Shown here one piece after another: positions 1 to 56,706 of a DNA stretch of 56,706 nucleotides (position 1 is its first letter; the number at the start of each line of letters is the position of its first letter). The notes below the pieces were generated by a model. That model was not told the DNA's origin, made no database searches, and worked only from the letters and a program-made list of their open reading frames with translations. The DNA comes from Methyloversatilis sp. (GTDB taxonomy: Bacteria; Pseudomonadota; Gammaproteobacteria; Burkholderiales; Rhodocyclaceae): positions 1 to 56,706 of the forward strand of contig JAEUNO010000044.1 of the NCBI GenBank assembly GCA_016791045.1, in the 5' to 3' direction. Both the position numbers and the translations under genes were made by a program.

Positions 1-732
1 ATAAACGTCGATGACCTTGGGATCGTTCTGCACCTTGTCCATCGATCCTTCGGCGAGGATCTTTCCCTGGTGCATGACGGTGACCTTGTGGGCGATGCGC
101 TTGACGAAATCCATGTCGTGCTCGATCACGATCACCGAGCGCCCCTTGCAGATGCGCTGCAGCAGCTCGCCGGTCAGTTCGCGCTCGCGCACGCTCATGC
201 CGGCGATCGGCTCGTCGAGCATCAGCAGTTCGGGTTCCTGCATCAGCAACATGCCGATCTCCAGCCACTGCTTCTGGCCGTGGCTGAGCAGGCCGGCTTC
301 GACGTCGAGCGAGTCGCCCAGGCTGATTTCGTCAGCCACCGACTGCACGCGCGCCTTGACTTCGTCGGTGCACCGGAAGCCCAGTGCGCCGAACACGCTG
401 CGGCCGCGCGGGAACGACACCTCGAGATTCTTGAAGACGGAGAGGTTTTCGTAGATGGACGGCGTCTGGAACTTGCGACCGATGCCGGAGCGCACGATCT
501 TGTGCTCGGCCATCTTGGTCATTTCGTGGTTCTTGAACTTGATGCTGCCGCTGCTGGCGCGCGTCTTCCCGCAGATCAGGTCGAGCAGCGTGGTCTTGCC
601 GGCACCGTTCGGGCCGATGATCACGCGCAGCTCGCCGCGATCCACGTACAGGGTCAGCGCGTCGATGGCCTTGAAACCGTCGAAGGACACGGTGAGGTCT
701 TCCACCGCAAGTACGAAGTCGGTATTGCTCAT
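1..732 (-). CDS. urtD: Urea ABC transporter ATP-binding protein UrtD (3' end beyond window)
   Basis: This is one of two ATPases that drive the UrtABCDE urea importer at the inner membrane. Translating the minus strand from ATG at 732 gives 244 codons with no stop before the window edge. Visible motifs are Walker A GPNGAGKT at about residues 40-47, the signature LSHGQ at 149-153, Walker B MLDEP at 171-175 and the H-loop EHD at 204-206. The LSHGQ signature with a LivG-like layout is typical of UrtD rather than UrtE. It lies 17 nt downstream of urtC and is transcribed with it; urtE would be expected next, outside the window. The last few residues are missing. Confidence 0.95.
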   Translation of the reverse strand, partial: MSNTDFVLAVEDLTVSFDGFKAIDALTLYVDRGELRVIIGPNGAGKTTLLDLICGKTRASSGSIKFKNHEMTKMAEHKIVRSGIGRKFQTPSIYENLSVFKNLEVSFPRGRSVFGALGFRCTDEVKARVQSVADEISLGDSLDVEAGLLSHGQKQWLEIGMLLMQEPELLMLDEPIAGMSVRERELTGELLQRICKGRSVIVIEHDMDFVKRIAHKVTVMHQGKILAEGSMDKVQNDPKVIDVY

Positions 733-749
733 GTCGGTCTCCGTTCGGA

Positions 750-1967
750 TCAGGCGGATGTGCCCTGCACGCCGTCAGGCAGTGCGGTGCGGGCCAGCGG
801 CTTGCCGCCGTGCGGTGCGCCGCTGTGCAGCGGGGTGGCGGGCGGAACGTCGGACGACGGTGTGCTGTCGGTGCCGGCAGCAGGCTTGTCCTTGCGTTTG
901 CCCAGGCGCGGCTTGACGTGGCTTTCGTACAGACCGGCCAGTCCGTTCGGGAAGGCGAGCACGACGCCGATGAACAGCGCAGCCATGAGGAACAGCCACA
1001 GGTCGGGGAAGCTTTCGGAAAAGTAGGTCTTGCCGAAATTGACCAGCAGCGCGCCATACACCGCACCGACCAGCGACATGCGTCCGCCGACGGCGGCGAA
1101 GATGACCATTTCGATCGACGGCACGATGCCGACCAGCGAGGGCGACATGAAGCCGACCTGCAGCACGAACATCGCGCCGCCGATCGCCGACAGCATCGCG
1201 GCGAGGCAGAAGGCGAACACCTTGAACATCGACACGTCGTAGCCGGAGAAGCGCACGCGGTCTTCCTTGTCGCGCATCGCCAGCAGCAGCGTGCCGAGCT
1301 TGCTCAGCTGGATCCAGCGGCACAGCAGGATGGCGGCGATCAGCAATCCGGCATTGAGGAAGTACAGGATGTACTTGGCTTCGTCGGTGCGCGTATCCCA
1401 GCCGAGGATGGTCTTCAGGTCGGTGATGCCATTGACGCCGCCGGTGTAGCCCTGCTGACCGACGATGAGCACGGTCAGGATCAGGCAGACCGCCTGCGTG
1501 ATGATGGCGAAATACACGCCGCCGACCCGGCGCCGGAACATCGCGAAACTGATGATGAAGGCCAGCAGCGTGGGGATCAGCAGCACTGCCAGAAGCGCCA
1601 GCGGCAGGTGGCGGAACGGCTCCCACCACAGCGGCAGCTCGGTGATCTGGTTCCAGTCCATGAAGTCCGGAATGCCCGGCGTGCTCTGGATCTTGGTGGT
1701 TTCCGGGTCGGACGCCTCCAGCTTCATGAACATGGCCATCATGTAGCCGCCGAGGCCGAAGAACACGCCCTGGCCGAGGCTGAGCACGCCGCCGTAGCCC
1801 CACAGCATGACCAGGCCGACAGCGACGAAGGCGTAGGTGAGGTATTTGCCGACCAGGTTCAGGCGGAACAGGTCCATCGTCAGCGGGAACACGACGACGA
1901 TGATCAGCGCGAGTATCAGCACGCTGCCCATTCCGCTACGTGCCAGCCAGCTCTTGATTGAGTCCAT
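750..1967 (-). CDS. urtC: Urea ABC transporter permease UrtC
   Basis: UrtC is the second inner-membrane permease of the urea ABC importer (LivM-like branched-chain amino-acid permease family). The 405-aa product has about ten hydrophobic segments and ends in a hydrophilic Pro/Ala-rich tail. The reading frame stays open upstream to 2039, but ATG at 1967 is preferred: it follows an AGGAG-type ribosome site and starts directly before the first membrane helix. The 24 extra residues of the longer form look like untranslated sequence between urtB and urtC. It follows urtB by 49 nt and precedes urtD by 17 nt. Confidence 0.95.
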   Translation of the reverse strand: MDSIKSWLARSGMGSVLILALIIVVVFPLTMDLFRLNLVGKYLTYAFVAVGLVMLWGYGGVLSLGQGVFFGLGGYMMAMFMKLEASDPETTKIQSTPGIPDFMDWNQITELPLWWEPFRHLPLALLAVLLIPTLLAFIISFAMFRRRVGGVYFAIITQAVCLILTVLIVGQQGYTGGVNGITDLKTILGWDTRTDEAKYILYFLNAGLLIAAILLCRWIQLSKLGTLLLAMRDKEDRVRFSGYDVSMFKVFAFCLAAMLSAIGGAMFVLQVGFMSPSLVGIVPSIEMVIFAAVGGRMSLVGAVYGALLVNFGKTYFSESFPDLWLFLMAALFIGVVLAFPNGLAGLYESHVKPRLGKRKDKPAAGTDSTPSSDVPPATPLHSGAPHGGKPLARTALPDGVQGTSA

Positions 1968-2016
1968 TGGGTTCTCCTTGGATCGTGGGTATTCGGGGGT
2001 CGGAGCGCAGCCGGAC

Positions 2017-2931
2017 TCAGCGGCGGATCTTCGAAGCAAAGAGGCCTTGCGGACGCAGCATCAGGATGGTCACGATCATCATCAGCGTGAGCACCTTGGC
2101 CATCGAACCGGTCATGAAGAACTCGGCGATCGATTGCGTCTGGGCGATGCCGAAGGCAGAAGCCACCGTGCCGAGCAGGCTGCCTGCGCCGCCGAAGGTC
2201 ACCACCAGGAAGGCATCGACGATGTACAGCGAACCGCTGGTCGGACCGGTCGAGCCGATCGTCGTGAAGGCCGCTCCGGCGATGCCGGCGATGCCGCAGC
2301 CGATGGCGAAGGTCAGACGGTCGGTGCGGCTGGTGTTGATGCCGGTGGCGTTGGCCATCGGGCGGTTGGCCACCGTGGCGCGCACGCGCAAGCCCCAGCG
2401 CGAACGGTACAGGGCGAGCAGCACGCCGCCGGTCACCAGTGCGGTCAGCGCAAGCACGAACAGACCATTGATCGGAATGTCGAGACCTTCTGCCGGTGCC
2501 CACGAGCCGAGCAGCCAGTCGGGCAGCGTCGGACTCACTTCGCGTGCGCCGAAGGTCGAACGGAAGGTCTGCTGCATGGCCAGCGAAAGGCCCCAGGTGG
2601 CGAGCAGCGTGTCGAGCGGACGCTTGTACAGATGTCGTATCAACGCCCACTCGATGAACCAGCCGAAGGCGAAGGCGATGCAGAACGCCGCCACGATGGC
2701 GAACGGGAAGTACATCGATGCGAAACCGGGCAGGAAGGTCTCGGTCAGCGAGGAGAACATGTAGATCGTGTAGGCGCCGATGGTCATGAACTCGCCATGC
2801 GCCATGTTGATCACGCCCATCTGGCCGAAGATGATGGCCAGCCCGAGGCCCATCAGCAGCAGCACCGAAAACAGGCTGAGGCCTGCGAAACCCTGCATCA
2901 GGGTGATGTTCATGATGTCGGTCAGTGACAT
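2017..2931 (-). CDS. urtB: Urea ABC transporter permease UrtB
   Basis: UrtB is the first permease subunit of the urea importer (LivH-like). The 304-aa protein is almost entirely hydrophobic helices and carries the family segment GQMGVINMAHGEF near residue 40. It is shorter than some UrtB proteins because it lacks the long N-terminal periplasmic extension found in part of the family. It sits between urtA (121 nt upstream, with a stem-loop between them) and urtC. The order A-B-C-D is the canonical urt order. Confidence 0.95.
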   Translation of the reverse strand: MSLTDIMNITLMQGFAGLSLFSVLLLMGLGLAIIFGQMGVINMAHGEFMTIGAYTIYMFSSLTETFLPGFASMYFPFAIVAAFCIAFAFGWFIEWALIRHLYKRPLDTLLATWGLSLAMQQTFRSTFGAREVSPTLPDWLLGSWAPAEGLDIPINGLFVLALTALVTGGVLLALYRSRWGLRVRATVANRPMANATGINTSRTDRLTFAIGCGIAGIAGAAFTTIGSTGPTSGSLYIVDAFLVVTFGGAGSLLGTVASAFGIAQTQSIAEFFMTGSMAKVLTLMMIVTILMLRPQGLFASKIRR

Positions 2932-3008
2932 GGTGATCTCCGGCTAGGGGGTATTCACAAATGAAGGTCGTGGGCCGATGAACGCTTGTGGATACGTCCT
3001 GGGCGGGG

Positions 3009-3042
3009 CCGGAGCCCGTGCGAGGAGACGCACGGACCCCGG
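3009..3042 (-). promoter_or_regulatory. Stem-loop between urtA and urtB
   Basis: A stem of CCGTGCG/CGCACGG (3016-3022 and 3029-3035, 6-nt loop) is flanked by outer CCGG pairs at 3009-3012 and 3039-3042. It begins about 11 nt beyond the urtA stop codon on the transcribed strand and has no T-run after it. Stem-loops after the binding-protein gene of ABC operons often stabilise the upstream message or cause partial read-through. That role is inferred here. Confidence 0.5.
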
Positions 3043-3052
3043 ACCGTCCGGC

Positions 3053-4327
3053 TTACTGGTAACCCTTGGGGAACGGGTTCGGTTCGATCAGTTCGGGCGA
3101 CTCGGCGACCACCTTGAACTGGCCGTCGAGTTGCGCCTGGCCGATGCGCGCCTTGCTCCACAGGTGATGGTTTTCATGCACCTTCACGTAGCCTTCGGGC
3201 GCGGTCTTCAACTCGATGCCACCGGAGGCGGCGGCGATCTTGTCGACATCGAAGCTGCCCGCCTTCTCGACCGTCGCCTTCCAGATCCAGGGGCCGAGAT
3301 AACCGGCCTGCGTCACGTCGCCGATGACCGACTTCGGACCGTAGGCTTTCTTGAATGCCTCGACGAAAGCCTTGTTGTTGGCGTTGTCGAGTGACTGGAA
3401 GTACTTCATCGACGAGTAGAAGCCGGCGATGTTTTCACCGCCGATGCCCAGCACTTCGTCTTCGGTCACTGAAATGGTCAGCAGGAACTGCTTGTCCGCG
3501 GTGATGCCGGCAGCCTTCAGCTGCTTGTAGAAGGCGACGTTCGAACCGCCGACCACGGCTGCGAAGATGCAGTCCGGCTTGGCCAGCTTGATCTTGTTGA
3601 TCAGCGAGTTGAAATTGGTGTGGCCGAGCGGGTAGTACTCCTCGCCGGCGACCTTGCCCAGCTTGGCAACGGACTCGATGTGCTTGCGCGCGATCTTCAT
3701 CGAGGTGCGCGGCCAGATGTAGTCCGAACCGACCAGGAAGAAGGTCTTGGCCTTCTTCTCCTTCGCTGCCCAGTCGAGGCCGTAAAGAATCTGCTGTGTG
3801 GCTTCCTGGCCGGTGTAGATCACGTTCTTCGACTGTTCCAGACCTTCGTAGAACGTCGGGTAGTACAGCATGCCGTTCTCCTTTTCGAAGATCGGCAGCA
3901 CCGCCTTGCGCGAAGCCGAGGTCCAGCACCCGAACACGCACGCCACCTTGTCCTGCACCAGCAGCTTCTTCGACTTCTCGGCGAAGGTCGGCCAGTCGGA
4001 CGCGCCGTCTTCCTTGATCACGCGGATCTTGCGGCCGAGCACGCCGCCCATCGCGTTGATCTGGTCGATCGCCAGCTGTTCGGCCTGGATCGAACCGGTT
4101 TCGGAAATGGCCATGGTGCCGGTCGCCGAATGCAGCTGACCCACGACGACCTCGGTATCCGTCACTGCCAGCTTGGTGGTGTTCACCTTGGCCGTCGGGA
4201 ACTGCGCTGCCTGGGCCAGCGCCATGCCGGGCATCATCATCGCGGGCATCGCGGCCATGCCCATCAGCACCTTGCGGCGCTGTTCATCGGTAAGCGGCGT
4301 CTGGATCGGGTCTTTCTTGTCAGCCAT
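3053..4327 (-). CDS. urtA: Urea ABC transporter substrate-binding protein UrtA
   Basis: UrtA is the periplasmic binding protein that captures urea (or short amides) for UrtBC. It is 424 aa long, a Peripla_BP_5/FmdD-type fold with recognisable UrtA segments such as FGCWTSASRKAVLP and YPTFYEG. The N-terminal part has a hydrophobic export segment with an alanine-rich end (about residues 20-40). The frame is open to 4408, but ATG 4327 follows AGGAGAACAG and the 27 upstream residues are not protein-like. It is the first gene of the operon, divergent from the permease-kinase gene at 4694, which suggests that pair controls it. Confidence 0.96.
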   Translation of the reverse strand: MADKKDPIQTPLTDEQRRKVLMGMAAMPAMMMPGMALAQAAQFPTAKVNTTKLAVTDTEVVVGQLHSATGTMAISETGSIQAEQLAIDQINAMGGVLGRKIRVIKEDGASDWPTFAEKSKKLLVQDKVACVFGCWTSASRKAVLPIFEKENGMLYYPTFYEGLEQSKNVIYTGQEATQQILYGLDWAAKEKKAKTFFLVGSDYIWPRTSMKIARKHIESVAKLGKVAGEEYYPLGHTNFNSLINKIKLAKPDCIFAAVVGGSNVAFYKQLKAAGITADKQFLLTISVTEDEVLGIGGENIAGFYSSMKYFQSLDNANNKAFVEAFKKAYGPKSVIGDVTQAGYLGPWIWKATVEKAGSFDVDKIAAASGGIELKTAPEGYVKVHENHHLWSKARIGQAQLDGQFKVVAESPELIEPNPFPKGYQ

Positions 4328-4448
4328 AACTGTTCTCCTGAGCGGGGACGGGTTGGGGAGCTTCAGGCGATCCGGTATTGGCCGTTGATTCACTTTTGTG
4401 CGGTGCACCGCAACCGGTCGCTGCGGTCCGAAAAGTAGTTGTCGGGGG

Positions 4449-4494
4449 TGCGTAGCCGGAATACGTCAATCGACGTATGTGAGTACGCTACGCA
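4449..4494. promoter_or_regulatory. Nested palindrome, candidate operator
   Basis: The inner dyad ATACGTC-AATC-GACGTAT occupies 4461-4478 with perfect 7-bp arms. An outer perfect 8-bp pair, TGCGTAGC at 4449-4456 and GCTACGCA at 4487-4494, is almost co-centred with it. It lies 122-167 bp upstream of the urtA start and 200-245 bp upstream of the kinase start. A site for the LuxR-type regulator encoded at 8127 is the natural guess, but nothing in the sequence proves it. Confidence 0.45.
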
Positions 4495-4617
4495 ACACTC
4501 GGGATGCGGAGGGTTCGGTGCTAAGGTGAAGTCCTGCGCTGACGCACTGCACCACCAAGTGGCTCATGCACTGTTCTGGTGCGCTTTCGGCGGCGTGGAG
4601 GGAAGCTGTACCTTGTT

Positions 4618-4650
4618 CTCCGGGCAGGTGCTCACGCACCTCGCCCGGAG
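4618..4650 (+). promoter_or_regulatory. GC-rich leader hairpin before the permease-kinase gene
   Basis: Arms of 13-14 nt (CTCCGGGC-AGGTG against CACCT-CGCCCGGAG, one bulged base, 6-nt loop) are followed by CGTTTCTTG. The structure ends 43 nt before ATG 4694 and 10 nt before an in-frame ATG at 4661. Its 3' arm contains a GGAG that could serve ATG 4661. It could be a weak terminator/attenuator or a structure that masks the ribosome site. Confidence 0.4.
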
Positions 4651-4693
4651 CGTTTCTTGCATGCGTCGGGCAGTCCTCCAGCCGCCCGATCCG

Positions 4694-7600
4694 ATGTCAG
4701 AAGCCACCCAGCAGATTTTCAAGATCCGTCGCGACTACAACACCTGGGTCGCGACCGAAACGCTCGAGGACTATGCGCTGCGCTACACGCCGCGCAGCTT
4801 CCGCAAATGGTCGGAATGGCGGGTTGCCAACACCGCCTTCGGCGCCGTGTCGTTTCTCGCGCTGGAAGCCATCGGCGGCGCAATCGCGCTGAACTACGGC
4901 TTCACCAACGCGCTGTGGGCCATCCTGTTCGTCGGCCTGATCACTTTCCTGACCGGCCTGCCCATCAGCTACTGCGCCGCCAAGTACGGCGTCGACATGG
5001 ACCTGCTGACGCGCGGCGCCGGCTTCGGCTATCTGGGCTCGACGATCACCTCGCTCGTCTACGCCAGCTTCACCTTCATCTTCTTCGCCATCGAGGCGGC
5101 CATCATGGCGCTGGCGTTCGAGCTGTATTTCGGCATGCCGCTCGCGTGGGCCTACCTGCTGTGCGCGGTGGTGGTGATTCCGCTGGTGATCCACGGCGTG
5201 ACGCTGATCAGCCGCATCCAGCTGTGGACGCAGCCGGTGTGGATCGTGCTGCTGGTGCTGCCCTACATCGCCGTGTGGCTGCAGGCGCCGGAAATGTTCA
5301 GCGACTTCACCAGCATGAGCGGCCGCTCGTCGGGCAACAGCGACTTCGACTGGCTGATGTTCGGTGCCGCCTCCACCGTGGCCATTTCGCTCGTGGTGCA
5401 GATCGGCGAACAGGTCGATTACCTGCGCTTCCTGCCGGAGAAGAATCGCGAGAACCGCTACCGCTGGTGGGCGGCCGTGCTGATCGCCGGCCCGGGCTGG
5501 ATCGTGCCCGGCATGGTCAAGATGCTGGGCGGAGCCTTTCTCGCGTTTCTCGCGCTGCAGGCGATGGTGCCGGTCGACCGCGCGCTCGAGCCGACGCAGA
5601 TGTATCTGGCCGGCTACGGCTATGTGTTCGATTCTCCGGCCGTCGTGCTGGCGGTGACCGCCTTCTTCGTCATCGTGTCGCAGCTCAAGATCAATGTGAC
5701 CAACGCCTACGCCGGTTCGCTGGCCTGGTCGAATTTCTTTGCCCGGCTGACGCACAGCCACCCGGGTCGCGTCGTGTGGCTGGTGTTCAACGTGGTGATT
5801 GCGCTGCTGCTGATGCTGCTCGGCGTGTTCGAGGCGCTGGAACACGTGCTCGGCCTGTACGCCAATCTCGCCATCGCCTGGGTCGGCGCACTGGTGGCGG
5901 ATCTGGTGGTGAACAAGCCGCTCGGCCTGTCGCCGTCGCACATCGAATTCAAGCGTGCCCACCTGTACGAGATCAATCCGGTCGGGCTGGGGTCGATGGC
6001 GATCGCCACCGTCGTATCGGTGCTGGCCTACACCGGCTGGATGGGGGATGCAGCGCAGGCGTTTTCACCGGTCATTTCGCTCGCCACCGCCTTCGTCACC
6101 GCGCCGCTGATCGCCTGGGCCACGCGCGGCCGCTACTACATCGCGCGCCGCAGCACCATGCAGTGGCGTCCGGGTCAGACCGTCACCTGCCACGTCTGCG
6201 AGAACGGTTTCGAGTCGGAAGACATGGCCTATTGCCCGGCCTACGGTCAGCCGATCTGCTCGCTCTGCTGCACGCTGGAATCGCGCTGCCACGACCGCTG
6301 CAAGACCGACGCGAGCGCGGCCGACCAGCTGCATGCCGTGCTCAACGCCATCCTGCCGATGCGTCTGGCACGCCGGGTCAATTTCCGGGTCGGCCACTTC
6401 CTGGTCGTGTTCCTGTCGCTGACCTCGCTGCTGGCGGTCATTTTCGGCGTCGTGTACTACCAGGAGGCGGTGGTCGCCGATCTGTATTCGGCGGCACGCG
6501 AAACCCTGCTGCTGAGCTTGCTCAAGACCTTCGCGCTGCTGGTGCTGCTCTGCGCGGTATGTGCCTGGTGGATCGTGCTCGGCTCGGAAAGCCGGCGGCT
6601 GGCGCAGGACGAATCGAACCGGCAGAACCAGCTGCTGATGCGCGAGGTGGACGCGCACCGCAAGACCGACCTCGCCTTGCAGAAGGCGAAGGATTCAGCC
6701 GAATCGGCCAACCTCGCGAAGACGCGCTACGTGACCGGCATCAGCCACGAACTGCGCACGCCCCTGAACAGCATTCTCGGCTACGCGCAGATCCTGCTGC
6801 GCGAGCTGGGCCAGGGCTCGCTGGCACAGGGCGGCGCAGCGAAAGGTTCGCCCGCGACGGGCGCGTTGACCCAGGTCGACACCCAGCGACGCGCCCTCGG
6901 CACCATCCTGCGCAGCGGCGAACACCTGCTGGGGCTGATCGACGGCCTGCTCGACCTCGCCCGGATCGAGGCGGGCAAGTTGCGGCTCGACCCGTCGCCG
7001 ATGCCGATGCGCGAACTGCTCGACGACCTGGCGAAGATGTTCGAGCCGCAGGCGGTGCGCAAGGGCCTGCGTTTCCGCATCGAAACGACCGGCCGCATGC
7101 CCGACTACGTGCGGGTGGACGTGAAGCGGCTACGCCAGGTGCTGATCAACCTGCTGGCCAATGCGGTGAAGTTCACGTCGCGCGGCGAAGTGGTGCTGCG
7201 CATCGACTACCGCATGGAAGTCGCGCGTTTCGAAGTGGCCGACACCGGGCCGGGCATTGCGCCGGAAGACCACGCGCGCATCTTCGTGCCATTCGAACGC
7301 AGCAGTTCCGGCCGCGGTCAGGCCGAGCCCGGGGCCGGTCTCGGCCTGACCATCAGCCGCATGCTCACTTCGCTGATGGGCGGCGAACTGACGCTGGAAA
7401 GCGAACCGGGCCGAGGCAGCACGTTCCGGCTGCGCCTCTACCTGCCGGAATACCTGTCGGTGCCGACCAAGGTCAGACCGACGCGCCAGGTCATCGGTTA
7501 CGACGGCGAGCGCCGGCGCGTGCTGCTGATCGACGACGACGCGACGCAGCGCCACATGCTGGCGGCCATGCTGTTGCCGCTCGGTTTCGGCATCGACGAG

Positions 7601-8143
7601 GCGGCGAGCGGACGTGAAGGGCTCGAACGGGTCGCGCTGCAGCGCCCCGACGTGGTGCTGCTCGACATCAACATGGACGGCATGGATGGCTGGGAAACCG
7701 CGCGCCATCTGCAGCACGCTGCCGGTGCGCCGATCCCGGTCATCATGGTGTCGGCCAATGTGTTCGACAACCGCAGCGAACTGCTGCGCAACGCCGGCTG
7801 CGCCGGCTTCGTACCCAAGCCGGTCATGGAATCGGAACTGCTGGAACAATTGCGCGACGCGCTCGACCTGACCTGGCACGTCGATGAACCGGAATCCCGG
7901 AATGTTGCATCCCGCAACGACGAAGGCGATGTACCCTTGCGGGCGCTGGACGAAGAGGAACGCTCGGCGCTGCTCAGGCTGTCGCGTCTCGGCCACGTGA
8001 ACGGCATCGCGACACTGCTCGATGCCATCGCGGAACGGTCGGACGAGGCGCGCGAAGATTGCGGCCGGCTGCGCAAGCTCATCGATGGTTTTGACCTGAT
8101 CCGTTTCACCGAATTGCTGCAACGTGATGCCCATGTCCAATGA
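4694..8143 (+). CDS. NCS1 permease-type sensor hybrid histidine kinase
   Basis: This is a 1149-aa sensor with a transporter as its input domain. Residues 1 to about 490 form a many-helix nucleobase/cation symporter (NCS1, cytosine/allantoin) module. A Cys cluster (CxxC at 499/502 through Cys536) that looks zinc-binding follows, then two helices at about 565-640. The kinase core has the H-box SHELRTPLN (His685), N-box NLLANAVKF, G1 DTGPGI and G2 GAGLGLT. A receiver with Asp991 and a ~120-aa tail end the protein. No Hpt is visible. Start is uncertain: ATG 4694 is used, but ATG 4661 (11 residues longer, GGAG 10 nt upstream) is possible. Divergence from urtA suggests it senses urea or a related amide. 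The layout parallels CbrA (SLC5 transporter-kinase), but the ligand is inferred. Confidence 0.9.
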   Translation: MSEATQQIFKIRRDYNTWVATETLEDYALRYTPRSFRKWSEWRVANTAFGAVSFLALEAIGGAIALNYGFTNALWAILFVGLITFLTGLPISYCAAKYGVDMDLLTRGAGFGYLGSTITSLVYASFTFIFFAIEAAIMALAFELYFGMPLAWAYLLCAVVVIPLVIHGVTLISRIQLWTQPVWIVLLVLPYIAVWLQAPEMFSDFTSMSGRSSGNSDFDWLMFGAASTVAISLVVQIGEQVDYLRFLPEKNRENRYRWWAAVLIAGPGWIVPGMVKMLGGAFLAFLALQAMVPVDRALEPTQMYLAGYGYVFDSPAVVLAVTAFFVIVSQLKINVTNAYAGSLAWSNFFARLTHSHPGRVVWLVFNVVIALLLMLLGVFEALEHVLGLYANLAIAWVGALVADLVVNKPLGLSPSHIEFKRAHLYEINPVGLGSMAIATVVSVLAYTGWMGDAAQAFSPVISLATAFVTAPLIAWATRGRYYIARRSTMQWRPGQTVTCHVCENGFESEDMAYCPAYGQPICSLCCTLESRCHDRCKTDASAADQLHAVLNAILPMRLARRVNFRVGHFLVVFLSLTSLLAVIFGVVYYQEAVVADLYSAARETLLLSLLKTFALLVLLCAVCAWWIVLGSESRRLAQDESNRQNQLLMREVDAHRKTDLALQKAKDSAESANLAKTRYVTGISHELRTPLNSILGYAQILLRELGQGSLAQGGAAKGSPATGALTQVDTQRRALGTILRSGEHLLGLIDGLLDLARIEAGKLRLDPSPMPMRELLDDLAKMFEPQAVRKGLRFRIETTGRMPDYVRVDVKRLRQVLINLLANAVKFTSRGEVVLRIDYRMEVARFEVADTGPGIAPEDHARIFVPFERSSSGRGQAEPGAGLGLTISRMLTSLMGGELTLESEPGRGSTFRLRLYLPEYLSVPTKVRPTRQVIGYDGERRRVLLIDDDATQRHMLAAMLLPLGFGIDEAASGREGLERVALQRPDVVLLDINMDGMDGWETARHLQHAAGAPIPVIMVSANVFDNRSELLRNAGCAGFVPKPVMESELLEQLRDALDLTWHVDEPESRNVASRNDEGDVPLRALDEEERSALLRLSRLGHVNGIATLLDAIAERSDEAREDCGRLRKLIDGFDLIRFTELLQRDAHVQ

Positions 8144-9041
8144 TTCCCCATTCCATCAGCCGGTCGTGCTGGTGGTGGACGACGCGCCGGATTCGCTCGG
8201 TTTCCTGTGCGAGGCGCTGTCCCAGGCCGGCTATCTGGTGCTGATCGCCAATGACGGCGAGTCGGCGCTGGCCCGGCTCGAACTGGTCGTGCCCGACGCC
8301 ATCCTTCTGGATGCGGTCATGCCCGGCCTGTCCGGCTTCGAAACCTGCCGCCTGATCCGGGAAGAGCCCGGGCTGTCGCACGTGCCGGTCATCTTCATGA
8401 CCGGCCTGTCGGGCACGGCGGAAGTGGTCGAAGGTTTCACCGCCGGCGGCACCGACTACGTGGTCAAGCCGCTGCGCGTCGAGGAAGTGCTGGCGCGGCT
8501 GTCGGCCCATGTGCGCAATGCGCGAGCCGTGCGCATCGCGCGGCAGGCGGTGGATGTGGCCGGGCTGGGCGTGCTGGTGATCGACGCGCTCGGCCGCATC
8601 GCATGGCGCTCGCCGCGGGCCGCGGACAGCCTCGCGCAGTTCGGCATCGACGCGTCCGTTACGCCGCCTGGAGAGTCGCTGGCCCAGCTTGCGCGCATGG
8701 CGGACGAACCGGGCACCGACGCAAAGCTGATCGGCGAGAGCGGCGAGAATTCACTCTATGCGCGCAGCCTGGGCGCAGTCGGGCTGGGCGAGCACATGCT
8801 GCTGCTCGATGTGCGCCGACGCGGCGAATCGAGCACCCGCATCGCCGGTGCCCAGCTGACGCCGCGCGAGGCGGAAGTGCTGTCCTGGCTGGCCAAGGGC
8901 AAGACCAACCGCGACATCGGCGACATCCTCGGCATGAGCCCGCGCACCGTGAACAAGCACCTCGAACACGTCTACGAAAAGCTCGGCGTCGAAACGCGTG
9001 CCGCCGCTGCGGCGCTCGCGATGCGGGCGGAAAGCGACTGA
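8127..9041 (+). CDS. LuxR/NarL-type response regulator
   Basis: This is the cognate DNA-binding regulator for the kinase just upstream, whose 3' end it overlaps by 17 nt. It is 304 aa long. The N-terminal receiver has the acidic pair DD (18-19), phospho-acceptor Asp62 in LLDAVMPG and Lys in VVKPL. A middle linker of about 100 aa resembles no family I recognise. The C-terminal LuxR helix-turn-helix (about 240-300) reads LTPREAEVLSWLAKG...TVNKHLEHVYEKLGV. A GTG at 8124 and an ATG at 8133 are alternative starts. It probably regulates urt and its own operon through the upstream palindrome, which is inferred. Confidence 0.92.
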   Translation: MPMSNDSPFHQPVVLVVDDAPDSLGFLCEALSQAGYLVLIANDGESALARLELVVPDAILLDAVMPGLSGFETCRLIREEPGLSHVPVIFMTGLSGTAEVVEGFTAGGTDYVVKPLRVEEVLARLSAHVRNARAVRIARQAVDVAGLGVLVIDALGRIAWRSPRAADSLAQFGIDASVTPPGESLAQLARMADEPGTDAKLIGESGENSLYARSLGAVGLGEHMLLLDVRRRGESSTRIAGAQLTPREAEVLSWLAKGKTNRDIGDILGMSPRTVNKHLEHVYEKLGVETRAAAAALAMRAESD

Positions 9042-9046
9042 TCGTC

Positions 9047-9613
9047 ATGGCCGGGACGGCAACCCCGCGCCTGTATACCTTCGCTGCCGGAGATGCCGGG
9101 CCGTGGCACATCACCGGGGTGCGCGCCGTCATCGGCGAAGGCCTGGCGATGGCGCCGCGGCTCGACATCGTCGCCGGGGCGGCTGAAGCCGCCGGAGCGT
9201 GGCGGCTGCGCGGCATCGCCAGCAACGAGCGCTACGTCACCCGGCCGGAAAAACAGCAGCTGCTTGCGCTGCAACCGCCGCTGGCCCGTGCCGAGGCGCG
9301 CAGCGCCGTGCTGATTCCGATCCGCAAGTCGGCCGCCTGGTGGGCGCTGACGCAGGACGAACGACGCGACATCCTGGAAGAACAATCGCACCACGTGGCG
9401 CTCGGCATGCGCGCGCTGCCGGCGGTGGCGCGCAAGCTGCACCATTGCCGGGACCTGTCGGAGACCGAACCGTTCGATTTCCTGACCTGGTTCGAATTCG
9501 CCCCCCGGGATGCCACCGTGTTCGACGAACTCACCGCCGCCCTGCGCGCTTCGCCCGAGTGGGCCTACGTCGAGCGTGAAGTCGAAGTGACGCTGGCGTT
9601 CGATCCGCGCTGA
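9047..9613 (+). CDS. cld: Short-type chlorite dismutase family heme protein
   Basis: The 188-aa length and sequence match lineage-II (short, dimeric) chlorite dismutases such as that of Nitrobacter winogradskyi, from memory of that protein: shared segments include LIPIRKSAAWW, TQDERR and FDFLTWFE. The likely proximal heme ligand is His116 (SHH at 114-116). A catalytic distal Arg would be Arg129, giving the same 13-residue spacing as His170/Arg183 in the Dechloromonas enzyme. Both are present, so chlorite-splitting chemistry is possible. No signal peptide is visible, so it is cytoplasmic. It starts 5 nt after the regulator stop and forms a kinase-regulator-Cld operon. Confidence 0.88.
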   Translation: MAGTATPRLYTFAAGDAGPWHITGVRAVIGEGLAMAPRLDIVAGAAEAAGAWRLRGIASNERYVTRPEKQQLLALQPPLARAEARSAVLIPIRKSAAWWALTQDERRDILEEQSHHVALGMRALPAVARKLHHCRDLSETEPFDFLTWFEFAPRDATVFDELTAALRASPEWAYVEREVEVTLAFDPR

Positions 9614-9673
9614 CGGCCCCTGCAGGGCGAGTGGGACCCGGATGTTGCAGGGCGGCTCGGGTAGTATCCGGCG

Positions 9674-10873
9674 ATGAATCCACTCTCCGCACCGCCCGGT
9701 GCCCCGCCTGCCGAAGATGTCCTGCCGTCCCGCATCGAACCGGCTGCCGTGGCAGACGACATGTCGCCGCCTGCCCGATCCGAACCGGAGTCGCTGCCCG
9801 AAATCGTGCAGGCCGTCGCCGCGGTGCCGCGTCTGCGCAACGGCTCGCGGGCGCTGATCGGGCTGTTCTGGCTGGCCGCACTGGGTGCGGTGTACTTTGC
9901 CAGAGCCCTGCTGATGCCCATCGTGCTGGCGGTGCTGTTCGCCCTGCTGCTGGCGCCGCTGGTCACCCTGCTGAAGAAGTGGCGCATCCATGAGTCGATT
10001 GCCGCCGGCGTGGTGGTCGTGATGATGGTCGGCGGCGTGGGGGCGGGGCTGTACTTTCTGACCAATCCGGCGCTCGACTGGCTGGAACGCTCGCCGCGCG
10101 CGCTGCGCGAGGTCGAGGTCAAGCTGCTCAAACTGCAGCGGCCGGTCGAAGAGGTACGTGAGGCCACCGAGCGCCTCGAAGCCATGACGTCCAGCAACGG
10201 CAATCCCAAGGTCAGGTCGGTCGTGCTGAAGGAGCCGGGCCTGGGCTCGGTGCTGTTCACCGGCACGCAGTATTTCCTGATCGGCGCCGCCTCGACCGTG
10301 GTGCTGCTTTATTTCCTGCTGGCGTCGGGCGACGGCTTCCTGCGCAAGGTGGTGCGGCTGATGCCGACCCTGCGCGACAAGATCCGCGCCATCGGCGTGG
10401 CGCGCCAGATACAGCAGGACATCGGCCGCTACTTCCTGACCCTGAGCACCATCAATGCCGGTCTGGGCGTGGCGACGGCCGCCGCCATGTATCTGCTCGA
10501 CATGCCCAACCCGGCGCTCTGGGGCGTCATGGCCGGTCTGCTCAATTTCATTCCCTATCTCGGGCCGACCCTGTGCCTGCTTGCGCTGTCGCTTGCCGCG
10601 CTGATCAACTTCGACAGCGTGGCCGAAGCGTGGGTGATTCCGGCCAGCTTCCTCGCCATCACGGTGATCGAAGGCCAGTTCATCCAGCCGATGTTCGCCG
10701 GGCGCATGCTGTCGCTCAATCCGGTGGCCGTGTTCATCAGCTTCCTGTTCTGGGGCTGGCTGTGGGGCATCGCCGGCATGCTGATCGCGGTACCGATGCT
10801 CATCATCATCAAGGTCGTGTGTTCGCACGTCGAACACTGGGAGCCGATCGGCACCTTCCTCGACCGGTCGTGA
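9674..10873 (+). CDS. AI-2E/PerM family membrane protein
   Basis: This is a 399-aa polytopic inner-membrane protein of the AI-2E transporter (UPF0118/PerM) family. After a 55-residue Pro/Ala-rich N-terminal tail come two helices (about 60-105), a third near 112-130, a soluble loop of about 70 aa and four to five C-terminal helices. The family segment LLNFIPYLGP is present near residue 290, followed by EGQFIQPMFAGRMLSLNP. Family members export small molecules or act as ion antiporters, and no substrate can be named from sequence. It is a single gene, convergent with the lipoprotein gene downstream. Confidence 0.9.
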   Translation: MNPLSAPPGAPPAEDVLPSRIEPAAVADDMSPPARSEPESLPEIVQAVAAVPRLRNGSRALIGLFWLAALGAVYFARALLMPIVLAVLFALLLAPLVTLLKKWRIHESIAAGVVVVMMVGGVGAGLYFLTNPALDWLERSPRALREVEVKLLKLQRPVEEVREATERLEAMTSSNGNPKVRSVVLKEPGLGSVLFTGTQYFLIGAASTVVLLYFLLASGDGFLRKVVRLMPTLRDKIRAIGVARQIQQDIGRYFLTLSTINAGLGVATAAAMYLLDMPNPALWGVMAGLLNFIPYLGPTLCLLALSLAALINFDSVAEAWVIPASFLAITVIEGQFIQPMFAGRMLSLNPVAVFISFLFWGWLWGIAGMLIAVPMLIIIKVVCSHVEHWEPIGTFLDRS

Positions 10874-10903
10874 CCGGCCACCGAAAGTCGTGCGGACCTT
10901 GTA

Positions 10904-11500
10904 TCAGGGAGCTCCGGGCGCTGCGTCGGTGAAGCTGTAGCCGGCGCACAGCGCATCCTTGTTGCCCCAGGTGGCGCCGGAACTGACCCGCGCCTCCGCC
11001 TCGGCGCAGGTCATCCAGTCCGGGCGCACACCGAGCAGATGGTCCATGCGCGCCCAGAAGAGGTCGTAGAGTGCCGTGCCCTTGACCGGACCGCCGATGC
11101 GCGGCGTGGTCTGGGTGGTCGGCGTCATGCCGAAGGACGACACGGTCGTGCTGCGCTTGTAGGTGAGCAGCGAAAGCCTTGCTTTCGTGCCGCCCCCCGT
11201 TTCGCTGACCGTCAGCGTCCAGCTGTCGTCGCCGACGATGCGCACCATCTGCGAATAGAACACCCAGTCGCGTTCGGCCACCAGGCTGTTGTCACCCGGC
11301 TTGATCCGGAAGTCGTCGCCGTCGGCCAGTCGCCACAGTCGGGTGGCGGCGGCCAGCACGTCCTGCGCGGTACGGCCCGGATAATCGCGCGTGAGCACCT
11401 GTTCGAGTTCGGCTTCGCTCATCGGCGGGCGCGGGGTCACGCATCCGGTCAGGCAGGCCGTACAGAGCAGCAGTGCGGCGAAGGGGAGAAATCGCTTCAT
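10904..11500 (-). CDS. Lipoprotein of unknown function
   Basis: This is a 198-aa exported protein whose signal peptide ends in a lipobox LTGC (Cys20), so the mature form is lipid-anchored. The remainder is a mixed alpha/beta globular region with one pair of cysteines near the C-terminus (TCAEA and LCAGY). I do not recognise the family. ATG 11500 is chosen over the in-frame ATG at 11530 because it begins directly with the basic/hydrophobic signal sequence MKRFLPFAALLL. It is convergent with the AI-2E protein and divergent from the glycan operon. Confidence 0.75.
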   Translation of the reverse strand: MKRFLPFAALLLCTACLTGCVTPRPPMSEAELEQVLTRDYPGRTAQDVLAAATRLWRLADGDDFRIKPGDNSLVAERDWVFYSQMVRIVGDDSWTLTVSETGGGTKARLSLLTYKRSTTVSSFGMTPTTQTTPRIGGPVKGTALYDLFWARMDHLLGVRPDWMTCAEAEARVSSGATWGNKDALCAGYSFTDAAPGAP

Positions 11501-11691
11501 CGGTTCGAGGGTTGCCAAAAGGGTGAGCACATGCTTCCGGCCCTCCGGGCGCCGTGCGGGCAGGTTCGGCCAGTTCGGCCATTTCCACCATTTCGCCCAT
11601 GATGCCGCAATCGCGACTGCGCGCCGCTGGAAGCGCGCCGGGCGCCTTCAGGGTAGCATCGCGACTTTCCGCAATATCGCCCTGCGCCGGC

Positions 11692-12741
11692 ATGTCAGAT
11701 TCCCGAACGGACGCCGTCACGGTTGCCGTCTATTTCGTTGCCTCTCCCCTGCAGTACCTCGCGGCACAGCGCATCGCGCGCGATATCGAGCCGGGCGCGC
11801 GTCAGGTGCTGGTCTGGTACAAGCCAGGCCTGAAGCCGGTGGTCGACGCCTCGGAATGGGATGCGTGCAGCTATATGCCATGGCCGCGCTGGGAGCCGCT
11901 GCCCGGCTGGTTCGGGCGACACCGTCGGCTGCGCGCGAACATCGATCTGGTCGCGGGTCTGGTCGGGCGATGCGACACCTTGCTGCTGCACAGCGCGGTG
12001 TTCGACACCGAAGCGATCAATTACTTCCTGCATGCACTGCCGCATCGCGCCGGCGCGCGCACGATGCATGCGCGGATCCTGCCCGACGGGCTCATCAGCA
12101 TCCGCCGCTACCCGCTGTCGCTGCCGAAGCGGCTGATGCAGCGCGCCCGCCTGCTGCGTCGCCTGATCGCGCCCGAACTGCGCTACCGCTGTTTCGACGG
12201 CGACCGCATCGGTTCGGACGCCGACTTCTGCGACCGCATCTACGTGCTGCCCGGTCTGCCGCACGCCTACCCGGCCCGGAAGGTGTTCGTGCTGCCGCCG
12301 CTGGTCAGCCGCGCGCAACCGGTCTTCGAAGACGGTGCCGCGCCACGTCGCGCGTTGGTGATCGGTCAGCCGCTGGTCGGCGCCGGTCTGCTGCCGGCGC
12401 CCGCACTGGCGCCGCTGACCGGGCGCATCCGCGACTGGCTGGCCGGGCAGGGCATTGTGCAGATCGATTACAAGGCGCACCCGAAAGACCCCGGGCACGA
12501 ACTGCGACACCCGGATTACCGGCTGATCGAGCCCGATTGCGCGCTGGAAATGCATATGGCGCGCACCCGCTACGATGCCGTCGTGGGCATGCGCTCGAGC
12601 GCGCTGCTGTTCGCGCGCCAGATCTATCCGCCGGCGGTGCAGGTGGTCGCCTTCGGCTGGGCTGATGCGCTGTTCAAGAGTGAGCAGGAAAAGACCGACA
12701 TGAAGCACGCCTTCGAACAGTGCGGAGTGCGCTTCGCATGA
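11692..12741 (+). CDS. Sialyltransferase-like GT-B glycosyltransferase (putative)
   Basis: This 349-aa soluble protein is the first gene of a glycan operon. It shows, in order, LPDGLIS (131-133 PDG), KAHPKDPG (263-264 HP) and MRSSALLFA (302-303 SS). Bacterial sialyltransferase families GT38/GT52/GT80 carry an acidic D/E-D/E-G motif, an HP motif and a Ser/Thr motif in this order. Here the first motif is PDG, one residue short of the consensus. It probably transfers a sugar from a CMP-linked donor such as sialic acid or Kdo, which is inferred. The start at 11692 is chosen because the upstream 46 codons are low-complexity. It overlaps the next gene by 4 nt. Confidence 0.55.
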   Translation: MSDSRTDAVTVAVYFVASPLQYLAAQRIARDIEPGARQVLVWYKPGLKPVVDASEWDACSYMPWPRWEPLPGWFGRHRRLRANIDLVAGLVGRCDTLLLHSAVFDTEAINYFLHALPHRAGARTMHARILPDGLISIRRYPLSLPKRLMQRARLLRRLIAPELRYRCFDGDRIGSDADFCDRIYVLPGLPHAYPARKVFVLPPLVSRAQPVFEDGAAPRRALVIGQPLVGAGLLPAPALAPLTGRIRDWLAGQGIVQIDYKAHPKDPGHELRHPDYRLIEPDCALEMHMARTRYDAVVGMRSSALLFARQIYPPAVQVVAFGWADALFKSEQEKTDMKHAFEQCGVRFA

Positions 12742-13958
12742 TCACCACGCTGCGCGAACGGATTCCGTTCATCAATTCCTGGCTGCTGGCCGGCGTGTTC
12801 TTCTCGATTCCGCTGACCGTGGCACCGGCCTACTGGCTGAGCGCGCTCATCCTCATCTTCTGGCTGGTCGAAGGGCGCTACGCGGAAAAGTTGCGGGCAC
12901 TGGCGGCCGAGCCGCTGGTGTGGCTGTTCGCCGCCTATTACGCGGTGTTCGCGCTGTCGCTGCTGTGGACCGAAGACCTCGACTGGGGGCGGCGCATGAC
13001 CGGTCGTCAGGGCTTTTTCCTGCTGTTCGCGCTGTATTTCAGCGTCGCGCGGCGCGAGCATTTCGGCCGCTACGTCAGCGCCTTCCTGCTGTCTGTCGCC
13101 TGCTGCGAAGCGCTGGCCTTCTACAACTGGGCGCAACTGCACGTGTGGCCGGATCTGCCCGACGGCATCCGGGTGGAGAAGGGCGCCGACGACACCGCTC
13201 CGTTCGTCGACCGCATGATGTACACACCGGCGCTGGCTCTGGCCGGCTATCTGGCGGGCCACCGCCTGCTGTTCGAGGCGCGCACCGCCGGTGTCCGGAT
13301 GCTGTACGTGCTCCTGCTGCTGAGCACCACGCTCAATCTGCTGATTGCCGGTGGTCGCGCCGGTCTGCTGGGCTTCCTGGTGCTGCTCGCGTTGCTGGTG
13401 TTCCAGCGCTTCGCGCGCCGGCCGCTGCTGGCGGCCGCGCTGGCCGGCGTGCTGTCGCTCGGCATCGTTGCGGGGGGTTATGCCGGCAATGACTATTTCC
13501 GCGAACGCGTCGATGCCGGCATCGATGAACTGGTCAATTACCAGGACCGCCCCAACACGTCGATCGGCCTGCGCATCGTCTATGCCAGCAACGCCTGGCG
13601 GATGTTTTCCGAGTCGCCTTGGCTGGGTGTGGGCATCGGCGACTACCTGGTCGAATACACCAAGGTGAATGCAATCCATACGCCGCAGTGGGAGCCGATG
13701 TACAACCCGCACAACCAGTATCTGTATGCGCTGACCAATGCCGGCATTCCGGCCGGCGTGCTGGTGCTGGCGGTGTTGCTGTTTCCGCTCGTGCGACGCG
13801 GTCCGGCAGACGGCCGGCAACGCATCCGCAAGGCACTGCCGGTGCTGTTCATTCCGATCTGCCTGTTCGAGTCCTATCTGATGCGCTCCAACCTCAGCAT
13901 GATGTACGTGCTTTTTCTCGCTGCGCTGTGGTGTGGCGTGAAGGAGCGCCCGGCTTGA
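12738..13958 (+). CDS. O-antigen ligase-like (WaaL/Wzy) membrane protein
   Basis: This is a 406-aa polytopic inner-membrane protein of the O-antigen ligase/polymerase family. It has about ten helices and one large periplasmic loop (about 265-345) containing the family-style segment SPWLGVGIGDY and a NPHNQYLYALTNAGI stretch, the usual position of the catalytic His in WaaL-type ligases. It joins a lipid-linked glycan to lipid A core or polymerises repeats. ATG 12738 overlaps the previous stop (ATGA), and a GTG 18 nt earlier is possible. It is the second gene of the operon. Confidence 0.85.
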   Translation: MITTLRERIPFINSWLLAGVFFSIPLTVAPAYWLSALILIFWLVEGRYAEKLRALAAEPLVWLFAAYYAVFALSLLWTEDLDWGRRMTGRQGFFLLFALYFSVARREHFGRYVSAFLLSVACCEALAFYNWAQLHVWPDLPDGIRVEKGADDTAPFVDRMMYTPALALAGYLAGHRLLFEARTAGVRMLYVLLLLSTTLNLLIAGGRAGLLGFLVLLALLVFQRFARRPLLAAALAGVLSLGIVAGGYAGNDYFRERVDAGIDELVNYQDRPNTSIGLRIVYASNAWRMFSESPWLGVGIGDYLVEYTKVNAIHTPQWEPMYNPHNQYLYALTNAGIPAGVLVLAVLLFPLVRRGPADGRQRIRKALPVLFIPICLFESYLMRSNLSMMYVLFLAALWCGVKERPA

Positions 13959-14989
13959 AACGTGTGCTCATCGTGCGCACGTCGGCGATCGGCGACGTGG
14001 TGTTTGCGTCGCCACTGGCCGCTGCGATCAAGCGCACCCATCCCGATGCCTTCGTCGCCTGGCTGGTCGAGCCGGGCATCGATGCGCTGATCGCGCACGA
14101 CCCGGCCATCGATGCCCGCATCCTGTGGCCGAAGGCCGAGTGGACGCAGCTCTGGCGCAGCGGACCGCGCATCGAGTTGTGGCGTCGCGTGTGCGCCTTG
14201 CGTGCCGAACTGCGCAGCCACCATTTCGATACCGTGCTCGACCTGCAGGGCTTGCTCAAAAGTGGCGTGCTCGCCTGGCTTTCGGGCGCGCCGACCCGCA
14301 TCGGGCTGGGGTCGCGCGAGGGCAGCCAGTGGCTGATGAGCCGCGTGGTGCCGCGCGGTGGCGACGTCGCCCGCATTTCATCCGAATACCTGCACCTGGC
14401 CGAACAGCTCGAACTCGACACCGGCGACTTCATGCCGGCGCTGCATGTGGCACCCGAGGCGGACGCGCGCGCGCAGGCGCTGCTGGCGGAATACGGTCTG
14501 GCGCCGGGTGGTTACGCCGTGTTCGCAGCCTTCACGACGCGGCCGCAGAAGCACTGGTTCGAAGACGCCTGGCAGGCGCTGGCGCCGCAACTGCAGGCGC
14601 GGACCGGTTTGACGCCGGTGCTGCTCGGTGGCCCGGCCGATGCGCAGGCGGCGGCCCGCATCGCGGCCGGCGCGCCCGGCTTGATCAACCTGGTCGGACG
14701 GACGAAGCTGCCGGAAGCGGCGGCACTGGTGCGCAGCGCCGGTCTGCTGGTCGGCGTCGATACCGGCCTCACGCATATGGGCGTCGCGTTTTCGGTGCCG
14801 ACCATTGCCGTTTTCGGGTCCACCTGCCCGTACACGAAGACCGGTCGTACCAACGCCCGCGTCATCTGGCTCGGCATGCACTGTTCGCCGTGCCGGCGCC
14901 GGCCGACCTGCGGTGGCGCCTGGACCTGCCTGCGCGACATCACGCCGGCGCGCGTGCTGGACGAGGTCGTCAAGGTGCGGCCGACATGA
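13955..14989 (+). CDS. Glycosyltransferase family 9 (heptosyltransferase-like)
   Basis: This 344-aa GT-B enzyme is similar to LPS heptosyltransferases WaaC/WaaF, which add heptose from ADP-heptose to Kdo or heptose of the inner core. The N-terminus ILIVRTSAIGD-like (RVLIVRTSAIGDVVFA) is the family hallmark, and GVDTGLTHMGVAF and FGSTCPYTKTG are the C-terminal donor-site segments. A Cys-rich stretch (HCSPCRRRPTC) lies near the C-terminus, as in many GT9 proteins. No ATG exists near the start. TTG 13955, overlapping the previous stop as TTGA, is the only start that gives the intact N-terminus. Confidence 0.9.
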   Translation: MKRVLIVRTSAIGDVVFASPLAAAIKRTHPDAFVAWLVEPGIDALIAHDPAIDARILWPKAEWTQLWRSGPRIELWRRVCALRAELRSHHFDTVLDLQGLLKSGVLAWLSGAPTRIGLGSREGSQWLMSRVVPRGGDVARISSEYLHLAEQLELDTGDFMPALHVAPEADARAQALLAEYGLAPGGYAVFAAFTTRPQKHWFEDAWQALAPQLQARTGLTPVLLGGPADAQAAARIAAGAPGLINLVGRTKLPEAAALVRSAGLLVGVDTGLTHMGVAFSVPTIAVFGSTCPYTKTGRTNARVIWLGMHCSPCRRRPTCGGAWTCLRDITPARVLDEVVKVRPT

Positions 14990-16071
14990 AGGTGCTTCAC
15001 GTCGAAGCCGGCAAGCACTATTACGGTGGCGCCCGTCAGGTGGCCTACATCGTCGAGGGTCTGGCGCGCCGTGGCGTGACCAACGTGCTCGCCTGCCCGC
15101 ACGGTGCGGGCATCGCCGGCGCGTGCGCCGGTCACGCGCAGGTGGTCGAGATGAAGATGGGCGGCGATGCCGACGCCGGCATGGCGCTGCGGCTGGCTGC
15201 ACTGATACGCGTCGCGCGGCCGGACATCGTGCATCTGCACAGCCGCCGCGGTGCCGACCTGTGGGGCGGCGTCGCCGCGCGGCTCACCGGCACGCGCTGC
15301 GTGCTGTCGCGCCGCGTGGACAATCCGGAAGCGCGCTGGGTGGTTGCGCTGAAGTACCGGCTGTTCGACCATGTCATCACGATTTCCGAAGGGATCCGCC
15401 AGGTGCTGCTGTCGGAAGGGCTGGCGGCCGACCGGGTGAGCTGCGTGCGCAGTGCGGTCGACGCGACGCCTTATCTCGAACCTGTAGACGCGGCCGCCTT
15501 CCGGCGCGAGTTCGATCTGCCGCCCGACGCGCGCGTGATCGGCGTCGTGGCGCAGCTCATCGCGCGCAAGGGCCACCGCTACGTGATCGATGCGGTCGAT
15601 GCGCTGCGCGCGGCCGGTCCGGATGTACGGGTGCTTTTTTTTGGCCAGGGACCGCTGCGCGAAGCGCTCGAAACCGAGGTGCAGGCGCGCGGGCTGTCCG
15701 ACGTCATCCGCTTCGCCGGCTTCCGCAGCGATCTGCCGCGCTGGCTCGGGGGGCTGGACATCCTCGCCCACCCGGCCGACATGGAGGGGCTGGGCGTATC
15801 GCTGCTGCAGGCTTCGGCCGCGGCGGTACCCATCGTGACCTGCCGTGCCGGCGGACTGCCCGAAGCAGTGGCTGACGGTGTCAGCGGCCTGCTGATCGAA
15901 CCGGGCGACGTCGCCGCGCTCACCGCTGCACTGCGCCGCTTGCTGGACGACGCACCGCTGCGCCGCCGCCTCGGCGCGGCAGGCCGGGCGCGCATACTGG
16001 CCGAGTTTTCGGTCGATGCGATGGTGGACGGCAATCTTGCAATCTATCGTCGCCTGCTTGAACAGGAATGA
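14986..16071 (+). CDS. Glycosyltransferase family 4
   Basis: This is a 361-aa retaining GT-B glycosyltransferase. The N-terminal acceptor domain begins MKVLHVEAGKHYYGGARQV, and the C-terminal donor domain has VAQLIARKGH, FFGQGPLRE and the nucleotide-sugar signature HPADMEGLGVSLLQASA (the E-x7-E region of GT4 is altered to E...Q). It adds a hexose or similar sugar to a lipid-linked or LPS-core acceptor on the cytoplasmic face. The acceptor and sugar cannot be told. It overlaps the upstream gene at ATGA 14986 and the downstream gene at ATGA 16068. Confidence 0.9.
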   Translation: MKVLHVEAGKHYYGGARQVAYIVEGLARRGVTNVLACPHGAGIAGACAGHAQVVEMKMGGDADAGMALRLAALIRVARPDIVHLHSRRGADLWGGVAARLTGTRCVLSRRVDNPEARWVVALKYRLFDHVITISEGIRQVLLSEGLAADRVSCVRSAVDATPYLEPVDAAAFRREFDLPPDARVIGVVAQLIARKGHRYVIDAVDALRAAGPDVRVLFFGQGPLREALETEVQARGLSDVIRFAGFRSDLPRWLGGLDILAHPADMEGLGVSLLQASAAAVPIVTCRAGGLPEAVADGVSGLLIEPGDVAALTAALRRLLDDAPLRRRLGAAGRARILAEFSVDAMVDGNLAIYRRLLEQE

Positions 16072-16718
16072 ACATGGTTTCCGCTGATCGTCGCATCGTC
16101 CTGGCCATTGCGCTGTTCACCGCGCTGCTGGCGTTGTTCCCGCTGTTGCTGAGCGAGGAATCCTTCGTCTGGGTGTTTTCGGAGGCAGGGCCGTTCGAGC
16201 GTCTGTCCGAACCCGCCTGGATCGTCACCGCCTTGATCGTGATCTTCCGCATCCGCCCGCTCGGTCCGCGCGCGTGGTCCTTCGCGCTGCTGTGCCTCGC
16301 GTTCGCCGCGCGCGAAGCGGACTGGCACAAGGCCTTCACCGGCGAAAGCTTCCTGAAGAACAGTTTCTACCGCGATGCCGCGAGACCGATCGAGGACAAG
16401 CTGATCTGCGGTGCCATCGCACTCGTGCTGATCGGACTGGTGCTTTATGCGGGGTTCATCATCGGCCGCTTCCTGTTCCTGCGCGGTGGCTGGCGTTCGC
16501 GCTCGGGCGCATGGCTGCTGGCCGGGACCCTGCTGGTCGTCGCCGGCAAGGTGCTCGATCGTCTGCCGGCGACGCTGTCGGTCGATTACGGCATCGAGCT
16601 CGGATCGATGGTCAAGCTCTACGCGGCGGCGTTCGAGGAGGGCATGGAAATGATCCATCCGATGATCCTCGGCTGGTCGGTGTGGATCAGCCAGTTCGAG
16701 CGACGCTACCTGTCCTGA
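16068..16718 (+). CDS. Membrane protein of unknown function, glycan operon
   Basis: This 216-aa inner-membrane protein has six predicted hydrophobic segments (about 9-28, 48-62, 72-84, 117-137, 145-162, 188-202). I do not recognise a family. A conserved-looking acidic/His stretch ADWHKAFTGESFLKN lies between helices three and four. It is the last gene of the five-gene operon and overlaps the GT4 stop by 4 nt, so it is likely to be involved in the same surface-glycan pathway. It is convergent with murB. Confidence 0.7.
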   Translation: MNMVSADRRIVLAIALFTALLALFPLLLSEESFVWVFSEAGPFERLSEPAWIVTALIVIFRIRPLGPRAWSFALLCLAFAAREADWHKAFTGESFLKNSFYRDAARPIEDKLICGAIALVLIGLVLYAGFIIGRFLFLRGGWRSRSGAWLLAGTLLVVAGKVLDRLPATLSVDYGIELGSMVKLYAAAFEEGMEMIHPMILGWSVWISQFERRYLS

Positions 16719-16749
16719 GCCGATGCTGGACGGCATTGCCCGTCGGCGT

Positions 16750-17775
16750 TCAGCGCAGGATCAGCGGTTCCGGTTCCAGTTCGACGCCGAAGCGCTGGCG
16801 CACGCTGGTCTGGATGTCCGCCGCCAGGTCGAGCAATTCGTCCGCGCTGGCATGGCCATGGTTCACCAGCACCAGCGCCTGCCGGTCGTGCACACCGGCA
16901 TCGCCGCGACGCACGCCCTTCCAGCCGCACTGATCGATCAGCCACGCGGCGGCGAATTTCACCGCGCCGTTGGCCGCCGGATGATGCGGTGCGTCCGGGT
17001 GGGCGGCGAGCAGCGTCGTTGCGGCATCGGCCGTCAGCACCGGGTTGCGGAAGAAGCTGCCGGCGTTGCCGAGCACGGCAGGGTCGGGCAGCTTGGCACG
17101 GCGCACGGCGCACACCGCGTCGAACACGTGCTGCGGTGTCACCTGCGCGACGCCGCGCGCAGCCAGTTCGCGTTTGAGGTCGGCGTAGTCGCAGCGCACC
17201 TGCGCTTCGGTCGTCAGGCTGAAGGCCACGCGGGTGATGATGGCGCGCTGCGCCAGTTCGCGCTTGAACACGCTGTCGCGGTAGCCGGCACGGCATTCCG
17301 CGGCACTCAGGCGCAGCCAGCGGTGGTCCATCATGTCCCAGGCGTCGACGTGGTCAAGGCGATCGATCAGTTCGACGCCGTAGGCGCCGATGTTCTGGAC
17401 AGGGGCGGCGCCGACGGTACCCGGTATCAGCGCGAGGTTTTCCAGTCCGTGCCAGCCGTGCGCCAGCGCGCAGGCGACCCAGTCGTGCCAGTTTTCGCCC
17501 GCGGCGACCGAAACCAGCACATCGGAGCCGGTGTGCGTCAGAACGTCGATACCGCGCGTGCGCATGTGCAGCACCGTGCCATCGATATCCCGTCCGAACA
17601 CGATGTTGCTGCCTCCGCCGAGCACCAGCACCGGGCCGCCGGTGTCTCGGGTCGCTTCGGTCAGCGCCGGCAGGTCGGTAGCGTCATCCACCGGCTGAAG
17701 TCGCGCAGCGCGTGCCGGCAGGTGCAGGGTGTTGAGGTGGCGCAGGTCGGCGTCGGTCTGGGCGGGCTGAATCAT
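16750..17775 (-). CDS. murB: UDP-N-acetylenolpyruvoylglucosamine reductase MurB
   Basis: MurB reduces UDP-GlcNAc-enolpyruvate to UDP-MurNAc with NADPH and FAD in the cytoplasm, the second committed step of peptidoglycan synthesis. The 341-aa product matches the E. coli-type (type I) MurB length. FAD-binding segments LGGGSNIVF and IPGTVGAAPVQNIGAYG are clear, GNAGSFFRNP holds the catalytic Ser, and the C-terminal EPEPLIL contains the catalytic Glu. ATG 17775 gives the normal N-terminus (NTLHLPARA). The frame stays open far upstream only because the antisense of acnB is open. It is divergent from acnB. Confidence 0.96.
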   Translation of the reverse strand: MIQPAQTDADLRHLNTLHLPARAARLQPVDDATDLPALTEATRDTGGPVLVLGGGSNIVFGRDIDGTVLHMRTRGIDVLTHTGSDVLVSVAAGENWHDWVACALAHGWHGLENLALIPGTVGAAPVQNIGAYGVELIDRLDHVDAWDMMDHRWLRLSAAECRAGYRDSVFKRELAQRAIITRVAFSLTTEAQVRCDYADLKRELAARGVAQVTPQHVFDAVCAVRRAKLPDPAVLGNAGSFFRNPVLTADAATTLLAAHPDAPHHPAANGAVKFAAAWLIDQCGWKGVRRGDAGVHDRQALVLVNHGHASADELLDLAADIQTSVRQRFGVELEPEPLILR

Positions 17776-17806
17776 GGTGCGCCGGTCGGAAAGGGCAGCG
17801 CGAGTA

Positions 17807-17866
17807 TAGCCAAGCCCGTAGCCAAGCCCGTAGCCAAGCCCGTAGCCAAGCCCGTAGCCGTGCCCG
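17807..17866. repeat. 12-bp tandem repeat, 4 perfect units plus 1 degenerate
   Basis: The unit TAGCCAAGCCCG occurs at 17807-17818, 17819-17830, 17831-17842 and 17843-17854, followed by TAGCCGTGCCCG at 17855-17866 (two changes). It lies 32-91 nt upstream of murB and about 260 nt upstream of acnB. Identical units suggest recent slippage, so the copy number may vary between strains and alter the murB leader. Confidence 0.95.
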
Positions 17867-17889
17867 CTGTCCGCACGCGTAGGACGGCC

Positions 17890-17918
17890 TTGGCGATGAA
17901 TCGAATAAAAGATATCAT
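17890..17918 (+). promoter_or_regulatory. Candidate sigma70 promoter of acnB
   Basis: TTGGCG (17890-17895), a 17-nt spacer and TATCAT (17913-17918) form a reasonable -35/-10 pair in an AT-rich island. Transcription would begin near 17925 and give a leader of about 200 nt before the GTG start of acnB. No other convincing pair is seen nearer the gene. Confidence 0.5.
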
Positions 17919-18126
17919 ATATAAGACTTGAACCACCCGGCTGCGCGCCGCTATTGCAGTGCGCCATGCGGGTTTGCGAATGGCGGCGGCGCGCGGATAT
18001 CGCTGTGTGGCCGCCGGTTCGCATCGGTACAGGCCGCGGATTTTCTGTCCGTGTCTTCGTGCGATGCACCATCGAGCCGGTGTGTCGTTCTATGATGCGA
18101 AATACCCGTCCACCGGAGGAACCACC

Positions 18127-20712
18127 GTGCTTGAAGCTTATCGTGCCCATGTTGCTGAACGCGCCGCGCTCGGCATCCCGCCGCTGCCGCTGACTGCGAA
18201 GCAGACCGCCGAACTGATCGAACTGCTGAAGGCGCCGCCCGCAGGCGAGGAAGCCACACTGGTCGAACTGATCACCCACCGCGTTCCGGCCGGCGTGGAC
18301 GATGCCGCCAAGGTGAAGGCCAGCTATCTGGCCGCCGTGGCGCACGGCACCGAAAAGTGCGCGCTCATTTCGCGTGCCAAGGCGACCGAACTGCTGGGCA
18401 CGATGCTCGGCGGCTACAACATCAGCCCGATGATCGAATTGCTGGACGACGCCGACGTCGGCGCCGTGGCCGCCGAAGGTCTGAAGAAGACGCTGCTGAT
18501 GTTCGACCAGTTCCACGACGTGAAGGACAAGGCCGACGCGGGCAACGCCAACGCGGTCGCTGTGATGAAGAGCTGGGCCGATGCCGAATGGTTCACCAGC
18601 CGTCCGGAAGTGCCGAAGTCGATCACGCTGACCATCCTGAAGGTGACCGGCGAAACCAACACCGACGACCTGTCGCCGGCACCGGACGCCTGGAGCCGCC
18701 CGGACATTCCGCTGCATGCGCTGGCCATGCTGAAGAACACCCGCCCGGGCATCACGCCGGAAGAAGACGGCAAGCGCGGCCCGGTCAAGTTCATCGAATC
18801 GCTGCGCGCCAAGGGCCATCTGGTGGCCTATGTCGGCGACGTGGTGGGTACCGGTTCGAGCCGCAAATCGGCCACCAATTCGGTGCTGTGGTTCACCGGT
18901 GAAGACATTCCGTTCGTGCCGAACAAGCGTTTCGGCGGCGTCTGCCTGGGCAGCAAGATCGCTCCGATCTTCTACAATACGATGGAAGATGCCGGCGCGC
19001 TGCCGATCGAGCTGGACGTGAGCCAGATGGACATGGGCGACGTGATCGAACTGCGTCCGTACGAAGGCAAGGCGCTGAAGGACGGCAAGGTGATCGCTGA
19101 ATTCACCGTCAAGTCCGATGTGCTGTTCGACGAAGTGCGTGCCGGTGGTCGCATTCCGCTGATCATCGGGCGCGGCTTGACGGCCAAGGCGCGCGAGGCG
19201 CTGGGCTTGGCGCCGTCGACGCTGTTCCGCCTGCCGCAGATTCCGGCCGATACCGGCAAGGGCTACTCGCTGGCACAGAAGATGGTGGGTCGCGCCTGTG
19301 GCCTGCCTGAGGGCAAGGGCATGCGCCCCGGCACCTACTGCGAACCGAAGATGACGACGGTCGGCAGCCAGGACACCACCGGACCGATGACGCGCGACGA
19401 ACTGAAGGATCTGGCCTGCCTCGGCTTCTCGGCCGATCTGGTGATGCAGTCCTTCTGCCACACCGCCGCCTATCCGAAGCCGGTCGACGTGAAGATGCAC
19501 CGTGAATTGCCGGCCTTCATCAGCACGCGCGGCGGTGTTGCGCTGCGCCCGGGCGACGGCGTCATCCACTCGTGGCTGAACCGCCTGCTGCTGCCGGATA
19601 CCGTCGGCACCGGCGGCGACTCGCACACCCGTTTCCCGATCGGCATTTCCTTCCCGGCCGGTTCCGGTCTGGTCGCCTTCGCAGCCGCCACCGGCGTGAT
19701 GCCGCTCGACATGCCGGAATCGGTGCTGGTGCGCTTCAAGGGCACGATGCAGCCCGGCATCACGTTGCGTGATCTGGTGCATGCGATCCCGCTGTACGCG
19801 ATCAAGGCCGGTCTGCTGACGGTCGAGAAGAAGGGCAAGAAGAACATCTTCTCCGGCCGCATCCTTGAGATCGAAGGCCTGCCGGACCTGAAGGTCGAAC
19901 AGGCATTCGAGCTGTCGGACGCGTCCGCCGAACGTTCGGCCGCCGGCTGCGCGATCAAGCTGAACAAGGAGCCGATGATCGAATACATGAATTCGAACAT
20001 CGTGCTGATGAAGAACATGATCGCCAACGGCTATCAGGACGCCCGCACGCTGGCCCGCCGCATCAAGGCGATGGAAGCCTGGCTGGCCGATCCGAAGCTG
20101 CTGGAAGGCGACGCCGATGCCGAGTACGCCGCGGTGATCGAGATCGATCTGGCCGACATCAAGGAACCCATCGTCTGCTGCCCGAACGACCCGGACGACG
20201 CGAAGTTCCTGTCCGAAGTGCAGGGTCAGGCCATCGACGAGGTGTTCATCGGCTCGTGCATGACCAATATCGGCCACTTCCGAGCCGCCTCGAAACTGCT
20301 CGAAGGCAAGCGCGACATTCCGGTCAAGCTGTGGATCGCGCCGCCGACCAAGATGGATGCGGCCGAACTGACCAAGGAAGGGCATTACGGCGTGTTTGGC
20401 GCTGCCGGTGCGCGCACCGAGATGCCGGGCTGCTCGCTGTGCATGGGCAATCAGGCACAGGTGCGCGAAGGCGCGACCGTCATGTCGACCTCGACCCGCA
20501 ACTTCCCGAACCGTCTCGGCAAGAACACCAATGTGTATCTGGGTTCCGCCGAGCTGGCCGCGATCTGCTCCAAGCTGGGGCGCATCCCGACCGTCGCCGA
20601 GTACCACGCCGACATGGGCGTCATCAACAAGGACGGCGACAAGGTGTACCGCTACATGAACTTCGACCAGATCGAGGAATACGCGGAAACCGCGAAGGAA
20701 GTGGCTGCCTGA
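18127..20712 (+). CDS. acnB: Aconitate hydratase B
   Basis: AcnB interconverts citrate and isocitrate in the TCA cycle and probably also acts on 2-methylaconitate/2-methylisocitrate. The 861-aa protein is collinear with E. coli AcnB: N-terminal HEAT-like domain, swivel domain, then the catalytic domains. The three 4Fe-4S ligands are Cys711 (GSCMTN), Cys769 and Cys772 (PGCSLCMG), essentially the E. coli numbering. The start is GTG 18127, preceded by GGAGGAACCACC. The 56-codon upstream extension of the frame is not protein-like. A strong terminator lies 30 nt after the stop, so it is a monocistronic unit. Confidence 0.98.
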
Positions 20713-20742
20713 TCCTGCGCCCGGCGCAGTGACCCACTGGAA

Positions 20743-20771
20743 GGCCCGCCGGACATCCGGCGGGCCTTTTT
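20743..20771 (+). terminator. Rho-independent terminator of acnB
   Basis: A perfect 10-bp stem (GGCCCGCCGG at 20743-20752, CCGGCGGGCC at 20757-20766) with an ACAT loop is followed by five T residues. It starts 31 nt past the acnB stop. Confidence 0.95.
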
Positions 20772-20894
20772 CATTCGGGATCCGTGCGCCGCGACCCGTG
20801 CGGGCATCGTGCGGGTGGGCGCGCCGCTCATGTTGCGCTGCGACGGAGCCGCTAATGAGAGATCGCATTCGTTACGGCCTCCGCCGGGCCCGCC

Positions 20895-21695
20895 ATGTCT
20901 CCCGATCTCATGCACCTCGACGTGCTGCTGGTGGAACCTTCACCCACGCAGATGAAAATCATCCGTGAACGTGCCGGCAGCCTGGGCATCGTGCAGATAC
21001 GCGAAGCCGACGGGCTGCAGTCGGCGCTCGCCGCCATGCAGCTGAAATTGCCCGATGTGGTGATCAGCGCGCTCTACCTGCCCGATGGTGACGGTACGGA
21101 CCTGGTGCAGGCGATGCGCTCGACCGAGGCGCTGCAGCACGTAGCATTCGTGCTGGTGTCGAGCGAAACACGACCGCAGGCGCTCGATCCGGTGCGTCAG
21201 TCCGGTGTCTGCGGCATCCTGCCCAAGCCTTTCTCGGACGCCCAGTTTCGTCGCGTGCTCGAGGCGACGGCGGATTTCCTGGCCGAAGGCGAAACCGACG
21301 ATGCCGACATCGATTTCGAATCGCTGCGCGTGCTGCTGGTCGACGACAGCGGGAACGCGCGCCGCTTCATGCGCCGGGTGCTCGAGAACATCGGCCTGCG
21401 CGACTTCGTCGAGGCCGAGAACGGGCTCGAGGCGGTCGCCCATCTGGACCAGACGATGTTTGACCTGATCGTCACCGACTACAACATGCCGGAAATGGAT
21501 GGCCGCGCGCTGGTCGAGTACGTGCGCCAGCAGAGCTGGCAGGCGTCCGTGCCCATCCTGATGGTGACCAGCGAATCGGACATGGGCCGGCTCGCCGCCG
21601 TCGAGCAGGCGGGCGTGTCGGGCATCTGCGACAAGCCCTTCGAAGCGTCTTCGATACGCGCGCTGCTGCGGCGTGCGCTGTTGCAGCCCGTCTGA
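20895..21695 (+). CDS. Tandem-receiver response regulator, first receiver degenerate
   Basis: This 266-aa protein consists of two CheY-like receiver domains and no output domain. In the first (about 8-125) the acidic pair is replaced by Glu14-Pro and the phospho-acceptor Asp by Ala59 (ISALYLPDGDG), so it cannot be phosphorylated normally. The second (about 144-262) is complete: DD at 150-151, Asp195 in VTDYNMPEMDG, Thr/Ser in MVTSES and Lys in CDKPF. It may act as a phosphate sink, a CheY-like effector or a scaffold. ATG 20895 is used, with ATG 20910 as an alternative. No kinase is adjacent, and the next gene starts 22 nt after its stop. Confidence 0.85.
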   Translation: MSPDLMHLDVLLVEPSPTQMKIIRERAGSLGIVQIREADGLQSALAAMQLKLPDVVISALYLPDGDGTDLVQAMRSTEALQHVAFVLVSSETRPQALDPVRQSGVCGILPKPFSDAQFRRVLEATADFLAEGETDDADIDFESLRVLLVDDSGNARRFMRRVLENIGLRDFVEAENGLEAVAHLDQTMFDLIVTDYNMPEMDGRALVEYVRQQSWQASVPILMVTSESDMGRLAAVEQAGVSGICDKPFEASSIRALLRRALLQPV

Positions 21696-21717
21696 CGGCG
21701 TCCTACCGGAGAATGCG

Positions 21718-23205
21718 ATGGAAACCTTGATGTCGGTGTTCCAGGTCAGCCTGGGTGTCGCGCTGGTCGTCGGGCTGGTACTGCTGCTGCTGTACCGCTA
21801 TATCCAGGACAGCACGCAGACCAAGCACACCATCCTGCGCAATTACCCGGTGGTGGGTCACCTGCGCTACTTCTTCGAACAGCTGGGCGAGTACTTCCGG
21901 CAATACTTCTTTCTGGGCGACCGCGAAGAGATGCCGTTCAATCGCGCCACCCGCGGCTGGGTGTACCGGCTGGCGAAGAACGAGGGCGGCATCATCGGCT
22001 TCGGTTCGACCTATTCGCTGCACGAGCCCGGCGCGCTGATCTTCGTGAACGCGCCATTTCCGGTCCTCGACGAGGATCGCGAAACCACGCCGCCGCTGAT
22101 CCTGGGCAACGGTTACTGCGACAAGCCCTTCACCGCGCGCTCAATCGTGAACGTCAGCGGCATGAGTTTCGGGGCGATTTCGGCGCCGGCCGTGCAGGCC
22201 CTGTCGCGCGGCGCCGCCCACGCGGGGTGCTGGATGAGCACCGGCGAGGGCGGGCTGTCGCCGTATCACCTCGAAGGCAACTGCGACGTCATCATGCAGA
22301 TCGGCACCGCCAAGTACGGCGTGCGCGATTCGCAGGGCCTGCTGTCGGAGACCAGGCTGCGCGAGCTGGCCGCGATCGAATCGGTGCGCGCGTTCGAGAT
22401 CAAGTTGTCGCAGGGCGCCAAGCCGGGCAAGGGCGGTGTCTTGCCGGCGGCGAAGGTGACCGAGGAGATCGCGCGCATCCGCGGCATTCCGCAGGGCGTC
22501 GATTCGATCAGCCCGAATCGTCATCCGGAAGTGTCGAACGTCGAACAACTGCTCGACCGCATTGCGCTGATCCGCGATGTCACCGGCAAGCCTGTCGGCA
22601 TCAAGACGGCGCTCGGCGGCTGGCACTTCATGAACGATCTGTGCGAGGCGATCCTGCGCCGTGGCGTTGCGGCTGCACCGGATTTCATCGCGATCGACGG
22701 TGGCGAGGGCGGCTCGGGAGCGGCGCCGCAGGCGCTGGCCGATCACGTGGCACTGTCGATCGACGAGGCGTTGCCGCGGGCGGTCGACGCACTGATCGAA
22801 GCGGGTCTGCGCGAGCGCGTGAAGGTGATTGCCGCCGGCAAGCTCGTGACCTCGGCGCGCGCCGCCTGGGCGCTGTCGGCCGGAGCGGATTTCGTCAACA
22901 CCGCGCGTGGCTTCATGTTTTCGCTCGGCTGCATTCAGGCGTTGCGCTGTCATTCGAACACCTGCCCGACCGGCATCACGACACACAATCCGAAGCTGCA
23001 TCGGGGGCTCGACGTCGAGGACAAGGCGGCCCGCGTGGCCCACTACTGCCTCAACATGAATCACGAAATCGACATGATTGCCCACTCGTGCGGGCTGCGC
23101 CATGCGCGCGAATTCCGCCGCGAACACACGCGCATCGTTCAGCCGAACGGCCAGAGCATGGCGCTGAACATGCTGTACCCCTACCCGGTGGCGCGCGCCG
23201 CCTGA
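21718..23205 (+). CDS. FMN-binding glutamate synthase-like protein
   Basis: This 495-aa protein has one N-terminal membrane helix (about 8-27) followed by the FMN/3Fe-4S synthase domain of glutamate synthase large subunits. Visible family segments are GEGGLSPYH, GAKPGKGGVLP, SPNRHPE, IDGGEGGSGAAP and the Cys-rich LRCHSNTCPTGI. The glutaminase domain and the C-terminal GXGXG domain of full GltB are absent, so ammonia-dependent or unrelated redox chemistry is likely. The natural substrate of these stand-alone proteins is not known to me. ATG 21718 follows GGAG. It may be cotranscribed with the receiver protein. Confidence 0.88.
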   Translation: METLMSVFQVSLGVALVVGLVLLLLYRYIQDSTQTKHTILRNYPVVGHLRYFFEQLGEYFRQYFFLGDREEMPFNRATRGWVYRLAKNEGGIIGFGSTYSLHEPGALIFVNAPFPVLDEDRETTPPLILGNGYCDKPFTARSIVNVSGMSFGAISAPAVQALSRGAAHAGCWMSTGEGGLSPYHLEGNCDVIMQIGTAKYGVRDSQGLLSETRLRELAAIESVRAFEIKLSQGAKPGKGGVLPAAKVTEEIARIRGIPQGVDSISPNRHPEVSNVEQLLDRIALIRDVTGKPVGIKTALGGWHFMNDLCEAILRRGVAAAPDFIAIDGGEGGSGAAPQALADHVALSIDEALPRAVDALIEAGLRERVKVIAAGKLVTSARAAWALSAGADFVNTARGFMFSLGCIQALRCHSNTCPTGITTHNPKLHRGLDVEDKAARVAHYCLNMNHEIDMIAHSCGLRHAREFRREHTRIVQPNGQSMALNMLYPYPVARAA

Positions 23206-23244
23206 GCACGCGGCCGGCGCACCGGCCCGCCGCGTGGCATGAAC

Positions 23245-23742
23245 CTACTTCTTCAGCGTGCTGCCCGCACGTTCGAGTCCGCCTTCGTAGATGCCGCTGA
23301 TCACCTTCTTCGCTTCTTCGTCACTGGCGCCACTGGCATCGAAGGTCGATGACCACTTCACCCGCGTCTTGCCTTCGCCGGCCGGGCTCAGCGCAAGCGT
23401 CGACACGTAGTTCTTCACCGGCAGCGGACTGCTGAGGATGGTGTAGGTATAGGTGTACTTGACGCCGCTGTAGGCGGTCAGCTTTTCCTCGATCTTCGCG
23501 CCGTTGCCCAGGGTCAGCGTGCGGGTTGCACCGGCCTTGATGCCGGCTCCCTTCATGGTGCTGGACGCCACGGCCGGGTGCCACACGTCCAGCCCGTTGA
23601 AATCACCGAGCAGCTTCCAGACGGTGTCGGGCGAACCGTCGACCGTGGCTTCACGTTCGACCGCCAGCTTGCCGGCGGCGATACTGCAGGTGGCAATCAG
23701 CATCAGGCTGGTGCCGGCGACGAAGGTGCGAAAAGCGTTCAT
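23245..23742 (-). CDS. Exported SRPBCC (polyketide cyclase-like) protein
   Basis: The 165-aa product has a cleavable signal peptide (about 1-23, ending SIAAG) and then an SRPBCC/START-type helix-grip fold: AxVDGSPDTVWKLLGDFNGLDVWHPAV and the C-terminal long helix. Members bind hydrophobic ligands, but the ligand here is unknown. A periplasmic location is inferred from the signal peptide. It lies 85 nt downstream of the DAHP synthase gene on the same strand and converges with the glutamate synthase-like gene. A stem-loop with CACGCGGC/GCCGCGTG arms (23209-23236) between the two genes lacks a T-run. Confidence 0.85.
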   Translation of the reverse strand: MNAFRTFVAGTSLMLIATCSIAAGKLAVEREATVDGSPDTVWKLLGDFNGLDVWHPAVASSTMKGAGIKAGATRTLTLGNGAKIEEKLTAYSGVKYTYTYTILSSPLPVKNYVSTLALSPAGEGKTRVKWSSTFDASGASDEEAKKVISGIYEGGLERAGSTLKK

Positions 23743-23827
23743 CAGTTGTTCCTTTTTGAAGTTCGGATCGGAGCGCCGCAGGGGCGCTGCCGCGGATTAT
23801 CGGCTGCATCCGCCGCAAGACCGCAAA

Positions 23828-24919
23828 TTATTCCCTTCCCGCGGGGGGCCGGCGTCGCTGCAGCGCGTCGGCAGTCGTTGCGGCCAGTTCGCGCAGGATG
23901 CGTTCGGTGGTCGCCCAGTCCACGCAGGCGTCGGTGACCGAACAGCCATGGCGCAGTTGCGACAGGTCTTTCGGAATCGGCTGGTTGCCGGCTTCGAGAT
24001 GGCTTTCGATCATGACGCCGACGATGGAGCAGTTGCCGTCGCGGATCTGTGCGGCGACGTCCGCCAGCACGAGCGGCTGCATCTCGGGCTTCTTGAACGA
24101 GTTCGCGTGCGAACAATCGACGACGATGTTCGGTGGCAGCGCGGCCCGGATCAGCGACTGTTCGGCCAGCTTGACGCTGACCGAATCGTAGTTCGGCCGC
24201 CCGGCACCGCCGCGCAGCACCAGGTGGCCATGCGGATTGCCGCGCGTGCGGATGATGCTCGAGCGGCCATAGCGGCTGATGCCGAGGAAGCTGTGCGGAC
24301 GCGATGCGGAAATGATGGCGTTGATCGCGGCGTCCACATCGCCATCGGTCGCATTCTTGAAGCCGACCGGCGTGGACAGCCCGCTGGCCATCTCCCGGTG
24401 CGTCTGCGATTCGGAGGTGCGCGCGCCGATTGCCGTCCACGACACCAGATCGCCCAGGTATTGCGGCGAGATCGGATCGAGCGCCTCGGTGGCCGCCGGC
24501 AGACCCACTTCGGCGACATCGAGCAGGAAGCGGCGTGCGCGGCGCATGCCTTCCTCGATGCGGAAACTGTCGTCCATGAAGGGGTCGTTGATGTAGCCCT
24601 TCCAGCCGGTGGTGGTACGCGGCTTCTCGAAATAGACGCGCATCACGAGCAGCAGGCTGCCGGCCAGCTCTGCAGCCAGCCCGTGCAGGCGCCGCGCGTA
24701 CTCCATGCAGGCGACCGGGTCGTGCATCGAACACGGACCGACCACCACCAGCAGCCGCGGATCGCTGCGTTCGAGCACGCCGCGCACGGCCGCGCGCCCG
24801 TCATTCACGCTGTGTGCGGCGGCCGCGCTCAGCGGCAGGTCGTTCTTGATGTCGACCGGCGCCGCCATCACGCCGAAACTTTCTATTCGCCCGTCTTCGA
24901 TTGAGCTGTCGCTGTCCAT
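23828..24919 (-). CDS. aroG: 3-deoxy-7-phosphoheptulonate (DAHP) synthase, class I
   Basis: This enzyme condenses phosphoenolpyruvate and erythrose 4-phosphate, the first step of the shikimate pathway, in the cytoplasm. The 363-aa length and the segments GPCSMHDP (metal-binding Cys), EKPRTTTGWKGYINDP, GARTSESQTHRE, FKNATDG, VDCSHANS (metal His) and MIESHLEAGNQ are those of class I AroF/G/H enzymes. Which amino acid inhibits it cannot be told, so the symbol aroG is approximate. ATG 24919 follows GGAGGACGG; the 7-codon upstream extension is not used. Confidence 0.95.
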   Translation of the reverse strand: MDSDSSIEDGRIESFGVMAAPVDIKNDLPLSAAAAHSVNDGRAAVRGVLERSDPRLLVVVGPCSMHDPVACMEYARRLHGLAAELAGSLLLVMRVYFEKPRTTTGWKGYINDPFMDDSFRIEEGMRRARRFLLDVAEVGLPAATEALDPISPQYLGDLVSWTAIGARTSESQTHREMASGLSTPVGFKNATDGDVDAAINAIISASRPHSFLGISRYGRSSIIRTRGNPHGHLVLRGGAGRPNYDSVSVKLAEQSLIRAALPPNIVVDCSHANSFKKPEMQPLVLADVAAQIRDGNCSIVGVMIESHLEAGNQPIPKDLSQLRHGCSVTDACVDWATTERILRELAATTADALQRRRPPAGRE

Positions 24920-24991
24920 GTCCGTCCTCCCCGGTTGCACCGGACAGTGAACGCCCGTGCGGGCATCAAGTCAATCCGCCATGCCGCGGCA

Positions 24992-26119
24992 TCAAGGCGG
25001 TGCAGCGTCGCCGGCCGCGGTGCGGGTGCCGTTCCAGCGGACGCGGTAGATCGCGTTCGCGTGGTCGTCGGACACCAGCAAGCTGCCGTCGGGCAGCTCC
25101 AGCACATCCGCCGGGCGGCCGAGCACGGCATCGTTGCGGCCGAGGAAGCCTTCGATGAACGGCGTGTAGCTGACCACCTTGTTGCCCTCGAGCCGCGCCA
25201 TCATCACCCGGTAGCCATCCGGCTTGCTGCGGTTCCACGAGCCATGCTCGGCGATGAACAGCGCGCTGCGGTATTCGTCCGGAAATTGCTGGCCACCGTA
25301 GAAACGCATGCCGAGCGGCGCGACGTGAGCCCCCAGCTTCAGCGCAGGTGCGGTGTAGTCGCCGCACGACTTGCCCTGTCCGAACTCCGGATCGGCGATG
25401 GTGCCGCCATGGCAGTACGGATAGCCGAAGTGCTGACCCGCCTGGGCGACGCGGTTCAGCTCGCACGGCGGCGTGTCGTCGCCCATCCAGTCGCGGCCGT
25501 TGTCGGTGAACCACAGCTCGCCGCTTTTCGGATGCCAGTCAAAGCCGACCGTATTGCGCACCCCGCGTGCGAACACTTCGAGTCCGCTGCCATCCGGATT
25601 CATGCGCATGATGTTCGCGTATCCGTCCTTGTCGCGGTCGCAGATGTTGCAGGGCGCGCCGACCGGTACATACAGCTTGTCGTCAGGGCCGAAGGCGATG
25701 AATTTCCAGCCATGCGCCTTGTCCGACGGGAAGCGGTCGCTGACCAGCACCGGTGCCGGCGGTGCGTCGAGCCGCTTGTCGATGCCGGGCAGTTTGACGA
25801 TGCGGTCGACGGCCGATACGTAGAGGTCGCCCTTGCGCCAGGCTACGCCGACCGGCATGTTCAGGCCGCTCGCGATCTTCACCGGGGCGCCGGCTGCCAT
25901 CGTGTGGCTGTCGTACGGCACCGCGCTGACGTGGCCCTTGCGCGACCCGACATAAAGTCGGCCCGCCTCGCCCAGCGCCATTGCGCGAGGGTTGTCGACC
26001 TTGGCCCACAGCTCGATGCCGAAGCCGGGTGGCACGCTGAGATGCTGCGGCGCTTGCTGCGCGTGGGCGGCGACCGGGCTCAATGCAATGGCGCAGGCGG
26101 TCAGCAGGGTTCGGATCAT
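24992..26119 (-). CDS. PQQ-dependent sugar (sorbosone-type) dehydrogenase, exported
   Basis: This 375-aa protein has a signal peptide (about 1-21, ending AHAQ) and a six-bladed propeller of the soluble glucose/sorbosone dehydrogenase family: GWKFIAFGPDDKLYVPVGAPCNICDRD, ARGVRNTVGFDWHP, ELWFTDNGRDWMGDD and FIAEHGSWNRS. It would oxidise a sugar or aldehyde in the periplasm with PQQ, but the substrate is unknown. Two extra Cys pairs (CNIC, C...C) suggest disulfides. ATG 26119 follows AGGAGAATCC. It stands alone, with DAHP synthase 72 nt downstream. Confidence 0.88.
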   Translation of the reverse strand: MIRTLLTACAIALSPVAAHAQQAPQHLSVPPGFGIELWAKVDNPRAMALGEAGRLYVGSRKGHVSAVPYDSHTMAAGAPVKIASGLNMPVGVAWRKGDLYVSAVDRIVKLPGIDKRLDAPPAPVLVSDRFPSDKAHGWKFIAFGPDDKLYVPVGAPCNICDRDKDGYANIMRMNPDGSGLEVFARGVRNTVGFDWHPKSGELWFTDNGRDWMGDDTPPCELNRVAQAGQHFGYPYCHGGTIADPEFGQGKSCGDYTAPALKLGAHVAPLGMRFYGGQQFPDEYRSALFIAEHGSWNRSKPDGYRVMMARLEGNKVVSYTPFIEGFLGRNDAVLGRPADVLELPDGSLLVSDDHANAIYRVRWNGTRTAAGDAAPP

Positions 26120-26226
26120 CGGATTCTCCTGGAGCACAATCGGCACGGTAATACCGGATCGACCGATGCGGTCGTCCGGCGTTCCTCACAATGATGCTTC
26201 CGGACACGGAAGACGGAAGGCACGCA

Positions 26227-27078
26227 ATGAAGCTGGTGAGCTGGAACATCCAGTGGGCGCGCGGTTGCGACGGCCATGTCAGCACGGGACGGATCGCGCG
26301 CGCGCTGAACGATTTCGCCGACGCCGACGTGATCTGCCTGCAGGAGGTCGCGCGCGGCTACGACGATCTGCCGGGTCTGACAGGCGACGATCAGGTGGCG
26401 CAATTCGCCACGCTGTTTCCCGATCACGCGCCGATCTTCGCACCCGGTGCCGACAGTCTGCGCCCGGACGGCACGCGCCGGCAGTTCGGCAATCTCACGC
26501 TCAGCCGGCTGCCGGTGCTTGCCGCGTGGCGACATCTGCTGCCCTGGCCGGCGGACGGCACCGTTCCGAGCATGCAGCGCGCCTGCGTCGAGGTCGTGCT
26601 CGGTGGCCCGAGCGGCGGGTTGCGGGTGCTGAACACCCACCTGGAGTACTACTCACGATTGCAGCGCATGGCGCAGATCGAGGCGTTGCGCGCATTCAAT
26701 GCCGAGGCGCTGGCCCACGCGGCTGCGCCGCCGGCCGCCAAGGCAGCGGGCGGTGCCTTCGCAGCCGTGCCGCGGCCGGCGGCGGCTCTGCTGTGCGGTG
26801 ACCTCAACTGCGAACCGGGCAGCGACGAATTCATGTGTCTGGTTGCGCCGGATGGGTCGAACGGTGCGCGCTGGCACGACCTGTGGGCGCACTGTCACGG
26901 TGCGGTGGCGCATGCCGACACGGTCGGGTTGCATGGCTGCGACTGGCCGGGGCGGCGTTTCTGCTGTGATTTTGCGTTGGCCAGCGCGCCGCTGCTGCCG
27001 CGGGTGCAAGCGGTCGAGGTCGATCAATCGACAGCGGCGTCGGACCACCAGCCGGTCTGGATCACCCTCGCCGAGTGA
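26227..27078 (+). CDS. Endonuclease/exonuclease/phosphatase family protein
   Basis: This 283-aa cytoplasmic protein has the metal-dependent DNase I-like fold: start MKLVSWNIQWARG (catalytic Asn), CLQEV (metal Glu), NTHLEYYSRLQRMAQ (active-site His), CGDLNCEPGSDEF (Asp/Asn pair) and terminal SDHQPVW (catalytic Asp-His). All catalytic motifs of the superfamily are present. The substrate (DNA, inositol phosphate or lipid) cannot be assigned. ATG 26227 follows GGAAGG, and a longer frame from 26191 is less likely. It is divergent from the sugar dehydrogenase gene. Confidence 0.9.
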   Translation: MKLVSWNIQWARGCDGHVSTGRIARALNDFADADVICLQEVARGYDDLPGLTGDDQVAQFATLFPDHAPIFAPGADSLRPDGTRRQFGNLTLSRLPVLAAWRHLLPWPADGTVPSMQRACVEVVLGGPSGGLRVLNTHLEYYSRLQRMAQIEALRAFNAEALAHAAAPPAAKAAGGAFAAVPRPAAALLCGDLNCEPGSDEFMCLVAPDGSNGARWHDLWAHCHGAVAHADTVGLHGCDWPGRRFCCDFALASAPLLPRVQAVEVDQSTAASDHQPVWITLAE

Positions 27079-27093
27079 TTCGCCGTTCCGCGC

Positions 27094-27291
27094 TCAGGCC
27101 AGATCGTCCGGTTCCAGCATGCGTTCGATCTGGTCGATGCGGTCGCGCAACATGAGTTTGCGTTTCTTCAGGCGACGCAGCAGCAACTCGTCGCTGGCCT
27201 GGGCGGCGTGGAGATCGGCGATCGCCTGATCGAGGTCGCGGTGTTCGGTGCGCAATAGCTCGAGCGATGCGCGCAGTTCGTCATCTTCCAT
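27094..27291 (-). CDS. YdcH/DUF465 family small coiled-coil protein
   Basis: This 65-aa protein is rich in Leu, Arg and Asp/Glu and is predicted to form a helical hairpin or coiled coil. The C-terminal LLRRLKKRKLMLRDRIDQIERML matches the DUF465 (YdcH) signature of a Lys/Arg-rich helix with 'LKK.KL..KD.I'. The function of the family is not established. It has its own short unit, convergent with the endonuclease-like gene. Confidence 0.85.
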   Translation of the reverse strand: MEDDELRASLELLRTEHRDLDQAIADLHAAQASDELLLRRLKKRKLMLRDRIDQIERMLEPDDLA

Positions 27292-27531
27292 GTAGGGGGC
27301 CGAATCGTGACAACCGGCGTGCGGCCTGCGCCGTTAAGGGATGGTGGATGTTAGGAGCGCGTTGCAGCCGGTGCAAGCTCCCTTCAGCGCGGGGTCGTGC
27401 GGCCGTTATATCACTTGAAAGGCGGCAGGATTGCCCCACCTGCTAGGCAGAAGTTTTGCAGTGCAGTATCGAGCAGCCGGACAACCGTCAGGCTGCAAGC
27501 TGGTGAGCCGCACAAGCCAAGGAGAGACATC

Positions 27532-27777
27532 ATGCACATCATGTTCAACAATCCGCTGGTTTACGTGGTCGAGTATTCGGGTCTGGAAGCGGTCGAAGTC
27601 ATCGACAAGCGCGTCGGGCGCGGTGCCCTGATCCGTGATGATGCAGCGAAGCGCTTCCGCGAGGAACTGAAGGCGCTGGTCGACCACGAGGTCGATCATG
27701 AAGTCGGACCGGAAGCGTTCGACGCTTTCATGGTGCCGTGGGAAGCGTTGTTGACCCAACCGGCGATCTATCACTGA
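27532..27777 (+). CDS. DUF3567 family protein
   Basis: This 81-aa acidic cytoplasmic protein begins MHIMFNNPLVYVVEYSG and contains FEVIDKR-like (VEVIDKRVGRGALI) and RFREEL segments typical of DUF3567, a family seen mainly in betaproteobacteria. Function is unknown. ATG 27532 follows GGAGAGACATC. The longer frame from 27397 is not protein-like. Its stop is 50 nt before greB, with a perfect hairpin between. Confidence 0.85.
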   Translation: MHIMFNNPLVYVVEYSGLEAVEVIDKRVGRGALIRDDAAKRFREELKALVDHEVDHEVGPEAFDAFMVPWEALLTQPAIYH

Positions 27778-27788
27778 TTCGGTAAGAT

Positions 27789-27811
27789 GCGTGCTCGTCC
27801 AACGAGCACGC
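27789..27811 (+). promoter_or_regulatory. Perfect hairpin upstream of greB
   Basis: GCGTGCTCGT (27789-27798) and ACGAGCACGC (27802-27811) form a perfect 10-bp stem with a 3-nt loop, 16 nt before the greB ATG. No T-run follows, so it may be a leader structure near the greB ribosome site, or a palindromic protein site, rather than a terminator. Confidence 0.55.
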
Positions 27812-27827
27812 GATCACTGACATCCGG

Positions 27828-28373
27828 ATGAACAAGGCCTTCACGAAGGAAACCGACGCCGAGGAAGAAGATCCCGAAGTCGTGACTGCGCTGCCGCCCG
27901 GCAGCAAGAACTACATGACGCTCGCCGGCTACGGCCGACTGCGGGCCGAGCTTGACCAGCTGGTGCGCGACGAGCGCCCGCGCATCGTCGAAACAGTCGC
28001 CTGGGCCGCGTCGAACGGCGACCGTTCGGAGAACGGCGACTATATATATGGCAAGAAACGGCTGCGCGAAATCGACCGTCGCATCCGTTTCCTGATCAAA
28101 CGCCTCGAATCCGCCACCGTTGTCGATCCGCAGGACCAGCAGAACGCCGATCAGGTGTTCTTCGGCGCCACCGTGCGCTACGAGGACGAGGAGGGCCGCG
28201 AACAGACGGTGCAGATCGTCGGTGTAGACGAAGCCAATGCCTCGGAAGGTCGCATCTCGTGGATATCGCCGCTGGCCCGCGCCTTGTTGAAGGCGCGCGA
28301 AGGAGACCTGGTCCGCGTGCAGAGCCCGGCCGGGTTGCGCGAGATCGAAGTCACGGGAATTTCCTACCGCTAG
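27828..28373 (+). CDS. greB: Transcription elongation factor GreB
   Basis: GreB enters the RNA polymerase secondary channel and stimulates transcript cleavage in backtracked complexes. It is 181 aa long. The N-terminal coiled coil begins NYMTLAGYGRLRAELDQL and carries the acidic tip and basic patch region NGDRSENGDYIYGKKRLREIDRRIRFL. The C-terminal FKBP-like domain has VFFGATVRYED and GRISWISPLARALL. IYGKKR is the GreB-specific form of this segment. The N-terminus has 25 extra residues (EEEDPEVV region) before the usual start. Confidence 0.95.
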   Translation: MNKAFTKETDAEEEDPEVVTALPPGSKNYMTLAGYGRLRAELDQLVRDERPRIVETVAWAASNGDRSENGDYIYGKKRLREIDRRIRFLIKRLESATVVDPQDQQNADQVFFGATVRYEDEEGREQTVQIVGVDEANASEGRISWISPLARALLKAREGDLVRVQSPAGLREIEVTGISYR

Positions 28374-28442
28374 CGTCCCTCCACGAGTGTCGAGGTGCCG
28401 ATCGCCGCACACTCCACCCCACCCACAACACAGGAAATCATC

Positions 28443-28895
28443 ATGCGTCGCTATGTGACTGCCGCACTGCTTGCCTTGATCACTGCTCCGGTCTTGGCCG
28501 ACATCACCGTCAAGGACCCCTGGGTCCGCGCCACCGTGCCGCAGCAGAAGGCCACCGGCGCCTTCATGCAGATCACCGCACCGAAAGCCGCCCGACTGGT
28601 CGAAGCCCGCTCACCGGTGGCCGGCGTGACCGAAATCCATGAGATGACGATGGACAACGACATCATGCGCATGCGCGCCGTTCCGGGCATCGACCTGCCG
28701 GCCGGCAAGGCGGTTGAGCTGAAGCCGGGCGGTTATCACGTGATGCTGATGGACCTGAAGGCACCGATCACCGAAGGTCAGGATGTGCCGGTGACACTGG
28801 TCATCGAGGGCGCCGACAAGAAGCGTGAAACGGTGGTCATCAAGGCGACCGCGCGGGCCCTGGGCGCCAGCGGTGCGATGGATCACAAGCACTGA
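28443..28895 (+). CDS. PCuAC periplasmic copper chaperone
   Basis: This 150-aa protein has a signal peptide (1-19, ending VLA) and the cupredoxin-like PCuAC fold. The copper motif H-x10-M-x21-H-x-M is exact: His66, Met77, His99 and Met101. Such proteins deliver Cu(I) to the Cu-A and Cu-B centres of cytochrome oxidase in the periplasm. No Sco gene is adjacent. It may also link to the copper cluster that starts 6 kb downstream. ATG 28443 follows AGGAAATCATC. Confidence 0.93.
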   Translation: MRRYVTAALLALITAPVLADITVKDPWVRATVPQQKATGAFMQITAPKAARLVEARSPVAGVTEIHEMTMDNDIMRMRAVPGIDLPAGKAVELKPGGYHVMLMDLKAPITEGQDVPVTLVIEGADKKRETVVIKATARALGASGAMDHKH

Positions 28896-28971
28896 GCGAC
28901 GCCTCGCGGATCGCGCGGCGCTCGAGCGGGTCCGGCTATAGTCCGGCTTTCCGGACCGCATCACGCATCGC

Positions 28972-30492
28972 ATGCCCGTCAGCCTGACCGACCCCTTCAT
29001 ATTGTTCGCGCTTCTGGCCGCTGCACTGCTGGGCGGCGTGCTGAGCGCCATCTGGCTGCGCAGCCGCACGGCACTGGCGATCGAACGTGCGCAGGCCGAG
29101 CGCTCGGCCGAGCTGCTGACCGCGCAGGAGCGGTTGCGCGCCGCATCGCTCGACATCGATCGCCTGCGCGCCGAGTTGAAGGTGAGCGGCGCCGACCGGG
29201 CCACGCTCGACCTTCAGCTGCAGCAGGAGAAGGCGGCACGCGTGCGTGCCGAAACGCAGGCCCAGCGTCTGCCGGCACTCGAACAGGCGCTGGCAGACGC
29301 CCGGCTCGCCCACGACAGGGCGCTGGCGGAAGGCGCAGCGCAACGCCAGTCGCTGGCGGAGGCGGTGGCCGGATTGCGCACCCAGCTCGACGCCGAGCGC
29401 AGCCAGACGACCGAAAAGCTTGCGCTGCTCGACGCGGCGCGTGACCAGATGGGGCTGCAATTCCAGGAAGTGGCGAACCGCATCCTGGAAGAGAAGAGCC
29501 AGCGCTTCACCCAGCAGAACCACGACAACCTTGGTCTGCTGCTCAATCCGCTGAACGAGAAGATCAAGGCCTTCCAGGAGCAGGTGGCGCAGACCTACGA
29601 CCGCGAATCGAAGGAGCGGCTGACGCTGAAGAACGAGATCGAGCGGCTCGCGCTGCTCAATGCGCGGATCAGCGAAGATGCGGTCAATCTCACCCAGGCG
29701 CTCAAGGGTAGCAACAAGTCGCAGGGCATCTGGGGCGAAATGGTGCTGGAAAAGGTGCTCGAATCATCCGGCCTGCGTCGCGGGCACGAGTACGTGGCCG
29801 AGGAGAGCTATGCCGCCGACGACGGCAACCGGCGCCGGCCGGACGTGGTCATCCAGCTGCCTGAAGGCCGCCACATGATCGTCGACGCCAAGATGTCGCT
29901 GCTCGGCTACGAACGCTACTGCAGCGCCGACAACGACGCCGCGCGCGCGGCGGCGCAGCGCGAGCACGTGCAGTCGATCCGCGCCCACATCAAGGGGCTG
30001 TCGGACAAGAACTATCCGATGCTCAACGGTCTGAAAGCGCCCGATTTCGTGTTGATGTTCGTGCCTGTAGAACCTGCTTTCATGCTCGCCGCCACCAGCG
30101 ACACCACGCTGTTCGAGGACGCTTTTGCGCGCAACGTGCTGCTGGTCAGTCCGAGCACGCTGCTGGCGGTGCTGCGCATGGTGGCCAACGTCTGGCGACA
30201 GGAAAGCCAGGGCCGCAACGCCCAGCAGATCGCCGAACAGGGCGCGCGGATGTACGACAAGTTCGTCGGCTTCGTCGAAGACCTCGAAGAGATCGGCAAG
30301 CGCATCGACCAGACGCAGAAGGCCTATCAGGACGCACACGGCAAGCTGTCATCGGGTCGCGGCAATCTTGTTCGACAGGTCGATAACCTGCGCCGGCTGG
30401 GCGTCAAGCCGGCCCGGCAACTGCGCCCCGGCCTGGTGCCCGATGAGCTGGCCATCGAGGGGTCGTCGCCGGACCCCGAGCTTCCCGACTGA
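28972..30492 (+). CDS. rmuC: DNA recombination protein RmuC
   Basis: This 506-aa protein has an N-terminal membrane helix (about 8-26), a long coiled coil (about 30-200) and a C-terminal nuclease-like RmuC domain with GIWGEMVLEKVLESSGLR, DAKMSLLGYERY, FVLMFVPVEPAF and VVSPSTLLAVLR-type segments. RmuC limits inversion recombination at short repeats, but its biochemical activity is not settled. The start at 28972 is the only one directly before the helix. Just upstream lies GTCCGG-CTTT-CCGGAC (28941-28956), a short dyad. Confidence 0.92.
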   Translation: MPVSLTDPFILFALLAAALLGGVLSAIWLRSRTALAIERAQAERSAELLTAQERLRAASLDIDRLRAELKVSGADRATLDLQLQQEKAARVRAETQAQRLPALEQALADARLAHDRALAEGAAQRQSLAEAVAGLRTQLDAERSQTTEKLALLDAARDQMGLQFQEVANRILEEKSQRFTQQNHDNLGLLLNPLNEKIKAFQEQVAQTYDRESKERLTLKNEIERLALLNARISEDAVNLTQALKGSNKSQGIWGEMVLEKVLESSGLRRGHEYVAEESYAADDGNRRRPDVVIQLPEGRHMIVDAKMSLLGYERYCSADNDAARAAAQREHVQSIRAHIKGLSDKNYPMLNGLKAPDFVLMFVPVEPAFMLAATSDTTLFEDAFARNVLLVSPSTLLAVLRMVANVWRQESQGRNAQQIAEQGARMYDKFVGFVEDLEEIGKRIDQTQKAYQDAHGKLSSGRGNLVRQVDNLRRLGVKPARQLRPGLVPDELAIEGSSPDPELPD

Positions 30493-30792
30493 GGCGCACG
30501 CGGCGTCGGAACGGCCTCAGCGGAGGCTGAAGGCCGGTTGCGCGAGGGCCGTCGCAAGGGCGCTGGCTGTCATCAACATTCAAAGTGGTCAGCGGCGGTT
30601 TTCAGGATTATTTGCGCACTCAGGAAACCTGACGCGCGCTTCACCCCACAAAGCAGCAGTGGCATGCCTTGACCGGTGCGCGCGGACAGCTTCGCCCGAC
30701 CGGCACGGCCACGGTCTGCAGCATGGCGGGCAGACCGCAGGACGCCGCCTCATCAACGCGTTCGCCATGCGCGACTGACCAGGAGATTCCGA
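30493..30792. other. 300-bp gap, no gene seen
   Basis: No credible reading frame or RNA gene is seen. A stem-loop GGCCT-CAGC/GCTG-AAGGCC with one bulge (30513-30535) lies 20 nt after rmuC but lacks a T-run. The rest is unstructured. Confidence 0.5.
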
Positions 30793-31230
30793 ATGAATTA
30801 CCGGATGCTCGTCCTCATCGTTGCGACGGCTGCGCTCGCCGGTTGCGCCGCAGTGCCCCCGCACCACACCCGCGCCACCACGCCGCCCGGCGTGGCCGAA
30901 GTCAGCCCCGGCAAGGCAGGGGTGTATGTTTTCCGCACCGGCTACAGCAGTCCCGCACTGCCGATCGACGTGCTGCTCGACGGCGAGCCGATCGGCTCGA
31001 CCGTGTCGCAAACGCATCTGTTCAGGGAAATCGAACCGGGGCGGCACACACTGGGCTCACAACTCCAGTTCACTTCGAAGCTCGAGTTCGACGCCAAGCC
31101 GGGCCAGATCGTCTATGTGCGGCAGGACCTGTGGCTGGGTTACCTGCAGGTTCACACGCGTCTGCGCAAGGTGCATCCGGATGACGGCGCGCGTGCGGTG
31201 CGCGCGACAAGGCTCGCTGTTTCACGGTGA
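30793..31230 (+). CDS. DUF2846-like lipoprotein
   Basis: This 145-aa exported protein has lipobox LAGC at Cys18. The mature part reads like DUF2846 domains: GKAGVYVFRTGYSSPALPIDVLLDGEPIG, then EIEPGRHTL, a small beta-sandwich. Function is unknown. Family proteins are often envelope lipoproteins. ATG 30793 follows AGGAGATTCC and places the signal sequence at the N-terminus. The 39-codon upstream extension is rejected. No partner gene is adjacent. Confidence 0.8.
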   Translation: MNYRMLVLIVATAALAGCAAVPPHHTRATTPPGVAEVSPGKAGVYVFRTGYSSPALPIDVLLDGEPIGSTVSQTHLFREIEPGRHTLGSQLQFTSKLEFDAKPGQIVYVRQDLWLGYLQVHTRLRKVHPDDGARAVRATRLAVSR

Positions 31231-31560
31231 CCCGTCGTGCGGGCAGAGCCGACGGTTGAGACCCGCCGACTTTCGGCGAGCCAGGCGGCCGTCGACGGTG
31301 ACCCGGACACTTGGTCGCGACACTCGCCGGGGTTGCTTCGGGTCCTGCGCGTCTATAGCGCCTTGGCCGTGCGGCATGCACGAGGTGCCTGAAAATCCGC
31401 ACCGGACCTGTCTGTGCCCGAATGCTGTCGCAGGCGCGCCCGGAGGGTCGACAGTCGGTCCTACAGCGTGTCGGTGGCTGACTACATCGATCCTTTCCGC
31501 ACGTTCTAGGCTGAAATCATGGGTATCTCGATGATGCCCGCCACCCAATGGAGGTCCAAG
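31231..31560. other. 330-bp gap, no gene seen
   Basis: No protein-like frame is seen on either strand, only short shadow frames. The last 20 nt hold the GGAGG ribosome site of the next gene. No promoter can be assigned with confidence. Confidence 0.5.
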
Positions 31561-31857
31561 ATGATTTCAGCCATGACTTTATCCAGAACAGCCGCTGCAC
31601 TCGCGATAGCGGCATTGTCCGTTTCGGTCAGCGCCCAGTCGTCCTATCCGAGCAAGCACCAGAAGGCGGTGGTGCCGGAGGTGCAACCGTCGGAAAGCCA
31701 GAAGAAGTGCCCATCGGAACAGGATCAGGCCCGCCAATCGAGGGAGTATCCCAGCGGGCATGCCAACGACGTGGTGCGCGACCGTGACACCAAACAGAAG
31801 GCGTCGGAGCGTGCGGATGAACGCGAACGCCGCCCTGAAGGCCAGACCACCCCCTAG
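31561..31857 (+). CDS. Small secreted hydrophilic protein, unknown
   Basis: This 98-aa protein has a signal peptide (about 1-26, ending VSAQS) followed by a highly charged, Ser/Lys/Glu/Arg-rich chain without hydrophobic core, probably disordered. It contains a single Cys. I do not recognise a family. ATG 31561 follows GGAGGTCCAAG, a good ribosome site, which supports translation. In-frame ATGs at 31519 and 31531 are less likely. It is isolated, with gaps on both sides. Confidence 0.6.
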   Translation: MISAMTLSRTAAALAIAALSVSVSAQSSYPSKHQKAVVPEVQPSESQKKCPSEQDQARQSREYPSGHANDVVRDRDTKQKASERADERERRPEGQTTP

Positions 31858-32048
31858 CCCCGCAACTGAAGCTTGAACGCCCGATTCCTCTGTCGTTCGC
31901 GACGGGCACGAATGGCAAGGACTGCCCGCGATTCACCGCGACTCGTGCCGCTTCGCCGCGGGGCTTTTCCGGATGCAGAAGACGCCGTGGGATCGACGTC
32001 AGTCGCTCGCAGGAGTGCCGACGAAAACCGCGTTGGACGCGTAAACGA

Positions 32049-32074
32049 TAAAGGCCTTCTCGCGAAGGCCTTTA
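32049..32074. terminator. Bidirectional terminator next to tRNA-Asn
   Basis: TAAAGGCCTT (32049-32058) and AAGGCCTTTA (32065-32074) form a perfect 10-bp stem with a 6-nt loop. On the plus strand it runs into TTTATTTTCA. On the minus strand it follows the tRNA by 17 nt and continues TCGTTTAC. It can serve the tRNA and also stop plus-strand transcription. Confidence 0.85.
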
Positions 32075-32091
32075 TTTTCAGCTGTGTGTTC

Positions 32092-32167
32092 TGGCTCCCC
32101 GACCTGGGCTCGAACCAGGGACCTACGGATTAACAGTCCGGCGCTCTACCGACTGAGCTATCGGGGA
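32092..32167 (-). tRNA. tRNA-Asn (GTT)
   Basis: This 76-nt cloverleaf includes an encoded CCA. The acceptor stem is TCCCCGA/TCGGGGA with discriminator G. The D-arm has AGCTCAGTCGGTAGAGC, the anticodon loop CTGTTAA gives anticodon GTT for asparagine, and the T-arm is CTGGTTCGAGCCCAG. A terminator lies directly downstream (32049-32074). No other tRNA is adjacent. Confidence 0.97.
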
Positions 32168-32364
32168 ACAAAGAGGGCGCGATGATAGGGGGTCGTCCTG
32201 CGCACGTCAAGCGATTGATACGTGACTTTCTTCGCACTGACTCGCCGCCACTTCGGTGCGCTATCGATTTATGATCGCGTCACCTGAAGGTCACATCAGC
32301 CTTCGCCGGAATTCCGACTTACCGCTCGCCCCAGGGCACGAGGCCAGCCTGCCAGCGCAGATCA

Positions 32365-34161
32365 ATGAACGAAAACGCGGTATTCATCAAGACTGAAGCG
32401 GGCGAGGATGCGGTGTCGAAACGCACGATCGTCCAGCGCAACCTGCGTTCGGTGCTCATCATGATCGACGGGCGGACGCCGGTCGGCAATCTGGCCCAGC
32501 AATTCGGTGATTCGCTGATCGTTGAAGGTCTGGTCGGCGAGCTTGAACACCGGGGGCTGGTGCGCCGGGTCGACAACGCCCAGGTCGAAGAAGACGCCGA
32601 CCGCTCCGAACTGTCGTCGATCATGGTCGATATCGAGGATCTGGTCAGTCAGCCGATCACGCCGGTCGCCGAGGACATCCGGCGCGCGCACGACCGTTCG
32701 TCGGCGAAGGAATCGCCGGTGCTGGATGAGTTCGCGATGGCGATCCCCGAGCTCACTGCTCCCGCTGCAGCGGCGGCGCCCGCAGCGACTCCGCCGGCGG
32801 CCGACAGCGATGACGTACGCGGCGCGATACGACGCGCCATGATGACGGCTGGAGCGGACGCCGGTGTCGATGACCGTGCGCCCGGGCCGGCGAGGCGGCT
32901 GTTCGACCTGTTCGCGGGCCGTGTCAGCGGTGCCGACCGCAAGGGTCCGCCCAGTTCGCTCGCAAAGCGGCTTGTGGTCGGAAGCCTTTTGCTGCTCGTG
33001 CTGCTGGTCGGTTTGTTCTTTTTCTATCCCTACAGCAGGCATCTGCCGCACATGGAACAACTGGCAAGCGAGTTGCTCGGTCAGCCGGTGCGCATCGCAT
33101 CGGTGTCGCCGAGCATCTTTCCCGAGCCTTCCATCGCGCTCGAAGGCCTGCGTGTCGGGGAAAGCGGGCAACTGGATGTCGCGACGGTCAAACTCATCCC
33201 CCGGGTGTCGACGCTGCTGTCGGAACGCAAGGTCATGCGCGAAGTGCGCATCGAACGCGCGGGACTGAACATCGCCTTCCTGCCCGAACTGTCGAAGCGG
33301 CAGGACATCAACTGGGCATCGCGCTGGCTCAAGGTCGAGCGCATCAGCGTCATCGATTCCAGCCTGCTGCTGCTCGACGGATCCATCGGCGACCTGAATG
33401 GCACGCTGGACATCAACGAGGACGGCGCATTGACCCGGCTGTCCCTGGCCAGCGCGGATGGCCGACTCAAGATGCAGGGCAGCATCGAATCCGGTGCGTG
33501 GAATGTCGCGCTCACGGCCCTGGGCTGGCGTACGCCCGGCCAGCCTTCGCTGCTGCTCGACGTTCTCGAAGCGACCGGCACGCTGAACAGCCAGCGTCTG
33601 CAGTTCGACAAGGTGGACGTCAAGCTTTATGGCGGTTACGCGGTGGGCAGCCTGTCCGTCGGGCTTGTCAGCCCGGCCGCCGTCGAGGCTGAAATGACCA
33701 CGTCGCGTCTGGCCATCGCGGATTTGATCAAGGTGTTTGCGCCCACGCTGCTGCTGACCGGAGACCTGTCTGCCGCGATCGCCATCCGTGGCGAGGGCGA
33801 AACGCTGGAAGGCCTGCGCCGCACGCTGCGTGCGTCGGGCAAGCTGGGCGTGCAGCGCGGGCAGATCGAACGCGTCGATCTCGTGCAGGCGGTTCGCATT
33901 CCGCGCGCGGATGGCGTGCGCGGTGGCAGCACGCGTTTCGATGAACTGGAAGGCGACGTCGTGGCGGATGCCTCCGGCCTCAGCCTGAACGGTGCGACGA
34001 TGTCGTCCGGACTGGTCGGTGCCCAGGGAGATATCCGGCTGGCCGACGGCCTCATCAACGGTCGCCTGGACGTCAGCCTGCGCGGCAGCGCCACCACGGT
34101 TCGCGCGCCGGTCAGCATCGAAGGCAGGTACGCCGATCCGATCGTGCGCCTGCGGCGGTGA
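32365..34161 (+). CDS. AsmA-like protein with a cytoplasmic N-terminal domain
   Basis: This 598-aa protein anchors in the inner membrane by one helix (about 203-222). The periplasmic C-terminal half shows AsmA-family features: VRIASVSPSIFPEPSIALEGLRVGE, repeated beta segments, and SAAIAIRGEGETLEGLRRTL with a closing LADGLINGRLDVSLRGS. AsmA-like proteins move or shape envelope lipids. Unusually, residues 18-70 (RTIVQRNLRSVLIMIDGRTP...LEHRGLVRRV) form a small winged-helix-like domain. A Pro/Ala-rich linker connects it to the helix. It is not in an evident operon. Confidence 0.78.
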   Translation: MNENAVFIKTEAGEDAVSKRTIVQRNLRSVLIMIDGRTPVGNLAQQFGDSLIVEGLVGELEHRGLVRRVDNAQVEEDADRSELSSIMVDIEDLVSQPITPVAEDIRRAHDRSSAKESPVLDEFAMAIPELTAPAAAAAPAATPPAADSDDVRGAIRRAMMTAGADAGVDDRAPGPARRLFDLFAGRVSGADRKGPPSSLAKRLVVGSLLLLVLLVGLFFFYPYSRHLPHMEQLASELLGQPVRIASVSPSIFPEPSIALEGLRVGESGQLDVATVKLIPRVSTLLSERKVMREVRIERAGLNIAFLPELSKRQDINWASRWLKVERISVIDSSLLLLDGSIGDLNGTLDINEDGALTRLSLASADGRLKMQGSIESGAWNVALTALGWRTPGQPSLLLDVLEATGTLNSQRLQFDKVDVKLYGGYAVGSLSVGLVSPAAVEAEMTTSRLAIADLIKVFAPTLLLTGDLSAAIAIRGEGETLEGLRRTLRASGKLGVQRGQIERVDLVQAVRIPRADGVRGGSTRFDELEGDVVADASGLSLNGATMSSGLVGAQGDIRLADGLINGRLDVSLRGSATTVRAPVSIEGRYADPIVRLRR

Positions 34162-34306
34162 CGAGTTCGTCGTCCGCTCGCGGCCCGTTCAGTCCTCGCG
34201 TCGCGCCCGATCCGCCTGCGCCGGCGTGTGCCTGGGTTTGCGTTCGATCAATCAACGCCGGCACCGGTGCAACAACCTTCGCTGTGGCTGCTATCGTGTG
34301 CAGGTG

Positions 34307-34684
34307 ATGTGCCGTTTCAACAGATTCCTGCTGACCGTCCTGCTCGTAGTCGCGCTGCCGTTGCAAGGTGGCGTCGCCGCGGCAATGATGTGCTGCGTGC
34401 CGGTTCAGGCGCATGCGACGGCGACCGGGCACGACGCTGCGCCCGACGCACACGCGCTGCCGGCGCACTGCGTCGAATCCGCCGTCCTTGATGAGGGCGC
34501 TTCGCTGTCTCCCCAGCCTTGTTCCAATTGCGCCGCCTGCTGCATCGCAGGCGCGCTGACACCGGCCGCGCTCCCGCTGTGCGCAGACACCGCGTTCCAT
34601 GAACGGCCATTGGCTGACCTCAGCGGCCCGTCGTCCTTCATCGCCGAAAGCGCGGAGCACCCCCCCAGATCCGCCTCCGTCTGA
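34307..34684 (+). CDS. Cys-rich exported protein, copper cluster
   Basis: This 125-aa protein has a signal peptide (about 1-26) and two cysteine clusters: MMCCVPV just after it and PCSNCAACC near residue 80. Such Cys patterns suggest thiolate metal binding. I do not recognise a named family, though small Cys-rich proteins of this kind often precede copper-efflux genes. The start at ATG 34307 is chosen for the signal peptide; the upstream 105 codons of the frame are antisense-like. It is first in a run of copper genes. Confidence 0.6.
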   Translation: MCRFNRFLLTVLLVVALPLQGGVAAAMMCCVPVQAHATATGHDAAPDAHALPAHCVESAVLDEGASLSPQPCSNCAACCIAGALTPAALPLCADTAFHERPLADLSGPSSFIAESAEHPPRSASV

Positions 34685-34743
34685 CGAAACCCTGAAGCCC
34701 GCATCCGGTGCGGGCATCGATTCACGTCCTGCGCGAGGCCATC

Positions 34744-35280
34744 ATGTTTCATCCTTTCCCCATGGCGCTGCTCGTCTGTGCAGCGCTCGTTCCGACGGTC
34801 GCATGGCCGGCCGATCCAGCCGATCCAGCCGATCCGGCTGCACCCGTGCCGTCCGTTGGCTATCGCTCGACGATCGACGGCTATCGCAGTCATGCCGTGG
34901 AACCCGTCGGGCCGTGGCGTGACGCCAACGATCGGGTCGGACGGCAAGGCGGCGCACATGCTCACGGTGCGCACGTCGAGCAGCCGGCAGACCAGCCCGC
35001 CGACGATCCGCATGCGGGACATGCGGCGGCGGCTACCGGCGCGCCCGCAGACGCCGCGCCGTCGCACGACCACGGCACTCAAGACCCCAGCACGCACGAC
35101 CATGGCGCCCACCAGCCGGGGGCGCACGATCACCGGATGCATCAACGCAGGCCTGCAGCCGATGCGGCCGGGAAGGGGCCGCACACCTGCATGCACCACG
35201 ACACCGCCGGGGGCGACGGCATGCAGCACCTGCACGATGCCTGCCCGATGAAGAAGGAGAGCGGCCATGCGCACCACTGA
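34744..35280 (+). CDS. His-rich periplasmic metal-binding protein
   Basis: This 178-aa protein has a signal peptide (about 1-22, ending AWPAD) then (PAD)3 from a 9-bp repeat. The mature part holds over 25 His residues, mostly as HDHG, HAGH, HDH and HTCMHH, and ends in HAHH. Metal storage or delivery in the periplasm (Cu or Ni) is the natural reading. The cluster around it says copper. Its last 14 nt overlap the start of the TolC-family gene, implying translational coupling. Confidence 0.75.
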   Translation: MFHPFPMALLVCAALVPTVAWPADPADPADPAAPVPSVGYRSTIDGYRSHAVEPVGPWRDANDRVGRQGGAHAHGAHVEQPADQPADDPHAGHAAAATGAPADAAPSHDHGTQDPSTHDHGAHQPGAHDHRMHQRRPAADAAGKGPHTCMHHDTAGGDGMQHLHDACPMKKESGHAHH

Positions 35281-36700
35281 TTCATCGCGCTGGCGCCTTC
35301 TGGCGCTCGCATCCTCTGCGCTGACGCTGCTCGCCGGGTGCGCCGGCTTCAGCCCCGACGGCGGCTTCGGCGCGGTTGAACAGACCGCGCGCGAGCGACT
35401 GGGCAAGGACGTGAAGTGGGCGCGCAGCGAAGCCGACCGCGCCGAAGTCGCCGAACGCGTGGCCAGCCTGCTGGGCAAGCCGCTGACGGCGGACGATGCG
35501 GTGCAGCTTGCGCTGCTGAACAATCGCGCGCTGCAGGCGGGTTTCCATGATCTGGGCATCAGCGAAGCCGAGCTGGTGCGCGCCGGCAATCTGCCGAACC
35601 CGCACTTCTCGATGTTCCACGCCAGCAAGAAGGAAAACGGCGTGCGCGACTACAAGATCGAGCAGGCCATCACCTTCAACCTGTTTTCGCTGCTCACCGT
35701 GCCGCAGGCGCTCGAGGTCAACAGGCGGCAGTTCGAACAGACGCAGCGCGCGGTGTCGCTGCAGGTGCTGCGGCTGGCGGCCGATGTGCGGCGTGCGTGG
35801 ACGCAGGCGGTCGCTGCCGGCGAAACGCTGCGCTACATGGAACAGGTGATGGATGCGGCCGACGCCGGCGCCGAACTGGCGCGCCGCATGCAAGCCGCAG
35901 GCAATTTCAGCGCGCTGGCGCGGGCGCGCGAGCAGGGCTTCTACGCCGATGCCGCGCTGAATCTTGCCCGTGCGCAGCAGGCGCATCAGGCGGCGCGTGA
36001 GCGGCTGACCCGACTGCTCGGGCTGTGGGGCGAGCAGACCGCGTTCAAGCTGCCCGAACGTCTGCCCGATCTGCCGACAGCGGCCCTTGATGCCCCCGAT
36101 ATCGAGCGTCAGGCGATGGCGTCGCGCATCGATCTGCAGATCGCGAAGCTCGATGCCGAAGCGACCGCGCGCAATCTCGGCCTGACGAAGACGACGCGTT
36201 TCATCGACGTGCTGGAGATCGGCCCGGCGCGGGTGCTCGAAGGCCGGCGCGGCGAGTCGTACAAGAAGGGCTACGAGATCAGCTTCGAGTTGCCGCTGTT
36301 CGACTGGGGCAGTTCGCGCGTTGCACGCGCCGAGCACATCTACATGCAATCGGTCGAGCGGGTCGCCGATGCGGCGATCAACGCACGCTCCGAAGTGCGC
36401 GAAGCCTATGGCGGCTATCGCTCCGCCTTCGACATCGCGCGCCACTACCGCGACGAAGTGGTGCCGCTCAGGAAGCGCATATCCGACGAAAACCTGCTGC
36501 GCTACAACGGCATGCTGATTGGCGTATTCGAACTGCTGGCCGACGCGCGCTCGCAGGTTGCCAGCGTCAATGGCTACATCGAGGCCCTGCGCGACTTCTG
36601 GATCGCCCAGGCCGATCTCGACATGGCGCTGATCGGCAAGCCCGATCTTGCGGCGCCCGCATCACCCATCGCCGCCACAGCCGCCGGAGCTGGCCACTGA
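35267..36700 (+). CDS. TolC-family outer membrane efflux lipoprotein
   Basis: This 477-aa protein has lipobox LAGC (Cys25) and two OEP repeats (about 65-260 and 275-460) rich in heptad helices, as in CusC-type outer membrane channels. The pattern NNRALQAGFHDLGISEAELVRAGNLPNPHF is the OEP repeat signature. It would give the outer-membrane exit for copper or another substrate, but no RND pump or adaptor gene is present here. It overlaps the His-rich gene by 14 nt and precedes the multicopper oxidase by 104 nt. Confidence 0.88.
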   Translation: MRTTDSSRWRLLALASSALTLLAGCAGFSPDGGFGAVEQTARERLGKDVKWARSEADRAEVAERVASLLGKPLTADDAVQLALLNNRALQAGFHDLGISEAELVRAGNLPNPHFSMFHASKKENGVRDYKIEQAITFNLFSLLTVPQALEVNRRQFEQTQRAVSLQVLRLAADVRRAWTQAVAAGETLRYMEQVMDAADAGAELARRMQAAGNFSALARAREQGFYADAALNLARAQQAHQAARERLTRLLGLWGEQTAFKLPERLPDLPTAALDAPDIERQAMASRIDLQIAKLDAEATARNLGLTKTTRFIDVLEIGPARVLEGRRGESYKKGYEISFELPLFDWGSSRVARAEHIYMQSVERVADAAINARSEVREAYGGYRSAFDIARHYRDEVVPLRKRISDENLLRYNGMLIGVFELLADARSQVASVNGYIEALRDFWIAQADLDMALIGKPDLAAPASPIAATAAGAGH

Positions 36701-36772
36701 GCCCCGAGGCCGCCGCTCCCACAGGGCAGGTCCCACAGGGAGGGGCCCACACGGGCCCCTCCCACGGAGCCG
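36701..36772. repeat. REP-like palindromic element
   Basis: Between the TolC-family gene and the multicopper oxidase lie a perfect 10-bp inverted repeat GGAGGGGCCC/GGGCCCCTCC (36739-36748, 36753-36762) and repeated TGTGGGA blocks on the minus strand. The minus strand reads like GTGGGAGCGG-type REP units. A second copy elsewhere cannot be seen in this window, so family assignment is inference. Confidence 0.5.
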
Positions 36773-36804
36773 CTTTCTGATGCATCGAATTCGAAGGACA
36801 TGAC

Positions 36805-38232
36805 ATGACTTCCCGCAGAGATTTTTTCCTCAATGCAGGCATCGCGGGCGCCGCGGTGGCGGCCGCCTCGGTCAGCCGCGTGGCGCTGGCCGCCGTACCC
36901 GAACCGGTGATCGAAACGTCGGCCGACACACGCGGCCCTCTGGCACCGCCCAACGGCCGCCCCTACAACCCGGTCGTCACGCTCAACGGCTGGACGCTGC
37001 CCTGGCGCATGAATGCCGGCGTCAAGGAGTTCCACCTGGTGGCCGAACCGGTGGTGCGCGAAATGGCGCCCGGCTTCAAGGCCCATCTGTGGGGTTACAA
37101 CGGCCAGTCGCCCGGTCCGACGATCGAGGTGGTCGAAGGTGACCGGGTGCGCATCTTCGTGACCAACCGCCTGCCCGAGCGCACCAGCGTGCACTGGCAC
37201 GGCCAGCGCCTGCCCAACGGCATGGACGGCGTCAGCGGCCTGACCCAGCCGGCCATTCCGCCCGGCAAGACCTTTGTCTACGAGTTCGTTGCCCGTCGCC
37301 CCGGCACCTTAATGTACCACCCGCACGCCGATGAAATGACGCAGATGGCGATGGGCATGATGGGCTTCTGGGTGACGCACCCCAAAGGCCGCCATCCGCA
37401 CATCGCCACGGTCGATCGCGACTACGTGTTCCTGCTCAACGCCTACGACGTCGATCCCGGCAGCTACACGCCGAAAACCATGACCATGCTGGATTTCAAC
37501 CTGTGGTCGTGGAACAGCCGCATCTTCCCGGGCATCGCGCCGCTGGTGGCGCGCAAGAATGACCGCGTGCGCATCCGCATCGGCAACCTGACGATGACGA
37601 ATCACCCGATCCACATCCACGGCCACGAATTCGAGGTGACCGGCACCGACGGCGGCCCGGTGCCGAAGTCGGCGCGCTGGCCGGAAGTGACCACCGATGT
37701 GGCGGTCGGGCAGATGCGGCAGATCGAATTCATCGCCGACGAGGAGGGCGACTGGGCCTTCCACTGCCACAAGAGCCATCACACGATGAATGCCATGGGC
37801 CACGACATCCCGAACCTGATCGGCGTCGATCACGAAGGGCTGGCGAACCGCATTTCGAATCTGGTGCCGGGCTACATGGCGATGGGCGAGCGCGGCATGG
37901 CCGACATGGCGGACATGAAGATGCCGCTGCCGGAGAACACGGTGCCGATGATGACCGGCGACGGCCCGTTCGGATCGGTCGAGATGGGCGGCATGTTTTC
38001 GGTGTTCAAGGTGCGGCGCGACCAGAAGCCGGGCGATTACAGCGATCCGGGCTGGTATGCCCATCCGGCCGGCACGGTCGCGCACGAGGCGGGCGCCGGG
38101 GCGCCGGCTGCGCCCAAGCCTGCAGGCGGACACGACCACGGCGCCTCGTCGATGCCGCTGCAACAGCCGCCGGCGAAGGACATCGAAGTCCAGGTGCGCA
38201 AGCCCGCGGGCGGCGCACACGACCACCACTGA
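36805..38232 (+). CDS. TAT-exported multicopper oxidase
   Basis: This 475-aa periplasmic protein has a twin-arginine signal (SRRDFF). Copper-site motifs are in order: HWHG (130-133), YHPHADEM (172-174), HPIHIHGHEF (267-274) and FHCHKSHHTM (320-322). Their spacing fits a two- or three-domain oxidase of the copper-tolerance type. It probably oxidises Cu(I) to less toxic Cu(II). The C-terminal 60 aa add His- and Met-rich stretches. The next gene starts 11 nt after its stop. Confidence 0.9.
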   Translation: MTSRRDFFLNAGIAGAAVAAASVSRVALAAVPEPVIETSADTRGPLAPPNGRPYNPVVTLNGWTLPWRMNAGVKEFHLVAEPVVREMAPGFKAHLWGYNGQSPGPTIEVVEGDRVRIFVTNRLPERTSVHWHGQRLPNGMDGVSGLTQPAIPPGKTFVYEFVARRPGTLMYHPHADEMTQMAMGMMGFWVTHPKGRHPHIATVDRDYVFLLNAYDVDPGSYTPKTMTMLDFNLWSWNSRIFPGIAPLVARKNDRVRIRIGNLTMTNHPIHIHGHEFEVTGTDGGPVPKSARWPEVTTDVAVGQMRQIEFIADEEGDWAFHCHKSHHTMNAMGHDIPNLIGVDHEGLANRISNLVPGYMAMGERGMADMADMKMPLPENTVPMMTGDGPFGSVEMGGMFSVFKVRRDQKPGDYSDPGWYAHPAGTVAHEAGAGAPAAPKPAGGHDHGASSMPLQQPPAKDIEVQVRKPAGGAHDHH

Positions 38233-38243
38233 AGGAGACATTC

Positions 38244-38708
38244 ATGAACGCGACACGTCGCATACTGCTGAACGCGCTCGGTCTGACCGCGTTGCTGCCC
38301 CTGGCCGCCCGGGCCGGCGACACCGGCAAGCCCATGGTCGAAGTGTGGAAAAGCCCCACCTGCGGCTGCTGCAAGGACTGGGTGGCCCATCTGGAGGACA
38401 ACGGATTCGTCGTGAAGACCGTCGACACCGGCAATCACGACATGCGCGCCCGGCTGGGCATGCCTGTGAAGTACGGTTCATGTCATACGGCGCTCGCAGA
38501 CGACTACGTGCTCGAAGGTCATGTGCCGGCGAGCGAAGTGCGTCGCCTGCTGAAGGAAAGGCCGCAGGCGCTCGGACTTGCCGTGCCGGCCATGCCCATC
38601 GGATCGCCCGGCATGGACGGGCCGGAGTACAAGGGCCGCAAGGATCCCTACGACGTGCTGCTGGTGCAGCGCGACGGTGCTGCAAGCGTCTATCGCAGCT
38701 ACCGTTGA
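38244..38708 (+). CDS. DUF411 metal-binding protein
   Basis: This 154-aa protein has a signal peptide (about 1-24) and the DUF411 core: EVWKSPTCGCCKDWVAHL (CGCC near 40-43), a second Cys in GSCHTA and the closing GRKDPYDVLLV. Members co-occur with copper and multicopper oxidase genes and are thought to bind metal through the CGCC motif. It is 11 nt after the oxidase, clearly the same operon. The downstream copZ-like gene is convergent. Confidence 0.9.
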   Translation: MNATRRILLNALGLTALLPLAARAGDTGKPMVEVWKSPTCGCCKDWVAHLEDNGFVVKTVDTGNHDMRARLGMPVKYGSCHTALADDYVLEGHVPASEVRRLLKERPQALGLAVPAMPIGSPGMDGPEYKGRKDPYDVLLVQRDGAASVYRSYR

Positions 38709-38723
38709 TGCGGGGCGAGCAGG

Positions 38724-38915
38724 TCAGTCCGGCGGGTAATCGGCGTCGGCCAGTGCTTCGCGGAACAGCGCTTCGTCCTGCACTGACTCGATGCGTACCA
38801 GCTTGCGTGCGATATCGATGTCTACGGTTGCCTTGACGTCGACTTCGGCAACCGCGCTGCGGATGCGGCCGGCGCAGTGACCGCAGGTCATGTCCGGAAC
38901 TGTGAATTCGATCAT
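38724..38915 (-). CDS. copZ: CopZ-like heavy-metal-associated chaperone
   Basis: This 63-aa single HMA domain begins IEFTVPDMTCGHCAGRI; the CxxC pair (MTCGHC) binds Cu(I). It would shuttle Cu(I) to CopA or CueR in the cytoplasm. It is divergent from copA, and its own promoter shows the same 19-bp spacing as the copA promoter. The symbol copZ rests on domain and context, not on full-length recognition. Confidence 0.9.
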   Translation of the reverse strand: MIEFTVPDMTCGHCAGRIRSAVAEVDVKATVDIDIARKLVRIESVQDEALFREALADADYPPD

Positions 38916-38948
38916 CTGAAACCCCCTGGAGCGAAATGAAAACCCCTG

Positions 38949-38979
38949 ATGATGGACCTTTCTGCGATGGTCAGGTCAA
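38949..38979 (-). promoter_or_regulatory. MerR-type promoter of the copZ-like gene
   Basis: On the minus strand TTGACC (38974-38979) and CATCAT (38949-38954) are 19 bp apart, and the spacer holds GACCT...AGGTC symmetry. A 19-bp spacer is characteristic of MerR/CueR-controlled promoters. The -10 is weak. Confidence 0.5.
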
Positions 38980-39005
38980 GCGATGGCGCCGCCGATGAAA
39001 AGCGC

Positions 39006-39036
39006 TTGACCTTGCCACCGTGTGAGGCTTGACACT
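39006..39036 (+). promoter_or_regulatory. MerR-type promoter of copA
   Basis: TTGACC (39006-39011) and GACACT (39031-39036) are separated by 19 bp. The spacer CTTGCCAC...GTGTGAGGCTT is a damaged form of the CueR dyad CCTTGCCAC/GTGGCAAGG. CueR is encoded at the end of the same unit. Confidence 0.55.
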
Positions 39037-39072
39037 GCCCGACGTGATGGACTGGAGGAATCGAGGCAAGAC

Positions 39073-41487
39073 ATGGGCAAACCCGAAGGCGTGATGCCGC
39101 TGGAAACGGATCGGCCGTCATGGACGGTCGGCATCGAAGGCATGACCTGCGCGTCGTGCGCCACACGCGTCGAGAAGGCGGTTACGCGCGTGGCGGGCGT
39201 GACATCCGCCAGCGTCAATCTGGCGACCGGGCAGCTGGCGGTGACCGGCGATGCATCGGTCACGCCGGAGGCACTGCGTGACGCGGTGGCCAAGGCGGGC
39301 TATGCGGTGGCGCAACAGAGCGTGCAGCTGAACATTGCCGGCATGACCTGCGCGTCCTGCGTTGCCCGCGTCGAAAAGGCGCTCGTGCGTGTGCCGGGGG
39401 TGCTTTCGGCCACCGTCAATCTGGCGACCGAGTCGGCCGAGGTGATCAGTCTTGCGCCGGATGTCGCCGCGTTTCAGGCTGCGGTCGCCCGTGCCGGCTA
39501 TGAGGCGTCGCTGCCGACCGGGCACCCTGCGGCGGACGACCTCCCGAAGCGCCTGCTTCCCGAGTGGTGGCCGGTCGCGCTGGCCATCGCGCTGTCGCTG
39601 CCGCTTGCGTTGCCGATGGTCGGCATGCTGTGGGGTGCGCACTGGATGCTGCCTGGCGGACTGCAGTGGCTGCTCGCCACACCGGTGCAGTTCTGGCTCG
39701 GTGCCCGCTTCTACAGCGCCGGCGCAAGGGCCCTGCGTGCCGGCAGCGGAAACATGGATCTGCTGGTCGCGCTGGGGACCTCGGCGGCCTACGGTCTGAG
39801 CGTCTACCTCTGGCTGACGGCGGAAGACGGCGCGATGCCGCATCTCTATTTCGAAGCGTCGGCCGTGGTGATCACGCTGGTGCTGCTGGGCAAGTGGCTG
39901 GAGACACGCGCCAAGCGGCAGACCACCGAGGCCATCCGCGCGCTCAACGCGCTGCGGCCCGATGTTGCGCGCGTGCGACGCGACGGCCGGGAGCTGGAAT
40001 TGCCACTCGCGCAGGTACGTGTTGACGACTGTGTCGTGATCCGGCCCGGCGAGCGTGTGCCGGTCGACGGCGAAGTGAGCGAAGGCGCAAGTCAGGTGGA
40101 CGAATCGCTGATCACCGGCGAAAGCCTGCCCGTGGCCAAACAGGTCGGCGACCCTGTCACCGGCGGTTCGGTCAATGGCGAAGGCCTGCTGATCGTGCGC
40201 ACCGTGGCGATCGGCGCCGAAACGGTGCTGGCGCGCATCGTGCGCCTGGTCGAAAGTGCGCAGGCAAAGAAGGCACCGATACAGCGCCTGGTCGACCGGG
40301 TCAGCGCGGTGTTCGTGCCGGTCGTCATCGCGCTGGCCGCGCTGACGTTCGCAGGATGGATGCTGGCCGGCGCCGGCGTCCCGAATTCGCTGCTCAATGC
40401 CGTGGCCGTGCTGGTGATCGCCTGCCCGTGCGCGCTCGGGCTGGCGACGCCCACGGCCATCATGGTGGGCACCGGTGCGGCGGCGCGCCGCGGCATCCTG
40501 ATCAAGGACGCCGAGGCGCTGGAGATCGCGCACCGCATCACCGTCGTCGCGTTCGACAAGACCGGCACGCTGACCGAAGGCCGTCCGGAACTGGTTGCGG
40601 CCGAGCCCGCCGGCGGAACTCGGGAAGCTTTGCTGTCGCGAGCAGCGTCGCTGCAGGCGGGCAGCGAACATCCGCTCGCGCGCGCGGTGCTGGCGGCCGC
40701 GCAACGCGAGGGGCTGGCGATCGAAGCGGCGACCGGTGTGGCGGCGGTCGCCGGGCGCGGCCTCTCTGCGCAGGTCGGCGGACGCGCACTGCGACTGGGC
40801 AGCACGCGCTTCATGGACGAACTGCAGGTCGATACCCGACTGCTGACCGCGCGTGCCGAGCAACTTCAGTCGCAGGGCTACACCGTGTCATGGCTGGCCG
40901 ACGTGAGCGAGGCGCCGTTGCTGATCGGTCTGCTCGCCTTCGGCGATACGGTCAAGCCGTCGGCACAGGCCGCGGTGCGCAGGCTGCAGGCGGCCGGCGT
41001 GCGCACCGTGCTGGTCAGCGGCGACAACCGCGGCGCAGCCGCTGCGGTGGCCGCTGCGCTGGGCATCGACGATGTACGTGCCGAGGTGCTGCCGGAACAC
41101 AAGGCCGAAGTCATCGCGGCGCTCCGGCAGGGCGGCGCCGTGGTCGCCATGGTGGGTGACGGCATCAACGATGCGCCGGCGCTGGCGGCCGCCGATGTCG
41201 GCATCGCCATGTCCACCGGCACCGATGTGGCGATGGCCGCGGCCGGCATCACGCTGATGCATGGCGACCCCGCGCGCGTCGCGGACGCCATCGACATCTC
41301 GCGCCGCACCTGGGCGAAGATCCGGCAGAACCTCTTCTGGGCCTTCGCATACAACGTGGTCGGCATTCCGCTCGCCGCGTTCGGGCTGCTGAATCCGGTC
41401 ATCGCCGGCGCCGCCATGGCGTTCAGCAGCGCCAGCGTGGTCGGCAACGCGTTGCTGTTGCGGCGCTGGAAAGGCGGTGCTTCATGA
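39073..41487 (+). CDS. copA: Copper-exporting P1B-type ATPase CopA
   Basis: CopA pumps Cu(I) out of the cytoplasm using ATP. The 804-aa protein has two N-terminal HMA domains (GMTCASC at about 23-29 and 90-96), eight helices, the Cu-site CPC (Cys451/Cys453), the phosphorylation site DKTGT (Asp495), the HP motif (EHPLARA) and the hinge GDGINDAP. Two HMA domains are as in E. coli CopA. ATG 39073 is used, and 17 extra upstream codons are unlikely. It is followed at ATGA by the cueR gene. Confidence 0.96.
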
Positions 41488-41882
41488 GTGGCACGTTCAA
41501 CATCGGCGAGGTGGCGGCGCGCTCCGGGGTGTCCGCCCGGATGGTGCGGCACTACGAGGCGCTCGGCCTGCTGCCGGCGGTCGCCCGCTCGGACACCGGC
41601 TACCGCAAGTATGGCGAACGCGAGGTGCATCTGCTCCGCTTCATCCGACGCGCGCGAGACCTGGGCTTCAGCATGAAGGAGATCGCGGATCTGCTGGCGC
41701 TCTGGCTGGCGCCGGACCGCGCCAGCGCCGATGTGAAGCAGATCGCGCTGGCGCATGTGGCCGATCTCGAACGCCGCATTGCGGAAATGACCGCAATGAA
41801 GCAAGCGCTGGCGCAACTCGCGGCGTGCTGTCACGGCGATCAGCAGCCGGACTGTCCCATCCTCGACGGCCTCGCCGGTTAG
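41484..41882 (+). CDS. cueR: CueR-type copper-responsive MerR regulator
   Basis: This 132-aa MerR-family activator begins [26 protein letters not shown] (helix-turn-helix) and has a dimer helix and metal loop. Cys116 and Cys124 are eight apart, as Cys112/Cys120 in E. coli CueR, with Ser81 at the position that selects monovalent copper. An extra Cys115 adjoins. It should activate the copA and copZ-like promoters with 19-bp spacers. It overlaps copA by 4 nt, so it is autoregulated through the copA promoter. Confidence 0.93.
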
Positions 41883-42053
41883 GATCTGTTGGCTTCGTAC
41901 GGTCGCGCGTACCGATCGGGTCAGCCGCGCTGCCGATGCGGAACACGTTCCGATGTCGGCAGGCTCCGACTTGAGCGCCATCAAGCGGCTGAGGTCGGCC
42001 TGCGTCATACTTTGCGATCTCGCTGACGCTCAACCCGCAAAGGTCCTCGCACG

Positions 42054-42839
42054 ATGTCCGACAGCCAGGCGCTTCTTGAATCACGCCATTTCCTGACCCG
42101 ATCCGTACCGCTGTTCAGCCCGGTGAACTGGCTGGTCGCCGGCTGGCGCGATTTCCTGCGCTGTCCGCTGCCCGGCCTGCTGCACGGCGTTCTGGTGGCC
42201 GTATTCGGCGCCTCGCTGTGCTGGTGGATACCGGAACGCTTCTGGCTGCTCGGGGGCGCCTTCACCGGCTTCCTGCTGGTGGCGCCGGTCATCGCGACCG
42301 GGCTGTATGCCATCAGTCGTGCGCTGGAGCGGGGCGAGCCGGCGGATCTGGCCACGGCGCTGACCGTGTGGAAGCCGCGTGACGGGCGCATGGTGACGTT
42401 CGGCCTGCTGCTCGCGCTGGCCGGTACCGGCTGGGTGCTGACGTCGGCCGCGCTGATCTGGTCATTCGCGGCCGCGCCGGTGGTGACCCCGGAAGACTTC
42501 CTGCGTGTCGTCGTACTTGCGGAGCACGGCTGGTTGTTCGAAGCCTGGCTGCTGCTGGGCGGTCTGCTCGCCGCGCCGCTGTTCGCCTCCAGCGTGGTGG
42601 CGATCCCGCTGCTGCTCGACCGGAAGATCGGCGTGCTCGGCGCGGTGCTGACCAGCTGGCGCGTGGTGATGGCCAATCCGGCGCCGCTGGCGCTGTGGGG
42701 GGCGGCGATCGCGTTCTTCACGCTGTTCGGCATGGCGACAGGCCTGCTGGCGATGCCGGTGGTCATCCCGCTGCTCGGGCACGCCAGCTGGCATGCCTAC
42801 CGCGAACTGGTGGGCGGTACGGCGTCGCCCGCGGGCTGA
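42054..42839 (+). CDS. DUF2189 family membrane protein
   Basis: This 261-aa inner-membrane protein has about six helices and the DUF2189-like segment WLVAGWRDFLRCPLPGLLHGVLVA near residue 25, with GLYAISRALERGEP following. Function is unknown. Family members often sit near respiratory or cytochrome genes. ATG 42054 is preceded by AAAGG. It is followed 14 nt later by the DUF2788 gene. Confidence 0.85.
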   Translation: MSDSQALLESRHFLTRSVPLFSPVNWLVAGWRDFLRCPLPGLLHGVLVAVFGASLCWWIPERFWLLGGAFTGFLLVAPVIATGLYAISRALERGEPADLATALTVWKPRDGRMVTFGLLLALAGTGWVLTSAALIWSFAAAPVVTPEDFLRVVVLAEHGWLFEAWLLLGGLLAAPLFASSVVAIPLLLDRKIGVLGAVLTSWRVVMANPAPLALWGAAIAFFTLFGMATGLLAMPVVIPLLGHASWHAYRELVGGTASPAG

Positions 42840-42853
42840 AGGGCGATCCGATC

Positions 42854-43063
42854 ATGTCCGGCATCACCGAAGAACAATTCGCGCAGTTCGGGCTGACCTT
42901 CGGCGTCACGGCCTTCATGCTGTACATGCTGTTCATCCTGCTGCAACTGGCACGCGAATCGAAGGCGGGGCGTTTCGGCACCTTCGTCATCCTGCTTGGC
43001 CTGGGCCTGGGCATGATGGGTTTCGTCGCCAAGTTCGTCATCAAGTGGATACTCGAAAGCTGA
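42854..43063 (+). CDS. DUF2788 small membrane protein
   Basis: This 69-aa protein begins MSGITEEQFAQFGLTFGVTAFMLYMLFIL and has a second helix FVILLGLGLGMMGFVAKFVIKWIL, a two-helix membrane protein of the DUF2788 type seen in betaproteobacteria. Function is unknown. ATG 42854 gives a start that matches the usual family length. It is likely cotranscribed with the DUF2189 gene and the P-type ATPase 19 nt downstream. Confidence 0.85.
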   Translation: MSGITEEQFAQFGLTFGVTAFMLYMLFILLQLARESKAGRFGTFVILLGLGLGMMGFVAKFVIKWILES

Positions 43064-43082
43064 TCACCGGTACCTGCAAGGC

Positions 43083-45617
43083 ATGAGCGAAGCGCCCGCA
43101 TCGACCGGCCTGAGCGACGCGGAAGTCTCGGCGCGCCGCGCGCGCGACGGCTGGAACGAACTTGCTGTCGACCGCACGCGCGGCATTCCGGACATCGTGC
43201 TCGAAGTGGCCCGCGAACCGATGTTCCTGCTGATGCTCGGTGCCGGCGCGCTCTACCTGCTGATCGGTGACCCGCAGGAAGCGCTCGTGCTGCTCGGCTT
43301 CGTGCTGGTCATCATCGCGGTGACGGTGGTGCAGCAGCGGCGCACCGAAACCGCACTGGCGGCGCTGCGCGACCTGTCGAGCCCACGAGCGCTGGTGCTG
43401 CGCGGCGGCAAGGTGATGCGGGTGGCCGGACGCGAAGTGGTGGTCGGTGACCGCATGCTGCTGAACGAGGGCGACCGCGTGCCGGCCGACGGTATCGTGC
43501 TGTCGGCGCACGACTTCACGCTCGACGAATCGATGCTGACCGGCGAGTCGGTGGCGGTGGCCAGGCTGCCGGTCGCGGGCGGCCCCGCACTGCAGGTGTT
43601 CGCAGGCACGCTGGTGGTCAGCGGCCAGGCCACGGTCGAAGTGAGTGCCATCGGCAATGCCACCGAATTGGGCCGGATCGGCAAGTCGCTCGGCGCGATC
43701 AGCAGCGGTGCGTCGCCATTGCAGATGGAGCTGGCGAAGCTCGCGCGTCGGCTGGCGGTGATCGGCGGTGTGCTGTGCGTGCTGCTCGCACTGCTCTATG
43801 CCATGCTGCGCGGCGGCTGGCTCGATGGCCTGCTGGCCGGCATCACGCTCGCCATGGGCCTGCTGCCGCAGGAATTTCCGGTCATCCTCATCGTGTTCCT
43901 CGCCTTCGGTGCCCGCCGCATCGCCGCGCACGGCGTGCTGACGCGGCGTCTCCCGGCAATCGAAACGCTGGGCCAGACCACGGTGTTGTGCGTCGACAAG
44001 ACCGGCACCTTGACACGCAACCGCATGGCGGTGGCTGCACTGGTCGCCGGTGAGGATACGTTGCATCTGGATGCCGGCCAGCCGCTGGCCGAATTGCCGG
44101 AAACATTTCACCGGCTGCTCGAATACGCGGTGCTGGCGAGCGAAGCCGATCCGCACGATCCGATGGAAAAGGCGTTTCTGAGCCTTGCCGATGCGCATCT
44201 GTCGAATACCGAACATCTGCACCCGGACTGGCGCCTGACGCGCGAATACGAGTTGTCGCCCGATCTGCTGGCGATGTCGCATCTGTGGCAGGTGCCGGAC
44301 AGCGCACGCAGCGAGGTCGCCTCGAAGGGCGCGCCCGAGGCGATCGCCGACCTGTGCCACCTGTCGTCCGAGGCGCGCGCGCACCTGGCGCAGCAGGCCG
44401 GTGCGCTGGCCGACCGCGGCCTGCGCGTGCTGGCAGTGGCGCATGCGCTGCATCCGGGCAGCGAGGCGCCGGCGATCCAGCACGATTTCGAATTCCGCTT
44501 CATCGGCCTGATCGGTCTGGCCGACCCGCTGCGTGACGGCGTGCCTGCGGCGGTGGCCGAATGCCGGGCGGCCGGTGTGCGTGTCGTCATGATCACCGGC
44601 GATCACCCGCGCACCGCTCGGGCCATCGCCGCTCAGGCCGGCATCGAAGGTGCGCGCGTGCTGACCGGTCCGGAACTGGCGGCCATGGACGACGCTGCCT
44701 TTGCCGCAGCCGCTGCGCAGGGTGGCGTGTTCGCGCGCGTCAGTCCGCAGCAGAAGCTCGCCCTGGTCGAAGCGCTGAAGGCGCGCGGCGACATCGTCGC
44801 GATGACCGGCGACGGCGTGAATGACGCGCCGGCGCTGAAGGCGGCCCATATCGGCATCGCGATGGGCCGGCGCGGGACCGACGTGGCGCGCGAGGCGGCC
44901 GATCTGGTGCTGGTCGAAGACGATTTCGCCGCACTGGTGCGCGCCATCCGGCTCGGCCGGCGCATCTTCCGCAACCTGCGCCATGCGATGACCTACACGC
45001 TGGCGGTGCATGTACCCATCATCGCGCTGGCCACCGCGCCGGTGCTGTTCGGCTGGCCGCTGGTGCTGGCACCGGCCCACATCGCCTTCCTCGAACTGGT
45101 GATCGACCCCTCGTGTTCCGTGGTGTTCGAATCCGACGAGGCGGATGCGGGCGTGATGCGTGAGCCGCCGCGTCCGGGCAGCGACCCGCTGCTGCCGCCC
45201 GCCCGCCTCTGGACCAGCCTGCTGCTCGGCACCGTCACCTCGGCCGTCGTGCTCGCGGTGCACGCCTTCGCGCGTGCGCAGGGCTTCGACGCGTCCGTGG
45301 TGCGCACCTGGGTGTTCATCGCGCTGGTGAGCAGCGGCATCGCGCTCATTTTCTGCGCCCGCACCCACGGTGGCGCCTGGCTGGATGCCTTGCGCGGTAC
45401 CGCACCGGTGGCGCGCGCCATCATCGCCGCCACGCTGCTGGCGCTGCTCGCCGTGACAGGCGTGCCCTGGCTGGCGGCACAGTTCGGTTTCACGCCGCTG
45501 GCGCCGGCCCACTGGCTGGCCGCCTGCGCACTCGGTCTCGCGAGTTTCGTGCCGCTGCAGATCGTGAAGCGCGTGATGCCGGGCGAAAAAAAACCCGGCA
45601 CGACGGCCGGGTCTTGA
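43083..45617 (+). CDS. Cation-translocating P-type ATPase (P2/P3-like)
   Basis: This 844-aa ATPase has the E1-E2 core: TGES (actuator), DKTGTLT (phosphorylation), KGAPE (nucleotide), GDGVNDAPALK (hinge) and about ten helices. It lacks HMA domains. The M4 segment reads AMGLLPQEFPV where relatives have PEEFPV, changing an ion-site Glu to Gln263. Related proteins are annotated as cation ATPases of unassigned specificity; Ca2+, Mn2+ or Mg2+ are candidates. Its 3' end overlaps a terminator that serves the converging gene. Confidence 0.85.
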   Translation: MSEAPASTGLSDAEVSARRARDGWNELAVDRTRGIPDIVLEVAREPMFLLMLGAGALYLLIGDPQEALVLLGFVLVIIAVTVVQQRRTETALAALRDLSSPRALVLRGGKVMRVAGREVVVGDRMLLNEGDRVPADGIVLSAHDFTLDESMLTGESVAVARLPVAGGPALQVFAGTLVVSGQATVEVSAIGNATELGRIGKSLGAISSGASPLQMELAKLARRLAVIGGVLCVLLALLYAMLRGGWLDGLLAGITLAMGLLPQEFPVILIVFLAFGARRIAAHGVLTRRLPAIETLGQTTVLCVDKTGTLTRNRMAVAALVAGEDTLHLDAGQPLAELPETFHRLLEYAVLASEADPHDPMEKAFLSLADAHLSNTEHLHPDWRLTREYELSPDLLAMSHLWQVPDSARSEVASKGAPEAIADLCHLSSEARAHLAQQAGALADRGLRVLAVAHALHPGSEAPAIQHDFEFRFIGLIGLADPLRDGVPAAVAECRAAGVRVVMITGDHPRTARAIAAQAGIEGARVLTGPELAAMDDAAFAAAAAQGGVFARVSPQQKLALVEALKARGDIVAMTGDGVNDAPALKAAHIGIAMGRRGTDVAREAADLVLVEDDFAALVRAIRLGRRIFRNLRHAMTYTLAVHVPIIALATAPVLFGWPLVLAPAHIAFLELVIDPSCSVVFESDEADAGVMREPPRPGSDPLLPPARLWTSLLLGTVTSAVVLAVHAFARAQGFDASVVRTWVFIALVSSGIALIFCARTHGGAWLDALRGTAPVARAIIAATLLALLAVTGVPWLAAQFGFTPLAPAHWLAACALGLASFVPLQIVKRVMPGEKKPGTTAGS
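45586..45612 (-). terminator. Rho-independent terminator of the minus-strand PEP-CTERM gene
   Basis: On the minus strand ACCCGGC-(6-nt loop)-GCCGGGT (45606-45612 and 45593-45599) is followed by eight T residues (A-run 45586-45593 on the plus strand). It lies inside the last codons of the P-type ATPase gene, 31 nt past the PEP-CTERM stop. Confidence 0.9.
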
Positions 45618-45642
45618 ACAACGAGGGTCAGGCTGACGCGTA

Positions 45643-46263
45643 TTACATGCGACGGCGGGCGGCCATGCCGATCAGGCCCAGACCGGCCAGCAGCAGCGCG
45701 TAGGTTTCCGGTTCCGGCACCGGCGTGGCGACGGCCAGGTTGTCGAGCACGACGGCGTTGCCCTTGAACGAAATCGAGCGAATGTCGGCCGTGGCGCGCG
45801 TGATGCCGACGAACTGGCCTTCGTTGTAGCCGAATTCGTCAGTGTCGATGCTCAGGGTGTACGACTCGATGATCTGGTTGTTGTCGCCGTAGGCGGACAC
45901 CACGATGCCGAACGGCAGCAGGTCGTCGGCGTAGTGATTGACGAAGGCGCCGGCGCCGGCGGTCAGGTCCGAGAACGTGAAGCGCAGTTCGCCGATGAAG
46001 CCGCTGGCGGCGAAGAAATTACCGACACCCCAGACGCCGTTGGTGCCGAGCACGGCAATGTTGGCACCCAGTTGCGAGCCTTCATCACCGGTGAAGGTGA
46101 CGCCGGGCGCAACCATTTCCGGGCCGCTGGTCAGAAAGCCATCGTAGCTCTCGAAATCAACGACGGCCGGGTTGTACAGGTCAGCGACGTCGCTGGTCAG
46201 GGCGGCGTGCGCCGGCAGCATGGCGAACGAGGCCAATGCAGCAGCGATGAAAGTCAGTTTCAT
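45643..46263 (-). CDS. PEP-CTERM exported protein, unknown
   Basis: This 206-aa protein has a signal peptide (about 1-20, ending AHAAL) and a C-terminal PEP-CTERM tail: VPEPETYALLLAGLGLIGMAARRRM. The mature domain is beta-rich with VDFESYDGF and a closing SFKGNAVVLDNLAV like carbohydrate-binding-style sandwich proteins. PEP-CTERM sorting sends proteins to the cell surface or matrix through exosortase, which is not in this window. ATG 46263 follows AAAGGATTC, and the 8-codon extension is unlikely. Confidence 0.9.
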   Translation of the reverse strand: MKLTFIAAALASFAMLPAHAALTSDVADLYNPAVVDFESYDGFLTSGPEMVAPGVTFTGDEGSQLGANIAVLGTNGVWGVGNFFAASGFIGELRFTFSDLTAGAGAFVNHYADDLLPFGIVVSAYGDNNQIIESYTLSIDTDEFGYNEGQFVGITRATADIRSISFKGNAVVLDNLAVATPVPEPETYALLLAGLGLIGMAARRRM

Positions 46264-46284
46264 GATGAATCCTTTGGTGAGGGG

Positions 46285-46313
46285 CACGGTGGCAAAGCTG
46301 ATCTGCCACCGTG
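46285..46313. promoter_or_regulatory. Perfect inverted repeat between phoX and the PEP-CTERM gene
   Basis: CACGGTGGCA (46285-46294) and TGCCACCGTG (46304-46313) form a perfect 10-bp stem with a 9-nt loop, 22 nt before the PEP-CTERM start and 57 nt after phoX. No T-run follows on the minus strand. It may mark the end of the phoX message or structure the PEP-CTERM leader. Confidence 0.5.
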
Positions 46314-46369
46314 ACGCCCATGTGAAAACGATGTGTCGATGCGTTAAACGGCTATCGAACAGGAGGCGC

Positions 46370-48424
46370 TCAGGTACCGATCACGCCGCCGTCGTCCTTG
46401 GTGATGACCACCGTGGCAGAGCGCGGCTTGATGGCGCCATTGGTGCTTTGCGTCGTCGGGCCATTGAAACCGCTGTCCGGCCAGGTGCTGTTCGACGTGT
46501 AGCTGCCCGACCAGTCTTCGCCCGGGTGCTGGATGTTGACGAACATGGTCTTGCCGTCCGGCGTCGACACCACACCGGTCACTTCGCAGTTGCGCGGGCT
46601 GGTCAGGAAGCGGGTGATCTGGCGGGTGGCCGGATCGGCGCAGAACATCGCGTTGCCGCCGATGTTGGCAAAGTCGCCGGTGGCGTTGCCGACCTGGTCG
46701 GTCTGGATCCACAGGCGGCCGTCCTTGTCGAACCACAGGCCATCCGGCGCGCCCAGGTCGTCACCGATGATGTTGCCCTGCAGGTTCGGCGCAGCGTTCA
46801 GGCTGTCGCCGCATTCGACGAAGATATCCCACTGGAAGCTGGTCGCGGCGACATCGCCGTTGGCTTCGTTCCAGCGGATGATGTGGCCGTAGCGGTTGTC
46901 GCGGCGCGGGTTGGCGGCATCGACCGGCGGGCGGGCCGACCCGGCGGTGGTGGTACCGTTCGGGTTGTTCGACGATGCGGTGTTGGTGCCGCGACGGTTG
47001 TTGTTGGTCAGCGTGAGATAGACCTCGCGCGTCGTGGGGTGCACCGCAACCCATTCCGGGCGGTCCATCATCGTGGCGCCGACGCGGTCTGCGGCCTGGC
47101 GCGTCTTGATCAGCACTTCGGCCTGGTCGGCAAAGCCGTTTGCGGCGGTCAGGCCGTTCTGGTTCCACACCAGCGGCAGCCACTGGCCGCTGCCGTCGGC
47201 GTTGAACTTCGCGACATACAGCGTGCCGCTGTCGAGCAGGTCACGGTTGGCGGCGCGGTTCTTCGTGTTCAGCTTTTTCGCGCACACGAACTTGTACATG
47301 TAGTCGTTGCGTTCGTCGTCGCCCGAGTAGAACGCCACGGTGTTGTCCGTGCCGACCGAAGCGATGACCGACTCATGCTTGAAGCGACCCAGCGCCGTCC
47401 GCTTGACCGGCTTCGAATTCGGGTTGAAGGGATCGATTTCGACGATCCAGCCGAAACGGTTGGGTTCGTTCGGGTTGTCGCGGAAATCGAAGCGCGGATC
47501 GGCTTCGTGCCAGCGGTAGCCAAAGCCACCGGCAGCCATGCCGTAGCGGGCTTCCAGCGAATTCAGCGGCTGGGCAGCCAGCTTGGCGGCGGTGGTGCCG
47601 AAGTAACCGTTGAAGTTCTCTTCGCAGGTGAGGTAAGTGCCCCACGGCGTGTAGCCGTGGGCGCAGTTGTTCAGCGTACCGAGCACATTCTTGCCCGACG
47701 GGTCCGCTGCCGTCTTCATCAGCGGGTGACCGGCAGCCGGGCCGCTGATCGCACAGGGTGTGGCACCGGTGATGCGGCGGGCAAAGGCCGACGGGCGCTG
47801 CACCTTCATTTCGCCACTGATCTTGCGCACTTCGATCACGCTCACGCCGTGGCCGGCAACCTGGGCATCGACCATCGGCTTGGTGATCACATCGGTGCCG
47901 TAGGTCATGCTGTTCACGACGAGGCCGGGATCGACGTATTCGTGGTTCGACACCAGCAGGCCGCGGTCATTGCTCAGGCCGCTGGCACCCACCGCCGGGA
48001 ACGGGAACAGGTGCATGCCGTCGTTGTGCGAACCCCAGGTCGTCAGCTGGCGCGCTTCGGTCATGGCGGTGGACGGATCCCAGTGCGTCATGGCGTCCGG
48101 GCCTGCCTTGCCGATCGCGTCGCCCCAGGCGATGAAGGTCTTCGCCGTGTAGCCGCTCGGCACGGTGATGCCGTCCGTCATCGGAAAGATGTTGGCCGGC
48201 ACGCCGGTGAAGCCGATGCCGCCGGTCGGTGCCGGGCTGCCGACATACGCGCCGTTGGCCAGCGATTCGAGGCTGAAGCCGCCGAGCGAGGCGAAGGTTG
48301 CGGTCGCCAGCGAACCTTTGAGGAAGTTGCGGCGGCCGGTGAAGCGGTCCATCACGTCGCGGATGGATTCATTGCCGGACGGGTTGATCGTCAGGTCGTT
48401 ATCGGGATGCTGTGTGGAAGACAT
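46370..48424 (-). CDS. phoX: PhoX-family alkaline phosphatase
   Basis: PhoX hydrolyses organic phosphate esters outside the cytoplasm using Ca2+ and Fe3+. The 684-aa protein carries a twin-arginine signal (GRRNFLKG, 30-37) about 30 residues in, and the family core: SNHEYV, TPWGTYLTCEENFNGYFG (metal/active-site region), GRFKHES, YSGDDERNDYMYKFV and ending PDGLWFDKDGRLWIQTD. No PEP-CTERM tail is present. It lies 274 nt downstream of the phytase-like gene on the same strand, with a terminator between, so it has its own promoter. Confidence 0.93.
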   Translation of the reverse strand: MSSTQHPDNDLTINPSGNESIRDVMDRFTGRRNFLKGSLATATFASLGGFSLESLANGAYVGSPAPTGGIGFTGVPANIFPMTDGITVPSGYTAKTFIAWGDAIGKAGPDAMTHWDPSTAMTEARQLTTWGSHNDGMHLFPFPAVGASGLSNDRGLLVSNHEYVDPGLVVNSMTYGTDVITKPMVDAQVAGHGVSVIEVRKISGEMKVQRPSAFARRITGATPCAISGPAAGHPLMKTAADPSGKNVLGTLNNCAHGYTPWGTYLTCEENFNGYFGTTAAKLAAQPLNSLEARYGMAAGGFGYRWHEADPRFDFRDNPNEPNRFGWIVEIDPFNPNSKPVKRTALGRFKHESVIASVGTDNTVAFYSGDDERNDYMYKFVCAKKLNTKNRAANRDLLDSGTLYVAKFNADGSGQWLPLVWNQNGLTAANGFADQAEVLIKTRQAADRVGATMMDRPEWVAVHPTTREVYLTLTNNNRRGTNTASSNNPNGTTTAGSARPPVDAANPRRDNRYGHIIRWNEANGDVAATSFQWDIFVECGDSLNAAPNLQGNIIGDDLGAPDGLWFDKDGRLWIQTDQVGNATGDFANIGGNAMFCADPATRQITRFLTSPRNCEVTGVVSTPDGKTMFVNIQHPGEDWSGSYTSNSTWPDSGFNGPTTQSTNGAIKPRSATVVITKDDGGVIGT

Positions 48425-48642
48425 GGGTTCTCCTGATGAGACGGTGTGGACGGGTCAGTCGCAGGCGCGCACACGCGCGCGCCGACGAACCCGCGGAGTG
48501 TGTCGGCCGTGTTTGACAGGGATAAGACGTGATCGCAGCCCGTGGATGAGCCGAACGGACTATCGAAGCCTGTAGGGCTGACGTCGCCTGCAGGGGAAAT
48601 CTGCCGGCCGGGAGAGGTTTGCAACGAGGTCTGCAATGAAAA

Positions 48643-48673
48643 GGGGGCGGCATCCGGGTCGGATGCCGCCCCC
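48643..48673 (-). terminator. Rho-independent terminator of the phytase-like gene
   Basis: A perfect 13-bp stem GGGGGCGGCATCC/GGATGCCGCCCCC (48643-48655, 48661-48673) with a 5-nt loop is followed on the minus strand by CTTTTCATT-type T-rich sequence. It starts 26 nt past the stop of the upstream gene. Confidence 0.93.
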
Positions 48674-48698
48674 GACGGGCGGGACGAGCGCAGCGGGC

Positions 48699-50258
48699 TC
48701 AGTTGCCCGAACGCAGCCGGCGACGGGCCACGCCACCCACCGCAAACAGGCCGGCCAGCATCAGTGCCCAGCTTTCCGGCTCGGGCACCGCGGGCGTGAT
48801 CGTGACGCGGTAAGCCAGGAACATGGTGTCGATGTCCTTGCCGTCGTCGTATGCGCTGCCGACCTGGAAGCCATCGGTGGTGGCGAAGTCGTTGTCGTTG
48901 GCGACGAACAGGAAGTAGTCGTTCGGGCGGCCCTCCTCCAGTGTCGGCAGCAGCACCAGGCCTTCCCATTTCTCTGACAGGTTGTCCAGACCCGGCTGTA
49001 CGCCGTTCGCCAGGCCGAAGCGCGCCAGTTCGGCGTCGTCGTTGATGTCGAGGAAGGGCGTGTAGAGCGCCGGCGTGATGGCCGGATTCAGCACACCGCC
49101 CGGGGCGATCTGTCCTTCGTAGCTCTCGTTGAGGATGTTGGTCGCCTCGCTGATGTCGATCACATCGACACGGCGCAGATTCGATTCCTGCGTGCCGACC
49201 AGGAAGCCGTTGCTGTCGCGCGGCAGGATGAACAACTGGGTGTCGGACACGGCAAGGATTTCGCTCTGTGCGGCCACCAGCGTGCTCGCGCCCTGCTGGA
49301 ACTTCGGCAGTTGCACGGCGTATTCACCGGTCAGTGCGATCTGGTCCAGATTGCTGACGTCGTACGTGAACAGGCGGGTATTGTCGCGCGTGGCGGCATT
49401 CGCGAGGTCCTGACGGGCGGCACTCTGCAGCGCGACGAACAGCGTCTTGCCGTCCGGCGACAGCGACAGACCTTCGAAGCCCTGATTGTTGGCGCGGCCG
49501 AAGTTCGGATTGGCCGGCGTGGGTGCCGGCTGACCGGCGGTCGGGTTGTTCGAGCTGTAGTCGGTGACGCCATTGCGCAGCGGACGCACGGACGGCGCCA
49601 CCGGCAGCGCGCCGATGAATTCGCCTGCGGCCGAGAAGCGATAGATCGAAGGACCGTATTCGTCGCTGATCAGGCGTGAGCCATCCGCGAGGATGACGAT
49701 GCCTTCGGCGTCGAGCGACAGCTTGCCGTTGTAGCCCTGCGGCAGTTCCGGCAGCAGCGAAGTGGCTGGGCGCGCACCGCCGGTGGCCACACCACCGGGT
49801 TTTGCGTCGATACCGCTCAACGGCCGCGTACCGCCACCAGCCAGCGTTTCGTACAGCAGCGTCGATTGCGTCAGGGCAAGGCCGATCTGGTTCTGGCCCA
49901 GGCCGGTGCTGCCTGCTGCGGCAGGCGTGAAGTCGACCGCGATGCGGTTGATGCGCGCCGTGTAGTCGATCGTGCCCGCCACGTTGTAGCCGCGGTCGGG
50001 TGAGGCGTAGAAGATGCCGGTGTAGCGGTCGCCGGTGCGTGTCCAGGTCGACGCATCGGCCACCAGGCCCGAGATCGAGCCGAAGGTTTCACCGTGCTCG
50101 TCGCGCAGATTGGCGGCCAGCCGGCCTACACCGACCAGTTCGTGCAGCGTGAACGCGGTGCCATTGACGAGGGTTTGCGCAAACGAAACCTGCGCGCCGC
50201 CGAGCAGCAGTGCGCCGGCGAACGTCAGGCGGGACAGGTGAATCAGGGATTTTTTCAT
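48699..50258 (-). CDS. Phytase-like esterase with PEP-CTERM tail
   Basis: This 519-aa exported protein has a signal peptide (about 1-27, ending VSFAQ), a beta-propeller of the esterase-like phytase family (SGLVADAST, YASPDRGYN, LSLDAEGIVILADGSRLISDEYGPSIYRF, FEGLSLSPDGKTLFVALQS, KWEGLVLLP, FLFVANDNDF) and a PEP-CTERM tail VPEPESWALMLAGLFAVGGVARRRLRSGN. It probably frees phosphate from organic phosphates at the cell surface. ATG 50258 follows GGAGGTCAC. A Pho box lies 66-83 nt upstream. Confidence 0.9.
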   Translation of the reverse strand: MKKSLIHLSRLTFAGALLLGGAQVSFAQTLVNGTAFTLHELVGVGRLAANLRDEHGETFGSISGLVADASTWTRTGDRYTGIFYASPDRGYNVAGTIDYTARINRIAVDFTPAAAGSTGLGQNQIGLALTQSTLLYETLAGGGTRPLSGIDAKPGGVATGGARPATSLLPELPQGYNGKLSLDAEGIVILADGSRLISDEYGPSIYRFSAAGEFIGALPVAPSVRPLRNGVTDYSSNNPTAGQPAPTPANPNFGRANNQGFEGLSLSPDGKTLFVALQSAARQDLANAATRDNTRLFTYDVSNLDQIALTGEYAVQLPKFQQGASTLVAAQSEILAVSDTQLFILPRDSNGFLVGTQESNLRRVDVIDISEATNILNESYEGQIAPGGVLNPAITPALYTPFLDINDDAELARFGLANGVQPGLDNLSEKWEGLVLLPTLEEGRPNDYFLFVANDNDFATTDGFQVGSAYDDGKDIDTMFLAYRVTITPAVPEPESWALMLAGLFAVGGVARRRLRSGN

Positions 50259-50323
50259 GTGACCTCCGGCAGGCTGCGCCCATTGTTGTTGTGAACGATC
50301 ACCCTGGAGTTTGAGCAGCCTGC

Positions 50324-50341
50324 GTGACAGCTTGGTGACAC
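50324..50341 (-). promoter_or_regulatory. Candidate Pho box for the phytase-like gene
   Basis: On the minus strand GTGTCAC-CAAG-CTGTCAC forms two 7-bp half sites 11 bp apart (plus strand GTGACAG 50324-50330, GTGACAC 50335-50341). PhoB boxes are CTGTCAT direct repeats with a 4-nt spacer. The second half matches fully except the allowed final base. It lies upstream of a phosphatase-type gene, which fits. Confidence 0.7.
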
Positions 50342-50430
50342 CCTGCCGACGGAATCGAATGCGCAGCGCGACAGCCGCCGGAACGGCGTGACACACTGTC
50401 GATCATCCCTGTCTCAGGCGTTCGGGCATC

Positions 50431-51054
50431 GTGATCATCATCGAAGTGTTGCTGTGTATTGCGGCGCTGGGCGTCAGCGTGGCGCTGCGTCCGTGGCGCA
50501 TGTTGCGCGGCCCGCTCGGCGCGCCCTGGGTGGCGTCATGGGTGCTGCTGTCGCTGCTGTGGGTGCTGCCGCAGAACCTGCCGGCCGGCATTTCGATCCA
50601 GTTGTCGGGCGCCTGCCTGCTGGTGCTGATGTTCGGCTGGCCGCTGGCGGTCATCGAACTGCTGCTGGTTGCGCTCGCGGTGTGGCTGTTCGGTCAGCTC
50701 GGGTGGGCCGCGGTGCTGTCGCAGCTGGTATGGATCGGCCTGGTACCGGCAACGCTTGCACTGGCGCTGGGCGAGGTGTTGCGACGCGCGCTGCCGCCGC
50801 ATCCTTTCATTTACGTGCTGGGCCGCGCCTTCATCGGCACCGCGCTCTGCCTGTTCCTGGCCGGGGTGGCTTACGAGTTCGCACACCATCTGATCGACGG
50901 CGTCGCGATGGAACAGGCGCTGGTCGCCCGCTGGTTGATGGCCTGGGGCGATGCCTTCATCACCGGCATGCTGGTGTCGATCTTCGTGGCCTTCGTGCCT
51001 GAATGGCTGGCAACCTGGTCGGACCGGCGCTACCTGGGGCCCGGCGGACCCTGA
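50431..51054 (+). CDS. CbiM-like energy-coupling/permease membrane protein
   Basis: This 207-aa inner-membrane protein has five to six helices. The segment NLPAGISIQLSGACLLVLMFGWPLAVIELLL resembles the CbiM/NikM-like 'energy-coupling factor transporter permease' proteins annotated in betaproteobacteria. Their substrate (Co, Ni or another) is not fixed, and no ATPase gene is adjacent. The start is GTG 50431, chosen because it begins just before the first helix. No strong ribosome site is seen. Confidence 0.7.
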   Translation: MIIIEVLLCIAALGVSVALRPWRMLRGPLGAPWVASWVLLSLLWVLPQNLPAGISIQLSGACLLVLMFGWPLAVIELLLVALAVWLFGQLGWAAVLSQLVWIGLVPATLALALGEVLRRALPPHPFIYVLGRAFIGTALCLFLAGVAYEFAHHLIDGVAMEQALVARWLMAWGDAFITGMLVSIFVAFVPEWLATWSDRRYLGPGGP

Positions 51055-51078
51055 CCACGCGGTCGCCGCGGACGGTCG

Positions 51079-52377
51079 TCAGATCGTCGGCTGCCGGCCC
51101 ATCTGTAACGCGCGTTCGGCGCGCAAGGCGTTCGCCAGCGACGGCTGGCCGCCGCGTGCCGCCGCCTCGATCAGGGTCAGGTCGATCACGTCGCGCTGGG
51201 CGTGACTGCCGCCGAAGCGGTGCGAAACATGGCGGATCGGCCGCAACAGCTCGACCGTCTGCGCATAGTCGCCGTCGGCGAACGCCGCCATCGCGGCGGT
51301 TGCGGCACGGCCGACCTCGGTGGTGAAACGCGTGTTGTCCGTCCCGTGGTGGCCGTCGCCTTCGATGACCGCCTGCTGCGCATCGGCAATCGCCCGGATC
51401 AGGTCGGTGCGACCGGCCGCCGCGAAGGCCATCGTGGCATGCATGTCGTTGAAGGCGTAGCGGCCGGTGGTGGCAATCGGTGCCCAGCGGTCGGCCAGCG
51501 CCTGCCAGCGCGTCCCGACATCGATGCCGCGCAGATGCAGGCGCCACAGCAGCGCAGACTGGTCGACCAGGTCGAACACCAGGCCCGGCGCGTCGGCGCA
51601 TACCGGGCCGTCGTACAGCGCCAGCACCGCGTCGATGTCGTCCAGCCCGAGGTGGAACAGCGCCAGATGCCAGTGATTGTGCACCGACAGGAAGCTGTCC
51701 TGCGCCCAGGTACGGGGTGCGGCGCGCATCCATGCGATGCCGTCGTGCCGCCGGTTCTGCATTTCCATCACGTGCGCGACGGCATGCTGCGCCCAGCCGT
51801 CCTGCGGCTGGCGCTCGACCGCCTGCCGGCCGTAGTGCTCGGCACGTGCATAGTCGCCGGTTTCTTCCAGCCCAAACGCCAGCATGCCGGCGACCGCGTG
51901 CCAGGCCGGCATGTCGGTGTGCCACGCGGGCAGGGCGCGCGCGATGCGGTCGCGCAGCATGCGCGAATCGCCGAGCAGGAAATCGGTCTGGTGGCCGGCC
52001 TGCAGCGCCAGCACGTCGAGCGGATGGTCAATGGCGAGGTCTTCGAGCACGCGCGCAGCGGCGCGCCAGCGGCCACCGACCAGCAGGCCGACCGCCTTGA
52101 CGTGGCGTGCTTCGCGCTCATTGGCGGGCAAACCTTCTGCACTTCTGCACGCGGCAGCGGCCACCGGAAGCCCGGCGGGTTCGGTGCCGAGCAGCATCAG
52201 GTAGGCAAGCAGCACATGGCCCATGACCATGTCCGGGCTGTCCTCGAGGGCTGCGCTGACGGTTGCGACCGGGTCGCCGATGAAGCAGCGGAACTGGTGT
52301 TCCGCCCGTTCGAGCAGTTCAAGACTGCGTGGGCTGGCGCCACTGACGGCCAGGCCTGTGGGGGTGCGCAAGGTCAT
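51079..52377 (-). CDS. Tetratricopeptide (TTC38-like) protein
   Basis: This 432-aa cytoplasmic helical-repeat protein resembles the TTC38/'tetratricopeptide repeat protein 38' family. Visible segments are AWHAVAGMLAFGLEETGDYARAEHYGRQAVERQPQDGWAQHAVAHVMEMQ and SVHNHWHLALFHLGLDDIDAVLALYD. The family function is unknown. ATG 52377 is chosen over the extension to 52410. It is in no clear operon: the 83-aa gene upstream lies 80 nt away on the same strand. Confidence 0.82.
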   Translation of the reverse strand: MTLRTPTGLAVSGASPRSLELLERAEHQFRCFIGDPVATVSAALEDSPDMVMGHVLLAYLMLLGTEPAGLPVAAAACRSAEGLPANEREARHVKAVGLLVGGRWRAAARVLEDLAIDHPLDVLALQAGHQTDFLLGDSRMLRDRIARALPAWHTDMPAWHAVAGMLAFGLEETGDYARAEHYGRQAVERQPQDGWAQHAVAHVMEMQNRRHDGIAWMRAAPRTWAQDSFLSVHNHWHLALFHLGLDDIDAVLALYDGPVCADAPGLVFDLVDQSALLWRLHLRGIDVGTRWQALADRWAPIATTGRYAFNDMHATMAFAAAGRTDLIRAIADAQQAVIEGDGHHGTDNTRFTTEVGRAATAAMAAFADGDYAQTVELLRPIRHVSHRFGGSHAQRDVIDLTLIEAAARGGQPSLANALRAERALQMGRQPTI

Positions 52378-52457
52378 GGTCGAACTCCCGTGCGTTCGGG
52401 CGATACCCAACTCCGTCAGGGCACTGCGCGCCCGTCGCAGCTCACCCCGGTCATTGA

Positions 52458-52709
52458 CTACTGATGGTAGGCAATTTCGATGTCAGTATCGAGTTCGGTC
52501 ACGCAGTCGAGCACCTGGCTGGTCAGGGTCTGGTCATCGTCGCTCCACAGTGCTTCCGGGTCGTCCTCGCGCGTGGACAGCGGCGTGATGTCGAAGTCGA
52601 TGAACTGGTCGCCGACCTTGAGTACGGTGACACCCGACGCGTGGTCCACCAGGGTCCAGTCATCGGGCACCTGCAGTTCGGCAGTGAGGTGTACGGTCAG
52701 TGTCTTCAT
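52458..52709 (-). CDS. Small unknown protein, 83 aa
   Basis: This acidic 83-aa protein starts MKTLTVHLTAELQVPDDWTLV and contains two aspartate-rich stretches (REDDPEALWSDDDQ and TELDTDIEIAYHQ). It has no signal peptide, no helices in the membrane and no motif I recognise. ATG 52709 follows a GGAGAATGC site, which supports translation. It may be cotranscribed with the TPR gene 80 nt downstream. Confidence 0.6.
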   Translation of the reverse strand: MKTLTVHLTAELQVPDDWTLVDHASGVTVLKVGDQFIDFDITPLSTREDDPEALWSDDDQTLTSQVLDCVTELDTDIEIAYHQ

Positions 52710-52897
52710 TGCATTCTCCGGTTGATGTGGCGGCACTGTAACGCGCCGGTCGCGTGCCGGGTCAATTGATCTTCAGGGTATCCCGGCGGCCGGACCCGGC
52801 CGGTGATCGGGCGCGTGTTCGGTAGGATGCGCATCCGGGTCGTGTTGTCGGCTCAGCGACAGCCCGGTCTTCGACAATGACTTTCCGGAGCTGGAAC

Positions 52898-53557
52898 ATG
52901 GCGGTGAACCTGATCGAACTTGAATCCGGCCCTGCGCCGAGTGCAACCGTAATCGTGCTGCATGGCCTGGGTGCCGACGGCAACGACTTCGTGCCGGTGT
53001 GCCGCGCGCTGGATCTGGATGCCGTCGGCCCGGTGCGCTTCGTGCTGCCCGACGCGCCCGAGCGCCCGGTCACGCGCAACGGCGGCTACATCATGCGCGC
53101 CTGGTTCGATGTGTTCGCGCCGGGCTCGGGTATCGATGACGAGGCGGGCATCCGCGCGTCGCAACAGATCGTCGAGGCGCTCATCGCGCGCGAAACCGGA
53201 CGCGGCACGCCGGCGTCGCGCATCGTGCTGATGGGGTTTTCGCAGGGCTGCGCGATGGCGCTGGTCGCCGGCCTGCGCCACGCCGAGCGGCTGGCCGGCA
53301 TCGTCGGGCTGTCGGGCTATCTGCCGCTGGCCGGCAAGACCGCGGGCGAGCGCAGCGCCGCCAACCGCGATGTGCCGGTGTTTCTGGCGCACGGCCTCAA
53401 CGACAGCGTGGTCGATATCGACCGCGGGCTGGCGGCGCGCGCCGTACTCGACGAGCTGTCGGTGTCGTGTGACTGGCACACCTATGACATGGACCACGAG
53501 CTGTGTCCGGACGAAATCGCCGATCTGAACCGCTGGTTGCTGCAGGTGCTGGCCTGA
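52898..53557 (+). CDS. Carboxylesterase / alpha-beta hydrolase
   Basis: This 219-aa cytoplasmic enzyme of the phospholipase/carboxylesterase (EstB/Abhydrolase_2) family has the oxyanion-hole region VLHGLGADGNDF, nucleophile GFSQGC (Ser), catalytic Asp in HGLNDSVVD and His in DMDHELCPDE. It hydrolyses carboxyl esters or thioesters, but the substrate is unknown. ATG 52898 follows CCGGAGCTGGAAC (GGAG 8 nt upstream). An in-frame ATG at 52877 is possible. It stands alone and converges with the regulator gene. Confidence 0.92.
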   Translation: MAVNLIELESGPAPSATVIVLHGLGADGNDFVPVCRALDLDAVGPVRFVLPDAPERPVTRNGGYIMRAWFDVFAPGSGIDDEAGIRASQQIVEALIARETGRGTPASRIVLMGFSQGCAMALVAGLRHAERLAGIVGLSGYLPLAGKTAGERSAANRDVPVFLAHGLNDSVVDIDRGLAARAVLDELSVSCDWHTYDMDHELCPDEIADLNRWLLQVLA

Positions 53558-53594
53558 TCGGCCCGCAAGGCTTCACGCCGGGCGGCGCGCCAGC

Positions 53595-54209
53595 TCAATC
53601 CGGCTTCGGGGTGCGGGCGGTGAGCAGTTGCGCCAGCTCGACCGCCGAGCGCACGCCCATCTTGTCGAAGATGCGTGCCCGATGCACCTCGACCGTGCGC
53701 ATCGTCACGCCGAGATCCATCGCGATCACCTTGTTCATCTGGCCGGCCAGCACACGCTCCATCACCTCCAGCTCGCGGCTGGTGAGCTGTGCGAGGCGCT
53801 CGTCGACCTCGCGCGCCGCGGCCTGACGGCTCGAGCGCTGGTGGTGGATGTCGAGCGCGGCCAGCGCACGGTCGACCAGCTCGTTGTCGTTGAACGGCTT
53901 CTCCACGAAATCGAAGGCGCCTTTTTTCAGCGCGGCGACCGCCATCGGCACGTCGCCATGCCCGGTCAGGAAAATGACCGGGATGTCATGGCCGTTCTCG
54001 CGCAGCCATTCGAACAGTTCGAGTCCGCTCATGCCGTCCATCCGGATGTCGAGCAGCAGGCAGCCGCAGCGCCCGATCTCGCCACCGGCAATCAGCGCCT
54101 CGGCTGACGACCACAGCCGCGCGACATGGCCGCGCGAGCGGAACAGCCAGCCGAGCGCATCGCGGATGGCGTCGTCGTCGTCGACGATGAAGATCTGGTT
54201 CGTGCTCAT
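53595..54209 (-). CDS. FixJ/DctR-type response regulator
   Basis: This 204-aa regulator has an N-terminal receiver (DDD at 10-12, Asp54 in LLLDIRMDGMSG, Thr in FLTGHGD, Lys in FVEKPF) and a C-terminal LuxR helix-turn-helix (TSRELEVMERVLAGQMNKVIAMDLGVTMRTVEVHRARIFDKM). It is the partner of the kinase whose 3' end it overlaps by 4 nt. It should control the divergent TRAP transporter genes, by analogy with DctR in Rhodobacter-type dicarboxylate uptake. The symbol is left open. Confidence 0.92.
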   Translation of the reverse strand: MSTNQIFIVDDDDAIRDALGWLFRSRGHVARLWSSAEALIAGGEIGRCGCLLLDIRMDGMSGLELFEWLRENGHDIPVIFLTGHGDVPMAVAALKKGAFDFVEKPFNDNELVDRALAALDIHHQRSSRQAAAREVDERLAQLTSRELEVMERVLAGQMNKVIAMDLGVTMRTVEVHRARIFDKMGVRSAVELAQLLTARTPKPD

Positions 54210-56185
54210 GTCGACAGCACCTCTGCGTCGGCCGCCGGCAGTTTCAGGATGAACACGGTGCCGCCGCCCTCGGCCGCTTCGAACCACAGCCGGCCGTGAT
54301 GCAGTTCGACGATGGAGCGGCAGATGTTCAATCCCATGCCCATGCCGTCCGGTTTGGTGGTGAAGAAGGGCGCGAAGAGTTTTTCCGCGATGTCGGGCGG
54401 AATGCCGGCGCCGCTGTCGCGCACCGCCACCTGCACGTCTTCGCCGTCGGCCCGGGTATCGATCTGCAGCCGCCGCTTTTCCGCCGAGCTGCCGGCCATG
54501 GCGTCCATGCCGTTGCGGATCAGATTCAGCAGTACCTGCTCGATCATCACACGGTCGGCCAGCACGTCGGCCAGATCCGGCGCCTGCGACGTGGTGATGT
54601 GGATGTTGCGCTTGCGCGCATCGGCTTCGATCAGCGCCACCGCGTCGTCGACGATGTCATTCAGCGCACAGCGCACGCGTTGCGGCTCTGACCGTCGCAC
54701 GAATTCGTGCACGCGACGGATGATGGTGCCGGCACGCCTTGCCTGCGTATTCATCTTCGACAGCGGTTCCCTGAAGTCGGACAGGTGGCCCTGGCCGGTT
54801 TCGATCATGTTCAGGCATGCCGTGCTGTAGCTGGAAATGGCGGAAAGCGGCTGGTTCAGTTCGTGCGCCAGCGTGGACGCCATTTCGCCCATCGTGATGA
54901 GCCGGCCGGTGAATTGCAGCTGCTCCTGCTGCTGCCGGTACAGCGCCTCGGCCTGCTTGCTTTCCGTGACGTCGAGCACCGAACTCATCCAGCCGACGTG
55001 CCGGCCTTCGGCATCGACCAGCGGCGCTTCCGAAATCAGCACGTCGAAGCGTTCACCGTCGCGCCGCATGAAGGTCAGTTCGATCGCATCGCGTTTTTCG
55101 GCGTTGCCGGCGAGGATGCCGTCGTGCAGCGCCCGGATCTGTTCGGCGTGTTCGGGTGCCCAGTAGGGCATCGGCGGGCGCATCGCCATCAGCTCCTCGG
55201 CGCTCCAGCCGACCATGCGGCAGAACGCCGGATTGACGTGCGTGATGCGGCCTTCGAGATCGCGCGCGCGCAGGCCGATAATCAGCGAGTTCTCCATCGC
55301 GGTGCGAAAGGCATGTTCCTCGCGCAGGGCATGCTCGGCGGCGAGCCGGCGATTGAGGTGGCGGCGCAGCGCCCACAGGCTCCACAGCATGGTCAGTGCG
55401 AGGCCGACCAGGGTGACCACCAGCAGCGCCGGCAGCAGGCGGGTTTCGCTGCGATAGGCGGCGACACGCAGCCGCAGCCCGTGGCCCGGCGGGTCGAAAG
55501 AGAGCGAATAGCCCAGATCGCTGTTGCCGGACGATACCTTCGACTTGCTGGCCAGTACGCGTTCCGTGTTGTCGATCACCTCGACCGCATAGCGCTCGGC
55601 AAACCACCACGGCACCGAACGCACGAGCATCTGCGCCAGTGAGTAGCGTCCAAGCATCCAGCCCCGGCCGGCGCCCAGCGGCACCAGCACGTCGAACTGC
55701 ACATCGCCGTCGTGCAATGCGCGGGGCGGCAGATAGACCGCCTGTCCGATCCGGTCCGCGAGCCGGGCCGGTGCGGCGAGTGCGTCATCGTTGGGGTCGA
55801 TCGCGAGCAGACGCTCGACGCTCAGCAAGCCCTGGCCATTGCTCACGAGACTGCGCGCACGCAGTTCGAGCGCGGCTGCATCGAAGCCCTTTTCGGCGGC
55901 CTCGCGACCCAGCTGCCCGATCAGTTCCACGTTGCGATCGAGGTGGAATCGCAAGTCCTGTTCCATCCACAGCACGTCGCTGATCATCGCCGCGCGCTGG
56001 TCCTCCTGATCCTTGCTGTGCAGCAGCCAGACCAGTGCCGCGATGGCAGCGAGGAACAGCACCAGTGCCACGCGCGGCAGGACCCAGTACCAGCCGGGGG
56101 CAACGGTGGGCGGTGCTGCGGACTGCGGCAGGCGAAGCAGGGATTCCACGTTGCTCGTTGGCTTTCGGAAGATGGAGCGCAGCAT
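54206..56185 (-). CDS. DctS-like PAS sensor histidine kinase
   Basis: This 659-aa inner-membrane kinase has helix 1 (about 32-50), a periplasmic sensor of about 230 aa, helix 2 (about 275-295), a PAS domain (about 315-430, with ITHVNPAFCRMVGW), H-box AHELNQPLSA (His441), N-box and G boxes (LIRNGMDAM, DSGAGIPPD, GMGLNIC). The HELNQPLSA H-box is typical of DctB/DctS/FixL-type kinases. It probably senses C4-dicarboxylates for the neighbouring TRAP genes. Start ATG 56185 is chosen; the frame is open to 56293 without a better site. Confidence 0.9.
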   Translation of the reverse strand: MLRSIFRKPTSNVESLLRLPQSAAPPTVAPGWYWVLPRVALVLFLAAIAALVWLLHSKDQEDQRAAMISDVLWMEQDLRFHLDRNVELIGQLGREAAEKGFDAAALELRARSLVSNGQGLLSVERLLAIDPNDDALAAPARLADRIGQAVYLPPRALHDGDVQFDVLVPLGAGRGWMLGRYSLAQMLVRSVPWWFAERYAVEVIDNTERVLASKSKVSSGNSDLGYSLSFDPPGHGLRLRVAAYRSETRLLPALLVVTLVGLALTMLWSLWALRRHLNRRLAAEHALREEHAFRTAMENSLIIGLRARDLEGRITHVNPAFCRMVGWSAEELMAMRPPMPYWAPEHAEQIRALHDGILAGNAEKRDAIELTFMRRDGERFDVLISEAPLVDAEGRHVGWMSSVLDVTESKQAEALYRQQQEQLQFTGRLITMGEMASTLAHELNQPLSAISSYSTACLNMIETGQGHLSDFREPLSKMNTQARRAGTIIRRVHEFVRRSEPQRVRCALNDIVDDAVALIEADARKRNIHITTSQAPDLADVLADRVMIEQVLLNLIRNGMDAMAGSSAEKRRLQIDTRADGEDVQVAVRDSGAGIPPDIAEKLFAPFFTTKPDGMGMGLNICRSIVELHHGRLWFEAAEGGGTVFILKLPAADAEVLST

Positions 56186-56245
56186 GCGCCTGGTGCGTAC
56201 CGCACAGCTCACATCATAAGGCGCGTATCGGACGCACTGCAGGTC

Positions 56246-56293
56246 GGAAATCCACAACCTGCCAGACGCAATCGCGGTTGCGGATATCCACAA
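56246..56293. promoter_or_regulatory. Paired direct repeats upstream of the TRAP gene
   Basis: GGAAATCCACAA (56246-56257) and GGATATCCACAA (56282-56293) differ at one base and are 36 bp apart, i.e. close to 3.5 helical turns. They lie between the kinase start and the TRAP start, at 131 and 95 nt upstream of ATG 56377. They are candidate sites for the FixJ-type regulator, which is inferred from position only. Confidence 0.4.
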
Positions 56294-56310
56294 TGTCCTT
56301 TGTGAAGTGA

Positions 56311-56706
<396 letters not shown>

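Follow-up and report, generated by a model that had tools for sequence, protein, structure and literature searches.

We describe a sensor histidine kinase of Methyloversatilis sp. in which an NCS1-fold permease serves as the input domain, and we propose, with a probability of roughly 0.72, that this permease-fused sensor reads a short-chain amide and switches on urtABCDE-fmdA, amiE and its own operon via a LuxR-type regulator. The architecture and the fold are solid. The kinase is encoded in the window, by which we mean the whole stretch of 56,706 nucleotides that was analysed, the complete contig C16 of a 3.5-Mb assembly. In the proposed route, a short-chain amide (formamide or acetamide, and urea in the urease-linked relatives) would bind the permease pocket, and the change would pass via a cytoplasmic Cys module and the TM13-14 hairpin, the last helix of which runs into the kinase. 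The kinase would then phosphorylate the neighbouring LuxR-type regulator, which would bind TACGY-N6-RCGTA, with urtABCDE-fmdA, amiE and the kinase operon being switched on.

The permease-fused hybrid histidine kinase of 1149 aa (4694..8143, forward strand) was delimited by its open frame, Pfam and an alignment of relatives. The sequence-only reading had described one frame with a permease, a Cys cluster, extra helices, a kinase core and a receiver, and all of these parts were found in the open frame and with Pfam. Its length of 1149 aa was right when counted from the ATG at 4694 (MSEATQQ), but its start at 4661 was not, as this would give 1160 aa; the start near 4694 is preferred because relatives align from about the later position and the count of 1149 aa fits it. 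The protein comprises, all on the forward strand, an NCS1-type permease domain of 12 TM helices (about residues 19-485; 4748..6148), a module of eight cysteines (C499, C502, C514, C522, C525, C526, C532 and C536; 6188..6301), the helices TM13 and TM14 (6383..6592), HisKA and HATPase_c with the phosphoacceptor His685 (6719..7444; Pfam, alignment), a receiver domain with the phosphoacceptor Asp991 (7520..7852; Pfam, alignment) and a C-terminal four-helix domain seen in the structure model (7952..8137). Pfam finds HisKA, HATPase_c and Response_reg, the catalytic residues of hybrid kinases are present, and His685, Asp991 and Cys499/502/536, which lie exactly where they had been placed from the letters, are invariant in all 38 aligned full-length sequences, the window included. 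No Hpt domain was seen. Pfam gave nothing better than E 0.17 for the C-terminal stretch (7871-8143); the small helical domain that follows the receiver there is partly conserved among family members. The partner response regulator (REC plus LuxR-type HTH; 8133..9041, forward strand) has a start that overlaps the kinase stop. Among named relatives, the closest is Methyloversatilis sp. XJ19-49, with 97% over a 621-aa query covering the permease, the Cys module and the first TM part; the arrangement recurs in dozens of genomes and thus is not due to chance.

Structure comparison of the permease model reveals a LeuT-type 12-TM fold that is closest to NCS1 structures, with CodB at 32.5 and SLC5-type structures far below (CHT1 21.5, DUR3 21.4, SMCT1 20.8, NIS 20.6), while a Foldseek search with the full-length model listed kinases first and CodB at rank 49. 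The window permease itself has no Pfam match at E 10, but weak CodB-type matches do appear among its relatives, so that the family search suggested from the sequence alone gives weak matches for some relatives and none for the window segment: of 39 family members, the cytosine permease model of NCBIfam matches 18 (best 3.1e-10) and PF02133 one (6.7e-8), in both cases with E up to 1 allowed. An hhalign comparison with E. coli CodB gave E 2.9e-4 but a probability of 40.6%, over residues 30-249. In the PDB, neither the sequence of the window permease nor the family profile nor a stand-alone relative found a match, and the sodium-solute-symporter model is absent among the Pfam matches of the 39 members. 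The fold, together with these weak but real links to CodB in relatives, bears out the earlier claim that the sensor is NCS1, unlike the SLC5 domain of CbrA.

The protein shares its 12-TM fold with CodB and Mhp1, and the alignment matches two conserved CodB residues, the Tyr of TM8 and the Arg of TM6, but it differs from them in carrying a kinase and, apparently, in having lost the TM6 aromatic residue. By alignment alone, CodB W108 corresponds to F130, and CodB F204 to V234, or to L233 when counted gapless by hand. A gapless reading of TM8 places K332/I333 at the Na2 ligands T278/T279 of CodB, an assignment that is unsure, as MAFFT places these residues otherwise. The nearest solved structures are the cytosine and the hydantoin transporter, which speaks for allantoin, hydantoin or a nucleobase as the cue; we consider such a cue highly improbable, since the stacking aromatic of TM6 appears to be missing and the genes linked to the fusion are amidases and urease. 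No gene for allantoin or hydantoin was recognised by eye among the 22 commonest unlabelled neighbour clusters. The allantoin or hydantoin cue of the sequence-only reading is not supported: the linked genes encode formamidase, aliphatic amidase and urease, the predicted regulon in the genus adds amiE, and PF02133 has no match in the organism's own genome at E 0.001.

Between the permease and the kinase lie the Cys module and two further TM helices, which had been anticipated from the sequence and were confirmed by hydropathy (about 564-597 and 601-633) and by the AlphaFold model (564-595 and 599 onward). In this full-length model (pLDDT 82, pTM 0.60), short strands and a helix at the Cys module are followed by TM13, and TM14 is continuous with the helix into the kinase (599-707). 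All eight cysteines are invariant in the 38 full-length sequences; in a wider set of 96 fusions, found in part by patterns that cover the Cys stretch itself, seven are present in 96/96 and Cys536 in at least 97%. A separate search with the Cys segment, as had been proposed, yielded no significant family match in Pfam or the PDB: PF14446, tried as a prokaryotic RING/treble-clef test, reached E 0.088 in 2 of 15 members and 0.18 in one of 15, and a zinc-ribbon model E 0.082 in one of 15, none of them significant. One clade of stand-alone permeases keeps C499, C502, C522 and C525 but not the other four cysteines, which suggests that the module holds two metal sites. The eight conserved cysteines, with a CC pair among them, are also what one might see in a redox or metal-level switch instead of a structural zinc fold, but the pattern of the four-Cys clade is expected if one of two metal sites was lost, and we judge such a switch to be quite unlikely. 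Two metal sites fit the Cys pattern better than a redox switch does, and the metal would probably be zinc.

The kinase gene is divergent to urtA (3053..4408, longest frame from GTG 4408; TIGR03407, 527 bits against a cut-off of 492.75), urtB (2017..2931; TIGR03409, over cut-off) and urtC (750..2039; TIGR03408, over cut-off), all on the reverse strand, as is a urtD-type ATPase gene (1..732) that is truncated at the contig edge and whose end coordinate is taken from a related locus (L044). The first genes on another contig of the same genome (C4; locus L246) are one for a urt-type ATPase, which by position would be urtE, then fmdA and a porin-like gene, with ureG and ureC following on the other strand. 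L044 shows the same gene order, as far as it was fetched, from which we infer that the two contigs adjoin; the urt operon beside the kinase thus appears to run on into fmdA.

A draw of genomes across the phylum, searched with a permease profile, contained 57 permease-kinase fusions in 52 of 398 genomes, besides three distant or partial permease matches and one fragment. An earlier draw across the class, with a single protein as query, gave matches in 19 of 369 genomes, and in three cases these were not full fusions; prevalence hence depends on the draw and the query. Neighbourhoods were counted up to 11 kb in 55 of the 57 loci, the window and G107 being left out, with close relatives included and labels from automatic ORF picking, which overextends starts. 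In 53 of the 55, urt-type, amidase or urease genes are present, most commonly urtABCDE with fmdA or amiE. These 55 comprise 33 loci that pair FmdA or AmiE with a urtA match of at least 60%; 4 with an amidase and no urtA call; 6 with urease and no urtA; 3 with urease and a urtA-like gene; 7 with a urtA-like gene only; and 2 with nothing, both at contig ends. A homologous response regulator adjoins the fusion in 53/55 (47 by automatic call and 6 on inspection). These counts are taken from the phylum draw because the set of a first tally (40 of 103 loci labelled 'other', short contigs among them) had mostly been picked for its resemblance to the window. UrtA is present in 184 of the 398 genomes and in 51 of the 52 with a fusion, and the one without it (G574) is assembled in 290 contigs; a Fisher test on a looser set (53/54 versus 131/344) gave p 5e-19, uncorrected for relatedness. 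Of the earlier statement that the kinase lies next to urea uptake genes, the linkage to urt-type genes holds, but the label 'urea' calls for caution, as the operon appears to run into fmdA.

At 4462-4477 the gap between urtA and the kinase reads TACGTCAATCGACGTA, a palindrome (TACGTC-N4-GACGTA) that is a candidate operator of the response regulator. Among 147 fusions, the window itself not being one of them, TACGY-N6-RCGTA lies upstream of 59 of 78 amide/urt-linked fusions (missing in 19), 3 of 16 urtA-like-linked, 2 of 24 unlabelled and none of 29 urease-linked ones; over 30 shuffles the mean for the amide/urt-linked group was 0.03, in a set that includes close relatives. The labelled loci hold 73 non-redundant TACGT-N6-ACGTA sites, of which 56 lie between called genes, every one adjoining urtA, the fusion, fmdA or a porin gene, in loci whose choice around the fusion favours just these genes; the other 17 fall inside called frames, mostly in overextended starts of the same four kinds of genes. 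The organism's own genome has two strict sites, the one described and one 63 bp before amiE (L250:6339-6354), and the reversed control pattern occurs once, so that it is the position of the sites and not their number that carries the argument for an operator. In 13 Methyloversatilis genomes the 20 strict sites are divided into 13 at urtA/kinase and 7 about 70 bp before amiE, while the reversed control occurs 4 times; of 8 further relatives, 2 have a site, which lies in the urtA/kinase gap in one and precedes a urtA-like gene in the other. When loci lacking the operator were scanned for palindromes, the urease-linked fusions showed no motif in common, and promoter and terminator scans of 4250-4750 found none. 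The conserved palindrome, to which the neighbouring LuxR-type regulator would bind, predicts control of the urt promoter, and the regulon as a whole is strongly predicted.

We favour short-chain amides as the best-fitting cue of the window kinase, with urea second, because of the fmdA and amiE neighbours, the clustering of labels in the permease tree and two published loci. In B. japonicum, a five-gene ABC cluster lies beside formamidase and amiE, and its cargo is judged, in the relevant part of that report, not to be urea but possibly acetamide or formamide (PMC3098086). A Pseudomonas veronii strain is described as carrying chromosomal amiE, fmdA, fmdB and urtABCDE, with no amiC/amiR in that locus, and as growing on acetamide and formamide; it also has a plasmid acetamidase operon, and the term 'histidine kinase' is absent from the main text on the strain (PMC13209695). 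In a quick tree of 170 permeases, the amide-, urt- and urease-linked labels are clustered: each of 500 shuffles needed more changes than the tree itself, an outcome to which close relatedness would also lead. Of the 29 urease-linked fusions, 24 fall into a single clade of 52 rows, together with 16 unlabelled, 9 urtA-like-linked, 2 urt-linked and 1 amide-linked, and three genomes (G596, G728 and G575) each hold one amide-linked and one urease-linked copy. If urea were the cue of the window kinase, the urt operon would be a true urea importer and the formamidase a mere passenger, and this would agree with UrtA passing the urea transporter model, with ureG and ureC close to fmdA on its contig, and with the 24 urease-linked rows in the related clade. 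We nonetheless hold it to be unlikely, since 37 of 55 loci have fmdA or amiE and 9 have urease within 11 kb of the fusion, never both, since the second copy of the operator is at amiE, and since the B. japonicum cluster of such kind has been argued to carry another amide (PMC3098086). Three likely pocket positions change between amide/urt-linked and urease-linked fusions (A56 to I/V, I237 to M and G398 to M), and residues 56, 237 and 398 are candidate specificity residues.

Permeases with the Cys tail also occur on their own, and these are 43-56% identical to the permease of the window. In four genomes (L026, L240, L241 and L242) a free permease with the eight-Cys tail is divergent to the fusion and followed by fmdA plus fmdB and/or amiE, and so occupies, beside fmdA, the slot filled elsewhere by urtABCDE. 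A four-Cys free permease comes directly after ureG in seven genomes and is a candidate unrecognised urea permease (L237:8250-9953, reverse strand; also L238, L234-L236, L239 and L039); the gene after it in L237 encodes a nickel transporter (NicO). Fused and free permeases differ consistently at positions 54, 57, 135, 172 and 340, in a comparison that, once unlabelled, urtA-like and eight other rows had been left out, covered 103 of 157 fused rows and 10 of 11 stand-alone permeases (the incomplete frame of L239 dropped), the free forms coming from few lineages. TM1 has F54/L57/E58 in fused and Y54/D57/Q or F58 in free forms, E58 being invariant in the 38 full-length fused sequences and Q or F in the free forms shown; TM3 (135) and TM8 (340) also differ. 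The idea that the fused permease lost coupling along with its TM1 acid (L57 for D57) was dropped, as fused forms carry E58. The high conservation of the permease core, the few consistent differences between fused and free forms, and the report that CbrA takes up histidine through its SLC5 domain (in the portion on that domain in PMC13022988) would all suit a permease that reads transport flux or the intracellular nitrogen state, perhaps as a working symporter (a transceptor as in CbrA). This reading we regard as doubtful, as the differences of the fused forms in TM1, TM3 and TM8 may mean altered coupling.

A profile of the Cys module plus the TM hairpin matched 57 places in the 398 genomes and two weak or partial ones, one of which is a kinase without a permease; with up to nine candidates scored per genome, the module on other proteins may be missed. 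In one genome the permease-Cys-TM unit is joined both to PAS-HK-REC with two PAS regions (L038) and to PAS-GGDEF-EAL (L033:7849-11520, reverse strand), where NCS1 permease, Cys module and two TM helices may set cyclic-di-GMP levels. Four loci (L161, L099, L024 and L111) have the unit on a histidine kinase without a receiver; two of these members are cyanobacterial (L099:9986-12952, Phormidium, and L111:5047-7911, Leptolyngbyaceae), and the one in L111 adjoins urt-like genes and amiE. A kinase of 618 aa that has only part of the Cys motif and lacks a permease (L157:6857-8713, forward strand), which a response regulator of the same family adjoins, seems to be a receptor without its former sensor. 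We see about even chances that the NCS1 permease, the eight-Cys module and the TM hairpin form a portable transmembrane input module for small amides and urea. Its source would be a new subfamily of NCS1 amide/urea permeases with a Cys tail, and evolution would have attached it to kinases, both hybrid and simple, and to a GGDEF-EAL protein; a few fixed changes in TM1, TM3 and TM8 would set the sensor apart from the transporter, and amides and urea would be divided between two paralogous sensors.

The design resembles that of CbrA and CrbS, in which a transporter-fold input is also placed on a histidine kinase (a hybrid in CrbS) with a cognate regulator. As far as the relevant sections of these reports go, CbrA and CrbS have an SLC5 domain with a STAC linker (PMC13022988, PMC5715377), and CrbR is of the LuxR type and needs an inverted repeat (PMC5715377). 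The window kinase differs in its NCS1 input, in having the eight-Cys module and two TM helices, apparently in place of the four-helix bundle of STAC, in being linked to amide/urea genes instead of the acetate genes of CrbS/R, and in a palindrome that is, by eye, unlike the printed ACTU motif sites. The ammonium sensor kinase of Kuenenia likewise uses the fold of a nitrogen-compound transporter (Amt) as its sensor, but from another transporter family, and the opening of the abstract mentions no Cys module (PMC5764959). Two kinases in print are very likely members of the family: the 1131-aa kinase VIMSS583663 of Dechloromonas aromatica by gene order and length (PMC2907700), and the HK beside urtABCDE operon III of E. 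guguanensis by gene order (PMC13296017). Both are entered in those sources only as histidine kinase or hybrid sensor, and the entries mention no permease domain. A search of the open-licence literature with several terms demanded together, subscription journals lying mostly outside it, found no paper on NCS1-kinase fusions. The NCS1 sensor with its Cys module is a different family built on the same idea as the SLC5 and Amt sensors.

The step from a transporter fold to a receptor is hard to study, as sensor and transporter relatives are usually far apart. Here, the fused sensors and the stand-alone permeases share the Cys tail, the same kinds of neighbours and few consistent differences, and the candidate operator offers a read-out. 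The family is widespread and could include the regulator that has been lacking, in many bacteria, for the use of formamide, acetamide and perhaps urea.
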